NCBI RefSeq assembly: GCF_023611505.1
Contig: NZ_CP097843.1
Span: 1,426,001-1,490,000, forward strand
From: Streptococcus oralis
GTDB taxonomy: Bacteria; Bacillota; Bacilli; Lactobacillales; Streptococcaceae
DNA length: 64,000 nucleotides
Direction: 5' to 3'
Both the position numbers and the translations under genes were made by a program. Below, in pieces: positions 1 through 64,000 of this stretch. Below the pieces are notes generated by a model, which saw nothing but the letters and a program-made list of their open reading frames with translations, ran no database searches and had not been told where the DNA came from. Numbering within the stretch: position 1 is the first letter of the stretch; every line of letters begins with the position of its first letter.

Positions 1-556
1 CTTTCTTTTCTTTCCCATAAGGGACAAAGAGCAGATAAAGGATCAATACTAAAAATCCCGCACTGTAGGCCAAGAAGGTCACTGTCCATCCCAAGGATAA
101 GAGTTGACCTACCACTAGAGTCAAAATCGACGCCCCGACAACTTCTGCTGATCCGCGGAGACCCAGCATCTGAATCCGTGTCTTTCCATGATAGCGTTCG
201 CTGATGATGGAAATAGCCTTGGCATTGATCATCCCCACACCCAAGCCAAATAAAATCCGCATCGCAAAGACAAAGTTGTACTCCTGATACCAGAAGGGAG
301 CTGTTCCACCGATAGAGAGGATGAGAAGTCCCAGACTAATCTGAAGTCGCTCAGGAAGCAAACGCTCCAAAAACCCATTTAAAACCAGCATAATCATGAT
401 TCCAAAAGAAGGGAGACTGACCAGGAGCTCGATTTGTTCTTTGGGGTAGCCCTGATAATAGTCAAACATGGCTGGCAGAGCACTTGAGATGGAAAAGGAG
501 GTAATCAAAACGAGGGAGAGGGCCAAAATACTAGCCCGTTCTAAATATTGTTTCAT
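1..556 (-). CDS. MFS transporter, 3' end outside the window
   Basis: Reading from an ATG at 556 the protein begins MKQYLERASILALSL and stays open to the window edge (about 185 residues). It shows alternating hydrophobic helices, a basic loop after the second helix and a third segment with RILFGLGVGMINAKAIS, as in the N-terminal half of major facilitator superfamily exporters. The C-terminal half is cut off by the window edge, so substrate class cannot be judged. The gene is on the same strand as the following housekeeping genes but separated from the next one by about 110 bp. Confidence 0.75.
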   Translation of the reverse strand, partial: MKQYLERASILALSLVLITSFSISSALPAMFDYYQGYPKEQIELLVSLPSFGIMIMLVLNGFLERLLPERLQISLGLLILSIGGTAPFWYQEYNFVFAMRILFGLGVGMINAKAISIISERYHGKTRIQMLGLRGSAEVVGASILTLVVGQLLSLGWTVTFLAYSAGFLVLILYLLFVPYGKEKK

Positions 557-668
557 GGATTTTCTTTCTATATATTTCTCACTGTTGATCCTTGTAAAAG
601 GAAGATGGCAAGAAAAGAAGGAGCCCGATTGAACTAGAGACTCCGTCCTAACTTTCCTCATAGGAAGA

Positions 669-1292
669 CTATTTTCGCTTGATTTGCTTGATCAGATAGA
701 AGATGAAGCCTGCAACCATATAGGCTACAAAAATGATCAAACACCATTTGATAACCACGTCCCAACCCTTGTTCACATTTAAAAAGAAATATGGGAAGGG
801 ATTGTCCTTGGAATTCGGAATATTGAGTTTTAAGACCAAGCCGTTAAACAAGGCAAAAATCATATAAACCAAGGGCAAGATGGTCCACAAGACTGGATCC
901 CAGATCTTATATTGACCCCGTTTATCAAAGAAGAGGGTGTCGGCTAAAAACCAGAGTGGAACGATATAGTGGCAAAGGAAATTTTCCACACGGTAAAAGT
1001 CTGTCGCAATCGGAGCAAGCATAAAATGATAAATCACACAGGTAATCATGATACTCATGGTAACGCCACCCTTGAGACGAAACAAGGTCGGACTTTGCCA
1101 ATTTTCACCTGAGCGACTCATAACACGAAGCAGATAGCCCGTGAAAATCGTTACCAAAAGATTGGACAACACTGTGTAGTAAAGGAGCATACCAAAGCCA
1201 CCGTGCTTGGTAATCTCTAAATAAACTCCTGTAAATGCCGCTAAAAACAAGAGCACACGACTATAAAAGATAAATTTGTAATTCAGTTTCAT
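669..1292 (-). CDS. Pr6Pr family integral membrane protein
   Basis: This is a 207-residue, very hydrophobic protein with about six predicted membrane segments and a basic C-terminus (KQIKRK). Its pattern (a YYTVLSNLL motif near residue 40, a conserved His in CHYIVPLWF and a WDPVLW segment) matches the Pr6Pr/FAR-17a-like membrane family of Firmicutes, for which no biochemical role is established. It starts 2 bp after the stop of the PhnA-like gene, so the two are probably co-transcribed and translationally coupled. Confidence 0.7.
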   Translation of the reverse strand: MKLNYKFIFYSRVLLFLAAFTGVYLEITKHGGFGMLLYYTVLSNLLVTIFTGYLLRVMSRSGENWQSPTLFRLKGGVTMSIMITCVIYHFMLAPIATDFYRVENFLCHYIVPLWFLADTLFFDKRGQYKIWDPVLWTILPLVYMIFALFNGLVLKLNIPNSKDNPFPYFFLNVNKGWDVVIKWCLIIFVAYMVAGFIFYLIKQIKRK

Positions 1293-1294
1293 GG

Positions 1295-1633
1295 CTAGAT
1301 TTTCTTAACAAACTCTGACTTGAGTTTCATAGCTCCAAAACCATCAATCTTACAGTCGATGTTGTGGTCACCTTCTACGATACGGATATTTTTAACACGA
1401 GTTCCTTGTTTCAAATCCTTTGGCACACCTTTTACTTTCAAGTCCTTGATTAAGGTTACAGTATCACCGTCGGCCAATTTATTTCCATTGGCATCAATAG
1501 CAACAACGCCTTCTTCTACTTCTGCAACTTCAGCAGGGTTCCATTCATAGGCACACTCTGGGCATACCAAGAGATTTCCATCTTCGTAGACATATTCTGA
1601 ATTACATTTTGGGCAATTTGGTAAATTGTTCAT
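1295..1633 (-). CDS. PhnA/YjdM-like zinc-ribbon protein
   Basis: A 112-residue protein with an N-terminal zinc ribbon (C7-x2-C10 and C24-x2-C27) followed by the KOW-like PhnA domain ([14 protein letters not shown]). The family was named for linkage to alkylphosphonate genes in E. coli, but no phosphonate pathway is visible here and the family has no proven role in phosphonate cleavage, so the name should not be read as function. It is the first gene of a two-gene unit with the Pr6Pr protein and has a good promoter of its own. Confidence 0.8.
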
Positions 1634-1692
1634 AGGTTCTCCTTATAACATTTCACTATTCTTTGAAAATCAAAATTTCTCGAACAGCAACT

Positions 1693-1721
1693 ATTATACC
1701 GTAAAATCCTACTTTTGACAA
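1693..1721 (-). promoter_or_regulatory. Sigma-A promoter of the phnA-like gene
   Basis: On the minus strand a -35 TTGTCA (1716-1721) and a -10 TATAAT (1693-1698) are separated by 17 bp. Transcription would start about 50 bp upstream of the phnA-like start codon. Confidence 0.75.
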
Positions 1722-1742
1722 TGTGTCCTAAGTCCAGCAGAC

Positions 1743-1784
1743 AAAAAAAGTCATGCACTTTTTACAGTTACATGACTTTTAAAA
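1743..1784 (-). terminator. Rho-independent terminator downstream of dpr
   Basis: A 10-bp stem (AAAAGTCATG / CATGACTTTT) with a 15-nt loop is followed by a T-run on the minus strand. The stem is also flanked by A/T runs on the other side, so it could work in both directions. Confidence 0.75.
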
Positions 1785-1843
1785 GATGATTGGTCATGGG
1801 CACTTATCAAGCGCCTCATGATAAAAGGGGTAGCAACTATATC

Positions 1844-2362
1844 TTACAAACCAGGAGCTTGTCCGAGTTCTGCAGCAATCATCCAAACTGTTTTCTCAAG
1901 TTCAGCCTTAGCACCAACAAAGATATCGTTTGTAACATCATCGCCTTCTTCATCAGTTACATCCAAAGCTTTTTGGAAAAGAGCGATGAGGTAACGATAA
2001 ATCGCTAGAACACGTTCCAAGCTTTCTTCAACGTTACGGAATTCTCCTTCTTCTTCTTCGATTTCACTGTGTTGAAGGAATTCTGTCAAAGTTGAATAAG
2101 GTTTGCCGCCAAGGGTGATCAAACGTTCGCTGATTTCGTCAAGATAGCCATCAAGGCTGTCCATGTATTCATCCATTTTTGGATGCCATACGAGGAAACC
2201 ACGACCACGCATATACCAGTGAACTTGGTGAAGGGCAATGTGAGCCACATACAAGTCCGCTACTGCTTGGTTCAATACTTCCTTTGTTTTTGCCAATGCT
2301 ACTGGCGCTGTTTTAGATAATGTTGTTACATCTTTTACTGCTTCTTTTTTCAATTCAACCAT
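1844..2362 (-). CDS. dpr: Dps-like peroxide resistance protein Dpr
   Basis: Ferritin-like iron-storage protein that protects catalase-negative streptococci from Fenton chemistry by oxidising and sequestering Fe(II) in a 12-mer shell. The start is set at 2362 (172 residues, MVELKKEAV) because an AAAGAGGT ribosome binding site lies 6-8 bp upstream; an in-frame ATG 18 bp earlier would put that site inside the gene. Ferroxidase ligands known for streptococcal Dpr appear at H48, H60, D64, D75 and E79. It is monocistronic, with its own promoter and terminator. Confidence 0.93.
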
Positions 2363-2385
2363 ATTTCTTACCTCTTTCATTTTTT

Positions 2386-2444
2386 TGTAACCATCTTCTT
2401 AGTGGTTACAATATAAGTATACTACTACTAGAAAACGATAGCAA
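2386..2444 (-). promoter_or_regulatory. dpr promoter with inverted repeat in the leader
   Basis: The minus strand has -35 TTGCTA (2439-2444), a 17-bp spacer and -10 TATACT (2416-2421). Immediately downstream lies a perfect inverted repeat, TGTAACCA / TGGTTACA (2386-2393 and 2403-2410), spaced by 9 bp. It could be an operator or a 5' UTR hairpin. It does not look like the standard PerR box, so the regulator is not identified. Confidence 0.5.
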
Positions 2445-2511
2445 GGAAAGTGTACTATCTGAGAAAAGTTGTAATAGACTGATAATTTAAGAATAGTCTG
2501 GACAGTTTTAA

Positions 2512-4293
2512 TTAGCCGACTTGCTCGGATTTACTTGAAAATTGGCTTTGATACAGGTCATAATAAAAACCTTTTGCTTGGAGCAAGCTTTCATGATTTC
2601 CCTGCTCAATAATCTGTCCATCCTTAAGAACGAGAATCTTATCTGCTTCTTGAATAGTAGAGAGACGGTGAGCGATAACAAAGCTGGTTCTTCCCTTCAT
2701 CAAGCGTTTCATGGCTTTTTGAATCAAGAGTTCCAAACGGGTGTCAACAGAGGAAGTTGCTTCATCCAGAATGAGAATTTTAGGATTGGCTAGGAGGGCA
2801 CGCGCGATGGTCAAAAGTTGTTTTTGCCCTAGGGAAATATTGCTTGACTCTTGGTTCATCTCCATGTTGTAACCACTAGGAAGAGTTCGGATAAAGTGGT
2901 CTACATTTGCTGCTTTGGCAGCTTCTATTATTTCCTCGTCACTGGCGTCAAGATTTCCAAAACGTAGGTTTTCTTTGATCGTACCTTCATATAGCCAAGC
3001 ATCCTGCAAGACCATCCCAAACTGACGGCGATAGTCTTGACGTGACAACTGGCGAATATCCTGCCCGTCAACCAAGATTGCGCCTGCTGTGACATCGTAA
3101 AAGCGCATAAGCAGATTGATCAAGGTCGTCTTACCAGCTCCAGTAGGACCAACAATCGCCACCATCTCTCCCGGTTGAACTTCTAGATTAAAGTCTCGAA
3201 TCAATGGTTTGTTTTCAACATACTGGAAGTCAACATGTTGGAAGGTCACCTGACCTGTTAAGGGTTCAAGGATTTCGAGTTCTTCTCCCTTGACTTCCTC
3301 TGTCTCATCCAAGATATCGAAGATGCGGTCTAGCGAAGACTTAGCACTTTGCATTTGACCCGCAAGTTGTGTGATGTTTTGGATAGGCTGGCTGACCTGC
3401 CAAACGTACTGAACAAAGGCCTGCATATTCCCCACTGTCAAGCGACCCGCAATCACTTGCAAACCACCAAGAACTGCAACGATCAGATAGGTCAAGTCCG
3501 ATACAGCATGAAGGGCTGGCATCATGAGCCCAGAGATAAAGCTGGCTTTAAAGCCAACACGTTGGAGGTCGTCTGTAATCTTAGAAAATTCTTTATGAGA
3601 AGTTTCCTCACGACCGTAGAGTTTCAAGACATTAAAACCTGTGAGATTTTCCTGCACATAGCCATTCATCCGTCCTAAAATAGCTGCCTGCTCTTTAAAA
3701 TAAGGCTGAGAACGTTTCAGGATACTTCTGGCACCAAAATAGGTCACTGGAATGGATAGAATCACCACTATAGCCAACTGAAAATTCAAGTATAATACCA
3801 TTCCCATCACGAGGACAATCGTCAGAACGCCATTGACAATTTGGAGGAAAGACTGTTGAAGAGCATTAGACACTGTCTCAACGTCACTGGTAAAGCGCCC
3901 CAACAAATCACCAAATTGGTGTTTGTCAAAGAAAGACACAGGGATACGATTGATCTTTTCAGTCATTTCATTTCGCAGATCCTGAGTCATGGACTGGACC
4001 GCATTGGTCATGAAATAGTTGGAATAATAAGAACCAAGTTCATACAAGAGACCTCTAAAGAGGTAAATAATTAAAACAGTTCCGATGTAGCCAGTATTGA
4101 TACGAGCACCTGCAAGACCATTAGCCATATCTAAGAGATTTTTTGTCAACTCCGTAATGGCTAACCCCAAGACAAAAGGCTCCAAGACACTCATGACCAC
4201 ACTCAAAATTTTTAGAAAGACTGCAAAGAAGACAGAAAAACGGTAGGCTTTCAAATAGCTCCACAAACGAGCCAAACTAGATTGTGTTTTCAT
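2512..4293 (-). CDS. ABC exporter half-transporter, subunit with degenerate signature
   Basis: A 593-residue half-transporter: six membrane helices (about 1-310), then a nucleotide-binding domain with Walker A GPTGAGKTT, Walker B/catalytic ILDEATSSVD and a switch H in IAHRLS. The ABC signature is altered to SLGQK instead of LSGGQ. Its partner encoded just upstream carries an Asp in place of the catalytic Glu. These complementary defects are the hallmark of heterodimeric exporters with one degenerate ATP site (LmrCD, BmrCD, TM287/288). It starts 8 bp after the partner's stop with an AGGAGG site. The substrate is unknown; multidrug export is a plausible guess. Confidence 0.85.
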   Translation of the reverse strand: MKTQSSLARLWSYLKAYRFSVFFAVFLKILSVVMSVLEPFVLGLAITELTKNLLDMANGLAGARINTGYIGTVLIIYLFRGLLYELGSYYSNYFMTNAVQSMTQDLRNEMTEKINRIPVSFFDKHQFGDLLGRFTSDVETVSNALQQSFLQIVNGVLTIVLVMGMVLYLNFQLAIVVILSIPVTYFGARSILKRSQPYFKEQAAILGRMNGYVQENLTGFNVLKLYGREETSHKEFSKITDDLQRVGFKASFISGLMMPALHAVSDLTYLIVAVLGGLQVIAGRLTVGNMQAFVQYVWQVSQPIQNITQLAGQMQSAKSSLDRIFDILDETEEVKGEELEILEPLTGQVTFQHVDFQYVENKPLIRDFNLEVQPGEMVAIVGPTGAGKTTLINLLMRFYDVTAGAILVDGQDIRQLSRQDYRRQFGMVLQDAWLYEGTIKENLRFGNLDASDEEIIEAAKAANVDHFIRTLPSGYNMEMNQESSNISLGQKQLLTIARALLANPKILILDEATSSVDTRLELLIQKAMKRLMKGRTSFVIAHRLSTIQEADKILVLKDGQIIEQGNHESLLQAKGFYYDLYQSQFSSKSEQVG

Positions 4294-4301
4294 ATTTCCT
4301 C

Positions 4302-6038
4302 CTATTCTTCTGTTAGAGATGCATTTTTCAACTGCGACTCAGCAATCTCACGATAGATGGCATTGGTCTCCATCAATTCTTCATGTCGACCACGACCCAC
4401 GATTTCACCCTTATCCAGAACGATGATCTGGTCCGCATCCATGATGGTTCCGACACGTTGAGCAACAATTAAAACCGTTGCATTCTGTGTTACTTCCTTG
4501 AGACGACGGCGCAAAATGGCATCCGTACGATAATCCAAGGCTGAGAAAGAATCGTCAAAAATATAGATATCAGGATTCTTTATAACAGCTCGGGCAATTG
4601 AGAGACGTTGTTTCTGTCCTCCAGAAAGGTTGCTTCCACCTTCGGCTAGATGGGTCGCAAAGCCTTCTTCTCGGCTTTCGATAAAATCTTTGGCTTGCGC
4701 CACATCCGCTGCCTGATGTAGGTCTTTGTGACTAGCATCTTCCTTCCCATAGCGGATATTTTCAGCGATAGTTCCTGTAAAGAGTAAAGCCTTCTGCGGG
4801 ATAAAACCAATCTTTTGACGAAGAGACTTGAGGCGGTAATCCCTCACATCGACACCATCAACCTTGATTTTCCCAAGCGTGACATCGTAAAAACGAGGAA
4901 TCAATTGCACAAGAGAGGATTTTCCAGATCCGGTCGATCCGATAAAAGCAATGGTTTCACCTGGTTTAGCACTGAAAGAAATATTGTGCAAAACAGGATT
5001 TTCCGTCTCACCAGGATAGGCAAATGTGACATTTTCAAATTCCAAATATCCGTGAGTTTCTGTCTCTCTGACTCCTCCTTCATTTGGATCAATAGAAATC
5101 GGCATCTCCATAACCTCTTTCAAGCGTTCACTCGAAACCGCTGTACGAGGATACATGGTGAAGAGATTGGATAGGAAAAGGAAGGACAAGAGGGCGTGGA
5201 AACTATATTCGATAAAGGCTACTAGGTCCCCAATTTGCAAGCTTCCTTGTTTTATAGGATCCAGAGCAAACCAGACAATAGCTACAATCATGGCAATGAT
5301 AATCTGAACAAACAAGGGTTCCGTCAAACCGGTTAGTTTAAACAGACGATTGGAATTAGCTGTATAGACTGCATTTTGTCCTGCAAAGCGTTCCTCTTGA
5401 AACTCCTCACGGGCAAAGGCACGAATGACACGGAGTCCCATTAGATTTTCCCTGACATATTGGTTTATCTTATCTAAGGTAGCCTGCTGTTTCTCTGATA
5501 ATGGTCGAGTCTTGACCGCTACATAAATGACCACCACGGCTAAGAAAGGTACTGCAAAGGCCACTATCCAGGCTAATGACGGACTGGTCAGGAAGATCAT
5601 TAAGATACTAGACAGCATCATCATGGGGGTGATGACACCCAGTTTTAAGGTCTGTTCTGCAAACTGCATGAGAACAAAGGCATCACTGGTAATGCGAGTA
5701 ACCAGTGAAGACACTCCAATCTGTTCATATTCATGATGAGAATACTCTTGTAATTTGGCATAGAGATCATCCCTCATATCCTTGACCATATTGGTCGTCA
5801 GCTTACTAGCAGCGTAGGCTAAGACTATACGCCCCAAGGTTCCACATAGGATAATCACCAGCATAATTGCAGCCCAAACATACAATTGCTGTTCATTCCC
5901 TTTATTCACACCTTCATCAATCATCCGAGCCAGAACAGTTGGCAGTCCAAGATTGACAATCACAAAGAAAACCGCTCCAAAGAAATCCAAGAATAACCAC
6001 TTGGGATATTTTTTCAAATAAGACCAAATATAGAGCAT
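4302..6038 (-). CDS. ABC exporter half-transporter, subunit with catalytic Asp
   Basis: A 578-residue half-transporter starting MLYIWSYLKKYPKW; the start at 6038 is preferred over the ATG 15 bp upstream because the AAAGGGGGAG ribosome binding site lies between them. It has six membrane helices and an ATPase domain with Walker A GSTGSGKSS, a canonical signature LSGGQKQR and a Walker B ending FDDSFSALD, where Asp replaces the catalytic Glu. This is the BmrC/LmrC-like partner of the following gene. The pair is inserted between dpr and tpiA. I recall pneumococcus having no such pair at this site, but this is not checked. Confidence 0.85.
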   Translation of the reverse strand: MLYIWSYLKKYPKWLFLDFFGAVFFVIVNLGLPTVLARMIDEGVNKGNEQQLYVWAAIMLVIILCGTLGRIVLAYAASKLTTNMVKDMRDDLYAKLQEYSHHEYEQIGVSSLVTRITSDAFVLMQFAEQTLKLGVITPMMMLSSILMIFLTSPSLAWIVAFAVPFLAVVVIYVAVKTRPLSEKQQATLDKINQYVRENLMGLRVIRAFAREEFQEERFAGQNAVYTANSNRLFKLTGLTEPLFVQIIIAMIVAIVWFALDPIKQGSLQIGDLVAFIEYSFHALLSFLFLSNLFTMYPRTAVSSERLKEVMEMPISIDPNEGGVRETETHGYLEFENVTFAYPGETENPVLHNISFSAKPGETIAFIGSTGSGKSSLVQLIPRFYDVTLGKIKVDGVDVRDYRLKSLRQKIGFIPQKALLFTGTIAENIRYGKEDASHKDLHQAADVAQAKDFIESREEGFATHLAEGGSNLSGGQKQRLSIARAVIKNPDIYIFDDSFSALDYRTDAILRRRLKEVTQNATVLIVAQRVGTIMDADQIIVLDKGEIVGRGRHEELMETNAIYREIAESQLKNASLTEE

Positions 6039-6049
6039 AACTCCCCCTT

Positions 6050-6091
6050 TCATAACTTTTTGATATAGAAAAGAGCGCGCATCTGCACGCC
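6050..6091 (-). promoter_or_regulatory. Possible leader peptide and attenuator hairpin before the ABC exporter
   Basis: The minus strand carries a GC-rich hairpin (GGCGTGC-AGAT-GCGCGCT, 6074-6091) followed by TCTTTTC, which resembles a weak intrinsic terminator. An ATG in the right side of the hairpin (6082) opens a ten-codon reading frame, MRALFYIKKL, ending at 6050, 12 bp before the exporter start codon. AAAGG lies 7 bp before that ATG. The layout resembles leader-controlled drug exporters such as bmrB-bmrCD of Bacillus subtilis, but it is only a candidate. Confidence 0.3.
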
Positions 6092-6151
6092 TTTCTTTCC
6101 CTAAGGAACTTTCCTAGTCTAGAAAAATCCCTCTTTCACAAGAATGCTCCA

Positions 6152-6203
6152 AGTAAAAATAAGACAGGCAGTCAAAGTCACTTAGTACTTTTAACTGTCT
6201 GTC
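6152..6203 (-). terminator. Rho-independent terminator downstream of tpiA
   Basis: On the minus strand a long imperfect stem (GACAGaCAGTtAAA pairing with TTTgACTGcCTGTC) is followed by TTATTTTTA. It lies 15 bp after the tpiA stop and separates tpiA from the ABC exporter. Confidence 0.75.
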
Positions 6204-6217
6204 TAGAATAAGCTAGA

Positions 6218-6976
6218 TTATTTTACAAAATCAAGCAATGCCAAGAAGCTTTCAGCTTCAAGTGACGCACCACCAACAAGGGCACCGTCAACGTCTGGGC
6301 AAGCCATGTATGAAGCAACGTTTTCAGGTTTAACAGAACCACCGTATTGAACACGAACTTTGTCCGCAACTTCTTGACCAAAGTCAGCTGCTACGACGTC
6401 ACGAACAACTTTACACATTTTTTGTGCATCGTCTTGTGAAGCTGATTTACCGGTACCGATAGCCCAGATTGGCTCGTAAGCGATAACTGTTGAAGCAACT
6501 TGTTCAGCTGTCAAGCCAGCCAATGCAGCAGATACTTGAGCACCTACGAATTCAGCCGCTTTACCAGCTTCGTAAGTTTCAAGTGACTCACCACAACAGA
6601 TGATTGGAAGCATACCGTTTGCAAAGATTGCTTTTGCTTTTTTGTTGATATCTTCGTCAGTTTCATGGAAGTAGTCACGACGTTCTGAGTGACCGATCAC
6701 AACGTAGTCTGTACCGATTTCTTTCAAAACTTGTGGGCTAGTTTCACCAGTGAACGCACCTGCATTTTCAAAGTAGCAGTTTTGAGCAGCAACTTTAAGG
6801 TTTGAACCTTTAGCAGCAGCAAGAACAGCTGTCAAATCAACTGCAGGAGCTGCGATACCTGCTTCAACAAGGTCTGATGAAGGAAGTTTTGATGCAACGG
6901 CTTCAACGAATGCTTTTGCTTCTTCTGGATTTTTGTTCATTTTCCAGTTACCAGCGATAAATGGTTTACGTGACAT
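6218..6976 (-). CDS. tpiA: Triosephosphate isomerase
   Basis: Glycolytic enzyme interconverting dihydroxyacetone phosphate and glyceraldehyde 3-phosphate; cytosolic TIM barrel, 252 residues. The start at 6976 ([14 protein letters not shown]) is chosen because AAAGAGGT lies just upstream; the longer open frame to 7039 would include the promoter. Catalytic signatures are visible: the N-terminal Lys in GNWKMN, His in GHSERR, and Glu in [11 protein letters not shown], plus the phosphate-binding GGS near the C-terminus. It is a single-gene unit with its own promoter and terminator and shows the strong codon bias of an abundant protein. Confidence 0.96.
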
Positions 6977-7010
6977 TTCACATACCTCTTTTTTCATTTT
7001 ATTCACTATT

Positions 7011-7039
7011 ATTCTATCATATTTATAAGGAGCTTGCAA
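7011..7039 (-). promoter_or_regulatory. Sigma-A promoter of tpiA
   Basis: On the minus strand -35 TTGCAA (7034-7039), a 17-bp spacer and -10 TAGAAT (7011-7016), placing the transcription start about 30 bp upstream of the tpiA start codon. Confidence 0.75.
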
Positions 7040-7072
7040 ACCTTACTCTAATTTTCAAGATTTTTCAAGCGA

Positions 7073-7750
7073 CTAATCTTGCCACAAATTCATAGCATCG
7101 AGGAAATCAGCTGAAGCCTGAACTTGTTTGGGATTGTTCGCTTCTCGCTCTGCTCGTTTGGCCTCCACCTGAGCCACAGACTGGATACCTTCATGGCGCC
7201 AGTTACGAAGGATTGCCTGAATGTACTTCCAGTTTGGTTTGCCATTAAAAACCGCCTCTCGGAGAGCTTCCTTGATCAAATCCGCCTTGATTCCATCTTC
7301 TTTGACAGTCTTGGAAAGATCTTCGATTTCAAATGGTGTTAACAAGCGCCCCAATTCCTGCTGAAAGGTTTCAACCAGATCCTTCAATTGATTTTTGGAG
7401 TTTGGGGCAGTTGTAGCTGGAGTTTGGCTATCTAGCAAGCTATCCAAGCTTTCAAAAGCCAGACTAGCATCAAAAATCAGCTCAATTTCCCCATTTAGTT
7501 CAATGGTCCGATATTGTAGCAAACCATTTTCAGTCAAATTCGAAATGGATTGGTTGACATCTGCCACCTCTTTCCCAATGATTTCAGCTATTTGGCTAGG
7601 CGAAACATCTCCTAGGGCTGTGGTATTTTGTAAATAGAAAAATTGCCAGACCAGAAAATCTTCGCTGGAAGGAAAGAGTTCCTTAAAATGCAAGAGCAGG
7701 GCACTTGGCAAAACCAAGTTCCCTGATTTGAAAGCGTCAAAATATGTCAT
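7073..7750 (-). CDS. DnaD-domain protein
   Basis: A 225-residue protein. The N-terminal about 80 residues resemble a winged helix (SPSQIAEIIGKEVADVNQSISNLTENGLLQYR). The C-terminal part (about 120-200) has the DnaB2/DnaD domain, including the conserved region GKPNWKYIQAILRNWRHEG. DnaD-type proteins help load the replicative helicase in Firmicutes, mainly during primosome assembly. This is a short member and may be a paralogue rather than the essential DnaD. Its start is 8 bp after the metA stop, so it is probably transcribed with metA. Confidence 0.85.
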   Translation of the reverse strand: MTYFDAFKSGNLVLPSALLLHFKELFPSSEDFLVWQFFYLQNTTALGDVSPSQIAEIIGKEVADVNQSISNLTENGLLQYRTIELNGEIELIFDASLAFESLDSLLDSQTPATTAPNSKNQLKDLVETFQQELGRLLTPFEIEDLSKTVKEDGIKADLIKEALREAVFNGKPNWKYIQAILRNWRHEGIQSVAQVEAKRAEREANNPKQVQASADFLDAMNLWQD

Positions 7751-7758
7751 AATTCCTC

Positions 7759-8703
7759 TTATAAATATCCAAATGCAGCCGCATCATCCTCTACCTTTTT
7801 CCAGTCAAAAGGGGTTTCCTGATAAACTGCATAGTTTACCCAATTGCTGAAAAAGAGGGCAGCTGATGAAGACCAACAGAGACACGGTGTCTCATTCACA
7901 TCATCATTTTTAAAGTAGTTCTCTGGGATATGAGGGTCGAGCCCCGCCTCATAATCACGAAAATACTCTCTTGCTAAAGTGTCACGATCGTACTCCAAAT
8001 GGCCAAAACTATAAATCTCACGCAGATCTCGACTAGCTAGGATGGAAACCCCAACCTCAGGACCTTCTGACAGAATCTCAAGATTGGTCTTGTTTAAGAT
8101 TTCTTCTTTTAAAATCTCAGTATGACGAGAATGAGGAGCTACATAGCGATCATCAAAACCTCTAAAAAGAAGGTGCCCCTCTTTTAAGGTATCCTGTGGG
8201 TAAATACCTGATAGTTTCCGATCCATCTGGTGCTTTTCAACGGCATAGCGAACATAAAGACCTGCTTGTGCACCCCAACATATATGCAGGGTTGAAAAAA
8301 CATGCGTCTTGGACCATTCGATGACCTGCTTGAATTCCTCCCAGTAATCCACCTCCTCAAAAGGCAAATGCTCCACTGGTGCTCCCGTGATAATCATTCC
8401 ATCAAAAAAGTCATTCTTGACCTCTGGAAAAGTCTTATAGAAAGTTTCCATATGTTCGGCACGAGTCGTCTTTGAACGATGCGTCTCCATATACAAGAAA
8501 TCAATATCTAATTGCAACGGTGTATTAGCCAAATGCCGCAAAAGTTGCGTTTCTGTTACCATCTTTTGGGGCATGAGATTTAAAATCAAAATCCTCAAGG
8601 GGCGAATATCCTGATGAGCGGCCCGTTGGTCGTCCATCACAAAGATATTTTCTGTCCTTAAAATCTCAACAGCTGGTAATTTTTTATCAAGTCGAATCGG
8701 CAT
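7759..8703 (-). CDS. metA: Homoserine O-acetyltransferase (MetA family)
   Basis: Class-I glutamine-amidotransferase-like enzyme that acylates homoserine as the first committed step of methionine synthesis. The 314-residue length is typical. The catalytic Cys lies in [11 protein letters not shown] (about residue 143) and the His/Glu pair in SFGHLEYD. Residue 111 is Glu (GAPVEH), which in Bacillus MetA selects acetyl-CoA; Gly at this site selects succinyl-CoA. O-acetylation is therefore predicted despite the family name. It heads a two-gene unit with the DnaD-domain gene. No S-box or T-box leader was recognised upstream. Confidence 0.93.
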
Positions 8704-8863
8704 AATACCCTCCTAACAGTTCTCTATTTCGGGAATGATGTTGTCTGTTTGAAAGTAAAAACCTCCAAATACTTCTTCCCTATATTATACTGTATGAAGA
8801 TATAGTTTTCAATTATAGTTTTTCTCTAACTAGCTATAGTTAATTTATATAGCGGATGAAGAG

Positions 8864-8887
8864 AAAACAGCCCCAAGGACTGTTTTT
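8864..8887 (-). terminator. Rho-independent terminator downstream of apt
   Basis: The minus strand shows AAAACAG pairing with CTGTTTT around a short TCC/GGG extension, followed by CTCTT. It starts 3 bp after the apt stop codon. Confidence 0.7.
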
Positions 8888-8889
8888 CA

Positions 8890-9402
8890 TTAATAGTGCA
8901 TAAGTACCTTGTAATCGTAATCTCCGATTTTTTCACGGCCTTTAAGCTCATCCAACTCAATCAAGAAAGCACAACCGGCTACAACACCACCAAGTCTTTC
9001 AATCATCTCAATCGTTGCCTTGACAGTTCCACCTGTTGCCAAAAGATCATCTATGATGAGAACACGTTGGCCTGGCTTGATCGCATCAGCATGCATGGTT
9101 AAGGTATCAATACCGTACTCTTTCTCATAGTCAGCAGAAATGACTTCACGTGGCAATTTCCCTGGTTTACGAACGGGTGCAAAGCCAATCCCCAACTCAA
9201 AAGCAACTGGGCAGCCAACAATAAATCCACGAGCCTCTGGACCCACGATCATGTCGATTTTCTTATCGGTTGCATACTGAACAATTTCACGAACAGCGTA
9301 GCTATAGGCATTTCCATCTGCCATCAAAGGGCTGATATCACGGAAGGTAATGCCTTCCTTAGGATAATTTTCAATCGTTGCGATATAATCTTTTAAATTC
9401 AT
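8890..9402 (-). CDS. apt: Adenine phosphoribosyltransferase
   Basis: Purine salvage enzyme converting adenine and PRPP to AMP. The 170-residue length is standard. The PRPP-binding motif is clear ([13 protein letters not shown], about residues 120-132), as is the adenine hood region with [10 protein letters not shown]. The gene is monocistronic, with a terminator 3 bp after its stop. The conjugative element ends 17 bp upstream of its -35 box, so its native promoter is intact. However, the element's outward-facing promoter at 9695-9722 may add transcription from further upstream. Confidence 0.95.
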
Positions 9403-9434
9403 CTTTTTCTTTCTTTCAAAGTTTTTTACTCTCT

Positions 9435-9463
9435 ATTATACCATATTTTCTGTGAAAGAAGAA
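9435..9463 (-). promoter_or_regulatory. apt promoter, target of the ICE insertion
   Basis: On the minus strand -10 TATAAT (9435-9440), 17-bp spacer, weak -35 TTCTTC (9458-9463). The element begins at 9481, with 17 bp (7 bp plus the 10-bp target duplication) between it and the -35 box. Confidence 0.7.
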
Positions 9464-9470
9464 GAGGAAA

Positions 9471-9480
9471 AGCACTATTG
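9471..9480. repeat. Left copy of the 10-bp target-site duplication
   Basis: AGCACTATTG immediately left of the element is repeated exactly at 34904-34913 immediately right of it. With a 10-bp duplication, the two element ends align base for base as inverted repeats. Confidence 0.85.
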
Positions 9481-9532
9481 GAGTGTGTCTGTTTTTGGGA
9501 GAAAATGAAAAATCACCAATAGAACGTAAATA
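9481..9532 (+). repeat. Left terminal inverted repeat of the ICE
   Basis: The left end begins GAGTGTGTCTG and has TTGGGAGAA at bases 15-23 and AGAACGT about 40 bases in. The right end read inward begins GTATGTGTCCT with TTGGGAGAA at the same position and AGAACGT two bases further in. Confidence 0.8.
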
Positions 9533-9570
9533 AAAGACCGAAACTTTCAACTTTTTCCTGTCCCAGTCTT
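9530..9570 (-). terminator. Possible attenuator in the outward transcript of the left end
   Basis: On the minus strand AAGACTG pairs with CGGTCTT (7 bp with one G-U) around a 23-nt loop and is followed by TTATTT. A transcript from the outward promoter at 9695-9722 would meet it about 120 nt after its start and before leaving the element. An alternative smaller fold uses the loop sequence. Confidence 0.4.
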
Positions 9571-9597
9571 GATTTATTGTTCTTTTGATGATACAAT
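9569..9597 (+). promoter_or_regulatory. Promoter of the left-end small RNA
   Basis: The plus strand has -35 TTGATT (9569-9574), an exact 17-bp spacer and -10 TACAAT (9592-9597). The only thing downstream before a strong terminator is the structured RNA at 9604-9680. Confidence 0.65.
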
Positions 9598-9603
9598 AGC
9601 TTT

Positions 9604-9680
9604 AAACTGATTGAACAAGTGTTGGTTGTTTAATCGGTGGGCGTTTGAGTGTTAGTAGCACTCAGCGCCTTTTGTTCGTG
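9604..9680 (+). ncRNA. Candidate antisense RNA with two hairpins
   Basis: Starting 7 bp after a good -10 box, this short unit folds into a 13-bp stem (ACTGATTGAACAA with TTGTTTAATCGGT, 9606-9638, all pairs when G-U is allowed). A second stem follows (GGCG..TGAGTG with CACTCA.CGCC, 9640-9669), then TTTTGTTCG and a run of T. That is the architecture of a counter-transcribed regulatory RNA: about 77 nt, no useful open frame, own promoter and intrinsic terminator. It is fully antisense to any transcript from the opposing promoter at 9695-9722. The proposed target is the leader of repA in the circular element; this is inference. Confidence 0.55.
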
Positions 9681-9694
9681 TTTTTTATAATTCC

Positions 9695-9722
9695 ATTATA
9701 CCACTTTGGGAGGGGAATGCAA
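9695..9722 (-). promoter_or_regulatory. Outward-facing extended -10 promoter with overlapping dyad
   Basis: On the minus strand -35 TTGCAT (9717-9722), a 16-bp spacer and TGG-TATAAT (9695-9700, extended -10). It lies 55 bp beyond the transposase stop and points out of the element. An interrupted palindrome (TTTGGGA...AATGC-AA-GCATT...TCCCAAA, about 9704-9734) covers the -35 and spacer and may be an operator. In the integrated state it reads toward apt; in the circle it reads across the junction toward the 53-codon gene and repA. Confidence 0.6.
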
Positions 9723-9779
9723 GCATTTTCCCAAACTTTTTTTCTAAAAGGCTTGACAAATCATGGTTTCATCTGTTTT

Positions 9780-11132
9780 TCAATCCCTTTCATCGGTAAG
9801 AGCTCCCCAATACTTCGGTTTTCGGTTTGAGAGATTGACCTGTGGTAGTGTATAATCTGATTTTTGAGTATGTTGAAAGTGACCAGGATAATCTTTTTCC
9901 TGGTCTTTTATTGTTTGGTAGGATTTCCTCCAATCTCCGAAAAAGAGGTCTCTCAATTCTCCTGTATGGTTTAAAAGAATGGTTTGGCTCATAGTATCAG
10001 CGCCTTTCTCACTCCAATACATACCTCTATTTTTCATTCGATACGTCACTTTTCGATGCTGAGATTCCATGATACCAATACCCTTGCTACTGAGTCCAAA
10101 GCTCTCAGGATGATCAGTATATTTAAAGTTTTTCAGAAGTTGTCTTCTGAAGCGTTGAAAAGACTCTAATTTTTTGTCTGATTTAATCAAAGATTCAGCC
10201 GTATCAAGTACCGTTTTTAGTAACCCCTTATCTCGGCTCTTGACCGCTTCAAAGGCTTGTTTGGTCAGCACTAAAGGAAAAGTACGTAAATTCTTTTTCA
10301 GGGCTTGATTCACGTGAAAAGCATCCCAAAAGTGCAAATGCTCTTTAGGCTTAAAAGCACTAACTAAGTCCTTAAAGTCCGTAGGAGAATAGCCTTTACC
10401 ACCATCAGAATTAGTCACAATGACCGTTTCGGGAGTAATTTCAAAATGCCTAGTCAACAAATCCATTAGTCTATCTTTGGCTTTATGATAGCGTGTAGAG
10501 ATAACTTCTATCTTGTCTTTTAAGATATTCCTCTTCCCCTTCTTGCTTCCAGTATGGACAACAAAATGACTTAACTCAATAGACTTCTTTTTCCTGTCAG
10601 GCATTGCCTGTTTGACCCAAACCCCATCACCTTCAATATAGACTTTCTTTGCTCTCACTTTGTCCTGGTTATCTTCAGACCAGTCTGAAGCTGATAAGGA
10701 GTCGTACTCCTCTTTTTCAGCTAGGAGTTCACCTGCCACGTCTAAAGCGTGCTGAACTGTATTCTTGGTGATATAGATTTCCTTTAACATTTCCATCACC
10801 GATACAACTTTACGATAGGGCATAAAATTAGCAAGCTTGGTCACCTGGTAAAGTAGCTCCTGAGAAAACCTCGATCTTGGTTCTAGTCCTAGCTTTTCAT
10901 CAACAGGGATTCGGATGGTGTCATCTTTCTTCCATCTGCTACGTGAAAAGGTCATTTCTCCAAAAGAAAAAATAACTGTCCGCTCTTTTTGATTGATTCT
11001 TTTGTACCCCTGCGCTCGCATACTAGGGGCAATGAATTTTTCATAGTTTTCAATCATCTTCAGAAAAGCCCGTTGATTATTTTGGTTCAACTGCCTTGAA
11101 AATTCTCTTTCGTCTAACACGGTTATATCCAT
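9780..11132 (-). CDS. ISLre2/UPF0236-family DDE transposase
   Basis: This 450-residue protein is expected to excise and insert the element. Numbered from the upstream GTG at 11141, the putative catalytic triad is D172 (YIEGDGVWVK), D246 (TNSDGGKGYS) and E359 (GIMESQHRK), as in the ISLre2 group, whose members are often annotated UPF0236. The preferred start is the ATG at 11132: GAGGTGA sits 5 bp upstream and overlaps the in-frame GTG. The gene lies at the left end, reading outward. TnGBS-family ICEs carry related transposases. An array of partition-type operator octamers lies upstream. Confidence 0.9.
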   Translation of the reverse strand: MDITVLDEREFSRQLNQNNQRAFLKMIENYEKFIAPSMRAQGYKRINQKERTVIFSFGEMTFSRSRWKKDDTIRIPVDEKLGLEPRSRFSQELLYQVTKLANFMPYRKVVSVMEMLKEIYITKNTVQHALDVAGELLAEKEEYDSLSASDWSEDNQDKVRAKKVYIEGDGVWVKQAMPDRKKKSIELSHFVVHTGSKKGKRNILKDKIEVISTRYHKAKDRLMDLLTRHFEITPETVIVTNSDGGKGYSPTDFKDLVSAFKPKEHLHFWDAFHVNQALKKNLRTFPLVLTKQAFEAVKSRDKGLLKTVLDTAESLIKSDKKLESFQRFRRQLLKNFKYTDHPESFGLSSKGIGIMESQHRKVTYRMKNRGMYWSEKGADTMSQTILLNHTGELRDLFFGDWRKSYQTIKDQEKDYPGHFQHTQKSDYTLPQVNLSNRKPKYWGALTDERD

Positions 11133-11161
11133 TTTTGTCACCTCAATCTTCGCTACCGCCT

Positions 11162-11213
11162 ATTATACCCCAAAAACAAGAAAAGAAAAAAGACCTCTCC
11201 AAACGGAAGAGGC
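11162..11213 (-). promoter_or_regulatory. Terminator for fic followed by the transposase -10 box
   Basis: On the minus strand a 7-8 bp stem (GCCTCTTC / GGAGAGGT, 11193-11213) is followed by CTTTTTTCTTTTC, an intrinsic terminator that would end transcription from fic. About 15 bp later comes a perfect TATAAT (11162-11167), but the expected -35 position is only T-rich. The transposase promoter is thus probably weak or needs an activator, and readthrough from fic is blocked. Confidence 0.55.
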
Positions 11214-11222
11214 TATATTTTT

Positions 11223-11288
11223 ATAGTGATTTTAACATTGGCTTATATCATGATTTTAATAGTGATAAAAATCAATATCTAAAGTGAT
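11223..11288. repeat. Partition-site array A, upstream of the transposase gene
   Basis: Octamers of the ATCATGAT / ATCACTAT / ATAGTGAT type recur in strict 12-bp phase at 11223, 11247, 11259 and 11271 (11235 is degenerate), and an off-phase copy lies in the last codons of fic. The same arrangement occurs at three other places around the partition genes. Confidence 0.7.
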
Positions 11289-12118
11289 AAACCTTGGTCT
11301 TTTTGGTTCTTTGGAGCGGATGCAGTTGGTAAAACCTCTTGATACATTTTCTTTAGAGATAGCTCATGTTGACCACCTAACAATAGATTTTCAAAAAATC
11401 TATCCAGGTATTCAGGATTTTTCTTCAGCAATTTTGCATTGTCCAAAACCAGGGCATCCCTGAAGTAACGTGCATTCTCTTTGAACGGGCTATTATCAAC
11501 TTCAAAGCCTAGTGAACGTAGGTACTTAATCATGAAGACCGTAACAGTTCGGGTGTTGCCCTCTCCAAACGGATGGATTTGCCAAATTCCCGATACAAAC
11601 TTTTTCAAGTGCTTGACCATTTCTTCAGGTGTCTTCCCTCGATAGTCAAATTGTGACTCCTGGTCAAAATCATAGGTTAAGCTAGCCGAGATAGTTTGAT
11701 AATGATCATAGATAACGCTATCTCCCTCTAAAATCGGCTCTTTTTTAGTGATGTTATAATGGCGATATTCTCCTAAAGGAATACCTTGGCTTAGAACGCC
11801 AAAGAATAGCTCTTTATGGATTGATTTTAGAGTGGTTGGGGCAAACTTGAAGGCGTTGCTTGATAACAGCTCTACAATCCTTAAAGAGACAATATCAGCT
11901 TCTTTCGTGCTATCATCGGTCTCTTCATGGTATTTGGTAATTTGGTCATAAATTTGTTGATACTCAATCTTACCTTCAATCTGCTCTTTAGCCAATTCAA
12001 CCATATAGCGTGATGGCTCAAGACCGTCCACTTGCTGAAGACCAAAGCCAGTCTGCCATAAGTCAAGTTTAGTCTGATAGGAAAGGTTGGGGTTATCAAT
12101 TTCATAGGTTGGTTGCAT
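11279..12118 (-). CDS. Fic-domain protein with N-terminal antitoxin-like segment
   Basis: A 279-residue Fic protein, predicted to transfer AMP or another nucleotide moiety to a target protein. The active-site motif HPFGEGNTR is complete (H182 to R190). The N-terminus (LWQTGFGLQQVDGLEPSRY, about residues 20-38) resembles the VbhA-type inhibitory helix, but the position of the inhibitory Glu is Asp (D31) and the preceding Ser/Thr is absent. Auto-inhibition is thus plausible but uncertain. It lies between two partition-site arrays. Addiction, anti-phage or host-modulating roles are all possible. Confidence 0.8.
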   Translation of the reverse strand: MQPTYEIDNPNLSYQTKLDLWQTGFGLQQVDGLEPSRYMVELAKEQIEGKIEYQQIYDQITKYHEETDDSTKEADIVSLRIVELLSSNAFKFAPTTLKSIHKELFFGVLSQGIPLGEYRHYNITKKEPILEGDSVIYDHYQTISASLTYDFDQESQFDYRGKTPEEMVKHLKKFVSGIWQIHPFGEGNTRTVTVFMIKYLRSLGFEVDNSPFKENARYFRDALVLDNAKLLKKNPEYLDRFFENLLLGGQHELSLKKMYQEVLPTASAPKNQKDQGLSL

Positions 12119-12141
12119 AGGTCACCTGCGTAAATAATATT

Positions 12142-12185
12142 ATAGTGATTTTTATCATGATTTTAATTGTGATAAAAATATTGAC
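12142..12185. repeat. Partition-site array B, upstream of fic
   Basis: Four octamers in 12-bp phase: ATAGTGAT (12142), ATCATGAT (12154), ATTGTGAT (12166) and the weaker ATATTGAC (12178). They fill the gap between the fic start and the stop of the small DNA-binding protein gene. Confidence 0.75.
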
Positions 12186-12187
12186 GA

Positions 12188-12430
12188 TTATTCTTCTTCA
12201 TAACTCTCAATCCAATTATCAAGGAAAGTTGATGCTCCGCTATATCCTGCTTGCTCCGCAATCCTATCTAGCTTTTCTCGATTTTGGGGCTTCAAGGTGA
12301 ACTGATAAGGATGTTTGGTCTTCCCTGATGGGCGACCTGCTCTTCGCCCTTGTGATTTTGCCTTAGGGACTGACGGTATTGTCTCGCCTAACGCTTTACT
12401 AATTTTGTCCTTTTTGATTTCAAAAGCCAT
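12188..12430 (-). CDS. PrgO-like (DUF5388) centromere-binding protein
   Basis: An 80-residue basic protein with a charged N-terminal tail (about 1-38, with GRRAGRPSGKTK) and a compact C-terminal region (YQFTLKPQNREKLDRIAEQAGYSGASTF...) of the ribbon-helix-helix type. It resembles PrgO of pCF10 and is analogous to the omega protein of pSM19035, which binds tandem heptamers as both centromere and operator. The gene sits between two site arrays directly downstream of parA, as expected for the ParB-like partner. Its AAAGAGGT site fixes the start. Confidence 0.75.
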   Translation of the reverse strand: MAFEIKKDKISKALGETIPSVPKAKSQGRRAGRPSGKTKHPYQFTLKPQNREKLDRIAEQAGYSGASTFLDNWIESYEEE

Positions 12431-12447
12431 TGCATACCTCTTTTTAA

Positions 12448-12515
12448 ATAGCTATTTATATCATGATTTTAATAGTGATATAAATATTTATTAAAATCAT
12501 GATTTTTATATTGAT
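12448..12515. repeat. Partition-site array C, between parA and the PrgO-like gene
   Basis: Six octamers in exact 12-bp phase: ATAGCTAT (12448), ATCATGAT (12460), ATAGTGAT (12472), ATATTTAT (12484), ATCATGAT (12496), ATATTGAT (12508). They overlap the likely promoter region of the PrgO-like gene. Confidence 0.8.
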
Positions 12516-12520
12516 TGATA

Positions 12521-13318
12521 TTAGGAGTTATCCGACACGGTCTGAATTTGGATCAGTGTTTCTTCCAAAGCTGAAAAGAAAGCCTCGTGTTCGTTTCGTG
12601 ATGTTTGGTCAGCCATGATGTCAATAACAGTATTGTCTTTTGATGCACGGTTAAACAATTCCTTTTGAGGAATTTGACCAACAACATTGTCATCATTTTC
12701 AAGGACAGATAACAACTCTTTCGATTTTGCCGTATTATGCTTTATCATGTTAGGCAAAAAGTAGAGTTTAGCAGTAATTAGAGACTCACGGCTTGGACGG
12801 ACAATTTCTGTTTTTCTGTACTCGTCAAGACGGACTTCAAGATTTTGTTTCGCTTCAAAAGCAAAATCGCTTGGCGTAATGGGACTGAAAAGAGCATGAC
12901 TAACAGCGATAGCATTTCTTGTAGCAATCCCGAAGTCAGGTCTGCAATCTAAAATCACATAGTCGTATTGTGCTAGGTTCTTTGCTTCAAGATTTTCACC
13001 TAGCCAGTCATACAGAAACATATTCTGATTAGGATTGGTTTCAAGTCTTCTTTCAGCTTCATCTAGTCTCATAGAACCTGCAATTAAATCAATGTTAGGC
13101 GCAACCGATAAAATGGTCACGTCTCCTGAACCAGTAAAGACATTAGCAACTGTTCCTGAATCCTCGTAAACGTCATAAAAGTGTGTTAGGTTGCTTTGAT
13201 GGTCTAGATCAATAAATAAAACTCTATGACCTTGACTAGCTAAATACTGACCTGTTAGAAGGGCTAAAGTTGTTTTTCCGACTCCACCCTTGATGGCAAC
13301 AAAGCTGAGTAATTTCAT
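12521..13318 (-). CDS. parA: ParA-family partition ATPase (PrgP/delta-like)
   Basis: A 265-residue Walker-type ATPase with deviant Walker A KGGVGKTTLALL near the N-terminus, DLDHQSNLTHF, and DCRPDFG as the Walker B region. It lacks the N-terminal helix-turn-helix extension of type Ia ParA, so it is a type Ib partner of a small DNA-binding protein. Together with the PrgO-like protein and the 12-bp site arrays it should segregate the excised, replicating form of the element. Its promoter (TTGATT, 17 bp, TATAAT) is embedded in array D, predicting autoregulation. Confidence 0.9.
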   Translation of the reverse strand: MKLLSFVAIKGGVGKTTLALLTGQYLASQGHRVLFIDLDHQSNLTHFYDVYEDSGTVANVFTGSGDVTILSVAPNIDLIAGSMRLDEAERRLETNPNQNMFLYDWLGENLEAKNLAQYDYVILDCRPDFGIATRNAIAVSHALFSPITPSDFAFEAKQNLEVRLDEYRKTEIVRPSRESLITAKLYFLPNMIKHNTAKSKELLSVLENDDNVVGQIPQKELFNRASKDNTVIDIMADQTSRNEHEAFFSALEETLIQIQTVSDNS

Positions 13319-13352
13319 TTATTTCTTTTCTCCTCCCTTTTTCTATACTTCT

Positions 13353-13444
13353 ATTATAATATAAATCATGATAAAAATCAATATAGAAATCATGATTTTA
13401 ATAAATATTTATATCACTATTAAAATCATGATATAAATCACTAT
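13353..13444. repeat. Partition-site array D and parA promoter
   Basis: Seven octamers in exact 12-bp phase run from 13365 to 13444 (ATCATGAT, ATCAATAT, ATCATGAT, ATAAATAT, ATCACTAT, ATCATGAT, ATCACTAT); the last one overlaps the resolvase stop codon. The parA promoter on the minus strand (-35 TTGATT at 13376-13381, -10 TATAAT at 13353-13358) overlaps the first two. Confidence 0.8.
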
Positions 13445-14025
13445 CTTTTTATCTGATATTTTTCACGGTAGCGCCTAAACGTTCGCTCGTTTATGCCTGT
13501 TAAGCCTGCCACGTCTTTATCAGACATTCCTGAAAGGTAAAGCTCGAAGGCGTGTTTTAGTCTGCTATCGTCTTCAGTAAAGAGTGCCTTTCTGCCCTGG
13601 TATTTGCCCTGAGTTTTTGCAATAGCTATCCCTTGGGCTTGACGTTCCTTGATTCGTTCCCTTTCAGCTTGTGCCTGGTACTTGTATAGCTCTAAAATTA
13701 AGTTGTTTAGAAGCCGTCTCAAGTTATCATCTTCAATCCCTCGAAGGGTTGGAAGGTTTAACACTTCCAAGGTAGCCCCTTTAGTTTGTATCTGATTCAT
13801 GACTTCAGTTAGCTCCTGGTTATTTCTTCCAAGTCGTTCTAGCTCTGTCACAACGACTATATCCCCTTCACGGATATAGTCAAGCATGGCTTTCAACTGT
13901 GGGCGGTCTTTGCTGACACCGCTGACCACTTCCTGAAAGAGCCTGTCAACGTGCTTCAGTTGATCCAGTTGCCTATCCAAGTTTTGGTCAGTCGTGCTGA
14001 CCCTTGCATACCCAATTTTTGTCAT
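13441..14025 (-). CDS. Serine recombinase of the resolvase/invertase family
   Basis: A 194-residue small serine recombinase. The catalytic Ser is in YARVSTTDQN (about residue 10), with the conserved VTELERLGRN region and a C-terminal helix-turn-helix (DKDVAGLTGINERTFRRYREKY). The start at 14025 is chosen for its AAAGGGG site; the frame is open further upstream but without a better start. It is too small to be an integrase. By analogy with resolvases on theta-replicating plasmids, it probably resolves multimers of the circular element. Confidence 0.85.
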   Translation of the reverse strand: MTKIGYARVSTTDQNLDRQLDQLKHVDRLFQEVVSGVSKDRPQLKAMLDYIREGDIVVVTELERLGRNNQELTEVMNQIQTKGATLEVLNLPTLRGIEDDNLRRLLNNLILELYKYQAQAERERIKERQAQGIAIAKTQGKYQGRKALFTEDDSRLKHAFELYLSGMSDKDVAGLTGINERTFRRYREKYQIKR

Positions 14026-14092
14026 ATTTCCCCTTTCTATTTTGCCTAACCCTATTGTCCGCCTCCTCATCCCTTTAAAATCAAGAAAACGG

Positions 14093-14128
14093 CAAGCGGT
14101 CAATAGGCTATAGCCTATTGACCGCTTG
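14093..14128. repeat. 36-bp perfect palindrome
   Basis: The two 18-bp halves are exact reverse complements around 14110/14111 (left half starts CAAGCGGTCAATAGG). On the minus strand the resulting hairpin is followed by CCGTTTTCTTG, so it may terminate the Fst-like toxin mRNA. Its position next to the resolvase gene also makes it a candidate res subsite; a related CCTATTGtCCGCC occurs at 14051. Confidence 0.75.
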
Positions 14129-14146
14129 TAGTAAAGTGGTTTTTAT
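14118..14146 (+). promoter_or_regulatory. Possible antisense promoter of the Fst-like locus
   Basis: The plus strand has TTGACC (14118-14123), 17 bp and TTTTAT (14141-14146). A transcript from here would start near 14153 and run antisense to the toxin gene, as in par-type type I modules. Confidence 0.35.
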
Positions 14147-14176
14147 GGAGTGTGAGGGATTCGAACCCTCTAGGCG

Positions 14177-14266
14177 CTATTTGGTACTTTCTGTAATTAG
14201 GATAAACAATTCAATGGTCACTCCAACAGCACCATTAACCACCAAGTTTGAAATAGACAACTTCAT
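14177..14266 (-). CDS. Fst-like small membrane toxin (type I)
   Basis: A 29-codon gene with a good AGAGGT site encodes MKLSISNLVVNGAVGVTIEL followed by FILITESTK: one membrane helix and a short polar tail. The spacing of the VGVTIELF stretch resembles the PIFVGLVLEM stretch of pAD1 Fst, though the usual Pro is missing. A strong promoter, a long structured 5' leader and a possible opposing promoter complete a par-like type I toxin-antitoxin layout. Such modules stabilise RepA_N plasmids and fit this element. The similarity is short, so this is a moderate call. Confidence 0.55.
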   Translation of the reverse strand: MKLSISNLVVNGAVGVTIELFILITESTK

Positions 14267-14361
14267 AGATACACCTCTTTTCAAGCTAGAAATAGCAATA
14301 TAGGTTTGAATTAAATCACAAAGAAGCGATATGTCCAAGTTTATCCCTAAAACACTACATA

Positions 14362-14447
14362 CTAATACACACTTTAGCACAAGAGTAATCATCCGCTAAG
14401 GTCTATATTAGCAGAATCATTATACTATTTTTAGTTTCAAATTTCAA
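14362..14447 (-). promoter_or_regulatory. Promoter and 5' stem-loop of the Fst-like mRNA
   Basis: The minus strand has -35 TTGAAA (14442-14447), 17 bp and -10 TATAAT (14419-14424), giving a start near 14412. The first 50 nt fold into a long hairpin (14362-14378 with 14395-14411; 15 of 17 positions pair). The start codon lies about 146 nt from the transcript start. Long leaders with a 5'-terminal stem are typical of Fst mRNAs. Confidence 0.6.
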
Positions 14448-14465
14448 TAAAAATTAGTCTCAAAA

Positions 14466-16103
14466 TTAAATTTCATCCATACTTGTTTCATAATGACTTT
14501 TAACATCTTGACGTCTTACTTCAGCGTTACGTTCTAATTTTTCATACTGAGTAAAGTCTTTGACGATACTGTCAAATTTTTCCTTCAGGGCTTTTCGCTC
14601 GATGGAGACCTCGACCACCTGCTTTTCAATTTCTTTTGGATTGACTGAAGGTGAAATATTCAATTCTTCCAAAATTTGATAAGCTACTTTGGCATCAATC
14701 GGATTCTCTGCGTGAATATCTTCAAGCGCTGAAGCAATTTTATTTAGTCGCTCGATTTTCTCATCCAATCTATCAAGTGACTCTTGTGTTTCTTCAATCT
14801 GTCCCAGGAAGCGGTCATGTAACTCATGGAATTGGTCTGAATCGGATACCCCGTGACTAACCAGGTAATTATATTCTTTGACCAACAAATCCAACTTAGA
14901 AATGTTAGGGTTCTTGGTTAAGATATATTCTCCGCTTTCGTAGGCAAGTTGATTGATAAGCGTTGACCCTTTCATGAATTTATTGCTTGCTGAATTGTCA
15001 GGATTGATGAAATAGAAAAAATCTGACTTCTTGATAAAAATATCAAAACTGCCGTCCTCTTGTTTATCAACAAGACGACTAGGAATTTTGACCGTACCTT
15101 GGTTGGCAATACCGTATTGCATTTGAAGATAGATACCTGTGTCCGTTTCATGCTCGACCTGCCACGGTTCAATTTTTACCCGTATTTCAAAATCTTCTGC
15201 CTTTTCAGCTTGTAAGGTGTCATACTCACTCTTGATACTTTCTAACGGATAGACGATTTCATTTTTAGCCAGGCGCTCCTTAATTTGCTCTAAGGAATAC
15301 CTCCCCTTTTTTGATAAAGTGCTGTCACGGGTATTTCTTTTTTGGTCTTTGTCAAGCAATTTATACTTGGCATATTTCCCCGAAAAGTCAACAGCAAGAT
15401 TTAACGCCTTTGCCTTTTCTTGAAAATCTGAAAGGTTGGTTGAATGCTTCAGGAGAAACTCAAGCCGTGATTTAATTTCTAACTTAAAAACATTTTCTTT
15501 TTGGTAAGCTGAATATTCTTTGTGTCCGAATTGATTTTGACGAACAAGAATTTTTGCACCTTCCAGGTCTGCATACTTGTCAGAAATTTGTTCAAGGGCT
15601 TTCTTTGTTCCTTTTTGCCATCTGAATTTATTGAGTGTGACCGAGTTAGTGGAATTGATATAAATGTGATTGTGTAGATGTCCCTTATCCATGTGAGTTG
15701 CAATGACAAATTGATGACTGCCACCTGTCAATTCAAGAGCTGTCTTCCGTCCTATCTCATGTACTTGCTCAGGTGTCAAATTGTCTTCAGGGGAAAAGGA
15801 CTGAATGATATGGTGTGCCAAAACATCATTTTTGACCAACTCTTCATTATTGATTGGTCTTCCTTTTTCCAAATTGGCAAGTTGCTTCAACATCATAAAT
15901 TCTGAATAAGCAGACTCAACATCAATCACCAAATTTCCCGAAACTAGCTGAGAGACTATCTGACCATCTACAATCTTTACAGGAAAGTTCAAATCAGAAT
16001 CAATCAATTCTGTTCCAATAGTCTTAGCACCATCTTCAATATACTTGATACCATCAGCTAACTTGTTGACCGATTTTATCTGCTTAACTTTTGTAACAAC
16101 CAA
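14466..16103 (-). CDS. MOB-type relaxase (Pfam Relaxase, VirD2-like)
   Basis: A 545-residue DNA-nicking relaxase that should cut oriT and pilot the transferred strand. The N-terminal domain has the three-histidine metal motif HMDKGHLHNH (residues 137-146) after a typical LTGGSHQFVIAT strand; Y21 or Y66 is the likely nucleophile. The C-terminal 250 residues are charged and partly coiled coil. It starts 6 bp after the stop of the MobC-like gene. Family resemblance is to the MOBP/PcfG group, consistent with the pCF10-like secretion genes. Confidence 0.88.
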   Translation of the reverse strand: MVVTKVKQIKSVNKLADGIKYIEDGAKTIGTELIDSDLNFPVKIVDGQIVSQLVSGNLVIDVESAYSEFMMLKQLANLEKGRPINNEELVKNDVLAHHIIQSFSPEDNLTPEQVHEIGRKTALELTGGSHQFVIATHMDKGHLHNHIYINSTNSVTLNKFRWQKGTKKALEQISDKYADLEGAKILVRQNQFGHKEYSAYQKENVFKLEIKSRLEFLLKHSTNLSDFQEKAKALNLAVDFSGKYAKYKLLDKDQKRNTRDSTLSKKGRYSLEQIKERLAKNEIVYPLESIKSEYDTLQAEKAEDFEIRVKIEPWQVEHETDTGIYLQMQYGIANQGTVKIPSRLVDKQEDGSFDIFIKKSDFFYFINPDNSASNKFMKGSTLINQLAYESGEYILTKNPNISKLDLLVKEYNYLVSHGVSDSDQFHELHDRFLGQIEETQESLDRLDEKIERLNKIASALEDIHAENPIDAKVAYQILEELNISPSVNPKEIEKQVVEVSIERKALKEKFDSIVKDFTQYEKLERNAEVRRQDVKSHYETSMDEI

Positions 16104-16109
16104 GTCAAT

Positions 16110-16481
16110 TTACTCCCTTCTGTCTCTCATCATTTTTTCAATCATAGCCACTTCTTTATCAAAATTGTCATCCATCAACCGCTTAACTTCTGCAAGTGAA
16201 TCCTGTAAATTTTGAAAGTTTTCAAGTGTAATTTCTTCATTTGTATTGACGTACTTTGCAAGCTGATTGATATTTGTACCAATACGATTTATCTCCGTTC
16301 TTAATTTTATAAGCTCCGAATAATCAACGGTTACGACCTCACCTGTCAAAAGCATATAACGTGCATAGGTATTGAAATTTTTAAATCCGTGAAGTTCCAT
16401 CCGTTCTTTAATCAATTCATTTTCTCTTGGGGTAACTCTCATTTTTCGCTGAATTTCACGATACCGTTTTTCTTCTGTCAT
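16110..16481 (-). CDS. MobC-like relaxosome accessory protein
   Basis: A 123-residue protein with an N-terminal ribbon-helix-helix-like region (MRVTPRENELIKERMELHGF) and the MobC family motif RIGTNINQLAKYVN near residues 70-85. MobC/PcfF proteins bind oriT and help the relaxase nick. The gene directly precedes the relaxase and directly follows the putative oriT region. Confidence 0.85.
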   Translation of the reverse strand: MTEEKRYREIQRKMRVTPRENELIKERMELHGFKNFNTYARYMLLTGEVVTVDYSELIKLRTEINRIGTNINQLAKYVNTNEEITLENFQNLQDSLAEVKRLMDDNFDKEVAMIEKMMRDRRE

Positions 16482-16499
16482 TGATTCTTACCTCATTCA

Positions 16500-16687
16500 T
16501 TTTTCTTGACATCTTTGCTGTAGCCCTCTATACTTTTCAAACTGGCAAGCATAGCAATTGGGTACCCAATTGCGAAATTTAAAAGATTTTTCCAACCCCA
16601 AATACTGGCAATTCTGCCAATTCGGGGTCGGGAAATCTTTCAAAGTTTTGGGGAAAAGCCCCAAGCCCCTTAGTCGTCTTTCAGACC
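16500..16687. other. Putative origin of transfer (oriT) region
   Basis: This gene-free stretch upstream of mobC-relaxase is rich in dyads. There is a perfect 20-bp palindrome (16554-16573, centre GGGTACCC). A nested dyad spans 16582-16640: AAAGATTT..CCCC..GGCA-ATTC-TGCC..GGGG..AAATCTTT. A hairpin TTGGGG-AAAAG-CCCCAA lies at 16648-16664. The position and inverted repeats fit oriT. I could not match a known nic sequence. Confidence 0.55.
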
Positions 16688-16948
16688 TTAGTTGACTTCA
16701 ACTTGTTGAAGCAACTCCTCTTTTAAGGACTGGTAGTCTTCATCAGAAAGAGAGTCAAGATAGGAAATTGTTTCTTGATATTCTTCAGCTAGGTCAGAGT
16801 CAATGCTTTTGAGTTCGTCTGCATCTTCATCTAAAAGGGCGATGGCTTTTCTGCGCTTGGCTTCAATAAAGTTTTCATTTCTTGTGTACGTTCCATTCTC
16901 GAAATAGAACAAGTTGAGAAGTAATGTTGTTTCAATAGTGTCATTCAT
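16688..16948 (-). CDS. Small acidic protein of unknown function
   Basis: An 86-residue, strongly acidic protein (DEDADELKSIDSDLAEEYQE in the middle), predicted mostly helical with no membrane segment. I do not recognise the family. It lies between the primase-like gene and the putative oriT in the transfer-processing segment. Its acidity is compatible with a DNA-mimic or regulatory role, but nothing in the sequence shows that. Confidence 0.6.
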   Translation of the reverse strand: MNDTIETTLLLNLFYFENGTYTRNENFIEAKRRKAIALLDEDADELKSIDSDLAEEYQETISYLDSLSDEDYQSLKEELLQQVEVN

Positions 16949-17013
16949 TTTTTAGTCCTCCGTTTGTTTTCTGCGACTCATAAAGCCTGCGGATAATTGA
17001 GCGACAAGGTCTT

Positions 17014-20000
17014 TTACAGGCTCATCTCGTTGTCGCTCTTCTGCTCTTTTTTTGGAGCATCTTTCGCCTGCTCTTTCTCTTTAGGTTCAACCTCTTTTTC
17101 TTTAGATTGGTTTTTCAAGCGATCAATTTTTTCTTGAAAGGCATCCTTGGTCAGTTCTTTAGTTTGATACTTTTCAAGAGTTTTATCAATTCTTGAAATC
17201 AAACTATCTGCTTCTTTTTGTACAATTTTAATTTGACCTTCTAGGTCAGATAGTCCGTCAGGGTCATCTGTCCATGTTGCCAAATAGCCAAAACTGTACT
17301 CACTTGTATCTAACCCATAATGACTAGCTACCACAAAAGCAACTGACTCAGCTTGTAATTCTGCGGTACTTCTTTTAAGAGGAGTTTCTTGTAATTTCTC
17401 CATATTGTGTAGGTCAGAATGTGCCATTTCATGAAAGATTGTTTTTAGTGTTTGTTGCTCGGACATCCCTTGCTTAATTACAATTTCATTGTTGGTTACG
17501 GAATAAAAACCGTTAGAGCCTTTGGTGTCTTTGCTGAAAGAAAGGGGAACACCATTAGCTTCAGATACCTCTTTAGCTGACTTGTAAAGATTGCCATAAT
17601 CTTCATAAGTCCCCTCAAGTTCATAGATTGGTTTGGGTAATTCTTTTCCATTTGTCTGTGAGACATCAAAGACTGGGACAAGTTTGAAAGACATAAATGT
17701 TTGTTCATTTCCATTCTCATCTAAGAGTGGTTCATTAGTTTTAGGGTCTCGTCTTTTTAGAGTTATAGGGGCAAAAATCCGTAATGACTTTTCTCCCTTA
17801 TTGACACTTCTCTCAAATTCATCCTTCCACTTTTTGAAGGATGCCACGTGAGAAGCTTCAGGGTTTTGCATTAAAATCAACTGAATATTTCTCGGTGAGT
17901 AATTGTGAAATTTACTCATTGTGGTCAAGTATTGTTTGTAAGTGTCAGACTGAAAATAGTCTTTAACGCCATCTTTCAAAAGTTGAGAAAGCCCCTTACT
18001 GTCTTTTGCCTGAATCAGTTCAGCAATGCTTTTTTGTGGTTCAGGTGAAGGTTGATTTTGATTATTTGGATGATTGCTGTCAATCGGGTTTGACCCATAA
18101 CTAACCTCTTCCTGGTCTGACTTTCCGTCACCGTCTGTGTCAGCATTAAAAGGACTTGTCCCTTGAGCTTTTTCAACTTCATCAGGAATACCATCACCAT
18201 CTGAATCACGTTCAAGCTCTTCTTTTCGTGCTTCAGCTTGTTTTTTCTCTTCGTCTTCTCTGAGAATTTGCTCAATGCGATTTCTCAAATTTGGTTCATT
18301 ATTGTCTGCCATAGCTAGACCTCCATTTTGTAAATTTGGTTCATCTTTAAAGGGTTCAAAATCTTTATTTTGTCGCAATATATCAAGCATTGCTTGTCCA
18401 TTATCTTTAACAAATTCAGGATTGATTGACATTGTTTTGATGCTGTCGTCTTTCTCAACAAAGACCCCTAATATCGTTTTTTCTTGATTTAAAGTATCCA
18501 GTTCAATGTTGAGCGTTCGGCTAGGCTTCAGCAATGTTGCAGGGAAGGTTGAGTTATCATCCGTCCGAAAAGCTAAAAGAATATCTTTATCGTCTGAACG
18601 AATAGCACTTGAAACATCTAACCGCCCCATCTTCTCAACGGAAGATAAATCATCAAAGACAAAAGAATCTGACTCAAAGATTTCAGGGAGCATAGGGAGT
18701 AATTTTGCCTTATCTCTAAAGCCAATCCCAACTGTTAAATTTGCAAAATCGCCTTTTCCTGAAGCTACGTCTTCAATGAATTGCTCTGATAAATTTTCAG
18801 CCCACTCATGATAAACAGGAGCAATCCCTGTCAAGTGCATCCAATGCCTTTTTTCAAAATCCACCTGAAGCATCTGAACGTCTTCTTTATCCTGGTAAAA
18901 ATACGTGACCTTACTATCAGCCAACTCATTAAGATACCAGTCAGCCGATTTTTGAAATTCTTCAGCGTAACGATTGAGATACCTCAAATCTTTATCAGTC
19001 GCATAATGATAGCCATTTCTAAGCCCAACACTTGACTCTTTTGACCTATCAATGTTAAAATATAATTGAACATTGGCAGGAAAATCAGGTTGAGTCTTTG
19101 ACTCTTCAGGCTGTGGTGCTGTCCTTGAAGGTTCGCCTTCTAAATAACCGGAATTGCGATTGATTAGTTCGCCCCCAATGTTATTAAGTGGCTCTTGACT
19201 TCGGTCAAGGGCTTTTTCTTTGCTCTCCTTCAGGTAATCATTCCAGTCCATCTTGTCCTGACTTTCCAATCTCGGGGGGAGATCTGGAGTCAATCCAATT
19301 TCTTTATTGGTCAACCGCTCAATAAAGGCGTGACCTGCTTCATCATTATCAACTGCAAGGGTAATTAAGTCCTGGTGCTTTCCATCCTTAAAAAAAGTGC
19401 TTAATTTAGCTGTTTTAGCGAGGAAGGAAGATTTTTTCTCCTGGTCAACCTCATCATCAAGTTCACCAACTTCAGACAAGAGTTCTGCCACGTGACGACT
19501 CACCGTTGATTCTTTTAAGCCATCCATCGCAACCAGGCGGACATCTTCAAGACTATCCTTGTGAAGCTCATAATAGCTCATCAAATCAATAGGAGCTTCC
19601 GCAAAGACTAATCGTTTAGGTGTTCCAATATCAACGTGCATTCCCGTCATACCATCAGAAGCCCTCATAATCTGTTTTAAGCGCCCTCTCTCGTAAAGGT
19701 CATGATTTTCCTTAATACCTTGAAGAGAAGCGCCTATAACCTCTCCTTGGTTGTCTAAACTCTTGAAAACAATGACAGGTTCATAGTAGTCCCCTGTCTT
19801 TTTAGTTGCTTGTGATAAGACGTTTTTTTCTACGAAAAAATCGATCGTCTCATCAGACAAGCCCCTGACATCCTTCAGATATTCCCTGGCTTCTATGAAC
19901 TTAGTTTCATAAGGCTCAAGGTAATAGCTGAAGGGTTCTTTTTCAGGAACGTTGGTCACATCGACCACGTCAAAACTACCTTCTTCCAAGAAGTGTTTTG

Positions 20001-20238
20001 CTTGCTTAAAAGAAAGCTTCTCCCCTGTCAATTCTTCCTGAACGACTTGAACCATTTTAATCACATCACCGCCATTGCTACGGGCAAACCAATTGAAATA
20101 GTTTTCCCTAACATTGATAGTGAAAGAGTCATGTTCTTCCCAAGTGTAAGTATAGCTTCCTGTTCGCTGTAAACTCATGCCCAGGCTTTCTGCCACTTTT
20201 AGAATTGACAGGGCTTTGAGTTCTTCAATACTCGCCAT
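17014..20238 (-). CDS. LtrC-like primase/ArdC multidomain protein
   Basis: A 1074-residue DNA-processing protein. Residues 1-110 resemble a DUF3991-like primase N-terminus. Residues about 150-310 contain a TOPRIM-like core (VFAEAPIDLMSYYEL and AVDNDEAGHAF). About 675-720 hold two thrombospondin type-3 repeats (DSDGDGIPDEVEKAQG, DTDGDGKSDQEE), predicted to bind calcium. About 740-1000 form an ArdC-like single-strand DNA-binding domain followed by a zinc-peptidase motif HEMAHSDLH (about 935). The C-terminus is a charged coiled coil. It probably primes or protects incoming single-stranded DNA. Its start overlaps the upstream 119-codon gene by 14 bp. Confidence 0.82.
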   Translation of the reverse strand: MASIEELKALSILKVAESLGMSLQRTGSYTYTWEEHDSFTINVRENYFNWFARSNGGDVIKMVQVVQEELTGEKLSFKQAKHFLEEGSFDVVDVTNVPEKEPFSYYLEPYETKFIEAREYLKDVRGLSDETIDFFVEKNVLSQATKKTGDYYEPVIVFKSLDNQGEVIGASLQGIKENHDLYERGRLKQIMRASDGMTGMHVDIGTPKRLVFAEAPIDLMSYYELHKDSLEDVRLVAMDGLKESTVSRHVAELLSEVGELDDEVDQEKKSSFLAKTAKLSTFFKDGKHQDLITLAVDNDEAGHAFIERLTNKEIGLTPDLPPRLESQDKMDWNDYLKESKEKALDRSQEPLNNIGGELINRNSGYLEGEPSRTAPQPEESKTQPDFPANVQLYFNIDRSKESSVGLRNGYHYATDKDLRYLNRYAEEFQKSADWYLNELADSKVTYFYQDKEDVQMLQVDFEKRHWMHLTGIAPVYHEWAENLSEQFIEDVASGKGDFANLTVGIGFRDKAKLLPMLPEIFESDSFVFDDLSSVEKMGRLDVSSAIRSDDKDILLAFRTDDNSTFPATLLKPSRTLNIELDTLNQEKTILGVFVEKDDSIKTMSINPEFVKDNGQAMLDILRQNKDFEPFKDEPNLQNGGLAMADNNEPNLRNRIEQILREDEEKKQAEARKEELERDSDGDGIPDEVEKAQGTSPFNADTDGDGKSDQEEVSYGSNPIDSNHPNNQNQPSPEPQKSIAELIQAKDSKGLSQLLKDGVKDYFQSDTYKQYLTTMSKFHNYSPRNIQLILMQNPEASHVASFKKWKDEFERSVNKGEKSLRIFAPITLKRRDPKTNEPLLDENGNEQTFMSFKLVPVFDVSQTNGKELPKPIYELEGTYEDYGNLYKSAKEVSEANGVPLSFSKDTKGSNGFYSVTNNEIVIKQGMSEQQTLKTIFHEMAHSDLHNMEKLQETPLKRSTAELQAESVAFVVASHYGLDTSEYSFGYLATWTDDPDGLSDLEGQIKIVQKEADSLISRIDKTLEKYQTKELTKDAFQEKIDRLKNQSKEKEVEPKEKEQAKDAPKKEQKSDNEMSL

Positions 20239-20584
20239 CTATCCTGCTCCTTACCTCTATTTCTTCCTGAAGCAAGCTATCAATATTAGCTTTTAAGTAA
20301 ATCAGCTTTTCCTTAGAAGGTTCAATCTCCTCAACTTCAAGCACTCCTCTATACCGTTTAGGGTAGCTAAAAAGCTGTGTAGAGACTGCTTGAAAATCTT
20401 CAACGTCTAACGTCTTAATCAAGATGCTGACAAAGTCATTTAAGACCTCCCCCTGGTTGCTCTTTCCAGTCACTTGATGCTCAAGTGCAAACTGTTTGAG
20501 TGCTTCCGCCATCGTTGGCATCTCAACGACTGAAAAGAGGGTATCAAAGTAACCTATCCCCCTCATATTAGTTGTTTGTGTCAT
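20225..20584 (-). CDS. Conserved-looking ICE protein of unknown function
   Basis: A 119-residue soluble protein starting MTQTTNMRGIGYFDT; the start at 20584 has an AGGAGG site and the in-frame ATG 45 bp upstream does not. Its 3' end overlaps the primase-like gene by 14 bp, implying translational coupling. I recognise no motif. It is mildly acidic and predicted helical at the C-terminus. Its place between VirD4 and the primase suggests a DNA-transfer accessory role, which is inference. Confidence 0.6.
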   Translation of the reverse strand: MTQTTNMRGIGYFDTLFSVVEMPTMAEALKQFALEHQVTGKSNQGEVLNDFVSILIKTLDVEDFQAVSTQLFSYPKRYRGVLEVEEIEPSKEKLIYLKANIDSLLQEEIEVRSRIDGEY

Positions 20585-20601
20585 GTTTTCCTCCTTTTCC
20601 T

Positions 20602-20647
20602 CAAAATACAAAAGAAACCTGGTAGGCAATCCTAACAGGTTTTCTTT
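20602..20647 (-). terminator. Rho-independent terminator downstream of virD4
   Basis: A 16-bp imperfect stem (AAAGAAaACCTGtTAGG with its complement) and ATTG loop is followed by TTTTGTATTTTG on the minus strand. It starts 4 bp after the virD4 stop, splitting the transfer genes into two blocks. Confidence 0.75.
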
Positions 20648-20650
20648 TGG

Positions 20651-22492
20651 TTAAGCCACTTCCTCAAATGGTAATTTTACTTCTAGCACCTTTGCGCTAG
20701 TTGTTTCTATCACCCTATCATGGTTGACGTTGGCATCCCAGTCATCCATATCAGACATGGAACGGGTATAACGATACCAGTTCGTATCACTTGGACTATT
20801 CGCCAGTTCTTTAGCACGTGGATGCTGAAGAACGTTAGTTTTCTTATCTCTGAAGACATTTTGTTTAGAGATAAAGATTAAGGCTTCATCAACCCCAATA
20901 CGAGCCACCTCATCAGGTGTGAGAAGGTCACGCTGAATGGTTTGAATAGACTGACTGCTTGACCCTTGCGTTCCTCTTGTTTGCGACTGATTCTTAACAT
21001 TGATAGTCTGCTTACCGCTTCGCATTGAGAAATAGTTCATTGTTTCCTTATCATTCGTCCCCAAGTAAACTAGGGTAGCACAGTTATTGAATATGGTCTC
21101 CCATTGGTCTTTATAGAGTGCCTTCAATTGACTGATGGCTTGAATGATAATATCAATTGAAATCTCACGGGAGCGAACTGAAGAAAGTGTTTCCGTGAAG
21201 TGTGGGAAACGTCCAAAGTTGGCAAACTCATCTAAGATAAGTCTGATATGTAACAAGTCTTCAGGTTTGCACGTTGGATGGTCTCCCTGAAGGATTTCAT
21301 CCGCTGTCTTTGGTAGCTGCCTAAACATCATGGTAAACATAGTCGTTGCAATAAAGTTGAAAGACTTATCTGTTTCAGGAATAGCGATAAAGACGGCTGT
21401 TTTTTCAATCTGCCATTTTTCCATTTCCATTGAGTCACGGGCGGTCAGGTTTCTAACCGCATCATGGTCAAAGACGGCAAAACGTGAAGAAGCAATAGAT
21501 AATACAGACGTCATTGTTTTGCCTTCAAAGTTGCTATTAAACAATTCCCACTGTCTATTAGCATAGTTTCCTGGCAATTCTTCTTCAAGTTCTTCAAACA
21601 GTCTTTCAACCACGCTTGGAGTATCTTCATCCTCACGCTTGATATTTCTTAAAAGGTCTGCAACCTGAGCGATATTTGGCTCATACTTCTTCAGGACTTT
21701 TCCGTCAAAGTAGAGATACCCAATCAACGCCCTCATCAAAAGCATTTCAGCCTGATTCCAAAAATCCTCACCTGTGTTATCTGACCGTTTTGTCCCTGCG
21801 ATAATCGCTTCAGCAACTCTATCAATATCTAGCTCATCGTGCATATAGTGAAAGACGTTGAACTGATTAGAGTTGGTCAGAGTGACCAGGTCAAAGATTT
21901 TGATTTTATAGCCGTGATCTTCAAGCATTTTTCCTGTCTCACGGACAAGAAGACCTTTCGGGTCAGTGATAACAAATGAACTATTCATTTGCATCAGGTT
22001 AGGTTTCACAAAGGTGAAAGTTTTCCCGTCCGCTGGTAAACCGACTATCAGCGTGTTCTTGTTTAATTGACGGTTGAAAGGGAGGCGTTTATTGAAAAGT
22101 CCCATTCGTCCATTTTGACTGAAAATCATATCATTTTCAGGTTCTTTATCCCGAAAAGAAGCTATTTCCTTGTTCGTGGCGTACCGTGCCGACCCGTATT
22201 CCTCCCCGTAGCGGTAGCGCCCTTTGTCACCAACTCGAAAGTAAAACATCAGGACAACAAAGAGAGCTAAACCGCCACCATATAGACTAGCTTGAGTGAA
22301 GTTAAAGTCAATAAAAGACTTACTTGTCCAATTCTCCATCATCCAATCCAAACGGGCATTATCTATAAAGGTAACTCCTTCAGTTGCAGGTGCTATGTCA
22401 TAAAGCTTGACCAACCAATGCACCGCATAGCAAAGGATAAGACCCACAATCAAATAAGGGAGAAAGCGACGTTTTTTCTGTTCTGTAACCAT
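20651..22492 (-). CDS. VirD4/PcfC-type conjugative coupling protein
   Basis: A 613-residue type IV coupling ATPase that links the relaxosome to the secretion channel. There are two N-terminal membrane helices (about 11-30 and 68-86), a Walker A GLPADGKTF (151-159) and a Walker B region ILDEFANFGRFP (about 418-429). The stop codon of the PcfB-like gene directly abuts its ATG, so the two are translationally coupled. A terminator follows. The length and motifs match full-length VirD4 proteins of Gram-positive elements. Confidence 0.93.
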   Translation of the reverse strand: MVTEQKKRRFLPYLIVGLILCYAVHWLVKLYDIAPATEGVTFIDNARLDWMMENWTSKSFIDFNFTQASLYGGGLALFVVLMFYFRVGDKGRYRYGEEYGSARYATNKEIASFRDKEPENDMIFSQNGRMGLFNKRLPFNRQLNKNTLIVGLPADGKTFTFVKPNLMQMNSSFVITDPKGLLVRETGKMLEDHGYKIKIFDLVTLTNSNQFNVFHYMHDELDIDRVAEAIIAGTKRSDNTGEDFWNQAEMLLMRALIGYLYFDGKVLKKYEPNIAQVADLLRNIKREDEDTPSVVERLFEELEEELPGNYANRQWELFNSNFEGKTMTSVLSIASSRFAVFDHDAVRNLTARDSMEMEKWQIEKTAVFIAIPETDKSFNFIATTMFTMMFRQLPKTADEILQGDHPTCKPEDLLHIRLILDEFANFGRFPHFTETLSSVRSREISIDIIIQAISQLKALYKDQWETIFNNCATLVYLGTNDKETMNYFSMRSGKQTINVKNQSQTRGTQGSSSQSIQTIQRDLLTPDEVARIGVDEALIFISKQNVFRDKKTNVLQHPRAKELANSPSDTNWYRYTRSMSDMDDWDANVNHDRVIETTSAKVLEVKLPFEEVA

Positions 22493-23032
22493 CTATAACC
22501 CCTTTTCATCTTTCGCAATAGCCTTCTTAGGCGTTGGTGTTTTAACCTTATCTTTAGTTTTGATTTCTGCGGTAACCTTTTTCTTGTAGTAAGTCAATTT
22601 CTCCTTTAAAGTCATGGTCTTTGGTGTTTTGATAAGATTTTTAGTAAGTTTTTCTGCCTTTTCAGGTTCAGTTAAATCATTGATGACCCCTTTGAAACTT
22701 GCTTCTAAGGCTTGCACGTTCTTTGCATCGATGGCAACTGTACTTGTACCGTCCTTATTATCCATAATGGAAAATCCCACATTGTAACCTTTTAAGTATT
22801 CTTCCAAACGTTCTGTGTTCAGTTCAGAGTTCAGAAACGTTTCAAAATGTTTTGTATCCTTTGTTGCCATAAACTGATTCCAGTTGGTTTTATCCGTATA
22901 TGTCTTGTTTTCAAGATAGTGATTTAGTTTGTGATACGATTCTTCAAGTGCATAATACATTGATTTTAGAAGCATTTCGCCTGTTAATTTATATATATCG
23001 GCTACTTTCATTCCTATTCTCTCCTGATCCAT
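22493..23032 (-). CDS. PcfB-like (DUF3801) coupling-protein partner
   Basis: A 179-residue protein from the ATG at 23032, which has an AAAGGAGGA site; an ATG 21 bp further in is an alternative. The N-terminal helix (ADIYKLTGEMLLKSMYYALE) and the later GFSIMDNKDGTSTVAID segment fit the DUF3801/PcfB family. The C-terminus is Lys-rich. In pCF10 PcfB works with the VirD4-like PcfC in substrate docking. Here too it directly precedes the coupling protein gene. Confidence 0.75.
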   Translation of the reverse strand: MDQERIGMKVADIYKLTGEMLLKSMYYALEESYHKLNHYLENKTYTDKTNWNQFMATKDTKHFETFLNSELNTERLEEYLKGYNVGFSIMDNKDGTSTVAIDAKNVQALEASFKGVINDLTEPEKAEKLTKNLIKTPKTMTLKEKLTYYKKKVTAEIKTKDKVKTPTPKKAIAKDEKGL

Positions 23033-23048
23033 TTTTATCCTCCTTTCT

Positions 23049-23075
23049 AAAAAAAGCACTCAAAAGAGTGCTTTT
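23049..23075 (-). terminator. Intrinsic terminator between the LPNTG gene and pcfB
   Basis: A perfect 10-bp stem (AAAAGCACTC / GAGTGCTTTT, four-base loop) is followed by TTTAG on the minus strand. No obvious new promoter lies before pcfB, so pcfB-virD4 may depend on readthrough. Confidence 0.7.
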
Positions 23076-23085
23076 ATCGTATTCC

Positions 23086-24042
23086 TTAATTTGAACGTTT
23101 CTTTAAGAAAAAACTAATGACGATAGCCAATAATCCAAAACCTGCAGATGTTAGTAATATACTTTCTTTAAGACCAGTATTTGGAAGTGTTTTGAGTTTC
23201 CCATCTTTGTCAGTAACCGAGATAGTCTTATCTTCATTAACCGTTCCTCCAATTACCTCAGGCGCTACTACAGAGCCATCTGAGAGGACAACGTTTCCGT
23301 TCTGAGTGCTTACAATTGAAGCTCCTGTTTCTGTCTGTACTGGTGAACTAGGAGACACTTCTTGAACAACTTGACCTGTTACTTGCGACGTTGTTCCTAC
23401 CTGAGAAGCACCTGCTTCTACAGCTGTTTGAGCAGATACACCAGGATTGTTTGTTGGCACTTTAACATCAGGAATTAAGGTAGTTGTTCCCCCATCAATA
23501 GTTGAAACACTAACCTTATTATCTGACGTAGCATTGTCTTTTTTGTTCTTATCTTCAGAAGTCGGTGTAGTTGCTGTAGTTGTAGTTGCTGAAGAGCTGC
23601 TACTTGATGAAGCTGCTGAGCTTGAACCAGTTGCTACAGTTGTTCCAGGATCAGTTGGAGCTACAACAGAAGGTTGTTCTGAAGGTGAAGTTGGTACAGA
23701 AGGTACAGTTGTATCACTTGATGGAGCTGTTGTAGTTCCAGTATTTGGTGATACAGCAGGAACAGTTGTATCACTTGATGGAATTGTTGTAGTTCCAGTG
23801 TTTGGCGCTACAGCAGGAACAGTTGTATCACTTGATGGAATTGTTGTAGTTCCAGCGTTTGGCGCTACAACAGGAACAGTTGTAGCATTTGATGAAGCTG
23901 TTGTAGTTCCAGTATTTGGTGATACAGCAGTAATAGCAGTTTCATTTTGTGAAGCGTTTGTATCTGCATAAACCATTTGAGCGCTCGCTGAAGCAAGTAC
24001 GACAATAGATGATAGTGTGATGATTTTAGCCCATTTTTTCAT
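23086..24042 (-). CDS. LPXTG-type cell-wall surface protein with 19-residue repeats
   Basis: A 318-residue exported protein: signal peptide MKKWAKIITLSSIVVLASAS... (about 1-27), a Ser/Thr/Pro-rich stalk with four 19-residue repeats of the TTTIPSSDTTVPAVAPNTG type, a small C-terminal region and an LPNTG sortase signal (from about residue 286) with a hydrophobic tail ending KKRSN. It should be anchored to peptidoglycan by the host sortase A. Its place inside the transfer operon parallels the surface adhesin genes of pCF10. A role in mating contact is inferred, and it lacks the size of an aggregation substance. Confidence 0.88.
   Translation of the reverse strand: MKKWAKIITLSSIVVLASASAQMVYADTNASQNETAITAVSPNTGTTTASSNATTVPVVAPNAGTTTIPSSDTTVPAVAPNTGTTTIPSSDTTVPAVSPNTGTTTAPSSDTTVPSVPTSPSEQPSVVAPTDPGTTVATGSSSAASSSSSSSATTTTATTPTSEDKNKKDNATSDNKVSVSTIDGGTTTLIPDVKVPTNNPGVSAQTAVEAGASQVGTTSQVTGQVVQEVSPSSPVQTETGASIVSTQNGNVVLSDGSVVAPEVIGGTVNEDKTISVTDKDGKLKTLPNTGLKESILLTSAGFGLLAIVISFFLKKRSN
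23702..23930. repeat. 57-bp tandem repeats in the surface protein gene
   Basis: The anchor ACAGTTGTA recurs at 23705, 23762, 23819 and 23876, exactly 57 bp apart, encoding four 19-residue stalk repeats. The two central copies are nearly identical and could expand or contract by recombination. Confidence 0.85.
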
Positions 24043-24054
24043 GTTTTCTTCCTC

Positions 24055-24114
24055 TTTAATATTTATTTTAATGTTTATTTTAATATTTGTTTTAATATTT
24101 ATTTTAATGTTTGT
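24055..24114. repeat. Five 12-bp AT-rich tandem repeats upstream of the surface protein gene
   Basis: TTTAATATTTAT-like units (with G or A at base 7 and G or A at base 11) recur five times without gaps between the stop of the upstream gene and the ribosome binding site of the surface protein gene. They are unlike the partition octamers. Confidence 0.85.
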
Positions 24115-24992
24115 TATTCTGCAAAACCTGTAATGATAGGTTTACCTACGATTACATAACCATACATTGATTTTTCCTCTTCACGTACAGGAAGAGTCAT
24201 TCTAATCGTTTTAATATTATTCGAGTCTTCTGTTGTAGTGATTACAAATGTAACTTGAATAATATCTTGTGATTCGGTTAGTGATTCGTAAATTGTTGAT
24301 TGTGCTTGAACTCCTTTTTTGAGTTCAAGACCTTCAGTTTTCATTTCACTGCTTAAAAAATCTACAATATTTTCGCTTTTTCCAGTATAGAAATTTGCGA
24401 TAAAAAATCTACCAAAAACTTCAATTTTCCCTTGTTTCTCTTCAAGTTGTATCCGATTTTCAAGATCATTAATTTTCTTAGATTGAACTTGAACAAGAGA
24501 TAGTGAAACAATAGATGCTATTGTAATTAAACAGATAACTATTGTAAGAACAAGCGAACCAAACCTTAATTTTCTAGTTTTTACTGGCTTATCTGAGACT
24601 GATTTATTAATCAATTTCTCTGTCTCTTTTTTTTCTTCAACCAGGTTATTTTGAGATTGTTCTACGCTCTTAAGAGATTCTAACTTTTTATCTTTTTTAA
24701 CAGAGGTACGCTTTTCTTTTTTCTGCTTATTTGATTTTAAAAATCCAAATGATTTTTTTTCTCTTTTAAAACCAAACCCTGAGAGCGCTTCTTCCACAAT
24801 TGATTCAAGAGGGAGAGATAAAGATAGGCTGTCTAAAATGATCCCCTCTTCTCCCAATTGGTCTATTTGAATAGTTATAGTTTCTCCTCTATCTTCTGCC
24901 CAAACCGACCTATCATTAATAAGAGATAGTAATTCATCCCTATTTTGACAGGTTTCTTGCTGATTTGTTTGTAGATTAATAATTCTGAACAT
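24114..24992 (-). CDS. Single-pass membrane protein of the transfer operon
   Basis: About 292 residues. The N-terminal about 140 are cytoplasmic and Lys-rich (KSNKQKKEKRTSVKKDKK). One membrane helix follows (LVLTIVICLITIASIVSLSL, about 145-170), then an outer domain of about 120 residues. I do not recognise the family. The topology, a small extracellular domain after one helix, resembles T4SS scaffold proteins. The start is uncertain (ATG at 24992 or GTG at 25001); either way it overlaps the preceding 90-codon gene. Confidence 0.65.
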   Translation of the reverse strand: MFRIINLQTNQQETCQNRDELLSLINDRSVWAEDRGETITIQIDQLGEEGIILDSLSLSLPLESIVEEALSGFGFKREKKSFGFLKSNKQKKEKRTSVKKDKKLESLKSVEQSQNNLVEEKKETEKLINKSVSDKPVKTRKLRFGSLVLTIVICLITIASIVSLSLVQVQSKKINDLENRIQLEEKQGKIEVFGRFFIANFYTGKSENIVDFLSSEMKTEGLELKKGVQAQSTIYESLTESQDIIQVTFVITTTEDSNNIKTIRMTLPVREEEKSMYGYVIVGKPIITGFAE

Positions 24993-25248
24993 GACCCTCA
25001 CCGACCTCTTCAGAAGAATTTACCTGGTTAGAATTATTAAATGCAAAATTTTCAAATTCATCAAAAGACTTACCTGACTCAGCCATTAACGCAATGATAT
25101 ATTCTGCTTGAAGTGCATTAATTTTCGCTTCATACTCTTTTTCCTTTTGATTCAAGGCTCTTTTCTGTTCTTGAATTTTTTCTAACTCAGCATTAAATTT
25201 TTCAAGTTTGCCCTTCAATGATTGTGTTTGTGTCTTTTTTGGTGCCAT
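24976..25248 (-). CDS. Small coiled-coil protein of the transfer operon
   Basis: A 90-residue protein whose residues 12-55 form a charged coiled coil (LEKFNAELEKIQEQKRALNQ), resembling small DUF4315-like proteins often found in Gram-positive conjugative elements. It overlaps the next gene and lies 11 bp after the VirB8-like gene, so it is part of the same operon. The function is unknown. Confidence 0.65.
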   Translation of the reverse strand: MAPKKTQTQSLKGKLEKFNAELEKIQEQKRALNQKEKEYEAKINALQAEYIIALMAESGKSFDEFENFAFNNSNQVNSSEEVGEGHVQNY

Positions 25249-25259
25249 ATTTTTCTCCT

Positions 25260-25904
25260 TTAATTTGAATTTGAGGTGCTAGGTGTTGTCGTTGGTTTTG
25301 TTGATGAATCTGTTGTAGAACCTTCAGATGGTTTTGTACTATCCAAAATTCCATAGTCGCCTGTTTGATCTGTTAAAATAATGGATTCCATCTTATTTAC
25401 TTTCATTTTGCCATTTTCATTAGTATAACTTATTCTCAGCGTCTTTTTGTTCAAAACATTTTTTTGAGCAGTGTTATAGTTTTTCTTTTCATCTAGTAAA
25501 GTATTTACATAATTTACTTGCGCTATAACTTGTAATTTGTCTTGATTGATATAAATTTCTGCTGATTTAAACTGAAAATCTACAACAAATCCTTTATATG
25601 TTTGGCTCACAGGTTCTTCTTCTTTAGCTATTGTTTGTTTATATAGACCATCAGTCATATATTCTTTATAGCGATTCCTATTCTCTCCAAGATCTTTTTT
25701 GGTATAATAGTTCACTAAAAATTCTTTTACCTCTTCCTGATTAAGCCCCTCCTTTGTTGTTGTCTGTTTACTTTCAGCAATTTCCTTTTTTTGATTGTGA
25801 TCTGCTACTGTTTGTCCTATACCTACTCCAATAAATCCGGCAAGGATAATCAATAGTATATAACCAATAAATTTTATTACTTTTAATTTAGATGAATCTA
25901 TCAT
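25260..25904 (-). CDS. VirB8/PrgL-like T4SS protein
   Basis: A 214-residue bitopic protein: a short cytoplasmic N-terminus, one helix (IGYILLIILAGFIGVGIG, about 13-30), a domain of about 130 residues with the helix-rich then strand-rich order of NTF2-fold VirB8 proteins, and a Ser/Thr-rich tail. It follows the PrgK-like hydrolase gene by 18 bp, as prgL follows prgK on pCF10. The assignment is by topology and gene order, not by clear motif. Confidence 0.6.
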   Translation of the reverse strand: MIDSSKLKVIKFIGYILLIILAGFIGVGIGQTVADHNQKKEIAESKQTTTKEGLNQEEVKEFLVNYYTKKDLGENRNRYKEYMTDGLYKQTIAKEEEPVSQTYKGFVVDFQFKSAEIYINQDKLQVIAQVNYVNTLLDEKKNYNTAQKNVLNKKTLRISYTNENGKMKVNKMESIILTDQTGDYGILDSTKPSEGSTTDSSTKPTTTPSTSNSN

Positions 25905-25922
25905 AATTCTCCATTCTTTCTT

Positions 25923-28508
25923 CTATTTTGGCGGAATTGCAAATGAAAGGTAACTTTGATTTGTCCAAAGAGTCCAATGTATTCTATTTTGAACTCCTTG
26001 AATGTTACATTCAGAAACAAGGAAACTACCATCTTCATTTACATGTTCAACATAAGATACATGCCCATTCTCTTCTGGAGTATTCCAAAAACCTCCTTGA
26101 ATTGACATAACCGCTCCTGCTACAGGAGTTGAACTATATTTCCATCCTCTAGCAGTCAATCCTCTAACCCAGTTCTGTCCATCTCCTAACCAATTATAAT
26201 GAGGAGCTCCTGCTTCTACTAACCGATTATACACGTACCAGGTGCATTGACCAATAGGGTAAGTATTACCATCAAGACTAGCTGATACAGTCGCTGATGA
26301 AGGATAGCTAGATATTTTAGATGAATACTCTGAAGGAAAACCCCATGAACTTTCTAAAACGGAACTTCCTCCTCTAGTGTGACCTCTAGGATTTTTGAGA
26401 TACGATAAAACTTGTTGAGCATTATGTTGCCGTTCTTTTACTTTATCTCCTTCGTTTCCTTCCCAATATACAAGAAATCTGTTAGTTAAATAATCTACAT
26501 CTTCGCTTGAATGAAGGATATTCTTTAAATGTTCAATGTAGTAAGGAGAATCACCATTTAGCATGAAGTCAAGTTGAAGTTCAAGATCATACCAATTTTT
26601 CCCTTTATCCTTTGCGTAGTTCAATAACATTGTATGTCTGATCGAACCATCACGGGTATCAGTCCATTGTCCAAGTCCAATACCTCTATGGACAATATTT
26701 GGATATTTCCCTTGATATACTTCAGCATTACCCATGTTTAACCAGTTAGGATCATCCCATGAGTTAGCTGATGCGCCCACAGGAGGGCTTAAATAGTCTC
26801 CTTCGGCCCTTTTTGCTGTTATTGATGATTCTGTCCAGAAGTTTCCTAAAATTGCTGAGACACCGTTTAAAGTTACGCTGCTATCTTGTTTTTTGAAGTA
26901 GTTATATATCTCATTTATTTTTTTTCCAATATCACCATCTAGGTTCATATCTGAAATTACTGAAGTAGTCTGATTGTATTCAACTTTTGGAAGATAGAAA
27001 CCAACATTTACCCAAACCCATTCTTTCTTTTTCTTGTTTTTGAGTTTTCTATAGTAAACTTCTTGCCCTCCTACATCACTTACCTCACCGATTTCATTCC
27101 CAACTTTAATCTTATCACCATCATTAACACGAACACGAGTCACATTCTTATAAGTAAACTCTGCCGTTTCTGATGATATAATCACATCTTGCTCTTTTAT
27201 AGAAATTGTACCATCCATTACAGCATAAAGTTTTGACCCTTGATTCGCTTGCAAAACAGAACCATTATATATCTCTGTTTTTGAAACATAGCCAAACCTT
27301 TTATCAATCCGTATTGGATCTAATTTTTCATCATTTGCTTCAGCATTAAAGGGGTTCGATAAATCGTTGTAGGTTACATAATAACCAACTTGTTTAGCTT
27401 GCTCTAAAACTTCATTATACTCTTTCAACTCAGATTCGCTTAATTTAAGATATTTATTATCTGAAGAAGTATAAATATCAGCCATTGTTTTAAGGTTGTC
27501 TTTATCCTTGTTTAAATCATCCCAAATTGTTGATAAAAGATCTTTATAAGGTTTATTTAATTCCCACCACTTCTTATCAGTATTATAGGGTGAATCTAGC
27601 TTGTAATCTTCATATTTGTAACCCATGAACATCATTATTTCATCAATATTTGTCCAATAATCAACCTTATCTGTTGATTTTTCTCTATCAATTTTTGAAA
27701 TATGAGTCCAAGCTTCTGTAAGATCAAACTCGTTTTGTGCTACAGTTGAAGTTCCTCCACCTGTCACGACTCCTAACAAGGCAATAATCAGAACTCCTAA
27801 AAACATAATCAAGTAGGCTTTAGCTGATAAGGGATTTTTAAGAACTGCCAAGATAGGCTTCCCAACTTTTACGGCTACTTTTTTAGTAGCACTAGTGGTC
27901 TTACCTGCCTTTGAAGTTCTTAATCTCGCCCGTAAACGTTCGTATTTATTAGTAACTTTCGTTTCCCATCGATTGGCAACAGGAGTCCTGGTAAAACTAC
28001 GACCACGGACAAGGTTATAGGTGCGATTTCCTGCACCATATACGACCCTAGTTGCCCCTTTACCAATCTTGACGGTATAATTGCCTAGCTTCTTAGCTTG
28101 TCTTACTTCAGCGTGTGTTCTACGGATAGTCTGACGTGCTGAAGCAATATCTTCAAGCACATCATTATCCTGAAAAGCCGAATCCACAAAATGAGAAGCC
28201 TGGTGATGAGTAACTCGCCCCAGCTTTTGAACCTTTGTTCCACCGTTACGCTGAATGGCTTGGCGTTTCTTTACTTTAGCGGTCTTCTTACGCTCTTTGA
28301 GCGTTTCAATCTCTTTACTAGCGACCGTCCGTCTTGCCTTTTGTTTCTGCCCCAGGTAACGCTTTTCGGCATCTGTCTTGGGGTTTAAGAGCCGAGCTTC
28401 TCTCTTTTCAGCTTGTTTATAGCTGTTTTTCGTTGTCTTGAGGTCAGACTTGGCTTCCTTGTACTCACGTTTGGCATCACGGAGATCACGTCTTGTTTTT
28501 CTCGACAA
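25923..28508 (-). CDS. VirB1/PrgK-like peptidoglycan hydrolase
   Basis: An 861-residue membrane-anchored cell-wall hydrolase that should open peptidoglycan for the channel. It has a highly basic coiled-coil N-terminus (1-210), a membrane helix (about 228-250), and a LytM/M23-like segment at about 400-490 that lacks the zinc-binding His residues. A lysozyme-like domain spans about 525-700 (LGNFWTESSITAKRAEGDY, with a catalytic-type Glu). A C-terminal CHAP domain spans about 755-861 (Cys in GQCTWYVYNR, His in NGHVSYVEHV). This is the three-domain plan of PrgK of pCF10. It starts 11 bp after virB4. Confidence 0.88.
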   Translation of the reverse strand: MSRKTRRDLRDAKREYKEAKSDLKTTKNSYKQAEKREARLLNPKTDAEKRYLGQKQKARRTVASKEIETLKERKKTAKVKKRQAIQRNGGTKVQKLGRVTHHQASHFVDSAFQDNDVLEDIASARQTIRRTHAEVRQAKKLGNYTVKIGKGATRVVYGAGNRTYNLVRGRSFTRTPVANRWETKVTNKYERLRARLRTSKAGKTTSATKKVAVKVGKPILAVLKNPLSAKAYLIMFLGVLIIALLGVVTGGGTSTVAQNEFDLTEAWTHISKIDREKSTDKVDYWTNIDEIMMFMGYKYEDYKLDSPYNTDKKWWELNKPYKDLLSTIWDDLNKDKDNLKTMADIYTSSDNKYLKLSESELKEYNEVLEQAKQVGYYVTYNDLSNPFNAEANDEKLDPIRIDKRFGYVSKTEIYNGSVLQANQGSKLYAVMDGTISIKEQDVIISSETAEFTYKNVTRVRVNDGDKIKVGNEIGEVSDVGGQEVYYRKLKNKKKKEWVWVNVGFYLPKVEYNQTTSVISDMNLDGDIGKKINEIYNYFKKQDSSVTLNGVSAILGNFWTESSITAKRAEGDYLSPPVGASANSWDDPNWLNMGNAEVYQGKYPNIVHRGIGLGQWTDTRDGSIRHTMLLNYAKDKGKNWYDLELQLDFMLNGDSPYYIEHLKNILHSSEDVDYLTNRFLVYWEGNEGDKVKERQHNAQQVLSYLKNPRGHTRGGSSVLESSWGFPSEYSSKISSYPSSATVSASLDGNTYPIGQCTWYVYNRLVEAGAPHYNWLGDGQNWVRGLTARGWKYSSTPVAGAVMSIQGGFWNTPEENGHVSYVEHVNEDGSFLVSECNIQGVQNRIHWTLWTNQSYLSFAIPPK

Positions 28509-28519
28509 CGTTACACCTC

Positions 28520-30886
28520 CTAAGCATCTGTAGTGACAAGCTCATAGAGTCTTGTGTGTCTTGGGATAGGATTTTCAAAAGGTACAACCACTTGACCTGC
28601 GACAATCAAGCCCGTTCCTTTTGCTTTTGGTTTTTCAATGTATCTTACTAAAGTTGGAGTTAAAGAAATGGCTTTAGAAAGAGCCAATAAGTCTGATTTC
28701 TTGTGTTTCAAGAGAATCATGAACTCACTATTAGATACCAACTTGCGCCCTTCTTCTTTGTTCATCAGGGTTTCAATATTTTGTGTGATGGCTGTGGCAA
28801 TCGCCCCATATTTACGAACCCGTGAATACAACTCTGTAAAGAAGGTAGCCTGGGCTTCTTCTTTGAAGAAGAGCTGTACCTCGTCAAAATAAATGCGAGT
28901 AGTGAGTTTCCCTTGGGAAGCGACAACTTGATTCCAAATATAGTCCTGAATAACCATCATCGCAAAAGGCTTGAGTTTTCCTGACAAGCGTTTCAAGTTG
29001 AAGACCACAAAGCGGTTTGTAATATCAACGTTGGTCTCGTGTGCAAAGATACTTTGTGACCCTTTGGCATAGATTTCAGACTTGAGCGCCAATTCCTGGG
29101 CTTCAGGTTCTTCTTGTTCAAGCAAAACATCGTGCCAATCTGCAAGCGTTGGCGTTCTATCTTCATCCGCAAACCGTTTATAAGTTTCACGGGTGACACG
29201 GTCAATAATGGTATATTGCACGTCACCGACTTCATCAAGAATAGACTCAAAGAGCCCCATGAGAAGGTTTGACTTATCCCCGATAGGGTCATCATCTTCA
29301 TCCTTCAGTTGACTCGAATCAGGCAAGTCCATCAAGTTTAGGTGTGACTTAGAACCGATATAAATATCAACCAACTGCGCCCCAAACTCACGTCCAATAT
29401 CGGAATATTCATCTTCAGGATCAACAATGATGATACGGTCTTCAGGGTTCTTCAGATAGGTTGGTATGATTTCCATGGTTTTTACAGTAACAGACTTTCC
29501 TGAACCTGAAGAGCCAAGAACTACGCCCGAACCAGTGTTCAGGTCTGCTTTACGGTCAACCGTAATCACATTGTTAGATAGTTGATTTTGACCGTAATAG
29601 AGCGCCCTCTCACTATCTGACTTTAGGTCAACGTTCATAAAAGGAACTTGTGTAGCCAAGTTAGCTGTGGTCATATCACGGATAAAGCGACGTTTCACAT
29701 TTAAGAAGGTGTGACCAATAGGAAGGATGGTATTAAGTCCTTCTTCCTGGTAATAGTAACACTCTTGAAAATCAACGCCAACCTTACGTGAAGCGGTCAA
29801 GACTTTATCTGTGATACTTGCCAGCTCCTCCTCATCCTCAGCCTTGAAATAAAGAGCGATCAAACCTGAAAAGGCTTTTTGGTCATTGTCGTCAATCTCT
29901 TCTTTCCATCGTCTCGTTGACTCAGAAATTTCACGTGCTCGACCTGAGACAGCCAGATCCTGGTCAACCCCTTCTTGAGCACCTGACCGTTGAGCCTTGA
30001 CCATTTCAGCTTTGATAGTTGTATCCGCATTGTTAATCTTACGCATAAAGCTAGATGGCTCATAAGGCTCAGCATGAATCGTGATAGCCAACTCAACGCC
30101 TATATCCGTTAAACTCTTAATCAGTCGATCTGTTAAGAAAGTTGGGAAGTTTCTAGCATACATGACCTTTGCGACCCCTTCATTGATACGGAAACGATTT
30201 TCCAAGAAATGAAGCCTGTTAGGGGCGATAAAATCTTTTGTATGTAATTCTGAAAGGGCAATATCCCTGAAGTTATAAGGGAGTTTGTGTTTGCCCAGGA
30301 GCAACTCCGCAAACACGTCAAGACGTTCTTTCCCATCCATTTCTTCAAAGGTAATATCCATTTGAGAGTATTGATTTTCAAGTGAGTTGCCTAGCTCGCT
30401 TAAGTTGGCATCCGCTTGCCCTCGATTATAGGCTTCTGTCTTCAAGGTCACATATTTTTCAACCTTAAAATTCTTTGAGTCACTTGAAAAACGACTTTCA
30501 ATCATTTCATTGTATTCCTTACGGAAATTATCAAAGCCGTCACCAACCTCATCATACTTAATTTGCTCAACAGCGTTGTCTTCGACTCTCCGATTGATAA
30601 CCAGGAGCTGATAAGTAGAGCCTGCATCAAGTGAATTGAGCGCTTCAGCGTGTGTATCAATCACGTCAATCTTTTCTTCCTGATTAGCGGATAGATAGGC
30701 GACATCACCCAAGCGATAGGTTCTTGACCATTCGTTTTTGGCAATGTGCATCAGCCCATTTTCAAATAGGCTATTGTATTTAATGGTATTTTGTGTTGAA
30801 GCCTTCAAGGAGCGTTTTAGGCGTGCCTTACGTTCCTTTTCAGCCTTCGTCAACTTCTTTGACTTTCTTCCAAGATTTAAAATCAT
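28520..30886 (-). CDS. VirB4/PrgJ-type conjugation ATPase
   Basis: A 788-residue ATPase that energises the type IV secretion channel. It has Walker A LGSSGSGKSVTVK (about residue 455), Walker B region YFDEVQLFF, and the conserved IVDPEDEYSDIGREFGAQ segment. The ATG at 30886 is preferred over one 27 bp upstream because a GAGGAG site precedes it. It overlaps the PrgI-like gene by 47 bp. The gene order PrgH, PrgI, VirB4, PrgK matches pCF10. Confidence 0.93.
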   Translation of the reverse strand: MILNLGRKSKKLTKAEKERKARLKRSLKASTQNTIKYNSLFENGLMHIAKNEWSRTYRLGDVAYLSANQEEKIDVIDTHAEALNSLDAGSTYQLLVINRRVEDNAVEQIKYDEVGDGFDNFRKEYNEMIESRFSSDSKNFKVEKYVTLKTEAYNRGQADANLSELGNSLENQYSQMDITFEEMDGKERLDVFAELLLGKHKLPYNFRDIALSELHTKDFIAPNRLHFLENRFRINEGVAKVMYARNFPTFLTDRLIKSLTDIGVELAITIHAEPYEPSSFMRKINNADTTIKAEMVKAQRSGAQEGVDQDLAVSGRAREISESTRRWKEEIDDNDQKAFSGLIALYFKAEDEEELASITDKVLTASRKVGVDFQECYYYQEEGLNTILPIGHTFLNVKRRFIRDMTTANLATQVPFMNVDLKSDSERALYYGQNQLSNNVITVDRKADLNTGSGVVLGSSGSGKSVTVKTMEIIPTYLKNPEDRIIIVDPEDEYSDIGREFGAQLVDIYIGSKSHLNLMDLPDSSQLKDEDDDPIGDKSNLLMGLFESILDEVGDVQYTIIDRVTRETYKRFADEDRTPTLADWHDVLLEQEEPEAQELALKSEIYAKGSQSIFAHETNVDITNRFVVFNLKRLSGKLKPFAMMVIQDYIWNQVVASQGKLTTRIYFDEVQLFFKEEAQATFFTELYSRVRKYGAIATAITQNIETLMNKEEGRKLVSNSEFMILLKHKKSDLLALSKAISLTPTLVRYIEKPKAKGTGLIVAGQVVVPFENPIPRHTRLYELVTTDA

Positions 30887-31196
30887 CTTTTGTGAACTCC
30901 TCTCCTTCCTCAAATTCTGTAATAAAAGCTCGCTTCTGAACTTTTAGATTAAACATGACCTTGTCTTTGACTGTTTCATCAAAGCCTAGCCCGTAAATGA
31001 TAAAGGGAGGGGCAATGAGGAGCGCCACAAGGTACATAAAAATATCTGATAGTCCCATTATGGAAATGGTGATAGTGAGTGACACCACTATCCCAATCCC
31101 AAGCATCATGACTAAAAGACGTTTGGTCATCCCAAAGGCGACGGGTCTTTCATAGTTGTCAAACTGCTTGAGGAACTCACTTCCTAATTTGTTCAT
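30840..31196 (-). CDS. PrgI-family T4SS membrane protein
   Basis: A 118-residue protein with two adjacent membrane helices (about 29-70), flanked by a cytoplasmic N-terminus with YERPVAFGMTKR and a charged C-terminus. This fits the PrgI/VirB3-like family that sits next to VirB4 in Gram-positive conjugation systems. Its 3' end overlaps virB4, implying coupled translation. Confidence 0.8.
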   Translation of the reverse strand: MNKLGSEFLKQFDNYERPVAFGMTKRLLVMMLGIGIVVSLTITISIMGLSDIFMYLVALLIAPPFIIYGLGFDETVKDKVMFNLKVQKRAFITEFEEGEEFTKDDFKSWKKVKEVDEG

Positions 31197-31214
31197 ACAA
31201 CCTCTTTCTAGCTA

Positions 31215-31246
31215 CAATAAAAACACCTTGCTCTGGCAAAGTGTTT
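31215..31246 (-). terminator. Intrinsic terminator upstream of the prgI-like gene
   Basis: The minus strand has AAACACTTTGC pairing with GCAAGGTGTTT (one G-U) around a four-base loop, then TTATTG. It lies between the 139-codon gene and the prgI-like gene and may set a higher level for the upstream genes. Confidence 0.65.
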
Positions 31247-31266
31247 GTTCAACAGTTTCAATTTTG

Positions 31267-31686
31267 TTAGTCTCTCATGCGTCCAATCGTTGACATGATA
31301 GCACCAATTAAAGCCACAATCAAAAGAATTGGTATCGAAGTATTATTAAATATAAGGTTGGTATTAACTTCGTAATCTAAAATCGTCCCATAGTAAATAA
31401 CTCCTGCAATACTCCAAAAAATAGATAGACCAATAAACATGATTATCCAATTCCAAAGGACACTTAAAAGGAAAAATGGAGTTGCAATCAGAAATCCAAT
31501 AATCATAATCAGACCTGATAAAATCAGACTAAAGAAGTTGCCAATCATTGACCAAATGGAGCGTTTCACTCGTTTAGGGGCGTTTGATTGAACTGGTGTA
31601 GGGGTTTCTACTGGTTCTTCTTGCGATTGAGGAGACAATTTGAAATGGTTTCCTTCTCGCTTGATATAGTATCGTTTTTCTGACAT
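31267..31686 (-). CDS. Membrane protein of the transfer operon
   Basis: A 139-residue protein with a soluble N-terminus of about 40 residues (proline-rich PVETPTPVQS) followed by three to four closely packed membrane helices. No family was recognised. It sits between the VirB6-like and PrgI-like genes, so it is probably a channel component or assembly factor. A terminator follows it. Confidence 0.6.
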   Translation of the reverse strand: MSEKRYYIKREGNHFKLSPQSQEEPVETPTPVQSNAPKRVKRSIWSMIGNFFSLILSGLIMIIGFLIATPFFLLSVLWNWIIMFIGLSIFWSIAGVIYYGTILDYEVNTNLIFNNTSIPILLIVALIGAIMSTIGRMRD

Positions 31687-31731
31687 GAACTCACCTCCTT
31701 ATAGAACTATTTTACCAAATTTATTGCTTTT

Positions 31732-32463
31732 TTACATGGCATTTAAAAGTGTTTTTGCCAAGCGCTGACTACCGAACAAGGCGACAATATAGACAATACT
31801 TTTTGCGATAGATGCAAAAGCAGTCGCCCAATCTCCTGATGATGCTTTAAATAAGTCATCCGTTACCAAAGCTGGGTAAAGTCTGACAATAATGACAAGC
31901 AATAACCCTTGTAAGGCGTAAGCTGAAAAGTGTTTTAAGAAGTTGATGGCTACTGGCTTTGTCTGTTCAGACATGAAGAAAGCCACAATTAGCGGAGCGA
32001 CTGCCTTCAAGAGATACATTTGGAAAAATCTCATAAAGACAAGTAATTTCGCACATACATCAGCTATTAGCTCAGTAAAGTTGCCTACGATATTGACAAT
32101 CTGTTTGGCTATCCATCCACTTATACCTGAAGTATCCATATCAGACTTAAATGTTTTATTCGGTAACACGCCATCGACAAGAGCAATCCCCCTGTTAAAG
32201 ACAAATACGATAAAATCAAAGATTTCTGAAATGTTATAAACCAATAGAAATGCAATAGCATATCCAAGGGCTACTTCCATCCAAAGCTGAACCGTTAAGC
32301 CACCGCCCTCTTGTCCTAACCGTCTATTCCATGAAAAAATGTCAAATAGAAAGAAGGTTAAAATCAAGATTGAAGCGACTGGCAATAAAGCCCCGTTAAT
32401 CTTATCAGCGTATTGATTGACTGTTGAACTATACTCAGCTAGAGAATTTGTGATATTATCCAT
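31732..32463 (-). CDS. VirB6/TrbL/PrgH-like channel protein
   Basis: A 243-residue protein with six predicted membrane helices, including LLVFMRFFQMYLLKAVAPLIVAFFM in pieces typical of TrbL/VirB6 (aromatic-rich third helix followed by APLIVAFF). It should form the inner-membrane translocation channel. It follows the pilin-like gene by 21 bp and precedes other T4SS genes in the pCF10 order. Confidence 0.85.
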   Translation of the reverse strand: MDNITNSLAEYSSTVNQYADKINGALLPVASILILTFFLFDIFSWNRRLGQEGGGLTVQLWMEVALGYAIAFLLVYNISEIFDFIVFVFNRGIALVDGVLPNKTFKSDMDTSGISGWIAKQIVNIVGNFTELIADVCAKLLVFMRFFQMYLLKAVAPLIVAFFMSEQTKPVAINFLKHFSAYALQGLLLVIIVRLYPALVTDDLFKASSGDWATAFASIAKSIVYIVALFGSQRLAKTLLNAM

Positions 32464-32484
32464 TCACTCTAGCTCCTTTCAGAT

Positions 32485-32709
32485 TTAGCTGATAGCTTGA
32501 AGCGCTGCAATAATGGCTTGGCAGACTGCCGCCCCGATAACACCGATAGCGCCACCATTTATCATGGCATTTGCCCCTTTTTCCTGGCGCATAGAGTCAT
32601 TGTTGTTACGACCCCCAAAGAAGTCAATAATTCCTGCAAGAACCCATACAAGTCCTGTAATACCAACGACTGCTTGAACAATTTGAAAAACTTTAACTGC
32701 TGTATCCAT
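32485..32709 (-). CDS. VirB2/PrgF-like small membrane protein
   Basis: A 74-residue protein with two membrane helices (VVGITGLVWVLAGIIDFF and AIGVIGAAVCQAIIAALQAI) joined by a polar loop (GGRNNNDSMRQEKGAN). Size, topology and position before the VirB6-like gene fit the VirB2-type pilin-like subunit of Gram-positive systems. No signal-peptidase site is obvious. Confidence 0.65.
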   Translation of the reverse strand: MDTAVKVFQIVQAVVGITGLVWVLAGIIDFFGGRNNNDSMRQEKGANAMINGGAIGVIGAAVCQAIIAALQAIS

Positions 32710-32714
32710 AAGAT

Positions 32715-33047
32715 TTAATCCTCTTTCTTTTTTGTAATTTGTAAATGTTTAATTGCATCTGCAAGGACGACCATTTCGTCCTCAAAAAGTGTGACACCCT
32801 TGCCAACTCGTGAATGGTCATCTTTCCATGACCGTATATCATATTTTGGCTCGGCATCATTCCATGAAATAATGTTTAGTTCCTTTTGCCACCCTCTGTC
32901 ATTCTTTGATAGGACGGCAATCGTCTCAATGATTTTAAAGCGTATAGGCTCATTATTATCTTTTGTTGGTTGACGGTTGGACTGGATTTTCTTTTGTTGG
33001 TCTTCAAAACTTTCTTTCCAACCTTTGTCATTTTCCCAATCCGTCAT
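32715..33047 (-). CDS. YdbC/PC4-like single-strand DNA-binding protein
   Basis: A 110-residue protein whose residues 30-100 follow the PC4/YdbC fold pattern: beta strands with FKIIETIAVLSKNDRGWQKELNIISWN, then YDIRSW and RVGKGVTLFEDEMVVLADAI. Such proteins bind single-stranded DNA as dimers. In this operon it may coat transferred DNA or regulate transcription. Its start overlaps the stop of the preceding gene (ATGA). Confidence 0.75.
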   Translation of the reverse strand: MTDWENDKGWKESFEDQQKKIQSNRQPTKDNNEPIRFKIIETIAVLSKNDRGWQKELNIISWNDAEPKYDIRSWKDDHSRVGKGVTLFEDEMVVLADAIKHLQITKKKED

Positions 33048-33382
33048 AAATTTCCTCCTGTGCTTCGTTTTCTAGTGCGGTGATAGCCCGTCCCTGTAAG
33101 TCTAAGCACGTTGGTCATTCCAAATCGACATCTTCTCGCAACCAAAATTCCATTTCGTTCTATTGTGCGAATTGCGGAAAAAACGTCTTTGTATTCAATC
33201 TTTAGATCAACGTACATATGCTTTCCTGCAACATAGGCTTTTCTTGATACTGTGCCATACTTTGGTTTTAACTTCAGTATTTCACCACTATCAAGATAAG
33301 CAGAAGCACCACCTTCACGTCCTAATTGTTTTAAGTCTCTGATGCAAACGTCATTGTTTGCAAGGTCTTCAAATTTATTCAT
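33044..33382 (-). CDS. First protein of the transfer operon, unknown function
   Basis: A 112-residue basic protein (C-terminus TGYHRTRKRSTGGN) without membrane segments or recognised motif. It is the first gene of the T4SS operon and is coupled to the YdbC-like gene by an ATGA overlap. The basic, Tyr- and Arg-rich composition would suit nucleic-acid binding, which is inference only. Confidence 0.55.
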   Translation of the reverse strand: MNKFEDLANNDVCIRDLKQLGREGGASAYLDSGEILKLKPKYGTVSRKAYVAGKHMYVDLKIEYKDVFSAIRTIERNGILVARRCRFGMTNVLRLTGTGYHRTRKRSTGGNL

Positions 33383-33646
33383 TCTTTCTCTCCATTTCGA
33401 ATAAATTTAGGTTGATTTACACCCATGCTGTATAACTTCCTTTTGGTTATATCTGTATTTCTTGCGCACCGTTTATGGTCAAAACGACAAACCCGCGAAA
33501 ATGCGAATTGTGACTGAGGCTAGAGTCTAGCTTTACACTCCGCCCCCAATTTTGTATCTCATAGTCACGCTGTATCAGGGCAGAGGGGGTATTCAGTTGT
33601 CAAAGTGCTTCAGCAGTTTATTGACTTGCTCGGGTCAAAGAAAATA
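33383..33646. promoter_or_regulatory. Gene-free region upstream of the transfer operon
   Basis: No convincing gene is seen in these 264 bp. It contains a 13-bp palindrome (GCTAGAGTCTAGC), a wider dyad GTGACTGAG...CTCATAGTCAC and a C5/G5 pair about 45 bp apart. The promoter of the transfer operon must lie here. A TATAAC on the minus strand near 33436 is the best -10, but no good -35 was found. A regulatory or origin role is possible. Confidence 0.4.
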
Positions 33647-33814
33647 TTAATCAGCATAGAAGAGGCCATAGCCAGCTACTAACATACACAAGCTCATAAG
33701 TTGCTGGAAACCAGGAAAATCCGAAAGGAAAATTTTGGGCATAAAGTATGATACGCAAAAAATACAAGTAATAATCAGCAAATTTAGAGCAATTTTCTTT
33801 ACTAACTTTTTCAT
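33647..33814 (-). CDS. Small two-helix membrane protein coupled to repA
   Basis: This is a 55-codon gene. Its ATG overlaps the repA stop (TGATG) and it has an AGGGGTAA site within the end of repA. It encodes MKKLVKKIALNLLIITCIFC..., a basic start with two hydrophobic segments (about 8-24 and 38-54). The overlap with repA argues that it is real and co-expressed. I recognise no family. A role in membrane tethering, copy control or toxicity cannot be judged from sequence. Confidence 0.6.
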   Translation of the reverse strand: MKKLVKKIALNLLIITCIFCVSYFMPKIFLSDFPGFQQLMSLCMLVAGYGLFYAD

Positions 33815-34641
33815 CAGCTTACCCCTTTATTTTGTTGCTTTCTGATCCTCTGACTCCATTCAGCCATCACGCCGTTAAATACGTATTCAGCAACCATTTC
33901 AGACGAGCGGGCAAACCTCATATTCTCTAAAGCGTATTGATAGCGGTCATCAAAATGTATCATCGCATAATCTGCGGTAGCCTGTGAGAAGTTTTCTTTT
34001 AGTAACTGGTCATGAACCAAGTTCCAAATATAGTCTCGGTCGTACTTAGTCGCCTTATCAACTTTTCGGGAAAGATTGACTCTATTTTTTCCTTCAGAAT
34101 TTTGAGGGGCTTTCTCTTCTTCCTCCTCTAAACTAAAATCAGTATCACTAAACTCAGGCTCACTAGAATCAGTATCATTAGGTTCTGAAATTCCGAAGTC
34201 TTGAATTCTGTTTTCCAGAGTTCCAGAATTCGGAATTTCAGAATTCTGGAAGTCGGAATTTCCGAATTCCGCTGGTATCAAGGGTTTAGCCACATTTTCA
34301 ACCTTTAAAGAACCAAGATAAATCAAATTTGGTTTGTTTAAACCTTGGCGAACTTCTTCGAGTAGGTCATATTTTTTCAGCTCTTTTTTCAGCTTAATAA
34401 CCTTATCTTTTCCGTAACCTAACATCTCTCCAATTTCTTCAACGGTAAAGATGAAATAGATATTTCCATCAGCATCAATCCAGTTGTTTTTTACTGATAA
34501 CTCAAATCTATCCTTTAGGATGGCATAAAGCAATTTAGATTCAGCAGACATCTTTTTATAGAGTTCAGACTCAAAAAGTAACTTTGGTACACGGAAGAAT
34601 CTTTCTCCGTTATTAACCTGTGCAAGTGAGATTCTTTCCAT
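33814..34641 (-). CDS. repA: RepA_N-family replication initiator
   Basis: A 275-residue theta-replication initiator. The N-terminal about 115 residues match the RepA_N domain (RFFRVPKLLFESELYKKMSAES..LLYAILKDR and a winged-helix EEIGEMLGYGKDKVIKLKKEL). A low-complexity middle (123-180) follows, then a short host-specific-type C-terminus (about 190-275). In RepA_N plasmids the origin lies inside the rep gene in this middle part, and GAATTC-centred dyads occur there. GGAGG 7 bp upstream sets the start. A 53-codon gene precedes it by 2 bp. No convincing promoter lies between this cluster and the end of the element. Confidence 0.9.
   Translation of the reverse strand: MERISLAQVNNGERFFRVPKLLFESELYKKMSAESKLLYAILKDRFELSVKNNWIDADGNIYFIFTVEEIGEMLGYGKDKVIKLKKELKKYDLLEEVRQGLNKPNLIYLGSLKVENVAKPLIPAEFGNSDFQNSEIPNSGTLENRIQDFGISEPNDTDSSEPEFSDTDFSLEEEEEKAPQNSEGKNRVNLSRKVDKATKYDRDYIWNLVHDQLLKENFSQATADYAMIHFDDRYQYALENMRFARSSEMVAEYVFNGVMAEWSQRIRKQQNKGVS
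34186..34272. other. Putative replication origin inside repA
   Basis: Four GAATTC hexamers in about 65 bp are embedded in overlapping dyads, for example TTCCAGAATTC...GAATTCTGGAA (34221-34250) and CGGAATT-TC-CGAATTCCG (34254-34271). They lie in the linker-coding part of repA, exactly where RepA_N plasmids have their iteron origins. Confidence 0.55.
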
Positions 34642-34643
34642 AC

Positions 34644-34805
34644 CTAAACCTCCCTAAATCTAAGATCACCTTTTGAATTAAAAGCAATCAATCCAAAAGA
34701 TTCTAGTTCTTTAATGTTGTCTATTGATTCTTGACGGGTTATCCCTGTCTGTTTCATCAAGAATGAAATAATCAATTCACGTGTTTCTTTTTCTTTTGAT
34801 ATCAT
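34644..34805 (-). CDS. Small protein encoded immediately upstream of repA
   Basis: A 53-residue protein, MISKEKETRELIISFLMKQ..., from the ATG at 34805, which has AGGAGG upstream; the longer frame to 34856 would run through the terminator hairpin. Its LIISFLMKQTGITRQESIDNIKELESFGLI stretch looks like a small winged-helix or helix-turn-helix unit. It ends 2 bp before repA and contains the repA ribosome binding site, so it may control repA translation or be a small regulator. Confidence 0.6.
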   Translation of the reverse strand: MISKEKETRELIISFLMKQTGITRQESIDNIKELESFGLIAFNSKGDLRFREV

Positions 34806-34830
34806 TTGTGACCTCCTGAGATTAAATTGA

Positions 34831-34862
34831 GAAAAACAAAAGAGAACGCTATTCACGTTCTC
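34831..34862 (-). terminator. Terminator/attenuator at the right end of the ICE
   Basis: On the minus strand a perfect 7-bp stem GAGAACG-TGAATAG-CGTTCTC is followed by TTTTGTTTTTC. It lies 26 bp upstream of the 53-codon gene. It blocks readthrough from rplA into repA in the integrated state. In the circle it would lie in the leader of any transcript entering from the left end. Confidence 0.75.
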
Positions 34863-34903
34863 TCAATGTTATTTATTCAATTCTCCCAATTTAGGACACA
34901 TAC
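34852..34903 (-). repeat. Right terminal inverted repeat of the ICE
   Basis: Read inward it begins GTATGTGTCCTAAATTGGGA and shares TGTGTC, TTGGGAGAA and AGAACGTGAATA-like blocks with the left end at matching spacing. It overlaps one arm of the terminator hairpin. Confidence 0.8.
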
Positions 34904-34913
34904 AGCACTATTG
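34904..34913. repeat. Right copy of the 10-bp target-site duplication
   Basis: AGCACTATTG, identical to 9471-9480, followed by the ordinary rplA downstream sequence. Confidence 0.85.
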
Positions 34914-34961
34914 CTACAAAGCTGATCAATGAACTGATTTTTCTAAAAGGTAATACTCATC

Positions 34962-34986
34962 AAAAAAACGAGCACTTTCGTACTCG
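34962..34986 (-). terminator. Rho-independent terminator of rplK-rplA
   Basis: On the minus strand CGAGTAC-GAAA-GTGCTCG (7 bp with a G-U, stable GNRA loop) is followed by seven T. It lies about 25 bp after the rplA stop and outside the element. Confidence 0.88.
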
Positions 34987-35009
34987 TCTTCTCTTTTATA
35001 AACTACTGA

Positions 35010-35699
35010 TTAAAGTGAGTTTACGTCAACTTTGATACCAACACCTTGAGTAGTTGTGATTGTCAAGTTTGTTACGTAAGTTCCTTTAGCTGTAGCTGGT
35101 TTTGATTTTTGGATTGTTTCGTTGAAAGCTTTGAAGTTTTCAACCAATTTTTCAGCTTCAAATGATACTTTACCGATGATTGCTTGAACGTTACCTGCAC
35201 GGTCAGCACGATAAGTGATTTTACCGCCTTTAGACTCTTCAACTGCTTTAGCAACATCCATTGTTACAGTACCAGTTTTAGGGTTTGGCATCAAGTTACG
35301 TGGTCCAAGGACACGTCCAAGACGTCCAACAAGAGCCATCATATCAGGTGTAGCGATAACTACGTCGAAGTCCAACCAACCGTCGTTGATTTTCGCAACA
35401 AGATCATCTTCACCAACAAAGTCTGCACCAGCAGCTTTTGCTTCTTCAGCTTTTGCACCACGTGCGAAAACAAGAACGCGTGAAGTTTTACCAGTACCGT
35501 TTGGCAATACCATTGCGCCACGGATTTGTTGGTCAGCTTTTTTAACGTCAATGTTCAAGTTGTAAGCAACTTCTACAGTTGCGTCAAATTTTGCAAAGTT
35601 AGTTTCTTTTGCAAGTGCTACAGCTTCTTCTACACTGTATGCTTTTGTGCTGTCGATTTTCTCAAGAGCAGCACGAAGTTGTTTGCTTTTTTTAGCCAT
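35010..35699 (-). CDS. rplA: 50S ribosomal protein L1
   Basis: A 229-residue L1 protein of the ribosomal L1 stalk, and a translational repressor of its own operon in many bacteria. It has typical motifs: [27 protein letters not shown], and the signature [20 protein letters not shown]. It lies 206 bp downstream of rplK, an unusually long gap that holds a structured inverted-repeat element. The element insertion point is about 100 bp beyond its stop, after the terminator, so the operon is untouched. Confidence 0.97.
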
Positions 35700-35779
35700 T
35701 TTCTATTCTCCTTGTAAGTGGTTCAATCGATTTTCATCTCCCACGTCACTTCTCGAAATGATGAAGTCTTGCGGGTTTT

Positions 35780-35878
35780 CAGTCTATTATTTTCCTTTTC
35801 TACTTCGTTAAGTTCCTTTGCTGTACCCAAGTACAAGCATCAGCCACTGGCCCAGTATGAAAAGCAACTAATAGACTG
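35780..35878 (-). promoter_or_regulatory. Structured 99-bp element between rplK and rplA
   Basis: The segment is bounded by a perfect 10-bp inverted repeat (CAGTCTATTA / TAATAGACTG). In the mRNA sense it contains inner hairpins ACTGG-G-CCAGT and TGTAC-TTGG-GTACA next to GGCTGATGC. It could be a cis-regulatory RNA (for example the L1 autoregulatory site) or a small MITE-like repeat. No gene is present. Confidence 0.45.
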
Positions 35879-35905
35879 CTGTGAGATTTTCTACTGTGTT
35901 ATTGA

Positions 35906-36331
35906 TTAGTCAACAACAGTGAATCCCATAGAACGAGCAGTACCTTCGATCATACGCATTGCAGACTCAATGTTTGCTGCGTTCAAATCTGGCATCTTAG
36001 TTTCTGCAATTTCTTGTACTTGTGCACGAGTAACTGTAGCAACTTTAGTTTTGTTAGGTGTACCTGATCCTTTTTCAACACCTGCAGCTTTTTTCAAAAG
36101 AACAGCAGCTGGTGGTGTTTTTGTAACGAAAGTAAATGATTTGTCTTCGTATACTGAGATAACAACTGGAATGATCATACCAGCTTGGTCAGCTGTACGA
36201 GCGTTGAACTCTTTTGTGAATCCCATGATGTTGATACCAGCTTGACCAAGAGCAGGTCCAACCGGTGGAGCTGGTGTAGCTTTACCAGCAGGGATTTGCA
36301 ATTTTACAAGTTTTTCGACTTTTTTAGCCAT
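35906..36331 (-). CDS. rplK: 50S ribosomal protein L11
   Basis: A 141-residue L11, part of the GTPase-associated centre that contacts 23S rRNA and translation factors. The N-terminal domain starts [20 protein letters not shown] with [17 protein letters not shown]. The C-terminal RNA-binding domain ends [20 protein letters not shown] lies upstream. It is the first gene of the rplK-rplA operon. Confidence 0.97.
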
Positions 36332-36386
36332 TTTTAAATCCTCCTTTGTGGTTTTGGCGGTAATGTAAGATTTTTACCTCCCACAA

Positions 36387-36437
36387 GTATGCTTTACGCA
36401 TACCCATCTATTATACACTATTTATCTAAAAATGCAA
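36387..36437 (-). promoter_or_regulatory. rplK promoter and leader hairpin
   Basis: The minus strand has -35 TTGCAT (36432-36437), 16 bp and -10 TATAAT (36410-36415). A few bases into the transcript is a perfect hairpin GTATGC-GTAAA-GCATAC (36387-36403), followed by a looser dyad (TGTGG...GGTAA / TTACC...CCACA). The leader is about 75 nt. Confidence 0.65.
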
Positions 36438-36453
36438 GAGAAAAATTTCTTTT

Positions 36454-37170
36454 TTAATCGACGTAATCTCCGCCTTCAAAGCCATAGTATTCTTCCAAAC
36501 TAAGGCCACTTGCAGCAATTTCTTTGGCTTCTTTTCCAACGTAGCGAAGATGCCATTCTTCCGCCATGTAGCCAGTCTCTTTTTCCTTTCCTTTGAGATA
36601 GCGAACAACAAAGCCATAGTCAGCTGCATGATCCAAGAGCCACTGGGCTGCCTTCTCCTCTGTCACTAATTCTCCATTAGTCCCAATCAAATCAAAAGCA
36701 AGACCTGTTTGGTGTTCACTGTATCCAGGGCGGGCTGAGTAGCGATCTGCCTCTTCCTTACCATCTTGATTCACATAGTCTTGATAAAGTTTGGTTTGAG
36801 TTTCATAACTTCTAAAACCACTGTAGTGATCGCTGATTGGGTAGCCAGCTGCTTGCATTGCTGCAATGAGTTTCAGCAACTCCGCCTTGGCTGTTGGATT
36901 TTCTCCTGGATTGTAGTCTTTTGACAAAGGATAGTGCTTATTAGCCACGACGATTTCATCGTATTTCCCTTGTATACTATAGTGATCTCCCTTATTCACA
37001 ACTTCTGCCTTTTTCTGACTAGAAGCTTGAGATTTGCTCCCTACAGTACCCTCAGGTTGACTAGTTTGTTCCGTTTTTTGAGTATTTTCTTCATTTTTAG
37101 GTATTTCTTGAGAACATGCTGCTAGGGTTACTGCTAGCAAACCGGATAAAACGATGTATCTTTTTTTCAT
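36454..37170 (-). CDS. ldcB: L,D-carboxypeptidase LdcB/DacB (VanY family lipoprotein)
   Basis: A 238-residue lipoprotein that trims the D-Ala from tetrapeptide stems of peptidoglycan. The signal peptide ends in lipobox LAAC (Cys about 19), followed by a Ser/Gln/Lys-rich linker. The VanY domain shows zinc ligands in SEHQTGLAFDL (His and Asp) and EWHLRY (His). It is the last gene of a cluster with the M42 peptidase and HIT protein genes, 15 bp after the HIT stop. It ends just before the rplK promoter. Confidence 0.9.
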   Translation of the reverse strand: MKKRYIVLSGLLAVTLAACSQEIPKNEENTQKTEQTSQPEGTVGSKSQASSQKKAEVVNKGDHYSIQGKYDEIVVANKHYPLSKDYNPGENPTAKAELLKLIAAMQAAGYPISDHYSGFRSYETQTKLYQDYVNQDGKEEADRYSARPGYSEHQTGLAFDLIGTNGELVTEEKAAQWLLDHAADYGFVVRYLKGKEKETGYMAEEWHLRYVGKEAKEIAASGLSLEEYYGFEGGDYVD

Positions 37171-37185
37171 TTTTTTCTTCCTCTC

Positions 37186-37647
37186 TTAAATCACATGCTT
37201 CTCTAATTCATCGGATAAGGTTTTAATCATTTGTTCCAACTCACGGGATTGCACTTGGCAATCTTCTGCCGCCATTTCTTCCCAGGGCACCCACCAGACT
37301 GGACCACGACCATTAAGACCATGACCATTCATATCACCTGATCGTCTTGGAAAGAGGTGCCAGTGAGCGTGGGCATCTCCATTTCCTAGAAGTTCGATGT
37401 TCATCTTTTCAGCTTTAAACGCTTTGGCAACAGCTTCTTGGACCAAACTCATTTCCTCTAGAAAACGAAGTTTCACAGAACTCTCCATCTGATAGAGTTC
37501 TGTGACATGCTCCTTTGCTAGAAATAAGGTATAACCCCTAAAGTATTGGTGGTCTCCAATAACAACATAGCCTGTTTCTAGTTCTTTTACAAAGTAGGGA
37601 TTCTTCCCTACCTTTATCCATTCAATTCTTTGACAAATCAAGCACAT
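37186..37647 (-). CDS. HIT family protein
   Basis: A 153-residue histidine-triad nucleotide-binding hydrolase; the triad is HAHWHLFPR (about residues 107-115). The N-terminal CLIC motif (MCLICQRI) suggests a zinc-binding or structural Cys pair. The substrate is not evident; family members hydrolyse dinucleoside polyphosphates or nucleoside phosphoramidates. It starts 1 bp after the stop of the M42 peptidase gene. Confidence 0.88.
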   Translation of the reverse strand: MCLICQRIEWIKVGKNPYFVKELETGYVVIGDHQYFRGYTLFLAKEHVTELYQMESSVKLRFLEEMSLVQEAVAKAFKAEKMNIELLGNGDAHAHWHLFPRRSGDMNGHGLNGRGPVWWVPWEEMAAEDCQVQSRELEQMIKTLSDELEKHVI

Positions 37648-37648
37648 A

Positions 37649-38686
37649 TTAGTCTACCAATGCACTCTTGAGATAGGCGTCTACCATACGCTCAGTCGCC
37701 ACGACCGAATCAATGTGTGTTCGTTCGTAAGAGTGACTGGACTCAATACCAGCTCCAAGGAGGGCATGCTTAACCTCTGCTCCTGCTGACATAGCTGCGG
37801 AAGCATCCGAACCGTAAAATGGATAAATATCGAGCTTAAATGGAATATCTTGCTCCTTTGCCAAAGCCACTAAATGTTGACGGAAGTCGTAGTGATAGGG
37901 ACCCGAAGCATCCTTGACACAGATAGACACTGTATACTCATCCGTCTGCTGGTCATCGCCCATAGCTCCCATATCGACAGCCAGATATTCTACTACCTGA
38001 GCTGGAATATTGGAGTTGGCACCGTGGCCCACCTCTTCAAAGACTGAAAAAGCAAAATGAGTTGTTACTGGCAATGCAATCCCCTCTTCCTTATAAACAC
38101 GAAGAAGATTGAGCAAAATCGCTGCGCTGACTTTATCATCCAAGTGACGGGACTTGATAAAACCAGTCTCTGTCACGACAGTTCGCGGGTCAAAGCTGAT
38201 AAAATCACCGACCTCAATTCCAAGAGCACGAGTTTCTTTTTCATTGGTCACTTTTGCATCCAAACGCACTTCCATATTGTCCTGTGTGCGTTCTGCAGTT
38301 CCTGCATCCTTGTAGACATGACAAGAAGTCTGGTGGATGAGGATGGTTCCAGATACCTTTTTACCTGTGCTAGCCACATGAACCGTACAGTTCTCCCCTT
38401 CAATCATGTTCCAAGGGAAACCACCGACACGGTCCATTTTGAGACGACCGTCTGGTTTGACTGCACGAACAATAGCTCCTAGCGTATCCACATGGGCAGT
38501 CACATAACGTTGTTGCTTATCATTTTGACCTTTAATGGTCACATTGACACCGCCCTTGGCTGTACGAACCGGCTGGTAACCAAGCTCTTCTAAAGTATGG
38601 ACTAGGTAGTCTGAAATCTCACGAGTAAAGCCTGTTGGAGATGCAATAGCGGTTAATTCTTTGATATAGTTTACAGTTTGATTCAT
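37649..38686 (-). CDS. M42 family metallo-aminopeptidase
   Basis: A 345-residue cytosolic aminopeptidase of the M42 (PepA/endoglucanase-like) family. Metal ligands and catalytic residues are recognisable: HVDTLG (about 66), SRHLDDKVSA (Asp about 182), FEEVGHG (Glu pair about 212), VDMGAMG (Asp) and the C-terminal SSHSYERTH (His). It probably cleaves N-terminal Glu/Asp or other residues from peptides. It is first in the operon with the HIT protein and LdcB. Confidence 0.9.
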   Translation of the reverse strand: MNQTVNYIKELTAIASPTGFTREISDYLVHTLEELGYQPVRTAKGGVNVTIKGQNDKQQRYVTAHVDTLGAIVRAVKPDGRLKMDRVGGFPWNMIEGENCTVHVASTGKKVSGTILIHQTSCHVYKDAGTAERTQDNMEVRLDAKVTNEKETRALGIEVGDFISFDPRTVVTETGFIKSRHLDDKVSAAILLNLLRVYKEEGIALPVTTHFAFSVFEEVGHGANSNIPAQVVEYLAVDMGAMGDDQQTDEYTVSICVKDASGPYHYDFRQHLVALAKEQDIPFKLDIYPFYGSDASAAMSAGAEVKHALLGAGIESSHSYERTHIDSVVATERMVDAYLKSALVD

Positions 38687-38761
38687 TTCTTCACCTCTTT
38701 CCTACCATTATAACATTTTTCTAGTCAGACTCCTTCTCAAAAGGAGAAAAACTGTGTTTAG

Positions 38762-38790
38762 TTGCTTTCACTATAGATCCATGTTATAAT
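38762..38790 (+). promoter_or_regulatory. Promoter of the DUF1307 lipoprotein gene
   Basis: -35 TTGCTT (38762-38767), 17 bp, -10 TATAAT (38785-38790); the start codon follows at 38825 with GAAAGG upstream. Confidence 0.75.
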
Positions 38791-38824
38791 ACAAATACTT
38801 TGATTATGAAAGGAAAGTAAAAAT

Positions 38825-39376
38825 ATGAAATCCTACTTTAAAGTATCACTAGCCCTTGTGGCTTCACTTGTCCTCCTACTCGGATGTTCCAAACAGGCAT
38901 CAACACCTGCTAGCAGCAGTAGCAAAGAAGACACAACAACTCAGTCAAGCGAGACCAAACAAAGCAGTCAACAATCATCTGAAAAGAAAGATGAGACAGA
39001 AACTCACACATTTGTCCACAATAGCAAACCTGGGATTCATTCTACCTTGACTTATACTGTGAAGGGAGATGACGTTGTAAAACAAACTGTTCATAATGTA
39101 CTTGACCCTGAAAAACTTAATAATACCGCGGAAGGTATTAAGGAAATTGTTGACGATACTTATAAAGGTTATGAAGGGGTCAAAGGGGTTACACAAAAAG
39201 TTGAAATTCAAGACGGAAAAGTTATCCAAAACATCGAGGTTGACATGACTGTCGCGAGTCTTGACGAATTGAAAAAAGCAATGCCGAACGAATATTCTGG
39301 TATTGGAAACCGTGTAAGCTTTGCTGCCTCGAAAAAAATGCTTAAAGAAGCTGGTTATACTGAACAAACCAACTAA
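38825..39376 (+). CDS. YehR-like DUF1307 lipoprotein
   Basis: A 183-residue lipoprotein: signal peptide with lipobox LLLGC (Cys about 21), a Ser/Thr/Gln-rich linker of about 35 residues and a DUF1307 domain (about 60-180; TLTYTVKGDDVVKQTVHN, FAASKKMLKEAGY). The domain has no proven function. It is a single gene with its own promoter and shares a bidirectional terminator with convergent brnQ. Confidence 0.85.
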   Translation: MKSYFKVSLALVASLVLLLGCSKQASTPASSSSKEDTTTQSSETKQSSQQSSEKKDETETHTFVHNSKPGIHSTLTYTVKGDDVVKQTVHNVLDPEKLNNTAEGIKEIVDDTYKGYEGVKGVTQKVEIQDGKVIQNIEVDMTVASLDELKKAMPNEYSGIGNRVSFAASKKMLKEAGYTEQTN

Positions 39377-39390
39377 TGAGTCGTGCTTAT

Positions 39391-39427
39391 ACAAAAAATT
39401 CTTGGTCGATGACCAAGAATTTTTTTA
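39391..39427. terminator. Bidirectional terminator between the lipoprotein gene and brnQ
   Basis: A perfect 10-bp stem ATTCTTGGTC-GAT-GACCAAGAAT (39398-39420) is flanked by an A-run on the left and a T-run on the right, so it terminates in both directions. Confidence 0.9.
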
Positions 39428-40750
39428 TTCCATCTCAAAAACGTCACTCTCTTGTTTGTTTGGTAGAACCAGTGAAAGCAAGATTCCGATAATAGCTGGC
39501 ACTAGCCATGGTAGAGAGGCAGCTGCAAACGGAAGAGCATTGACGAGATTTGCTAGAAACTCAATCTTAAAAGAACTTCCAAGGACGCTTGCAAGAGCAA
39601 TCGCTGTAACAAGCCCAATAGTTAACTGCATACCTGGTTTTGATAGGGCGACAAACTTATTAACAATCACAATCATCACAATGGCGATGGTGATTGGGTA
39701 CAAGATTACCAGTACTGGAACTGAATACTTAATGATTGCATCAAGACCAAGATTTGCAATAGCAAATCCAATCAAGGTAAAGGCAGTTGCATAGACCTTG
39801 TAGCTGATTTGTGGGAAACGTCCATTAAAGAACTCAGCTGTAGACACAATCAAGCCAACTGTCGTTGTGAAGCAGGTTACAGTTACCATAACAGCAAGGA
39901 AGAGTTGAGCCGTTGAACCAAAGATTTCCTGAGTTGCTTGTGACAAGATATAAACACCTGGAGTTCCACCCTTCATGACTTCTGCCGGAACTGGGAAATG
40001 ATTTCCAAGGAATCCTAGACCAATATAGAGAGCGCTAAAGGCAAGAGCTACAACGATACCAACCACCCAAATAGTTGAAATGTATTCTTTCTTACTGGAG
40101 AAGCCAAGTTGTTTCAAGGTTTGAACAGCAATCACACTAAAAGCGACTGAGGCTAGGGCATCCAAGGTGTTATAACCTTCTAGGAAACCTGTACCAAAGG
40201 CAGAAGATTGATAGGCTGCTGAAGCCGCTTGAGGGCTGGTTTCACCATATTTGAAGGCACCTAGTACAACCAAGATAACGATCAACAAAGCAAAGACTGG
40301 CGTTAAGATACGTCCAATGCGGTCCAAAATCTTTGAAGGATTGAGCGAGATCAGATAGGCCGCTGCAAAATATAGCACGGTAAAGATAATCAATCCAAGC
40401 CCTTTATTTGCTTCAGACAAGAGGGGGCTGATGCCGACCTCATAAGCTGTTGTTGCTGTACGTGGGATAGCAAAGAATGGGCCAATCGATAGATAGAGGA
40501 CTGCAAGATAAAGCGTCGCAAACCAAGGTGAGATTTTCTTAGAAATCTCGTGAATGTAACCTTTAGGGTTTAGCGTTCCGATGATGAGCGTTAGGACAGC
40601 AATCCCGACACCCGAAAATACAAAACCTGCGATGGCAGGAAGAAACTGTTCTCCAGATAGGGCACCTAGAGAAGGTGGAAAAATCAAGTTCCCCGCACCA
40701 AAAAATATTCCAAACAGGAGCAAGCCTGTTAGGGCACCTTTTTTAGCCAT
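39425..40750 (-). CDS. brnQ: Branched-chain amino acid transporter BrnQ
   Basis: A 441-residue, 12-helix sodium-coupled importer for Leu, Ile and Val. The start at 40750 (MAKKGALTGLLLFGIFFGAG) has GAAGGAG upstream; the frame is open 81 bp further but without a better site. Family features include the N-terminal GIFFGAGNLIFPP motif, PFFAIPRTA and a YNTLDALASVAF segment. The -10 (TGG-TATACT) lies about 40 bp upstream, and AT-rich TTTTGAAAA-like dyads further upstream could be CodY-type sites, not strictly matching consensus. Confidence 0.93.
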   Translation of the reverse strand: MAKKGALTGLLLFGIFFGAGNLIFPPSLGALSGEQFLPAIAGFVFSGVGIAVLTLIIGTLNPKGYIHEISKKISPWFATLYLAVLYLSIGPFFAIPRTATTAYEVGISPLLSEANKGLGLIIFTVLYFAAAYLISLNPSKILDRIGRILTPVFALLIVILVVLGAFKYGETSPQAASAAYQSSAFGTGFLEGYNTLDALASVAFSVIAVQTLKQLGFSSKKEYISTIWVVGIVVALAFSALYIGLGFLGNHFPVPAEVMKGGTPGVYILSQATQEIFGSTAQLFLAVMVTVTCFTTTVGLIVSTAEFFNGRFPQISYKVYATAFTLIGFAIANLGLDAIIKYSVPVLVILYPITIAIVMIVIVNKFVALSKPGMQLTIGLVTAIALASVLGSSFKIEFLANLVNALPFAAASLPWLVPAIIGILLSLVLPNKQESDVFEME

Positions 40751-40920
40751 AAAAATCTCCTTCATATTTCTAAAATACTGACCTAGTATACCATGATTAA
40801 GACTTTGAAAAAAGCATCCAAAATTAATCATTGAATGTTTTCAATATTTTCAAAAATAAGAATTGTCTAAAAACAAATTTCTCCTACCTAGTCCACACCA
40901 AGTAAGAGAAATGCAAAATT

Positions 40921-41103
40921 TTAAAGATTTTCAAAGACCATCATGCCACCTTGGACATTGATAACCTTGCATCCATTCTCCTCTAAGAACTGGCAAGCAC
41001 GAGCTGATCTCATCCCTGATTTACAAATGACATAATACAACTGCTCATTGTCCAACTCTTCCACTTCTCTCACATCTACTAGAGAAAGTTGGTCGTTTTG
41101 GTA
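40921..41103 (-). pseudogene. Rhodanese-domain remnant
   Basis: The minus strand reads FYQNDQLSLVDVREVEELDN, then EQLYYVICKSGMRSARACQF and ends INVQGGMMVFENL. This has the start and end of a rhodanese domain, including the active-site loop CKSGMRS. The in-frame region upstream is closed by TAG, there is no start codon and the middle part of the domain between the DVRE motif and the catalytic Cys is missing. It is a decayed sulfurtransferase-like gene. Confidence 0.75.
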
Positions 41104-41162
41104 AAACTAGTAAAATGCGACAAAGGAAATTTCTTCCGTTCTTTTTCTCCTTTTTGATGCCA

Positions 41163-41654
41163 TTAAGACAAGATTAAAACCCCATAGGTAAATCCAATCG
41201 ACTCTAAAAATCGGAACAAGTCTTTGCTTTTGATAAAGATGGTCTTTTCATTAGTATTGGGATGGAAAGTCATGATATCCTCCGATACAATGTCCTTATC
41301 AAAATAAACTAGAATATCTTTTTCTTCATTATTTAACAAACCAAAAGGTGATACCGTTCCTGCTGGTAGGGTCATTTTCTCAACCAAGGAGTCCAATGAG
41401 GCCATTCGAATCCGATCGGCTCCCACTTGAACTTTAAAGTCATCCATATCCAATCGTTTCTTGTCGTCCATGATGAGCAGATAGTACTGGGTTTTCTTTC
41501 TATTGGTCAAAAACATGGACTTAGTCCGGACTCCTTCCATTCCTTCAATATAGCTATCCGCCTGCTCTGTCGTAAATACAGGTGGGTGCTCCACCACATC
41601 AAAGGTAATTCCCAACTCTTGCAACTTATTAGCTACTTGTTGATAAGCATCCAT
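41163..41654 (-). CDS. YbaK/ProX-type aminoacyl-tRNA deacylase
   Basis: A 163-residue protein of the YbaK/PrdX superfamily, which hydrolyses mischarged tRNAs in trans. The N-terminus has FDVVEHPPVFTTEQADSYIE and the core has the conserved KSMFLTNRKKTQYYLLIMDD and GTVSPFGLLNNEE motifs; the latter is typical of the ProX (Ala-tRNAPro) branch. It is co-directional with and 12 bp downstream of the UDG-like gene. Confidence 0.82.
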   Translation of the reverse strand: MDAYQQVANKLQELGITFDVVEHPPVFTTEQADSYIEGMEGVRTKSMFLTNRKKTQYYLLIMDDKKRLDMDDFKVQVGADRIRMASLDSLVEKMTLPAGTVSPFGLLNNEEKDILVYFDKDIVSEDIMTFHPNTNEKTIFIKSKDLFRFLESIGFTYGVLILS

Positions 41655-41666
41655 AGTTTTTCTCCT

Positions 41667-42251
41667 TTATTGATGAATAATCTTTTGTACCAATGCTTTC
41701 AAATCTGGCACCACTTCTGACTCAAACCAAGGATTCTTAGCCATCCAGATTTGATTACGAGGAGAAGGGTGAACTAGGGGAAAATACTCAGGCAAATAGT
41801 CTTTGTAATGTTTTACCCGCTCTGTTACCTTGCCACTAACCTTCTCATGAAGATAATATGCCTGAGCATATTGTCCAATCAAAAGGGTCAATTCAATATT
41901 TGGACATTCCTTGAGGAGTTGCGGATGCCATTTTTCGGCAAAACCTTTACGAGGTGGAAGGTCGCCTGATTTTCCATGTCCTGGGAAATAAAAGTCCATG
42001 GGAATAACTGCAAACAACCCCGAATTGTAAAAGGTGTCTTCATCAACACCTAGCCACTCACGCAGACGATCACCACTCTTATCCTTCCAATAAATTCCAG
42101 CTTCTTGCGTTTTAAAGCCCGGAGCTTGACCGACAATATTGATACGAGCAGTTGTTGGCGCTGCAAAGAGAGGTGCAATTCTGCGTTCTGTATAGCTGGT
42201 ATTTTGCGGATCCGCCATAATGGCTTGCTTGATTCTTTCAATTTGAGACAT
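41667..42251 (-). CDS. Uracil-DNA glycosylase superfamily protein
   Basis: A 194-residue protein starting MSQIERIKQ (GGAGGG upstream). It has the superfamily motif GQAPGFKTQEAGIYWKDKSG (about residues 40-60), LTLLIGQYAQAYYL in the core and the C-terminal HPSPRN motif (about 165-170). These are glycosylase landmarks seen in the GQAPG-type families, so base-excision repair is likely. The exact substrate is not determined by these motifs. Confidence 0.82.
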   Translation of the reverse strand: MSQIERIKQAIMADPQNTSYTERRIAPLFAAPTTARINIVGQAPGFKTQEAGIYWKDKSGDRLREWLGVDEDTFYNSGLFAVIPMDFYFPGHGKSGDLPPRKGFAEKWHPQLLKECPNIELTLLIGQYAQAYYLHEKVSGKVTERVKHYKDYLPEYFPLVHPSPRNQIWMAKNPWFESEVVPDLKALVQKIIHQ

Positions 42252-42304
42252 CTGTTTTCCCTCCAAAAAGAAGTCCAAGCATACAATCTCAGACTTCTAA
42301 CATT

Positions 42305-43705
42305 TTATTTGATCAGTTCATAAATAGCTTCAGCATAGATTGCTGCTGCTCGGAAGAGATCGTCCAAGGCGATAAATTCATTGGCTTGGTGCATGGTATC
42401 GATTGAGTCCGGGAACATGGCACCATAGGCAACCCCACGTTCCAGCAAACGACCAAAGGTACCACCACCGATGACTTGTTCGTGACCTTTAAGACCAGTT
42501 TGTTTTTCATAGACATTCAACAAGGTTTGCACAAGCGGATCTTCCATTGGCACATAGTGAGGGGTGTGACCGTGTTCAGAAAGACTAACAGAAGCAACTG
42601 GCAAGTTTTCAAGGATTGACTTGATATGCTCTGGGCTTGTTCCTTTTGGATAACGGAAGTTAAGGGCAATGGTATTGTCAGCACTTGTTTCATCAAAGCG
42701 GAAGACACCCGCATTCATAGAAAGGGCACCCATCTTTTCATCTACATGAGCAACCTTGAGATTTGTACCCTCATGGTCGTTCAAGAGAATCTTACCAGCA
42801 ATGTCAAGGTAGTCTTTTGCAGGTCCTTCAAAGGCAAACTGGCTGAGGAAGAGGGCAAGATATGTCGCACCATTGACACCTGAAGCAGGCATAGCACCGT
42901 GGGCTGATTTACCAATAATAGCCACCTTGTATTTGCCAGCTTCTTCTTGGATTTCTCCTCTGAGTTTGTGTTCAGTGACGAAGGCATCTAGTTTTCCTTG
43001 CAAGTCAGCCAAGTCACCTGAAACAACTGCTGTCGCTGATTCAGGTACCATGTTTTCACGTAAACCACCTGTAAAACTGTGAAGACGGGCAGCACCAGTA
43101 TTTTCACCCGCAAAGTGAAGATATTCTGTGATATTTCCTTTTTCACCGTTGATGATAGGGAATTCAGCATCTGGAGAGAAACCAAAGTCTGGTTTCGCAA
43201 GCCCTACATGTTCAAAGTAGTAGTCCATGTCTGCCCAGCCAGATTCTTCGTCTGTTCCGACGATGAAACGAACTTTTTTAGAAGTTGGAAGGCCCAGTTC
43301 TTTGATGATTTTCAAACCATAATAGCAAGCTGTTGTAGGGCCCTTGTCGTCAGATGCTCCACGCGCATAGAGGCGACCGTCTTTGATAGTTGGTGTATAA
43401 GGGTCTGTATCCCAACCGCTACCAGCTGGTACCACGTCCATATGGGCAAAGATTCCGAGAACTTCTTCCCCTTCACCAAACTCAAAATGTCCGGCATAGT
43501 TATCAACATTTTGAGTTGGATAGCCATCACGATCTGCGATTTCAAGGAATTTTTCCAAGGCTTTTACTGGACCAGGTCCAAATGGATGCTGCTCATCTGC
43601 CTTGCTGTCATCACGTTCGGAGTTGATTTCTAAAAGGCTAAACAAGTCAGCCAAGAGGTCTTCTTTGCGTTTTTCTACTTCTGCTGTAAAATCAATTGCT
43701 GTCAT
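42305..43705 (-). CDS. pepV: Dipeptidase PepV (M20 family)
   Basis: A 466-residue dizinc dipeptidase acting on a broad range of dipeptides in the cytosol. Metal and catalytic residues lie in FAHMDVVPAG (His about 88), GASDDKGPT (Asp about 120), GTDEESGWAD (catalytic Glu pair about 154) and the C-terminal TMHQANEF (His). Length and motif spacing match lactic-acid-bacterial PepV. Confidence 0.93.
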   Translation of the reverse strand: MTAIDFTAEVEKRKEDLLADLFSLLEINSERDDSKADEQHPFGPGPVKALEKFLEIADRDGYPTQNVDNYAGHFEFGEGEEVLGIFAHMDVVPAGSGWDTDPYTPTIKDGRLYARGASDDKGPTTACYYGLKIIKELGLPTSKKVRFIVGTDEESGWADMDYYFEHVGLAKPDFGFSPDAEFPIINGEKGNITEYLHFAGENTGAARLHSFTGGLRENMVPESATAVVSGDLADLQGKLDAFVTEHKLRGEIQEEAGKYKVAIIGKSAHGAMPASGVNGATYLALFLSQFAFEGPAKDYLDIAGKILLNDHEGTNLKVAHVDEKMGALSMNAGVFRFDETSADNTIALNFRYPKGTSPEHIKSILENLPVASVSLSEHGHTPHYVPMEDPLVQTLLNVYEKQTGLKGHEQVIGGGTFGRLLERGVAYGAMFPDSIDTMHQANEFIALDDLFRAAAIYAEAIYELIK

Positions 43706-43717
43706 TTTTTCTTCTTT

Positions 43718-44323
43718 CTATCTTTTCTCAATGATTTCATCTACTGGCAAGCGGTAGCTTGGTTCCAATTTTTCGTCAGTGTAACCTACCGTAATCAAGA
43801 GTTCTGGGCGGAAACGGTCTTCGATGTTCAAAACCTCATTGGCTTTTGATTTATCAAAACCAAGGATAATGTTTGAACCAATTCCCTGGTCAGTCAAAGC
43901 AAGAACCAAGTTCATAGCTACTAGTCCTGCATTAAGAGCCAAGTAGTCGCTGACTTGTTGTTCATTGTAACGCGCAAACTCGGCAGGCAAATTTTTCATA
44001 AAGTATTGAAGTTGCTCTTCTGAGAAATTCTTTGCACCACCGACGCGGGCAATCTTGCGGGCACGTTTGGCAAGGTCTGTATCAGTAAACAAGGCAATGG
44101 TTACAGGTGCTGATGATACCTGCTCAAAGTTCGAACCATAAGCCAACTTTGCCAATTCAGCATTTTTCTCACGAACCACCACGAATTTCCATGGCTGGCT
44201 ATTGTGGGCACTTGGAGCCAAGGTTGCGATTTCGATAGCCGTACGCACATCTTTGGGATCCACTGGTTTATCAGTAAAATGCTTAGTCGCATGACGTTTT
44301 TTATTTAATTCAAGAAATTTCAT
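43718..44323 (-). CDS. Nitroreductase family FMN oxidoreductase
   Basis: A 201-residue flavoprotein of the NfsB/nitroreductase family. FMN-contact motifs are visible: KKRHATKHFTDKPV at the N-terminus, ATLAPSAHNSQPWKFVVV (about 33-50) and the late NIILGFD segment. The substrate is unknown; family members reduce quinones or nitro compounds. It starts 12 bp from pepV with its own extended -10 (TGG-TAAAAT) upstream. Confidence 0.9.
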   Translation of the reverse strand: MKFLELNKKRHATKHFTDKPVDPKDVRTAIEIATLAPSAHNSQPWKFVVVREKNAELAKLAYGSNFEQVSSAPVTIALFTDTDLAKRARKIARVGGAKNFSEEQLQYFMKNLPAEFARYNEQQVSDYLALNAGLVAMNLVLALTDQGIGSNIILGFDKSKANEVLNIEDRFRPELLITVGYTDEKLEPSYRLPVDEIIEKR

Positions 44324-44472
44324 AATCGATTTCCTTTTCTAATTCTACTGCTTCCATTTTACCATATTTTGAAAGAGCTTGCAGAGATTTTTCATAGAGT
44401 TAGTACTTCTTTCAAACTCTCTACTATTCACTTGTAGCTCTTTAAGTAGGTATCGTTTTGGATTTAAACAAA

Positions 44473-44500
44473 TCAAAAAGCAGGTGATAACTCACCTACT
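44473..44500 (-). terminator. Rho-independent terminator after the lipoprotein gene
   Basis: On the minus strand AGTAGGTGA-GTTA-TCACCTGCT forms an 8-9 bp stem followed by TTTTGATTTG, 9 bp after the lipoprotein stop. Confidence 0.8.
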
Positions 44501-44508
44501 TTCTCATA

Positions 44509-45033
44509 TTATTGACCAGATGTGTATGGAGCAACTGCTTTATAAGCCGCTTCCAGCGCTTTCTTCATTGTATCACGTCCAGTTTTCAATTGTTGAACAA
44601 ATAGAGTACGAGTTTGTTCTGGCACTACTGTATCATCAGAACCAATACTTGAAAGGCTTTCGTTAAATGACTCTCTTACAGTCTCCATAGACTTAAGCGC
44701 TGGTTCAACTTGGGCGTTATATGCTTCTTTTCCACTCTCTGGAATTTTTTCCCCAATTTCAACTGCATGCTTTTTATAATTGTCGACTAGTTTACCAAAG
44801 ACTTTCTTCACATCTCCAACAGTTTTAGCATTGTCAATTTCTTCATCGGTGATCAAAACAACCTCATTATTTTCTGCCTTTGAACTAGACGTTGTTGATG
44901 AAGTCTCTGAAGAAGAAGTTTGTTCTACAGAGCTTGAAGCCTTAGTCGAAGAATCAGACGTTGTTTTCCCTGAACATGCTGCTAAAACAACAACAGATAA
45001 AAGAGCCATACTGGCTGTAATAATTTTCTTCAT
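44509..45033 (-). CDS. Putative lipoprotein of unknown function
   Basis: A 174-residue lipoprotein starting MKKIITASMALLSVVVLAAC with lipobox LAAC (Cys 20). A Ser/Thr-rich linker (about 21-55) and a helical domain follow (KTVGDVKKVFGKLVDNYKKH). AAAGGAG fixes the start at 45033. No family was recognised. It has its own promoter and terminator, so it is a single-gene unit. Confidence 0.78.
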   Translation of the reverse strand: MKKIITASMALLSVVVLAACSGKTTSDSSTKASSSVEQTSSSETSSTTSSSKAENNEVVLITDEEIDNAKTVGDVKKVFGKLVDNYKKHAVEIGEKIPESGKEAYNAQVEPALKSMETVRESFNESLSSIGSDDTVVPEQTRTLFVQQLKTGRDTMKKALEAAYKAVAPYTSGQ

Positions 45034-45064
45034 AATGTTCTCCTTTATATTAAGAATTAAGTTC

Positions 45065-45093
45065 ATTGTATAACAAAATAATTTCAATGTCAA
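45065..45093 (-). promoter_or_regulatory. Promoter of the lipoprotein gene
   Basis: On the minus strand a perfect -35 TTGACA (45088-45093), 17 bp and -10 TACAAT (45065-45070). Confidence 0.85.
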
Positions 45094-45187
45094 ACTTTAG
45101 CTGAGCTATCTCTTTTTCCTTATCATCGTCTAACTCTTTTCTAAGCGATTCGACTACAAACCTCACTTCAAATTAAGGGCGTCCATT

Positions 45188-46033
45188 TTATTTCTCACTT
45201 TGCAAGAAGTCAAAATAATTCTTTACCTCCTCTACATACCCATGCTTTTCGATTAAACTAGCCAAAAGTTCCAAATTGTGCCCCTGATAGTTATCTTCAC
45301 AACGTAGTTCTTCATACATTTCGATAAAGGGAAGGCCCTGAGACTTGGCCAATTCTAACTCCGCTTCATAATCATAAGAAACTTTTCGGAATAGAATGTT
45401 TACCAATTCCCCATCTTCTACTTCTATCACGGCATACTGGGCACGGTGATTTTTTAACGCCTCCCAATCAAAATAGGGCATGCCAATCGTACCTGGATTG
45501 ATGATTTGTTGACCTTTACTGCCGTAACGAAGCAACTGCTTGTGGACATGACCATAGACTGCCAGGTCCGTTTCCTCATCTAGGAGTTGGTCAAATTTCT
45601 CTGTATCATTCCCAACAGACAGGTCCCCACCATAGTTTTTTTCAGGTAAATTATGAGAAAGAGAAAAGCGCAGTCCATCAACTTCTTTCTTTTCTAGCAT
45701 AGGTAAGTTTCGTAGCCAGACAATCATTTCAGGATCCATTCGCTCCATCAAAAACTGGGTCAATCGCATGAGCTGGACTTCCTGTGGGTCTTCTAAGCCA
45801 TATTGCCCATCTAAAGCCTCAAGGACACAATCATCCCAATTGCCTCGAACACTTGCTGTGATAGGAAGGTCCTTTAGCAGGGCGACCAAGTCATTTGCAC
45901 CTGGACCAGGAAGAAAAATATCTCCCATAAGCCAATATTCACTGGCTCCTTGAGTTTTAGCATCCGCAATCACCGCTTCTAGCGCTGTCACATTGCCATG
46001 AATATCTGATAAAATTGCGATTTTATGGTTCAT
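45188..46033 (-). CDS. Metallophosphoesterase, intact copy next to the AAA/HNH cassette
   Basis: A 281-residue calcineurin-like phosphoesterase. Metal-binding motifs: DIHGN (about 9-13), GDIFLPGP (about 38), GNWDD (about 63), SHNLPE and GHVHKQ (about 161). The substrate is unknown; relatives act on nucleotides or phosphoproteins. Its first 72 bp are repeated exactly at 48895-48966, on the far side of the ATPase/HNH cassette. The cassette now supplies its ribosome binding site (AGAAGG, 7 bp upstream) and possibly its promoter. A paralogue is encoded at 63128-63970. Confidence 0.88.
   Translation of the reverse strand: MNHKIAILSDIHGNVTALEAVIADAKTQGASEYWLMGDIFLPGPGANDLVALLKDLPITASVRGNWDDCVLEALDGQYGLEDPQEVQLMRLTQFLMERMDPEMIVWLRNLPMLEKKEVDGLRFSLSHNLPEKNYGGDLSVGNDTEKFDQLLDEETDLAVYGHVHKQLLRYGSKGQQIINPGTIGMPYFDWEALKNHRAQYAVIEVEDGELVNILFRKVSYDYEAELELAKSQGLPFIEMYEELRCEDNYQGHNLELLASLIEKHGYVEEVKNYFDFLQSEK
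45962..46033. repeat. 72-bp direct repeat, copy 1
   Basis: The first 24 codons of the intact metallophosphoesterase gene, identical base for base to 48895-48966 (offset 2,933 bp). Sequences diverge immediately on both sides. Confidence 0.95.
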
Positions 46034-46090
46034 ATTATTACCTTCTAATATTCATTTACATTAGTATTTCAAGCCATTTATTTACAGACA

Positions 46091-47818
46091 TTATGTATTC
46101 CTTGTATTTTCTTCAATCATTTCTCTGATCTTCTGGCGTTGTTCCTCATTCAGATTCAACTTCTGTAGTTGTTTTTCAATACTAAATTCTGAGGTATTGT
46201 ATTTCTTATCATATATCTCTAATAATTTATTACGAAGAATGGGCTCGCTGATCAAATGAATTTCTTTTAATAGTTCTTCTTCATTTTCTTCCTGCTCCTC
46301 TTCTCCATTAAGTCTTTCAATCATAGAATTAATCTTTGCTAAGGCAAAATCACCATAAATATTATCAATCAAATTTTCCTTCATGATTTCTTGTATATTC
46401 TTAGCGAAAGTATTTTGCAAAACTTTTCCTTCTGAATATCCCGTTTCTTGATTTTTTTCAATCATAATCACATTTCCTGGTTTAATATCAGATAACATAT
46501 AGGGAGAGTGGGTTGTGAAGATGAGTTGAATCTTCCTATCCTTTCCCTCGTCTTCTAATATTTCAGAAAGATTATTAATCAGAATTTTAATTAATCTCCT
46601 AGACCATTCTAAATGCATAGCTGTTTCTATTTCGTCAACTAGTAATACAATATTATCAACATTTCCTTCATGAATCTTTAGATACGTAAAAAGTTGTGAA
46701 AAAATTTCAATTAAGTTCCCTTCCCCAGTTGACATATGATAATTAGGAGTTTCTCTTATCAAATTATAATTATTAAAGTTTTCATTTAAATTATAACATA
46801 AATCACGCGTTGATTCTTTTGATTTTGTATACTGAAGTAGTCTGTCATTAAGCTTCTCAAATAAAAATCTATTATTATTGGTATATTTTAACAAAATTGA
46901 AGAAGAATTACTTTCAACTAAAGAACCATTTTCTCGGATTTCTATAAAAATAATAACAATACCAATTATTGACTCAACATACTCTTTTATAATTTTCCTA
47001 GTTTCATTTTTTACTTCATTTTCGTCTAATTCTTTTACTATTTCTAAAAGTAAATTAAATCCAGAGTTCTCATAATCAGAAACATCTTCTTCTAAATATT
47101 TTTTACATTTCGATAATAAAGGTTCAGATAAAAATTTCTTTATGAATTCAACTTCTTCATAAAAAATATTATGTATGGACTTATATATTAAAAATCCTAT
47201 GGCGTTTATCCCTCTTGGAATTGAGTTAGAATAATCTTTTAAACCATAAGGTTCAATCTCTAATGAACAAGACAAAACTGAACTAATAATTTTACGATCG
47301 CTTAACCACAGATATGAGTTTATAAACATCGCCAGTCCATCTTGATTCATTGTTGTATGATATCCAATAGTCCCTCCCCCCTTATTTAGCAAATTAACGT
47401 ATAGGATCTTTTGAGACTCAGAATTATCTTCTAGATTATAATTAAAACTCCTGTTTTGATTGCCATCAGTATCAACAAATAAATTATTGGAAGAAACCTT
47501 AAATCTTACTCGATCTTCCTGCTTTCCAAGTTCAAAAAGGACAAGATATTGATTATCAGGATTTGGTACGAATTTATATGGTGTATAGTCGCTAATTATG
47601 TTTAAAACAGTTGTCTTCCCAGTCCCATTTATCCCAACTATTGGTGAAATATTATAAATAGACTCTCCATAAAAGTTTTCAATATAGTCTAAATTTTTAT
47701 CAATTTTAAGTTCATTCGTTTCAAAGTTAAAATCAACTTTATATTCATCTGAAAAATTAAAAATCTGATTCTTAAAAAGCTCATCATACTGTTTAATCAC
47801 CAAAGCAATTAATTTCAT
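46091..47818 (-). CDS. AAA-family ATPase of a Septu-like defence pair
   Basis: A 575-residue SMC/ABC-like ATPase. Walker A is VGINGTGKTTVLN (61-73), a signature-like region precedes, Walker B is NIVLLVDEIETAMHLEW (about 390) and the switch region is LIFTTHSPYMLSD. The C-terminus is coiled coil. It overlaps the HNH nuclease gene by 4 bp (ATGA). ATPase plus HNH nuclease pairs of this kind (PtuA/PtuB) form the Septu anti-phage system, though there the ATPase gene usually comes first. AT-rich compared with its neighbours, consistent with transfer. Confidence 0.82.
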   Translation of the reverse strand: MKLIALVIKQYDELFKNQIFNFSDEYKVDFNFETNELKIDKNLDYIENFYGESIYNISPIVGINGTGKTTVLNIISDYTPYKFVPNPDNQYLVLFELGKQEDRVRFKVSSNNLFVDTDGNQNRSFNYNLEDNSESQKILYVNLLNKGGGTIGYHTTMNQDGLAMFINSYLWLSDRKIISSVLSCSLEIEPYGLKDYSNSIPRGINAIGFLIYKSIHNIFYEEVEFIKKFLSEPLLSKCKKYLEEDVSDYENSGFNLLLEIVKELDENEVKNETRKIIKEYVESIIGIVIIFIEIRENGSLVESNSSSILLKYTNNNRFLFEKLNDRLLQYTKSKESTRDLCYNLNENFNNYNLIRETPNYHMSTGEGNLIEIFSQLFTYLKIHEGNVDNIVLLVDEIETAMHLEWSRRLIKILINNLSEILEDEGKDRKIQLIFTTHSPYMLSDIKPGNVIMIEKNQETGYSEGKVLQNTFAKNIQEIMKENLIDNIYGDFALAKINSMIERLNGEEEQEENEEELLKEIHLISEPILRNKLLEIYDKKYNTSEFSIEKQLQKLNLNEEQRQKIREMIEENTRNT

Positions 47819-48795
47819 TCTTCTTCTCCTACTACTAGCCCAATTTCTTTGCTAATATCTGTAACCATTTTTGAAAGTGGTCTATTCCCATAATTTTCTT
47901 TGTCTGTGTAGTATCCTGTTATAAAGCGATTCACCTCAGCCTTGTTCAATGCAAGATTTGTTTGATCTAAGATTTTTGATAAACCATCTCTATAACTATC
48001 TGTATAGACTTCTTTTTTCCAAATCAATTCATTGACTACATCAATATGGCCTTGATATAGCTCCTCTATACCCAAAACACGAATTCCATTTTTAAAGTCC
48101 GAATCATGAGAATTAATTTTGATTTCAATCTCATCAGCAGACTTTAGAACGTATGTAAATTTTACATTATCGAATGGAAAACTAGTGTCATAGGGACTAT
48201 ATTTTATATCCTTATTGGATTTTACATGATTACAGCTATAGCAGCTAGGAATTAAATTATAAAATGAAACTGCAAATAACGGATAGCTGTCTTTTGAAAA
48301 AAAGTGGTCTAGTTGAGCAGTGTTTACTACTTTAGTCTGATCGTTAATTTCTTGTTTGCAACCCGGACATTCTTTTTCAGTCCCGTCAATTACCAATAAA
48401 TCTTGATTACAGTTATTACATGTAAACACTTTATAGGTCGAGTTTATATAATTACGATTACAATACGGGCATACCGAAATGTTCTTTAAATCAATTATTT
48501 TCTTTCTTAGTTGGGAATCAATCTTGTCATAGGATTTTTTTAGATACTCTGTTAATTTAGGTTCATTAACAATAAAATTATTCAACAATTTCTTACATTC
48601 CTCTAAAAATAAATAATCCGCAGACATTATCTTTAGAAAAGCATCCTGTTCACTCTCAAGTCCCGGTATATTATTTACAACCCAGTTATTTAACTCATCT
48701 TTAAATTCAGGATAATGTCGAAAATTCATTTTTTTATATAATTCCAAGCAAAACTTCTCAACTTTAGACGTATTTGATTTTTCTATAGGTATCAT
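47815..48795 (-). CDS. HNH nuclease of a Septu-like defence pair (PtuB/TIGR02646-like)
   Basis: A 326-residue protein from the ATG at 48795 (GGAGTG site). A helical N-terminus of about 105 residues precedes a zinc-binding region with CxxC pairs at 109/112, 126/129 and 143/146 and an HNH core: LDHFFSKDSYPLF (D163, H164), YNLIPSC (N180) and CYSCNHVKSNK. The LDHF...NLIPSCxxCN pattern is characteristic of PtuB-type nucleases that act with a partner ATPase. It is first in the operon, with its own extended -10 promoter. Confidence 0.82.
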   Translation of the reverse strand: MIPIEKSNTSKVEKFCLELYKKMNFRHYPEFKDELNNWVVNNIPGLESEQDAFLKIMSADYLFLEECKKLLNNFIVNEPKLTEYLKKSYDKIDSQLRKKIIDLKNISVCPYCNRNYINSTYKVFTCNNCNQDLLVIDGTEKECPGCKQEINDQTKVVNTAQLDHFFSKDSYPLFAVSFYNLIPSCYSCNHVKSNKDIKYSPYDTSFPFDNVKFTYVLKSADEIEIKINSHDSDFKNGIRVLGIEELYQGHIDVVNELIWKKEVYTDSYRDGLSKILDQTNLALNKAEVNRFITGYYTDKENYGNRPLSKMVTDISKEIGLVVGEEE

Positions 48796-48828
48796 AACCG
48801 GCACTCCATTCTGGCTCACTTCTTTTCC

Positions 48829-48860
48829 ATTATAGCACAAAAGGCCGCTTATACGACCTT
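48829..48860 (-). promoter_or_regulatory. Terminator and promoter at the entrance of the AAA/HNH cassette
   Basis: On the minus strand AAGGTCG-TATAAG-CGGCCTT (7 bp, 48841-48860) followed by TTTTGTG would stop transcripts coming from uvrC. It is followed directly by TGC-TATAAT (48829-48834), an extended -10 for the HNH gene. The cassette thus insulates itself. Confidence 0.6.
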
Positions 48861-48870
48861 TCTTTATATA

Positions 48871-48966
48871 TTAACTATACAGTTCTGCCAATAAATCCGC
48901 AATCACCGCTTCTAGCGCTGTCACATTGCCATGAATATCTGATAAAATTGCGATTTTATGGTTCAT
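48871..48966 (-). pseudogene. Truncated 5' fragment of the metallophosphoesterase gene
   Basis: The ATG at 48966 overlaps the stop of the upstream 201-codon gene (ATGA), which must be the original gene junction. It encodes 24 codons identical to the intact gene (MNHKIAILSDIHGNVT...), then runs seven codons into cassette DNA before TAA at 48871. It contains the 72-bp repeat copy 2 (48895-48966). Confidence 0.88.
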
Positions 48967-49568
48967 GATGGTTTTCCTTTTTCTATTTCATCTAGCCAAT
49001 TGTGAAACTCCCAACGAAGAGGATCTTCCTTGCCTATTCTTTGTCTCAAATAACCTTGATATCGAAGATAGAAAGCGTAATCTCCCCAACTACTCCACAC
49101 TTGAGAAGGTCTTGGGATACACAACTGTTTGTTTGCCCTCTCTAACACGATGTTATCTATCGGTACGTGTAAAAAAGGAAAAACGAAGTCTAGGGTTACA
49201 GCTTCAAGCATATACAGATACTTGAAAGTCATATTAATCCACTTTTGAGCATGACCATAAGTGAATCGAATCCCATTTGAGCGATAGCAATCTATCAGAA
49301 CATCACAAGTCCTATGATGCCAACTATCAAAATCAGTTTGACACAACTTGTACCGATTCAAGAGATTTAAAATCGCTTCTTTGATACACTTAGTAGTTCG
49401 ATTTCTCATCTCCAAGCGCTGTTCATCTGGCATGCCATGAAATCGCAAGGTTCGATTAAAATCAAGATAGGCTCGAGTAGTTGCAGCTAAAAATAAATCT
49501 TTTGAATTTCCAAAGTAAGCAAATCGTAAAAAAAGGAGTATATCTCTGTCAATCTCAATCCTATTCAT
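48963..49568 (-). CDS. Conserved-looking protein of unknown function downstream of uvrC
   Basis: A 201-residue soluble protein rich in aromatic residues and Arg (HGMPDEQRLEMRNRTTKCIK, SWHHRTCDVLIDCYRSNG), predicted helical. I do not recognise the family. It lies 24 bp after the uvrC stop and its stop overlaps the original metallophosphoesterase start, so the three genes formed an operon before the cassette inserted. Confidence 0.7.
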   Translation of the reverse strand: MNRIEIDRDILLFLRFAYFGNSKDLFLAATTRAYLDFNRTLRFHGMPDEQRLEMRNRTTKCIKEAILNLLNRYKLCQTDFDSWHHRTCDVLIDCYRSNGIRFTYGHAQKWINMTFKYLYMLEAVTLDFVFPFLHVPIDNIVLERANKQLCIPRPSQVWSSWGDYAFYLRYQGYLRQRIGKEDPLRWEFHNWLDEIEKGKPS

Positions 49569-49592
49569 TTCTTCTACTTTCTATCTAGATAC

Positions 49593-51416
49593 TTATTCTA
49601 ATTCTTTTAATGGTTCCGCTACTTGAGCCCATTCCACTTCTTCGTGAGGGTTCAACTTTCTATGAACAGCTTCTGCGACTGCTCTTGGAACACCAACTTC
49701 GACAATTTCATCTACACTAGCTTCCTTGATTTTAGTGAGAGATTTAAAATGCTTCATAAGATTCTGCTTGCGTTTAGGTCCCAAACCTTCAATCCCATCC
49801 AGTTGTGATGAAAAGGAGTTTTTGGAGCGCAGTTGGCGGTGGAAAGTGATAGCAAAGCGGTGCACCTCATCCTGGATGCGTTGGAGAAGGAAAAATTCCT
49901 GAGAATTACGAGACAACTCCACCACCTCAAGCGGATCTCCAAAGAGCAGTTCATGGGTTTGGTGCTTGTCATTTTTTTGCAGCCCAGCAATCGGAATGTC
50001 CAAGCCCAGCTCCTCTTGAATGACTTGCTTAGCAATATTGACTTGACCTTGTCCTCCATCAATGACAATCAAATCAGGAGGAGTCAAACCGTCTCGTTGA
50101 ACTCGGCCATAGCGTCTGCGAATGACTTCTCTCATACTAGCATAGTCGTCTGGTCCAACAACCGTCTTGATTTTGTATTTACGGTAATCTTTTTTACTCG
50201 GTTTTCCGTTAACAAAGACCACCATGGCTGAAACAGGACTGGTTCCCATGATATTAGAGTTATCGAAGGACTCGATGCGAACTGGAGTCGGTATTTGGAG
50301 CAAGCGTCCCAGATTTTCAATAGCTCCTTGGGTCTTCTCGACAGATTTTTCTAGCAGATTGAACTTCTGCTCCAGACTAACACGGGCATTTTTTATGGCT
50401 AGATTGACCAGCTGTTTTTTCTCACCACGCTGGGGCTTGAGAATCTTGGTATCCACCAAGGCCTTGACAGCTTCTTCATCGATATCCTGTGGAATCAATA
50501 CCTCATTAGGAACCAGGTGAGATTTTTCTTGATAAAATTGTCCTACATAGGTCAAAAAATCCTCGTCCGGATCGTTGTAGTAAGGGAAGAGATTGACATC
50601 TCGCTCGATGAGCTTGCCCTGACGGACAAAGAAAACCTGGACACACATCCAGCCCTTGTCCACATAGTAACCAAAGACATCACGGTTTTGGAGGTCTTTA
50701 GCCATGACCCGCTGCTTAGTCCTTAGAGTGCCTATTGCCTGAATCAAATCGCGGTATTCTGCCGCACGTTCAAACTTCATACTTTGTGCTGCCACTGCCA
50801 TTTTACCCTTAAGATCATCGATGATTTTGTCATCCTGCCCTTTTAAGAAGTCAGAAACTTCCTGAGCCATAGACTTGAAATAGGCCTCATCCTTCTTACA
50901 GATAGTGTGGGCCATACACTGACCGATATGGTAATAGAAACAAACCTTAGAAGGTGGATTGGTACATTTCCGAAAAGGAAAAATCCGATCCAAGAGCCGC
51001 TTGATTTCATTGGCTGCCCCCACATCTGGATAGGGACCGAAATAAAGACCTCCATCCTTCTTGACCTGACGGGTAATAATCAAACGAGGATAGCGCTCAT
51101 TGGTGATTTTGATGAAGGGATAGGACTTATCATCCTTGAGCATGATATTGTACTTGGGCTGATTTTCCTTGATGAGGTTGATTTCCAGCAGGAGGGCCTC
51201 GATATTGGACTCGGTAACGATAAATTCGAAATCCACAATCTCAGACACCAGAGCCTCTGTCTTGGTATCATGACTTCCACGGAAATAAGACCGCACACGG
51301 TTGCGCAGATTTTTAGCCTTTCCGACATAGATAATGGTGCCGTTTTTATCTTTGTGAATGTAACAACCAGGGCTGGTCGGCAAGAGCTCTAGTTTTGATT
51401 TGATCAAGTTATTCAT
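49593..51416 (-). CDS. uvrC: Excinuclease ABC subunit C
   Basis: A 607-residue nucleotide-excision-repair nuclease making the 3' and 5' incisions with UvrB. The N-terminal GIY-YIG-type domain reads [22 protein letters not shown] cysteine-rich region follows ([22 protein letters not shown] in parts), then a UVR motif, the RNase H-like nuclease with IESFDNSNI and VIDGGQGQ, and a C-terminal HhH2. The ATG at 51416 ([12 protein letters not shown]) is only 6 bp from the TATAAT box (51423-51428), with no ribosome binding site, so the mRNA may be leaderless. Confidence 0.95.
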
Positions 51417-51422
51417 AGTTCC

Positions 51423-51488
51423 ATTATAGCAAAAAGCCTGTAACAGGACGAACAAAAAGCCCCACCGATCACTTGATGGAGGAGCTTT
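51423..51488 (-). promoter_or_regulatory. Terminator of the matrixin-like gene and uvrC promoter
   Basis: On the minus strand AAAGCTCCtCC pairs with GGtGGGGCTTT (51456-51488) and is followed by TTG, ending the upstream unit. The uvrC promoter follows with extended -10 TGC-TATAAT (51423-51428); no standard -35 is seen. Confidence 0.65.
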
Positions 51489-51517
51489 GATTTTATTTTA
51501 GATTGTATCGACTTCAT

Positions 51518-52219
51518 CTAGTCGCTACTGGTATAGAGTTCTTGAACAGCTTTCACATCCTGGGGCTGAATCCCATAGTAGGAACCTGCCGGCTGCATGA
51601 CAGAAGTTTCGTTGGTATGATCCAATCCGATGGCATGCCCCAGCTCGTGCTCCGCCGTGTGCACGATCCGGTCATAAGAATAACCATAGTTTGGATTGGA
51701 TAGATAATAGTGATTCAGGCGAACCGTTACAGATATAAATTGTTTGGTTAACAAATTGGTTTGACTCTCGGCTTGACCTGCTACAGCGGTCGATCCATCA
51801 TTCATCTCACTTGCCACAATATCTGCCTGGCTAGGATCCGCAACCACCTCAAAGGTAAAGGCTCCCGTTTGATTCCAGTTTTTTATGGCTTCTGCATAGG
51901 CACCTTGGAAGGTCTCATCCATTTGAGGCTCAATATAGATGCGAGCTGAGGCCTGAGCCCACTTGCCTTCTGCATGTTGGTGACTGTCTGTCTGAGACAA
52001 GACTTCCAGCGTTCCCGTCTCCTTCCATTGATTCCAGCCACCTTGACCAATCTTACTCATTTTTTCAACCTGATTGACCGCAGAATGAAAATCACCTGTC
52101 AGATACCAAACCACTCCAAAAGCAATGAGAAGTAGAATAACCACAGTCCAAACCAGACGCCAGAAGAAACGCCAAATTCCCAACAGAAATCGGAACAATA
52201 ATCGAATAATCCAGAACAT
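51518..52219 (-). CDS. Matrixin-like zinc metalloprotease, membrane anchored
   Basis: A 233-residue protein with an N-terminal helix (about 18-42, rich in Trp and Phe) and an outer catalytic domain carrying the full zinc motif HELGHAIGLDH (about 191-201), followed by a Met-turn-like SVMQPAG. This is the metzincin/matrixin pattern. The protein should act at the cell surface on unknown substrates. It is a single gene with a terminator after it. Confidence 0.85.
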   Translation of the reverse strand: MFWIIRLLFRFLLGIWRFFWRLVWTVVILLLIAFGVVWYLTGDFHSAVNQVEKMSKIGQGGWNQWKETGTLEVLSQTDSHQHAEGKWAQASARIYIEPQMDETFQGAYAEAIKNWNQTGAFTFEVVADPSQADIVASEMNDGSTAVAGQAESQTNLLTKQFISVTVRLNHYYLSNPNYGYSYDRIVHTAEHELGHAIGLDHTNETSVMQPAGSYYGIQPQDVKAVQELYTSSD

Positions 52220-52323
52220 GACGCTCCACCTTTCATAAAAATAAGAACCTATCTTGAAATCGCATTTTCCCTGATCAAGATAGATTCTCTATTTTACTGA
52301 ATAAAGCTGAAAGAAACCTAAAA

Positions 52324-53103
52324 CTAAGATAAGCGTTCTTCCAAGACAAAGTCAATTGGTAGAGTAGCTAAAAAACGTTCCAATTGTTTTTCCCAGTAGT
52401 ACCACTCGTGCTTACCTGGATTATGACTATAGGTCACCTCAAAACCAAGATTTTTGAGGTTTTTCACTGCGAGATTATTGGCAGAGTAGAGATAGTCTTG
52501 CTCTCCACACCAAGCCCATAGTTTGGTCTTTTTATCCGATTTCGCAGCTAGACTTTCAAGCGAATGAGGACTAGCTGTCCAGTCTTTGATTTCTCCAAAA
52601 ACTCCTCGCCAGTAGGCAAGAGATTCCAGATCCTGGCTTTCAGGAGAGAATTCTTGAAAACTGAGCGCGCCAGAAAAACTAGCCGCATGAGAAAAACGAT
52701 TGGTAGCGAGAGCGAGTTTGAAGGAGCCGTAGCCACCCATGGACAGACCTGCTATGAAGGTCTTTTCTCGCTTGCTGGTCATATTGGGAAAGAAACGTTT
52801 CATGACTTGGGGGAGTTCTTCTGCTAGAGCTGTATAGTAGTTATAGCCATACTGGGTATCTGTGTACCAGCCATTGCTAGTATTGGGCATGATGACAATG
52901 AGATTGGTCCCGCGCAACAAGCGTTCGACATTAGTTCGCTTGAGCCAGCTATTTTGATTTCCTGACATTCCGTGCAAAAGATAAAGGACAGGAATATCTG
53001 TGCAATCTGGTTCAGTCACCCGACTGCCATCTGGATAGAGTACGGTAACACCCCACTCCATATCCAAAACTTCTGAGTAATACTCAATATTCATAACCGC
53101 CAT
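52324..53103 (-). CDS. estA: Alpha/beta-hydrolase esterase (EstA/tributyrin esterase family)
   Basis: A 259-residue esterase of the S-formylglutathione hydrolase/EstA group. It has [13 protein letters not shown] near residue 50, nucleophile Ser in GLSMGGYGS (about 121), an acid near [10 protein letters not shown] and His in [11 protein letters not shown] (about 230). Pneumococcal and lactococcal homologues hydrolyse short-chain acyl and acetyl esters. The start could be M1 or M4 (MNIEYYSE). A terminator separates it from the RNase J2 gene. Confidence 0.88.
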
Positions 53104-53126
53104 GAATCTCTCCTTTTACTATTCTA

Positions 53127-53155
53127 TAAGAAAAAGCCGAATTTCGACTTTTTCT
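53127..53155 (-). terminator. Rho-independent terminator of the RNase J2 gene
   Basis: On the minus strand AGAAAAAGTCGAA pairs over 13 bp with TTCGGCTTTTTCT (one G-U), followed by TATAG. Confidence 0.75.
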
Positions 53156-53171
53156 GTAGGTATTCTGCTTA

Positions 53172-54833
53172 TTATTTTGCTTCCATCACGACTGGCAAGA
53201 TTGCTGGGCGACGCTTGGTTTGATCAAAGAGGTACTTGGTCAGATTGTCACGAACCTTGCCTTTGAGATCTGCCCAATCAAAGTCATCACCTTGAAGATA
53301 CTCTTCTACCGTTTGGTTAATCAATTCGGAACTTTCACGGAGAATGTCGCGACTCTTCTTAAGGTAGATAAATCCACGCGTATGAACACGAGCCTTAGCC
53401 ACAATCTTCTTCTCACGACGGTTAACAGTGATCGCCACGATAAAGATTCCATCCTCTGACAAGACCTTACGGTCGCGAAGAACGACATTCCCAACATCAC
53501 CAATGGCATTTCCATCAATCATAACATCGCCTGCAGAAACTGCTCCAGCTGGAACGAAGTCTCCATGTTCATAGGACATGATCGTTCCCTTTTTAGGGAT
53601 GAAAATGCGCTCTGGCAACATTCCAACTGCCATGGCAGCCTTGGCATGCGCATCCAACTCACGGTACTCCCCTTGTACAGGGAAAAGATATTTCGGTTGC
53701 AAAAGATTGATCATCAACTGCAAATCACGCGCATTTCCGTGTCCTGATACTCGCAAACTCTGGGTAATGAGTTTTACCACACCACCAGCTTGGTAGATCA
53801 TATTTTCAACGCGAGCCACAACCGCTTCTTTGGCGGTGGATGGAGTTGTTACAATATAAACCAAGTCCCCATCCTTGATTTCTACATAACGGTGGCGCCC
53901 AACAGACATCTTGCGAAGTCCATTGATGGGTTCACCCATACGACCTGTCTCTAGGATAATCAACTCATGGTCTTCAAAACGAGACATTTCTTTTGGTTTA
54001 ATCAAAAGGCTTTCATTAGCTAGAGACAATTTTTTGAGACGAATCGCTGTACGAACGATATTTTCAACATCAAATCCAGTCAAAACGACTCGGCGACCAG
54101 TCTCCGCAGCTGCATCAAAAACCTGCTGGATACGAGAAAGGTTGCTGGCAACTGCTGCAACGATGATACGACCGTCCCAGTCAGCGATGGTTTGGGTAAT
54201 TTCATCCCCAACTTCACTCTCGCTCGCCACCTGAATATTGCTGTCTGCATTCGCAGAATCACTGAGAAGTGCCAAGACACCGTCACGTCCGATTTCGGCT
54301 AAACGTGCAAAATCCGTCGCATAGGATTCACTAGCCGTCTGGTCAAATTTGAAGTCGCCTGTGTAAACAATGTTCCCTTTTGGAGTTTTCAAGACGACTC
54401 CCAAACTTTCTGGGATGGAGTGAGTTGTACGGAAGAAGGAAACCACAGTCCCTCCAAAATCAATCTCCGTATCCTCATCGATAACATGGAAGTCATTGAA
54501 TTTCTTAACCGTATCATTTCCTTTGACAAAGAGTTTCGCCAACTCAATGGTCAACTCAGAGCCAAACACAGGCACCTTCGCTTCTGCCAAAAGGTAAGGC
54601 AAAGCTCCAATGGCATCCGCATGTCCATGGGTCAAGAAGACCCCAGCGATACGGTCGCTATTTTCAAAAAGGTAGTCCATATTTGGTATGACGACGTCGA
54701 CCCCAAGTTGTTCATTTTCAGGGTATTTAAGCCCCGCATCCAAAACAAAAATTGAATTGTCAATCTCAGCAATATACATATTTTTCCCATTTTCTCGTAC
54801 ACCACCTAGTGTTGTTAAACTGATATTACTCAT
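53172..54833 (-). CDS. rnjB: Ribonuclease J2
   Basis: A 553-residue metallo-beta-lactamase/beta-CASP ribonuclease of the RNA degradosome network. The metal motif reads HGHADA (69-74) where RNase J1 has HGHEDH. Loss of the final His is characteristic of RNase J2, which is weakly active alone and works in complex with J1. Other conserved parts: SxSANADSNI, the beta-CASP GHGNARD, and a C-terminal domain. It has its own promoter and terminator. Confidence 0.92.
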   Translation of the reverse strand: MSNISLTTLGGVRENGKNMYIAEIDNSIFVLDAGLKYPENEQLGVDVVIPNMDYLFENSDRIAGVFLTHGHADAIGALPYLLAEAKVPVFGSELTIELAKLFVKGNDTVKKFNDFHVIDEDTEIDFGGTVVSFFRTTHSIPESLGVVLKTPKGNIVYTGDFKFDQTASESYATDFARLAEIGRDGVLALLSDSANADSNIQVASESEVGDEITQTIADWDGRIIVAAVASNLSRIQQVFDAAAETGRRVVLTGFDVENIVRTAIRLKKLSLANESLLIKPKEMSRFEDHELIILETGRMGEPINGLRKMSVGRHRYVEIKDGDLVYIVTTPSTAKEAVVARVENMIYQAGGVVKLITQSLRVSGHGNARDLQLMINLLQPKYLFPVQGEYRELDAHAKAAMAVGMLPERIFIPKKGTIMSYEHGDFVPAGAVSAGDVMIDGNAIGDVGNVVLRDRKVLSEDGIFIVAITVNRREKKIVAKARVHTRGFIYLKKSRDILRESSELINQTVEEYLQGDDFDWADLKGKVRDNLTKYLFDQTKRRPAILPVVMEAK

Positions 54834-54926
54834 TTTCCCTCCGAAACTTAATTTATCTTGATTATAGGGTAGGTTTACCCTCTTATTCTAAAAGTTCTAA
54901 AACTTTCAGCCGAATCTTTTCCTACC

Positions 54927-54998
54927 ATTATACCATTTTTTTGATGATTTTCAAAATGAAGATTTGTTTTCAAAAAAGAGCTGGTTGCCCAACTCTTT
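54927..54998 (-). promoter_or_regulatory. recJ terminator and rnjB promoter
   Basis: On the minus strand AAAGAGTTGG-GCAA-CCAGCTCTTT (10 bp, 54975-54998) followed by TTTTG terminates recJ. Then -35 TTGAAA (54949-54954), 16 bp and TGG-TATAAT (54927-54932) form the rnjB promoter. A second TATAAT near 54861 lacks a good -35. Confidence 0.75.
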
Positions 54999-55006
54999 CC
55001 TAACTT

Positions 55007-57229
55007 CTACTCTTTTCTCATCAAAAAGTTATACATTTCTTGCACTGTCCCCAGCGCCAGCATTTCTTGGTCTTTGACAGTTTGTTTGAGATTTTGGTAA
55101 ATCTGACTTTCAGCGATTTCCCTTTTCGGCGCTTCTTTATTGACAGTCATGACACCATCTTTGATAGTTACAAAGCCCAGTTCCTCAAAGACTTGGATCA
55201 TCTTGACCAGCAAGATTTGTTGGATATTGAGATAAGCCGCCAAATCTTTGAGCTTATAGCGAATATCGAACTCTGGGAATTGGTAGATGGTTTTGTATAA
55301 TTTGGCAAACTGCTCTCTAGTCCCATAACCTGTTAGGTAGTAGGCCTTGTCAATATCATTTTTGAAATAGACAGCAGAGAAATTCTGTTCCTGAAAAATG
55401 GTCTTCAGCAGGGTAATATCCTCAGGAATGGTTTTTACAACCACAGCATCACTGGTCTCTAATTCTGGCAATTCTCCAGAAAAGTCCAAGACTGGAACTC
55501 CCTCTGGCAAGACTGCATTCTTCCCACGAATGTTAAAGAGTTGAACGCCTTCCACTTGCGCATCCACCATCATCAACTGGAGAGCGGTTTGGCCATTCCA
55601 TTGGTTGACAGACAGGGTGACTGCCAATTCTAGATTCTTGGTTTGAGCAAACTCCGTCGCCCATCTACCTTGTCCGAAGGCCACCACTTCAAAACTAGCT
55701 TCTCCCTTAGAAATTTTTAGTTTGAGGTGAGTATTTCCCGCCCCCATACTACGAGCACTCTCGACAGTGAAATCTCTGATGTAAAAAACAGGTTTCTGAT
55801 TGTCCATACCAAAAGGTGCCAAACGTTCAAAGTTTTTGACCGTTTCTAAGCTAAGTGTCTCCAAATCCAACTCTTCATCTAGATTTAACTTGTTCTTACC
55901 ACTAGCATCTGCACCTTTTTCACGGATATAGTCTTCCAAGACCTGAGATAAATCTGAAAGCTTCTCCACTTCTAGCGTCATGCCCGCCGCACCAGCATGG
56001 CCTCCAAAGGCGATAAAGAGCTCTCGATGGGGATCCAAGGCTTCAAAAATATCGACAGCTTCCACGCTACGAGCACTGCCCTTGGCACGACCGTCTTCTA
56101 TATTAAGTACTATGACTGTCTGTCCAAGTTCTTCCAGCAAGCGCCCAGCTACGATTCCTAGAACTCCAGGATTCCAACCTTCTTTGGCTAGGACTTGTAC
56201 CTTCTTCTCAGGAACCACCATGGTCTTGGCTTCTTCATAGATAGATTGCACGATTTCCTTGCGCTCTTCATTTTTCTGGTGAATCATAAGAGCAATCTCA
56301 TGTGCTTCCTCATCATCAAATCCAGTCAACAAATCAATGGCGGGATTGGGGTCGTCCAAGCGGCCTAAGGCATTTAAACGAGGGGCAATCTGAAAACCAA
56401 CTGTTTCTTCCGTCACTTCGTTGGCAACAATCCCAGCCATGTCCAGCATTTCTTGTAGACCGATGCGTTGAGTATGCCCCAACATTTCCAGACCATACTG
56501 AACCATGATACGGTTTTCATCCGTCAAACTCACCATATCGGCAATAGTTCCGATAGCAACCAAATCCAGTAGTTCCACTTGCACTTCTTCTAAAAGGGCA
56601 CAAGCTAGCTTAAAGGCCACTCCACATCCAGCTAGATATTTGAAAGGATAGTCCGCGTCTGGATGCTCAGGGTGGACAATGGCATAGGCAGCTGGCAGGG
56701 TTTCCGGCATGGAATGGTGGTCAGTCACAATGACATCCACTCCCATAGACTGGGCCAGTTTAATGGCCTCGTGACCAGCAACTCCATTATCCACTGTCAC
56801 AATCAAGGAAATTCCCTCTTGCTCGATAAAGTATTTATAGACACTGGCATTGGGACCATAGCCATCGGTAAAGCGATTGGGTAAGTAAACACGGCACTCG
56901 GCACCAAGTTGTTCCAAACTTTCCTTAACAATAGAAGCTGAAGTCATGCCATCCGCATCGTAATCTCCATAGATGAGAATATTTTCCCCTGCTTCAATGG
57001 CCTGACGAATCCGTTCCACTGCCTTGTCCATATCATGGAGCAAGTAGGGGTCATGCAAGTTCTCCAAGGAAGGTTCTAAAAACTTCTTCAGGCTTTCTTC
57101 GTCTTGAATTCCTCTTTCAAATAATAACCGCGCCACCTCAGGACCCAGTCCAGCCTTCTTGGCTATCTTTGTAAAATCCGCATCTTCAACTTGCGGAGCA
57201 AACTGCCATTCATAAGTAGGAGTTATCAA
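55007..57229 (-). CDS. recJ: Single-stranded-DNA exonuclease RecJ
   Basis: A 740-residue 5'-3' ssDNA exonuclease used in recombination and mismatch or base-excision repair. It has DHH motifs IYGDYDADGMTS and DHHSMPETLP, DHHA1 motif FGGHAGAAGM, and an extended C-terminal domain typical of Firmicutes. I prefer the TTG at 57229 as start (MITPTYEWQF); the longer frame from an ATG at 57286 contains a TATAAT (codons TGT-TAT-AAT) that looks like the -10 box. It is divergent from the amino-acid transporter operon. Confidence 0.92.
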   Translation of the reverse strand: MITPTYEWQFAPQVEDADFTKIAKKAGLGPEVARLLFERGIQDEESLKKFLEPSLENLHDPYLLHDMDKAVERIRQAIEAGENILIYGDYDADGMTSASIVKESLEQLGAECRVYLPNRFTDGYGPNASVYKYFIEQEGISLIVTVDNGVAGHEAIKLAQSMGVDVIVTDHHSMPETLPAAYAIVHPEHPDADYPFKYLAGCGVAFKLACALLEEVQVELLDLVAIGTIADMVSLTDENRIMVQYGLEMLGHTQRIGLQEMLDMAGIVANEVTEETVGFQIAPRLNALGRLDDPNPAIDLLTGFDDEEAHEIALMIHQKNEERKEIVQSIYEEAKTMVVPEKKVQVLAKEGWNPGVLGIVAGRLLEELGQTVIVLNIEDGRAKGSARSVEAVDIFEALDPHRELFIAFGGHAGAAGMTLEVEKLSDLSQVLEDYIREKGADASGKNKLNLDEELDLETLSLETVKNFERLAPFGMDNQKPVFYIRDFTVESARSMGAGNTHLKLKISKGEASFEVVAFGQGRWATEFAQTKNLELAVTLSVNQWNGQTALQLMMVDAQVEGVQLFNIRGKNAVLPEGVPVLDFSGELPELETSDAVVVKTIPEDITLLKTIFQEQNFSAVYFKNDIDKAYYLTGYGTREQFAKLYKTIYQFPEFDIRYKLKDLAAYLNIQQILLVKMIQVFEELGFVTIKDGVMTVNKEAPKREIAESQIYQNLKQTVKDQEMLALGTVQEMYNFLMRKE

Positions 57230-57342
57230 AAAAACATCCACTCTTTCTAAGAATTCTATCGTTTCATTATAACATGATTTAGGCATTTTCTCTATCCAGA
57301 TTGCTTTTTTATAACATTTTAGTGAATTTTTTCAGATATGAT

Positions 57343-57371
57343 TTGACAAGAACATTCTTTTGTTGTAGAAT
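57343..57371 (+). promoter_or_regulatory. Promoter of the amino-acid ABC transporter operon
   Basis: Consensus -35 TTGACA (57343-57348), 17 bp, -10 TAGAAT (57366-57371), about 30 bp before the first ribosome binding site. Confidence 0.85.
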
Positions 57372-57405
57372 CATGTTATAAAATCTAACACAAAGGAGAT
57401 CTCTC

Positions 57406-58164
57406 ATGGCTTTAGTAGAATTTAAAAACGTCGAAAAATATTACGGAGACTATCACGCACTCCGCGACATCAATTTCCGTTTTGAAAAAGGACAAGTTGT
57501 TGTCCTGCTTGGACCTTCTGGTTCTGGGAAGTCCACTCTTATCCGTACGATCAATGGTTTGGAGGCTGTTGACAAAGGAAGTCTCCTGGTCAATGGACAC
57601 CAAGTAGCAGGTGCCAGTCAGAAAGATTTAGTTCCTCTTCGTAAGGAAGTCGGCATGGTTTTCCAACATTTCAACCTCTATCCGCATAAAACAGTGTTAG
57701 AAAACGTGACACTCGCACCCATGAAAGTTCTAGGAATTGATAAAAAAGAAGCTGAAAAAACAGCCCAAAAATATCTGGAATTTGTAAATATGTGGGACAA
57801 GAAAGATTCCTATCCCGCCATGCTATCTGGTGGACAAAAACAGCGGATCGCCATCGCACGTGGCCTCGCTATGCATCCGGAACTCCTCCTCTTTGATGAG
57901 CCAACATCTGCTCTTGATCCTGAGACTATCGGTGATGTTCTAGCAGTTATGCAGAAACTGGCACATGACGGGATGAACATGATCATCGTTACCCACGAAA
58001 TGGGCTTTGCTCGAGAGGTTGCGGACCGCATTATCTTTATGGCCGACGGAGAGGTTTTAGTAGATACGACAGATGTCGATGACTTTTTTGACAATCCAAG
58101 CGAACCTCGTGCCCAACAATTCCTCAGCAAAATTATCAACCACGAAAGTGACAAAGTCAAATAA
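57406..58164 (+). CDS. Amino-acid ABC transporter ATP-binding protein (GlnQ family)
   Basis: A 252-residue ATPase with Walker A GPSGSGKSTLIRT (about 34-46), Q-loop FQHFNLYPH, signature LSGGQKQRIAIAR (about 139) and Walker B LLLFDEPTSALDPE. These are all typical of polar amino-acid importers such as GlnQ/ArtP. It is first of four genes: ATPase, binding protein, two permeases. The substrate is not certain; Glu/Gln or a related amino acid is likely from the family. Confidence 0.92.
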   Translation: MALVEFKNVEKYYGDYHALRDINFRFEKGQVVVLLGPSGSGKSTLIRTINGLEAVDKGSLLVNGHQVAGASQKDLVPLRKEVGMVFQHFNLYPHKTVLENVTLAPMKVLGIDKKEAEKTAQKYLEFVNMWDKKDSYPAMLSGGQKQRIAIARGLAMHPELLLFDEPTSALDPETIGDVLAVMQKLAHDGMNMIIVTHEMGFAREVADRIIFMADGEVLVDTTDVDDFFDNPSEPRAQQFLSKIINHESDKVK

Positions 58165-58174
58165 GGAGGCGCCT

Positions 58175-58969
58175 ATGAAAAAGAAATTCTTTTTATCCGC
58201 ATTATTGATTAGCCTTTTCAGCCTTGCTGCTGCCAAACCAGTTCAGGCTGATACCAGCGTCGCAGACATTCAAAAAAGAGGCGAACTGGTTGTCGGTGTC
58301 AAACAAGACGTTCCCAATTTTGGTTACAAAGATCCCAAGACAGGGACCTATTCTGGTATTGAAACTGATTTAGCCAAGATGGTAGCTGATGAACTCAAGG
58401 TCAAGGTTCGCTATGTGCCTGTTACCGCTCAAACCCGCGGTCCACTACTAGACAACGAACAGGTCGACATGGATATCGCGACCTTCACCATCACAGACGA
58501 ACGTAAAAAACTCTACAACTTCACCAGTCCCTACTACACAGATGCTTCTGGCTTTTTGGTCAATAAGTCTGCCAACATCAAAAGCATTGAGGACCTAAAC
58601 GGCAAAACCATTGGGGTTGCCCAAGGTTCCATCACCCAACGCCTGATTACTGAACTGGGTAAAAAGAAAGGTCTGAAGTTTAAATTCGTAGAACTTGGTT
58701 CCTATCCAGAATTGATTACTTCCCTTCACGCTCACCGTATTGATGCCTTTTCCGTTGACCGCTCTATCCTCTCTGGCTACATTAGTAAACGGACAGAACT
58801 ACTAGATGATAGTTTCAAGCCATCTGACTACGGTATTGTTACCAAGAAATCAAACACCGAGCTCAACGATTATCTTGATAGCTTGGTCACTAAATGGACC
58901 AAGGACGGTAGTTTGCAGAAACTTTATGACCGTTACAAGCTCAAACCATCTAGCCATACTGCAGATTAA
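58175..58969 (+). CDS. Amino-acid ABC transporter substrate-binding protein
   Basis: A 264-residue periplasmic-binding-protein type 3 domain (VADIQKRGELVVGVKQDVPNF at the start, typical of Glu/Gln-binding proteins). AAGGAGG fixes the start at 58175. The signal peptide (MKKKFFLSALLISLFSLAAA) ends in KPVQA-D and has no lipobox Cys. Unlike most Gram-positive binding proteins it is not predicted to be a lipoprotein, so it may be held by the permease or retained through an uncleaved signal. Confidence 0.9.
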   Translation: MKKKFFLSALLISLFSLAAAKPVQADTSVADIQKRGELVVGVKQDVPNFGYKDPKTGTYSGIETDLAKMVADELKVKVRYVPVTAQTRGPLLDNEQVDMDIATFTITDERKKLYNFTSPYYTDASGFLVNKSANIKSIEDLNGKTIGVAQGSITQRLITELGKKKGLKFKFVELGSYPELITSLHAHRIDAFSVDRSILSGYISKRTELLDDSFKPSDYGIVTKKSNTELNDYLDSLVTKWTKDGSLQKLYDRYKLKPSSHTAD

Positions 58970-58981
58970 GGAGGACACCCC

Positions 58982-59659
58982 ATGACAGATTTATCATCTT
59001 GGACAGCCTATTTTCAGGATTTTGGACAATTTTTCAATGGTTTTCTCTTCACTCTTGTCCTAGCAATTGGATCCTTTATCCTAGCCATGGTTTTGGGCAT
59101 CTTCTTCGGAGCTATGTCGACCAGTAAACGTCCAATTTTGCGAATTCTAGCTCGTATCTTTGTCGAATTTTACCAAAATACTCCCCTCTTGGTGCAGTTT
59201 GTCATCGTTTTTTATGGTCTACCTCTTATCAGTGACCATACCATCATGATTCCGATTTATTGGACAGCTGTTCTCTGCGTGGGACTTTATCACGGTGCCT
59301 ATATTGCTGAGGTTATTCGTTCAGGGATTCAGTCTATTCCTAGTGGTCAGATGGAGGCCGCCTTATCACAAGGTTTCACCTATATCAGTGCTATGCGCTT
59401 GATTATCTTGCCTCAGGCCTTCCGTATCATTCTCCCACCTTTGACCAACCAAATCGTTAACCTCATCAAGAATACCTCTACAGTTGCCATCATCTCTGGA
59501 GTAGACTTGATGTTTGTGACTAAGTCTTGGTCAGCTCTCAATGGAAATTATATCCCAGCCTTTTTAGGCGCTGCCCTACTCTACTTTGCCCTTTGCTTCC
59601 CTGTCGCCCAGTTTGGTCGCAAGATGGAGCAAGCCAATAAAAAAGCCTATTCACTTTAG
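58982..59659 (+). CDS. Amino-acid ABC transporter permease 1
   Basis: A 225-residue HisM/GlnP-type permease with five membrane helices and the EAA-type loop QMEAALSQGFTYISAMRLIILPQAF. The N-terminal helix region carries FTLVLAIGSFILAMVLG. It is spaced 12 bp from the binding protein gene with AGGAGGA before the start. It pairs with the second permease as a heterodimer. Confidence 0.92.
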   Translation: MTDLSSWTAYFQDFGQFFNGFLFTLVLAIGSFILAMVLGIFFGAMSTSKRPILRILARIFVEFYQNTPLLVQFVIVFYGLPLISDHTIMIPIYWTAVLCVGLYHGAYIAEVIRSGIQSIPSGQMEAALSQGFTYISAMRLIILPQAFRIILPPLTNQIVNLIKNTSTVAIISGVDLMFVTKSWSALNGNYIPAFLGAALLYFALCFPVAQFGRKMEQANKKAYSL

Positions 59660-59668
59660 GAGGTTACT

Positions 59669-60328
59669 ATGGAATCTATTTTAGAAGTTTTGACCCCAGA
59701 TAACCTAGTCTTTATCTTTAAAGGCTTCGGCTTGACCCTCTACATTTCTCTGATTGCTATCGTCCTTTCTACCTTTATCGGGACGGTACTTGCGGTTATG
59801 CGAAATGGGAAAAATCCTGTCTTGCGAATCATCTCAAGCATTTATATCGAATTTGTGCGTAATGTTCCCAACCTTCTCTGGATTTTCACCATTTTTTTGG
59901 TATTCAAGATGAAGTCGACACCAGCTGGCATTACCGCTTTCACCCTTTTTACCTCAGCAGCCCTAGCTGAGATTATCCGAGGCGGTCTCAATGCCGTAGA
60001 CAAAGGGCAATACGAAGCAGGAATGTCTCAAGGATTTACCTCTGTGCAAATCCTCTACCATATCATTCTTCCACAAGCAATCCGTAAAATGTTGCCAGCT
60101 ATCATTTCTCAGTTTGTGACCGTGATTAAGGATACCAGCCTTCTCTACTCTGTTATCGCTCTACAAGAACTCTTTGGCGCCAGCCAAATTCTCATGGGAC
60201 GTTATTTCGAACCAGAGCAGGTCTTCAGTCTTTATATCCTGATTGCCTTGATTTACTTTATCTTTAACTTTGCCATTTCTAGCCTGTCTCATATGCTAGC
60301 AAAACGTTGGCAACAAGCCGCAGAATAA
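59669..60328 (+). CDS. Amino-acid ABC transporter permease 2
   Basis: A 219-residue paralogue of the preceding permease, with the EAA loop QYEAGMSQGFTSVQILYHII and the typical IYIEFVRNVPNLLWIF segment. Last gene of the operon; a terminator follows after 7 bp. Two different permease subunits are usual in Glu/Asp-type uptake systems. Confidence 0.92.
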   Translation: MESILEVLTPDNLVFIFKGFGLTLYISLIAIVLSTFIGTVLAVMRNGKNPVLRIISSIYIEFVRNVPNLLWIFTIFLVFKMKSTPAGITAFTLFTSAALAEIIRGGLNAVDKGQYEAGMSQGFTSVQILYHIILPQAIRKMLPAIISQFVTVIKDTSLLYSVIALQELFGASQILMGRYFEPEQVFSLYILIALIYFIFNFAISSLSHMLAKRWQQAAE

Positions 60329-60334
60329 AGAAAG

Positions 60335-60368
60335 AAATGTGAACTCAAAACAAGGGTTCACATTTTTT
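60335..60368 (+). terminator. Rho-independent terminator of the transporter operon
   Basis: AAATGTGAAC pairs with GTTCACATTT around an 11-nt loop and is followed by TTTG. The terminator after the next gene uses almost the same stem. Confidence 0.85.
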
Positions 60369-60458
60369 GCTATAAATGAAAAAGGGCAACTCAATGCTAT
60401 GCAAACGTTTTACTTTTTGGTAAAATGACTTTAAAAGCATAAAGCAAGGAGAAAAACA

Positions 60459-61241
60459 ATGATCCAAGAACTTTGCAAAGAATTCTCTCAACTGGAGCAA
60501 GTAGAGGCCATTGCTCTAGGTGGTTCACGTGCAGGACAAGACTATGATCAAAATTCTGATTATGATGTCTATATCTACCTCAACTCACCTATTGACGAAG
60601 AAACTCGTCAAATCATCCTGAGCAACTATTGCTCCTACATGGAAATTGGAAACCAGTTTTGGGAATTAGAGGATGACTGTATACTAAACAACGGTATCCA
60701 AATCGAGTTGATTTATCGTTCGCTGAAGTCGTTCGAACAAGAATTAAACTCAACTGTTTTTCAGCATCAAGCCCAAAACGCTTATACAACCTGTATGTGG
60801 CACAATCTACTCCACAGCAAGATTCTATACGACCCGAATGGGCGCTATGCTTCTCTTCAAAAAGCCTATCAGGTTCCCTATCCTCAAAAACTCAAAAAAA
60901 ATATTATTGAAAAGCAACTCCTTTTGCTGGATCAAGCCATGCCTGCCTTCTCTATCCAAATAGAAAAAGCTATCAAACGTCAAGATCTTCTCAGTATGAA
61001 TCATCGTTCAAGTGAATTTTTTGCTTCCTACTTTGACTTGTTGTTTGCGCTCAATGAGCAAACCCATCCTGGTAAAAAACGAATGCTTGACTACGCTAAG
61101 ACCAATTGTACTCTCCTCCCTAAACAATTTGAAGAAACTATTCGCAAGTATTTCCAACTACTCTATCAACCACAACAAGGAGAGCAAGCGATCGTAACCT
61201 TGCAAACTATCCTGAAGGAACTAAAAGCCATTTTGCCATAG
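60459..61241 (+). CDS. Nucleotidyltransferase-fold protein (DUF4037-like)
   Basis: A 260-residue protein with the minimal nucleotidyltransferase core GGSRAGQDYDQNSDYDVYIY (about 21-40): the GS motif and DxD metal site. A helical C-terminal domain follows, rich in Gln and Leu. Relatives include aminoglycoside adenylyltransferase-like proteins, but no resistance function can be inferred. It has a -10 TGG-TAAAAT and its own terminator, so it is a single-gene unit. Confidence 0.8.
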   Translation: MIQELCKEFSQLEQVEAIALGGSRAGQDYDQNSDYDVYIYLNSPIDEETRQIILSNYCSYMEIGNQFWELEDDCILNNGIQIELIYRSLKSFEQELNSTVFQHQAQNAYTTCMWHNLLHSKILYDPNGRYASLQKAYQVPYPQKLKKNIIEKQLLLLDQAMPAFSIQIEKAIKRQDLLSMNHRSSEFFASYFDLLFALNEQTHPGKKRMLDYAKTNCTLLPKQFEETIRKYFQLLYQPQQGEQAIVTLQTILKELKAILP

Positions 61242-61250
61242 ACCAAAAAG

Positions 61251-61287
61251 AAAATGTGAACCTCTGTTGTTGTTCACATTTTTATTT
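61251..61287 (+). terminator. Rho-independent terminator of the nucleotidyltransferase gene
   Basis: AAAATGTGAAC pairs with GTTCACATTTTT around a 10-nt loop, followed by ATTTG. The stem is nearly identical to the one at 60335-60368. Confidence 0.85.
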
Positions 61288-61530
61288 GTCGTTGACTGTA
61301 AAATTCTAGTCTACTCATATTCAGTTGCCTATTTTTGGCTCTCTCTGAAAATCTGCAACTAGGTTAGAAATTGTTCAATTGATTGACGAGCAATCATGAA
61401 GCCGTTCCAAAAACCGCACTCACAATCACTTACCCTGCTCTTTCATTACTAGTGACAATTTTTCCCTTAGGGTTACTACAAGATTTTTTAGAGATTCTAA
61501 CAAGAATTACAATATGAATTTTACATATTA
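61288..61530. other. Intergenic region without a recognisable gene
   Basis: These 243 bp between convergent genes contain no reading frame with a start and ribosome binding site, no clear repeat and no promoter that I can support. Confidence 0.5.
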
Positions 61531-62550
61531 CTATAGAACACCTCTATAGGAGAAAATCAGAGCTAAAATTAATAAAATATAGAAGGTGATAAAAAGCCAT
61601 TTCATCTTCACACATAGAGCAATATATTCTCTAATAAAAGCCGATGGAATATAGTAGGCGGCCGTACGGCAACCAAGACCATCTCCCTTCATCCCAATAC
61701 GGCGAGCATAGGTACTAGTACGAAAAACATGGTAATCATTGGTCACAAAGAGAAAACGTGGACTAGCCACCAGCTTCTCCCCCATTTCTTTTGAGAAGAG
61801 AAGATTCTCATAGGTCGTCGTTGAGTCTTCCTCTAGGAGAATCACTTCTCTCGGAACATCTGTCTCTTCCAACAAATAATTACAAATTGCCTGAGCTTCG
61901 GAAATCTTCTCATCCCCACCTCGACCACCACTTGCGATGATTTGAACATTGGGGTTGAGAGACTGGTGATAAGCTTCTACTGCCTTGTCAATGCGACTCT
62001 TCAGTAAGGGAGTCACTTTTTCTCCATTCAACAAACCTGCTCCGTGAATGATAATAAAATCATAATATTTTTTCTTAGGAATAAAAAGGTACAGGATAGA
62101 ATAAAGCAGAAATCCTGCAAAGGCAAAACCAAAAATCAAATACGAATAAATCAAAAAGAAAAAGATAATATTCACTAGATGATTGGTATAAAACAAGCCC
62201 TTGGTATCGCTCACTCGAATCGCCATGATCACAAAAAAGAATAGAATCACACAACCTAATCCTAGAGACAAATAATTTGCCTTGGATTTTCCTTCTTTTT
62301 TCAATAACACAAATCCATTATAAATAAGGAAAAAACCACTTAGAAAAACTAAAAGAGGCAGCAGGAGAAAAATCCCTGCAAAGAAAACCATGTGCACTTC
62401 TTTCTGTCCAGCTTCGTAAAAAAGATTGGCAATGGACATATAAGAAAAGAGCAGAGACAAAAGTAAGAGAGCTGGATTCCAGAGACTGCGATTGTCCCTT
62501 AAAAACGAAACGAGAAAAAGTAGGACAAAAAATCCTGTGATAAAGTACAT
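61531..62550 (-). CDS. YdcF/DUF218-family membrane protein
   Basis: A 339-residue protein with about six N-terminal membrane helices and one C-terminal helix. The DUF218/YdcF domain (about 165-300) has YDFIIIHGAGLLNGEKVTP, IIASGGRGGDEKISEA and EEDSTTTYENLLFSKE. SanA/ElyC-like relatives act in envelope homeostasis, but the enzymatic role is unresolved. It is on the same strand as the Rrf2 gene, 67 bp downstream. Confidence 0.85.
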   Translation of the reverse strand: MYFITGFFVLLFLVSFLRDNRSLWNPALLLLSLLFSYMSIANLFYEAGQKEVHMVFFAGIFLLLPLLVFLSGFFLIYNGFVLLKKEGKSKANYLSLGLGCVILFFFVIMAIRVSDTKGLFYTNHLVNIIFFFLIYSYLIFGFAFAGFLLYSILYLFIPKKKYYDFIIIHGAGLLNGEKVTPLLKSRIDKAVEAYHQSLNPNVQIIASGGRGGDEKISEAQAICNYLLEETDVPREVILLEEDSTTTYENLLFSKEMGEKLVASPRFLFVTNDYHVFRTSTYARRIGMKGDGLGCRTAAYYIPSAFIREYIALCVKMKWLFITFYILLILALIFSYRGVL

Positions 62551-62617
62551 AGTCTCCTCCTTTGATGACTACATTGTACCATAATTGTGGCAATAGAAAA
62601 AGAGGAGCCTAGCCCTC

Positions 62618-63055
62618 TTATTTTACAATTCTTGCTTCTGCATCTGCCACAACCTGAGCCAGACTCATCTGACGAAGTTGATTTTCCATAGCTACTTGGA
62701 TATCCAGCAATTTCTGATCCAAGACCTTATGAATATTAGCCCCTACTGGACAGTTAGGATTGGGATTGTCATGGAAACTAAAGAGCTTACCAGATTTTCC
62801 TAAACATTCGACTGCCTGATAAACATCAAAAAGGCTAATATCTTGGAGGTCTTTGATAATTTCGGTACCACCCGTCCCACGAGCAACTGAAATCAATCCT
62901 GCTTTTTTGAGTTGCGACAAAGTCTTACGGATAATGACTGGATTAACTCCAACGCTAGCTGCGAGAAAATCACTGGTCACCTTGCTTTCCCGGCCCTTGA
63001 TAGCAATGATAATTAGCATATGGGTCGCAATGGTAAATCGACTTGAAATTTGCAT
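62618..63055 (-). CDS. Rrf2-family transcriptional regulator
   Basis: A 145-residue winged-helix protein with the Rrf2 pattern: FTIATHMLIIIAIKG, VTSDFLAASVGVNPVIIRKT as recognition region and LISVARGTGGTEI in the wing. It lacks the three-Cys cluster of Fe-S Rrf2 proteins such as IscR (a single Cys, in NPNCPVG, is seen), resembling YwnA-like members that sense by other means. Its target is unknown; the DUF218 gene next door is a possible one. Confidence 0.85.
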   Translation of the reverse strand: MQISSRFTIATHMLIIIAIKGRESKVTSDFLAASVGVNPVIIRKTLSQLKKAGLISVARGTGGTEIIKDLQDISLFDVYQAVECLGKSGKLFSFHDNPNPNCPVGANIHKVLDQKLLDIQVAMENQLRQMSLAQVVADAEARIVK

Positions 63056-63127
63056 TTTGTTCCCCTTTCACCTGAGATTCTCATCATCTCTCTTCTCATA
63101 CTCATTATACCTCTTTTTGATGTCATG

Positions 63128-63970
63128 TCAATCATTACTACTATCTAACCATGCATCCAACTCAATATCATGCCCCTGTTCTTGGGCAATCTCATACAGA
63201 AGTTCCTGGTTATGAGTGTGGTGAATCCCATTTACCAAACTTTCATAGTAGACCTGGAAATAGGGGAGCTTTAAATCTTTGGCCAACTGCAATTCGGCTT
63301 CTACATCATAATCCACTCGATGAAAATCAACATCAGACAAACCTGCTTCATCAAACTCTAAAATCATATACTGGGCCCGTAGGTCCTTACGTAATCCCGC
63401 ATCTAAAAAGAAGGGTTGTCCAATGGACCCTGGATTAAGAATCAACTGTCCATCACTTCCATAACGAAGCAACTGTTGGTGGATATGACCATATACTGCG
63501 ATGGAGGCATGCGGTTCCGTCACTAATCTATCAAAATCTTCTTGTTTTCCCGTATGAATCAACTCCCTACCCCAGTTTTTATCAGGGAGATGGTGAGTGA
63601 TTCCCACCATCAAATCACCAAACTGACGATGAACTTGCATGGGTTGATTGTGGAGGTCTTCGATTTCTTCAGGGCTGATTTCTTCTAATATATACTGGCA
63701 TTGACGTAGGAGGTAGCGATGACTAGCTTTTGTCAAATCTAGCTTACGATGCAAACCTCGCCAGAGACTATTCTCCCAATTACCAAGAACTCTTACAGTG
63801 ATAGGCAAAGCCGCTAAAAGATTCAATATCCTTCTACGTCCCGTTCCCGGCATAAGAATATCCCCCAAAAGCCAGTACTCATCTACCTTTGCCTTTTTAG
63901 CACCAGCCAGTACAGCTTCCAAGGCTGTCGTATTCCCATGTATGTCTGAAAGAACTGCTATTTTCGTCAT
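63128..63970 (-). CDS. Metallophosphoesterase, paralogue of the gene at 45188-46033
   Basis: A 280-residue calcineurin-like phosphoesterase with SDIHGNTTALEAVL, GDILMPGTG, GNWENS, THHLPDKNWG and GHIHQQLLRYGSDGQLILNP. It aligns along its whole length with the other copy but differs in about half of the residues (rough visual estimate), so this is an old duplication. GNWENS replaces GNWDD. It starts with MTKIAVLSDIHG and AGGAG upstream. Substrate unknown. Confidence 0.88.
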   Translation of the reverse strand: MTKIAVLSDIHGNTTALEAVLAGAKKAKVDEYWLLGDILMPGTGRRRILNLLAALPITVRVLGNWENSLWRGLHRKLDLTKASHRYLLRQCQYILEEISPEEIEDLHNQPMQVHRQFGDLMVGITHHLPDKNWGRELIHTGKQEDFDRLVTEPHASIAVYGHIHQQLLRYGSDGQLILNPGSIGQPFFLDAGLRKDLRAQYMILEFDEAGLSDVDFHRVDYDVEAELQLAKDLKLPYFQVYYESLVNGIHHTHNQELLYEIAQEQGHDIELDAWLDSSND

Positions 63971-64000
63971 CCTTTCTCCTCTTTTCCTCTTACTTCTTTT

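Follow-up and report, generated by a model that had tools for sequence, protein, structure and literature searches.

A candidate antisense-controlled attenuator-antiterminator leader split between the two ends of a streptococcal ICE

We propose, with a probability of roughly three in four, that the replication-transfer operon of a TnGBS-type ICE of Streptococcus oralis is controlled by an attenuator-antiterminator that the transposon ends divide in two and excision puts back together. The computed evidence consists of the conserved anatomy of a noncoding leader, the strand-specific structure of its hairpins and the covarying complementarity of the two ends of the element. The promoters, antisense RNA hairpins, attenuator and right-end hairpin reported in a preliminary description of this DNA are all present in the sequence, with the attenuator (T1) at 9534-9571 and the right-end hairpin (T2) at 34840-34864.

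The window (the whole 64,000-nt stretch that was analysed) holds at 9481-34903 what is, by its sequence, a TnGBS-type ICE. Its left end lies at 9481, as given by a second copy with identical ends in the same genome (C1:1818659 and C1:1844081), by target duplications (AGCACTATTG, 10 bp, in the window and GCAGCCTCT, 9 bp, on both sides of the second copy) and by an empty site between apt and rplA in the relative G019. This places the features reported earlier inside the element. The idea that the outward promoter is the host promoter of apt was rejected, as comparison with relatives and with the second copy places the end at 9481; apt is also provided, on the host side, with a promoter-like sequence of its own. 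The names IRr (transposase side) and IRl (repA side) follow PMC3942029. The features are:

9471-9480, no strand: target-site duplication AGCACTATTG, left copy, same at 34904-34913
9481-9504, minus strand: IRr, terminal inverted repeat on the transposase side, boundary from the second identical copy and the alignment
9505-9533, minus strand: aT2, proposed antiterminator strand, complementary to 34850-34880, with a duplex of -18.9 kcal/mol with its own partner
9534-9571, minus strand: T1, predicted attenuator/terminator of the outward transcript, with 107 G.U and 0 A.C on the outward strand over 51 distinct regions
9569-9597, plus strand: putative antisense promoter, TTGATT-17-TACAAT with TG before the -10, from the scan; loose pattern in 85 of 86 leaders, 37.7 in shuffled sequences
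9604-9681, plus strand: antisense RNA of about 77 nt with predicted ends, the start from the promoter and the end from the terminator hairpin and T-run
9606-9638, plus strand: HII, predicted 13-bp 5' hairpin of the antisense RNA, with 58 G.U and 1 A.C on the antisense strand
9640-9669, plus strand: HI, predicted terminator hairpin of the antisense RNA, with 39 G.U and 2 A.C on the antisense strand
9695-9722, minus strand: pR, putative outward promoter, TTGCAT-16-TATAAT with TGG; pattern in 86 of 86 leaders, 2.6 in shuffled sequences
9780-11141, minus strand: DDE transposase of the UPF0236/ISLre2 type (Pfam PF06782, E 3e-22)
33814-34641, minus strand: repA, RepA_N initiator (Pfam PF06970, E 9.4e-33)
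34644-34805, minus strand: 53-codon gene preceding repA, from an ATG within the ORF 34644-34856, with tblastn matches in several relatives
34840-34864, minus strand: T2, predicted terminator just inside IRl and facing repA, from the scan, with a U-run, 8 G.U and 0 A.C
34881-34903, minus strand: IRl, terminal inverted repeat on the repA side, from end comparison and target duplications
34904-34913, no strand: target-site duplication, right copy, matching the left copy

The element joins a UPF0236/ISLre2-type transposase to RepA_N, ParA and a conjugation module (profile or homology matches to ParA-like, relaxase and TraG-like proteins), carries its main genes from repA to the transposase on one strand (minus), and is bounded by imperfect terminal repeats and a short target duplication. 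Among the 39 element pairs described below, this duplication measures 8 bp in two, 9 bp in 28 and 10 bp in nine. The available text of PMC3942029 gives 8-9 bp for TnGBS and circles in which the repeats lie 6-10 bp apart; as described there and in the available text of PMC4701971, TnGBS and p-MULT3 transposons combine a transposase, terminal repeats, a circle and RepA_N replication, with oriented insertion upstream of sigmaA promoters. For TnGBS-type elements, a distance of about 15-17 bp is expected between the transposase-side end and the sigmaA promoter downstream of it; here the apt -10 lies at 9435-9440, and a 17-nt spacer puts its -35, weak and recognised by eye, at 9458-9463, 17 bp from 9481.

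Within the element, the large protein encoded at 17014-20238 combines PBECR4, ArdC N-terminal and Toprim-like domains. Outside it, window 40873-41012 matches the streptococcal sRNA SpF22 (Rfam RF02431). A third transposase copy, of another lineage, lies in the same genome (G000:C1:1978931-1980142, L163) with an intact-looking leader; no right end was found within the 40 kb examined, and this copy may be a remnant, a larger element or one with other end sequences.

Relatives of the window's transposase occur in 74 of 247 genomes of the genus. Downstream of related transposases, 86 of 90 distinct tails align with window 9530-9735, counting as a leader at least 100 aligned model columns, and the other four gave no long leader match; a recognisable IRr was missing from 6 of the 90. 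The 86 tails contain some places fetched twice, and the safer numbers are the 58 representatives left at a 92% identity cut, the 17 junction clusters and the 19 leader clusters. Most of the transposases listed are only about 42-50% identical to the window's, so the noncoding leader appears strikingly conserved. Among named loci, the leader is present in 68 of 79 and missing from 11, some of them cut by contig ends (five in Streptococcus, two in Enterococcus, and one each in a Bacillota MAG, a Lactobacillaceae MAG, Pilibacter and Granulicatella). Outside Streptococcus it was found at two Lactococcus loci, with a weak match in E. cecorum.

Read outward, the leader holds pR (TTGCAT at 9722-9717, 16 nt, TATAAT at 9700-9695, with TGG in front), the complements of HI and HII, the antisense promoter on the other strand, T1, a variable segment and IRr. 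A promoter scan of the window region returned one site against 0.8 in shuffled sequences, so that the promoters alone do not stand above chance. The same scan misses pR, whose TTGCAT is a weak -35, and the terminator scan misses T1, whose loop is over its limit. We take the leader features as real because they are conserved in relatives, and not from the scan. At the score cut-off, the stem of HI was recovered in 45 of 46 regions, that of HII in 53 of 54 and that of T1 in 47 of 51 (3, 13 and 6 in shuffled sequences, respectively). RNAalifold applied to the outward alignment predicted T1, with changes on both sides in 6 of 10 pairs, and no structure besides it; an Rfam search of the leader gave weak, implausible matches only. 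In L148, L157 and L142 the U-run of T1 is not recognisable; this lineage keeps pR and the antisense hairpins, and its aT2 overlaps the position of T1.

Which strand folds can be read from the wobble pairs. A G.U pair is stable only on the RNA strand, and at such sites the opposite strand reads A.C. We counted both in the best stems, picked by a scoring blind to this difference. The G.U:A.C ratio on the outward strand is 2:39 for HI (46 distinct sequences), 1:58 for HII (54), 107:0 for T1 (51) and 8:0 for T2 (32). Summed on the antisense strand, HI and HII hold 97 G.U against 3 A.C. Since G.U is kept on that strand, the best reading assigns these two hairpins to a plus-strand antisense RNA, and T1 and T2 to the outward transcript. 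The two hairpins of the preliminary description therefore stand, but not as structures of the outward transcript, and their stems are kept among related ICEs, where that description had proposed to look for covariation. The HII loops vary widely over kept stems (alignment A1, columns 72-104), as one would expect of loops that determine antisense specificity or compatibility groups.

The 3' arm of HII, read on the outward strand, is a proposed anti-attenuator (aT1) that can pair with the 5' arm of T1. Over 19 clusters, pairing with the own partner averages -14.3 kcal/mol against -12.4 kcal/mol with others, and 0 of 20,000 permutations were as good; here and below, clusters are kin by descent, so that a permutation count is no strict probability, and duplex and fold energies are model values that give equilibrium estimates. 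The strand asymmetry of aT1-T1 is unclear (G.U:A.C 21:13 for own and 300:257 for non-own pairs). An antisense RNA would cover the aT1 segment and promote termination at T1, and antisense-driven termination has precedents in the available accounts of pCF10 (PMC6540685) and pIP501 (PMC5703833). In a large lineage comprising L158, L118 and their relatives, ACTCGGT comes right after T1, and its complement lies on that strand in the 5' arm of HII; the two may form a third alternative pairing.

The stretch from T1 to the end of the element, aT2, is complementary to T2 inside the opposite end, about 25 kb away. Left and right ends were matched by their target duplications, genome membership being taken from the locus tables; of 46 matches, seven were cross-genome and were dropped, leaving 39 same-genome elements (10 pairs span different contigs of draft genomes and two rest on 8 bp only; in an earlier step, 6 of 24 candidate pairs gave no usable duplication). 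We compared the 45 nt inside IRr with the stretch from IRl to the T2 loop. In 17 clusters the own aT2-T2 duplex averages -23.5 kcal/mol against -12.0 kcal/mol with other partners, with 0 of 20,000 permutations as good, and the own partner ranks first in eight, second in five and third in four; the window's own duplex (-18.9 kcal/mol) ranks third of 17. A strict set, limited to the 15 clusters whose two ends share a contig and whose duplications measure 9-10 bp, gives -23.8 against -12.3 kcal/mol, again 0 of 20,000 permutations, and ranks from 1 to 5, the own partner of L097 being fifth of 15. Between L097 and L099, change is seen in aT2 and in both arms of T2, and in a sister trio one site with its partners at opposite ends reads G-C (L107), G.U (L108) and A-U (L106). 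Pairing of aT2 with T2 needs one RNA running across both ends, that is, an RNA as it would be made in the circle.

The same complementarity might be a feature of the DNA, with extended inverted repeats serving as transposase sites or maintained by gene conversion and no RNA pairing across the junction. The terminal 23-24 bases are indeed inverted repeats, and aT2 and T2 lie directly inside them; yet the match extends into the fast-changing arm of T2 and varies together with it. Own aT2-T2 pairs also hold 40 G.U to 7 A.C against 483:257 in non-own pairs (p 0.002; strict set 39:5 against 401:192, p 0.001), whereas the terminal repeats show no such preference (13:11). G.U already makes up 65% of transitions in non-own pairs as against 85% in own pairs, so that composition explains part of the surplus, but the own pairs go beyond it. 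T2, moreover, is a predicted terminator hairpin in all 39 element pairs. We consider a purely DNA-level origin improbable.

The preferred reading, pairing in a cross-junction RNA, was also followed through fold energies. When T2 is given the aT2 of its own element, the energies favour antitermination in 29 of 39 pairs and in 13 of 17 representatives (L095, L100, L101 and L127 being the four in which they do not). A foreign aT2 favours antitermination in 19 of 272 combinations and a shuffled one in 1 of 170, while without the IRr side antitermination wins in 0 of 39 and T2 in 39 of 39. As aT2 is made before T2, it would gain a further advantage from the order of synthesis. Two attenuator-like hairpins had been described earlier at 9530-9570 and 34831-34862; the first holds as T1, but the second is better seen as a terminator that insulates, with its antiterminator at the other end of the element.

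Joined ends occur in a natural record. The 41,625-bp circular plasmid p1_CUN_G3 of Streptococcus ruminicola (L365, NZ_CP046625.1) has the order ParA, Fic, ISLre2-family transposase, leader, IRr, 3 nt, IRl, T2, small gene, repA, with 3 bases between the repeats against the published 6-10. Together with the complementarity and covariation between ends, this circle strongly supports the earlier proposal that an antisense-controlled leader would be assembled only after excision. Typed as non-mobilizable, p1_CUN_G3 resembles the excised circle of a TnGBS-type ICE. A right-end match beside a left end in G012 was considered as a further natural junction and rejected, as it is a promoter-like stretch before a neighbouring gene, which we take by eye to be galE-like.

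The 25,027-bp plasmid pSUT-380-1 of S. parasuis (L285, AP024278.1) has an ICE-like conjugation backbone in common with the window's element (relaxase 92% and ParA 78% identical). Its pR, HI, HII, T1, aT2 and T2, as recognised by eye, are unsplit: aT2 and T2 are not parted by terminal repeats, and the plasmid gave no match to the transposase of the window. That both strands are retained without such repeats or a transposase match is a further argument against a DNA-level origin. Transfer-gene homologues lie downstream of the leader and a Rep3-like gene upstream, with no repA there. A small gene with homology to window 32485-32709 is also present on this plasmid, in three tandem copies. The unsplit arrangement points to an origin of the ICE leader in a plasmid, as the leader of a transfer operon that transposon ends severed between aT2 and T2; evolution the other way, from ICE leader to plasmid leader, is possible.

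These relatives bear on two further explanations. T1 and T2 could be mere insulators, the antisense RNA incidental, and repA and the transfer genes expressed from promoters deeper inside. Both terminators are at the ends and face flanking DNA, and the extra genes that some relatives carry between IRl and repA could hold internal promoters. A promoter inside the right end, which the preliminary description had named as evidence against its own reading, was looked for in the first 170 nt of IRl; the pattern occurs in 0 of 39 elements, a weak result given that shuffled sequences yield only 2.0, and in the window the 53-codon gene starts about 34 nt beyond the T2 hairpin. Insulation, however, leaves the complementarity of aT1 and aT2 and the conserved pR unexplained, and would have to account for an unsplit leader on a plasmid, where no flanking chromosome exists. 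We give it little credence.

The leader could also exert antisense copy-number control over repA alone, following the pIP501 pattern put forward in the preliminary description. In both the window and p1_CUN_G3, repA is the first sizeable gene after T2, and antisense control of a RepA_N initiator is known for pSK41, according to the available text of PMC5703833. By sequence, the layout of antisense attenuation holds, but repA as sole target sits poorly with pSUT-380-1, where the Rep gene is upstream of the leader and transfer-gene homologues are downstream, and with the shared strand of the main genes from repA to the transposase; we think it unlikely. Because the unsplit leader of pSUT-380-1 fronts transfer-gene homologues without repA there, the target is probably the whole replication-transfer operon.

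We infer transcription, termination, antitermination and antisense action from these patterns. In the integrated element, most pR transcripts would end at T1; the earlier suggestion that the integrated promoter reads into apt needs correcting on this point, as T1 stands between the two. Transcription from the host flank would end at T2, whose partner strand is absent, leaving the operon off. Excision would join IRr to IRl, and a pR transcript that passes T1 would carry aT2 over the junction, where it would capture the 5' arm of T2 before T2 closes. RNA polymerase would then enter the 53-codon gene and repA and probably continue into the conjugation genes. The convergent antisense RNA would bind the 5' leader, block aT1-T1 pairing and favour termination at T1, as a dose-dependent restraint.

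More tentatively, the leader may act as a protein-free sensor of DNA topology and dose: its halves would pair only after excision, and antisense RNA produced constantly by integrated copies would act in trans on excised or incoming circles with a matching hairpin. If true, such a sensor would license replication and transfer and would confer an incompatibility-like immunity between related ICEs.

Parts of this logic are known from other elements, here as given in the available texts. At Porf7-canT of Tn916, an end terminator shields the integrated element, and an antiterminator from the other end, upstream of it only in the circle, couples the transfer genes to excision (PMC11658703). The window matches this by sequence, T2 and aT2 being brought together upstream on circularisation. 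canT, however, is processive, affects unrelated terminators and has RNA polymerase as its suspected target (PMC11658703), whereas aT2 would be a local, base-paired antiterminator that co-varies with its single terminator, in another family (DDE transposase) and behind an antisense-controlled attenuator. In the prgQ/Anti-Q region of pCF10, convergent promoters are found and an antisense RNA induces a terminator in the leader of the conjugation operon (PMC6540685). Convergent promoters, a structured antisense RNA, T1 and a covarying aT1 are matched in the window by sequence; its leader is, unlike that of pCF10, cut by transposon ends. The pCF10 leader is plasmid-borne and unsplit, with PrgX and peptide control added. 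No gene for a PrgX-type repressor was seen on the antisense transcript, the 300 nt from transposase to end holding just small ORFs, judged by length.

Short antisense RNAs to rep leaders are described for pIP501, pT181 and pSK41, with attenuation in the first two and a RepA_N initiator in pSK41; the available text of PMC5703833 describes no second, junction-dependent terminator and states that similar control is apparently absent from RepA_N plasmids of non-staphylococcal genera. The RepR of pIP501 (Inc18) is of the PriCT_1 type (PMC5703833), which the RepA_N initiator of the window is not. Q/Anti-Q of pCF10 and canT of Tn916 are closer models than pIP501. In ICEKp1, circularisation places a gene at one end under a promoter at the other, and stem-loops attenuate when the element is integrated, but the gene controlled is the integrase (int), and the available text mentions no antisense RNA or cross-junction antiterminator (PMC13023037). 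For TnGBS and p-MULT3, no leader RNA is described in the available texts (PMC3942029, PMC4701971), and the word "antisense" is absent from that of PMC3942029. Our literature search, whose scope did not include the main 2013 TnGBS work of Guerillot et al., returned neither a base-paired antiterminator divided between the ends of an ICE nor an antisense RNA for TnGBS elements. The logic is thus known from canT and Anti-Q, and we found no report of its split, base-paired form in the literature searched.

How DDE-transposase ICEs of streptococci are silenced in the chromosome and switched on at excision is undescribed in the literature covered, and a leader halved by transposon ends would be a simple physical answer to excision-coupled switching. 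The covariation of sites that lie about 25 kb apart in the chromosome provides evolutionary evidence of an RNA selected in the joined state. More generally, these leaders suggest that the placement of transposon ends can turn a plasmid control region into an excision sensor.
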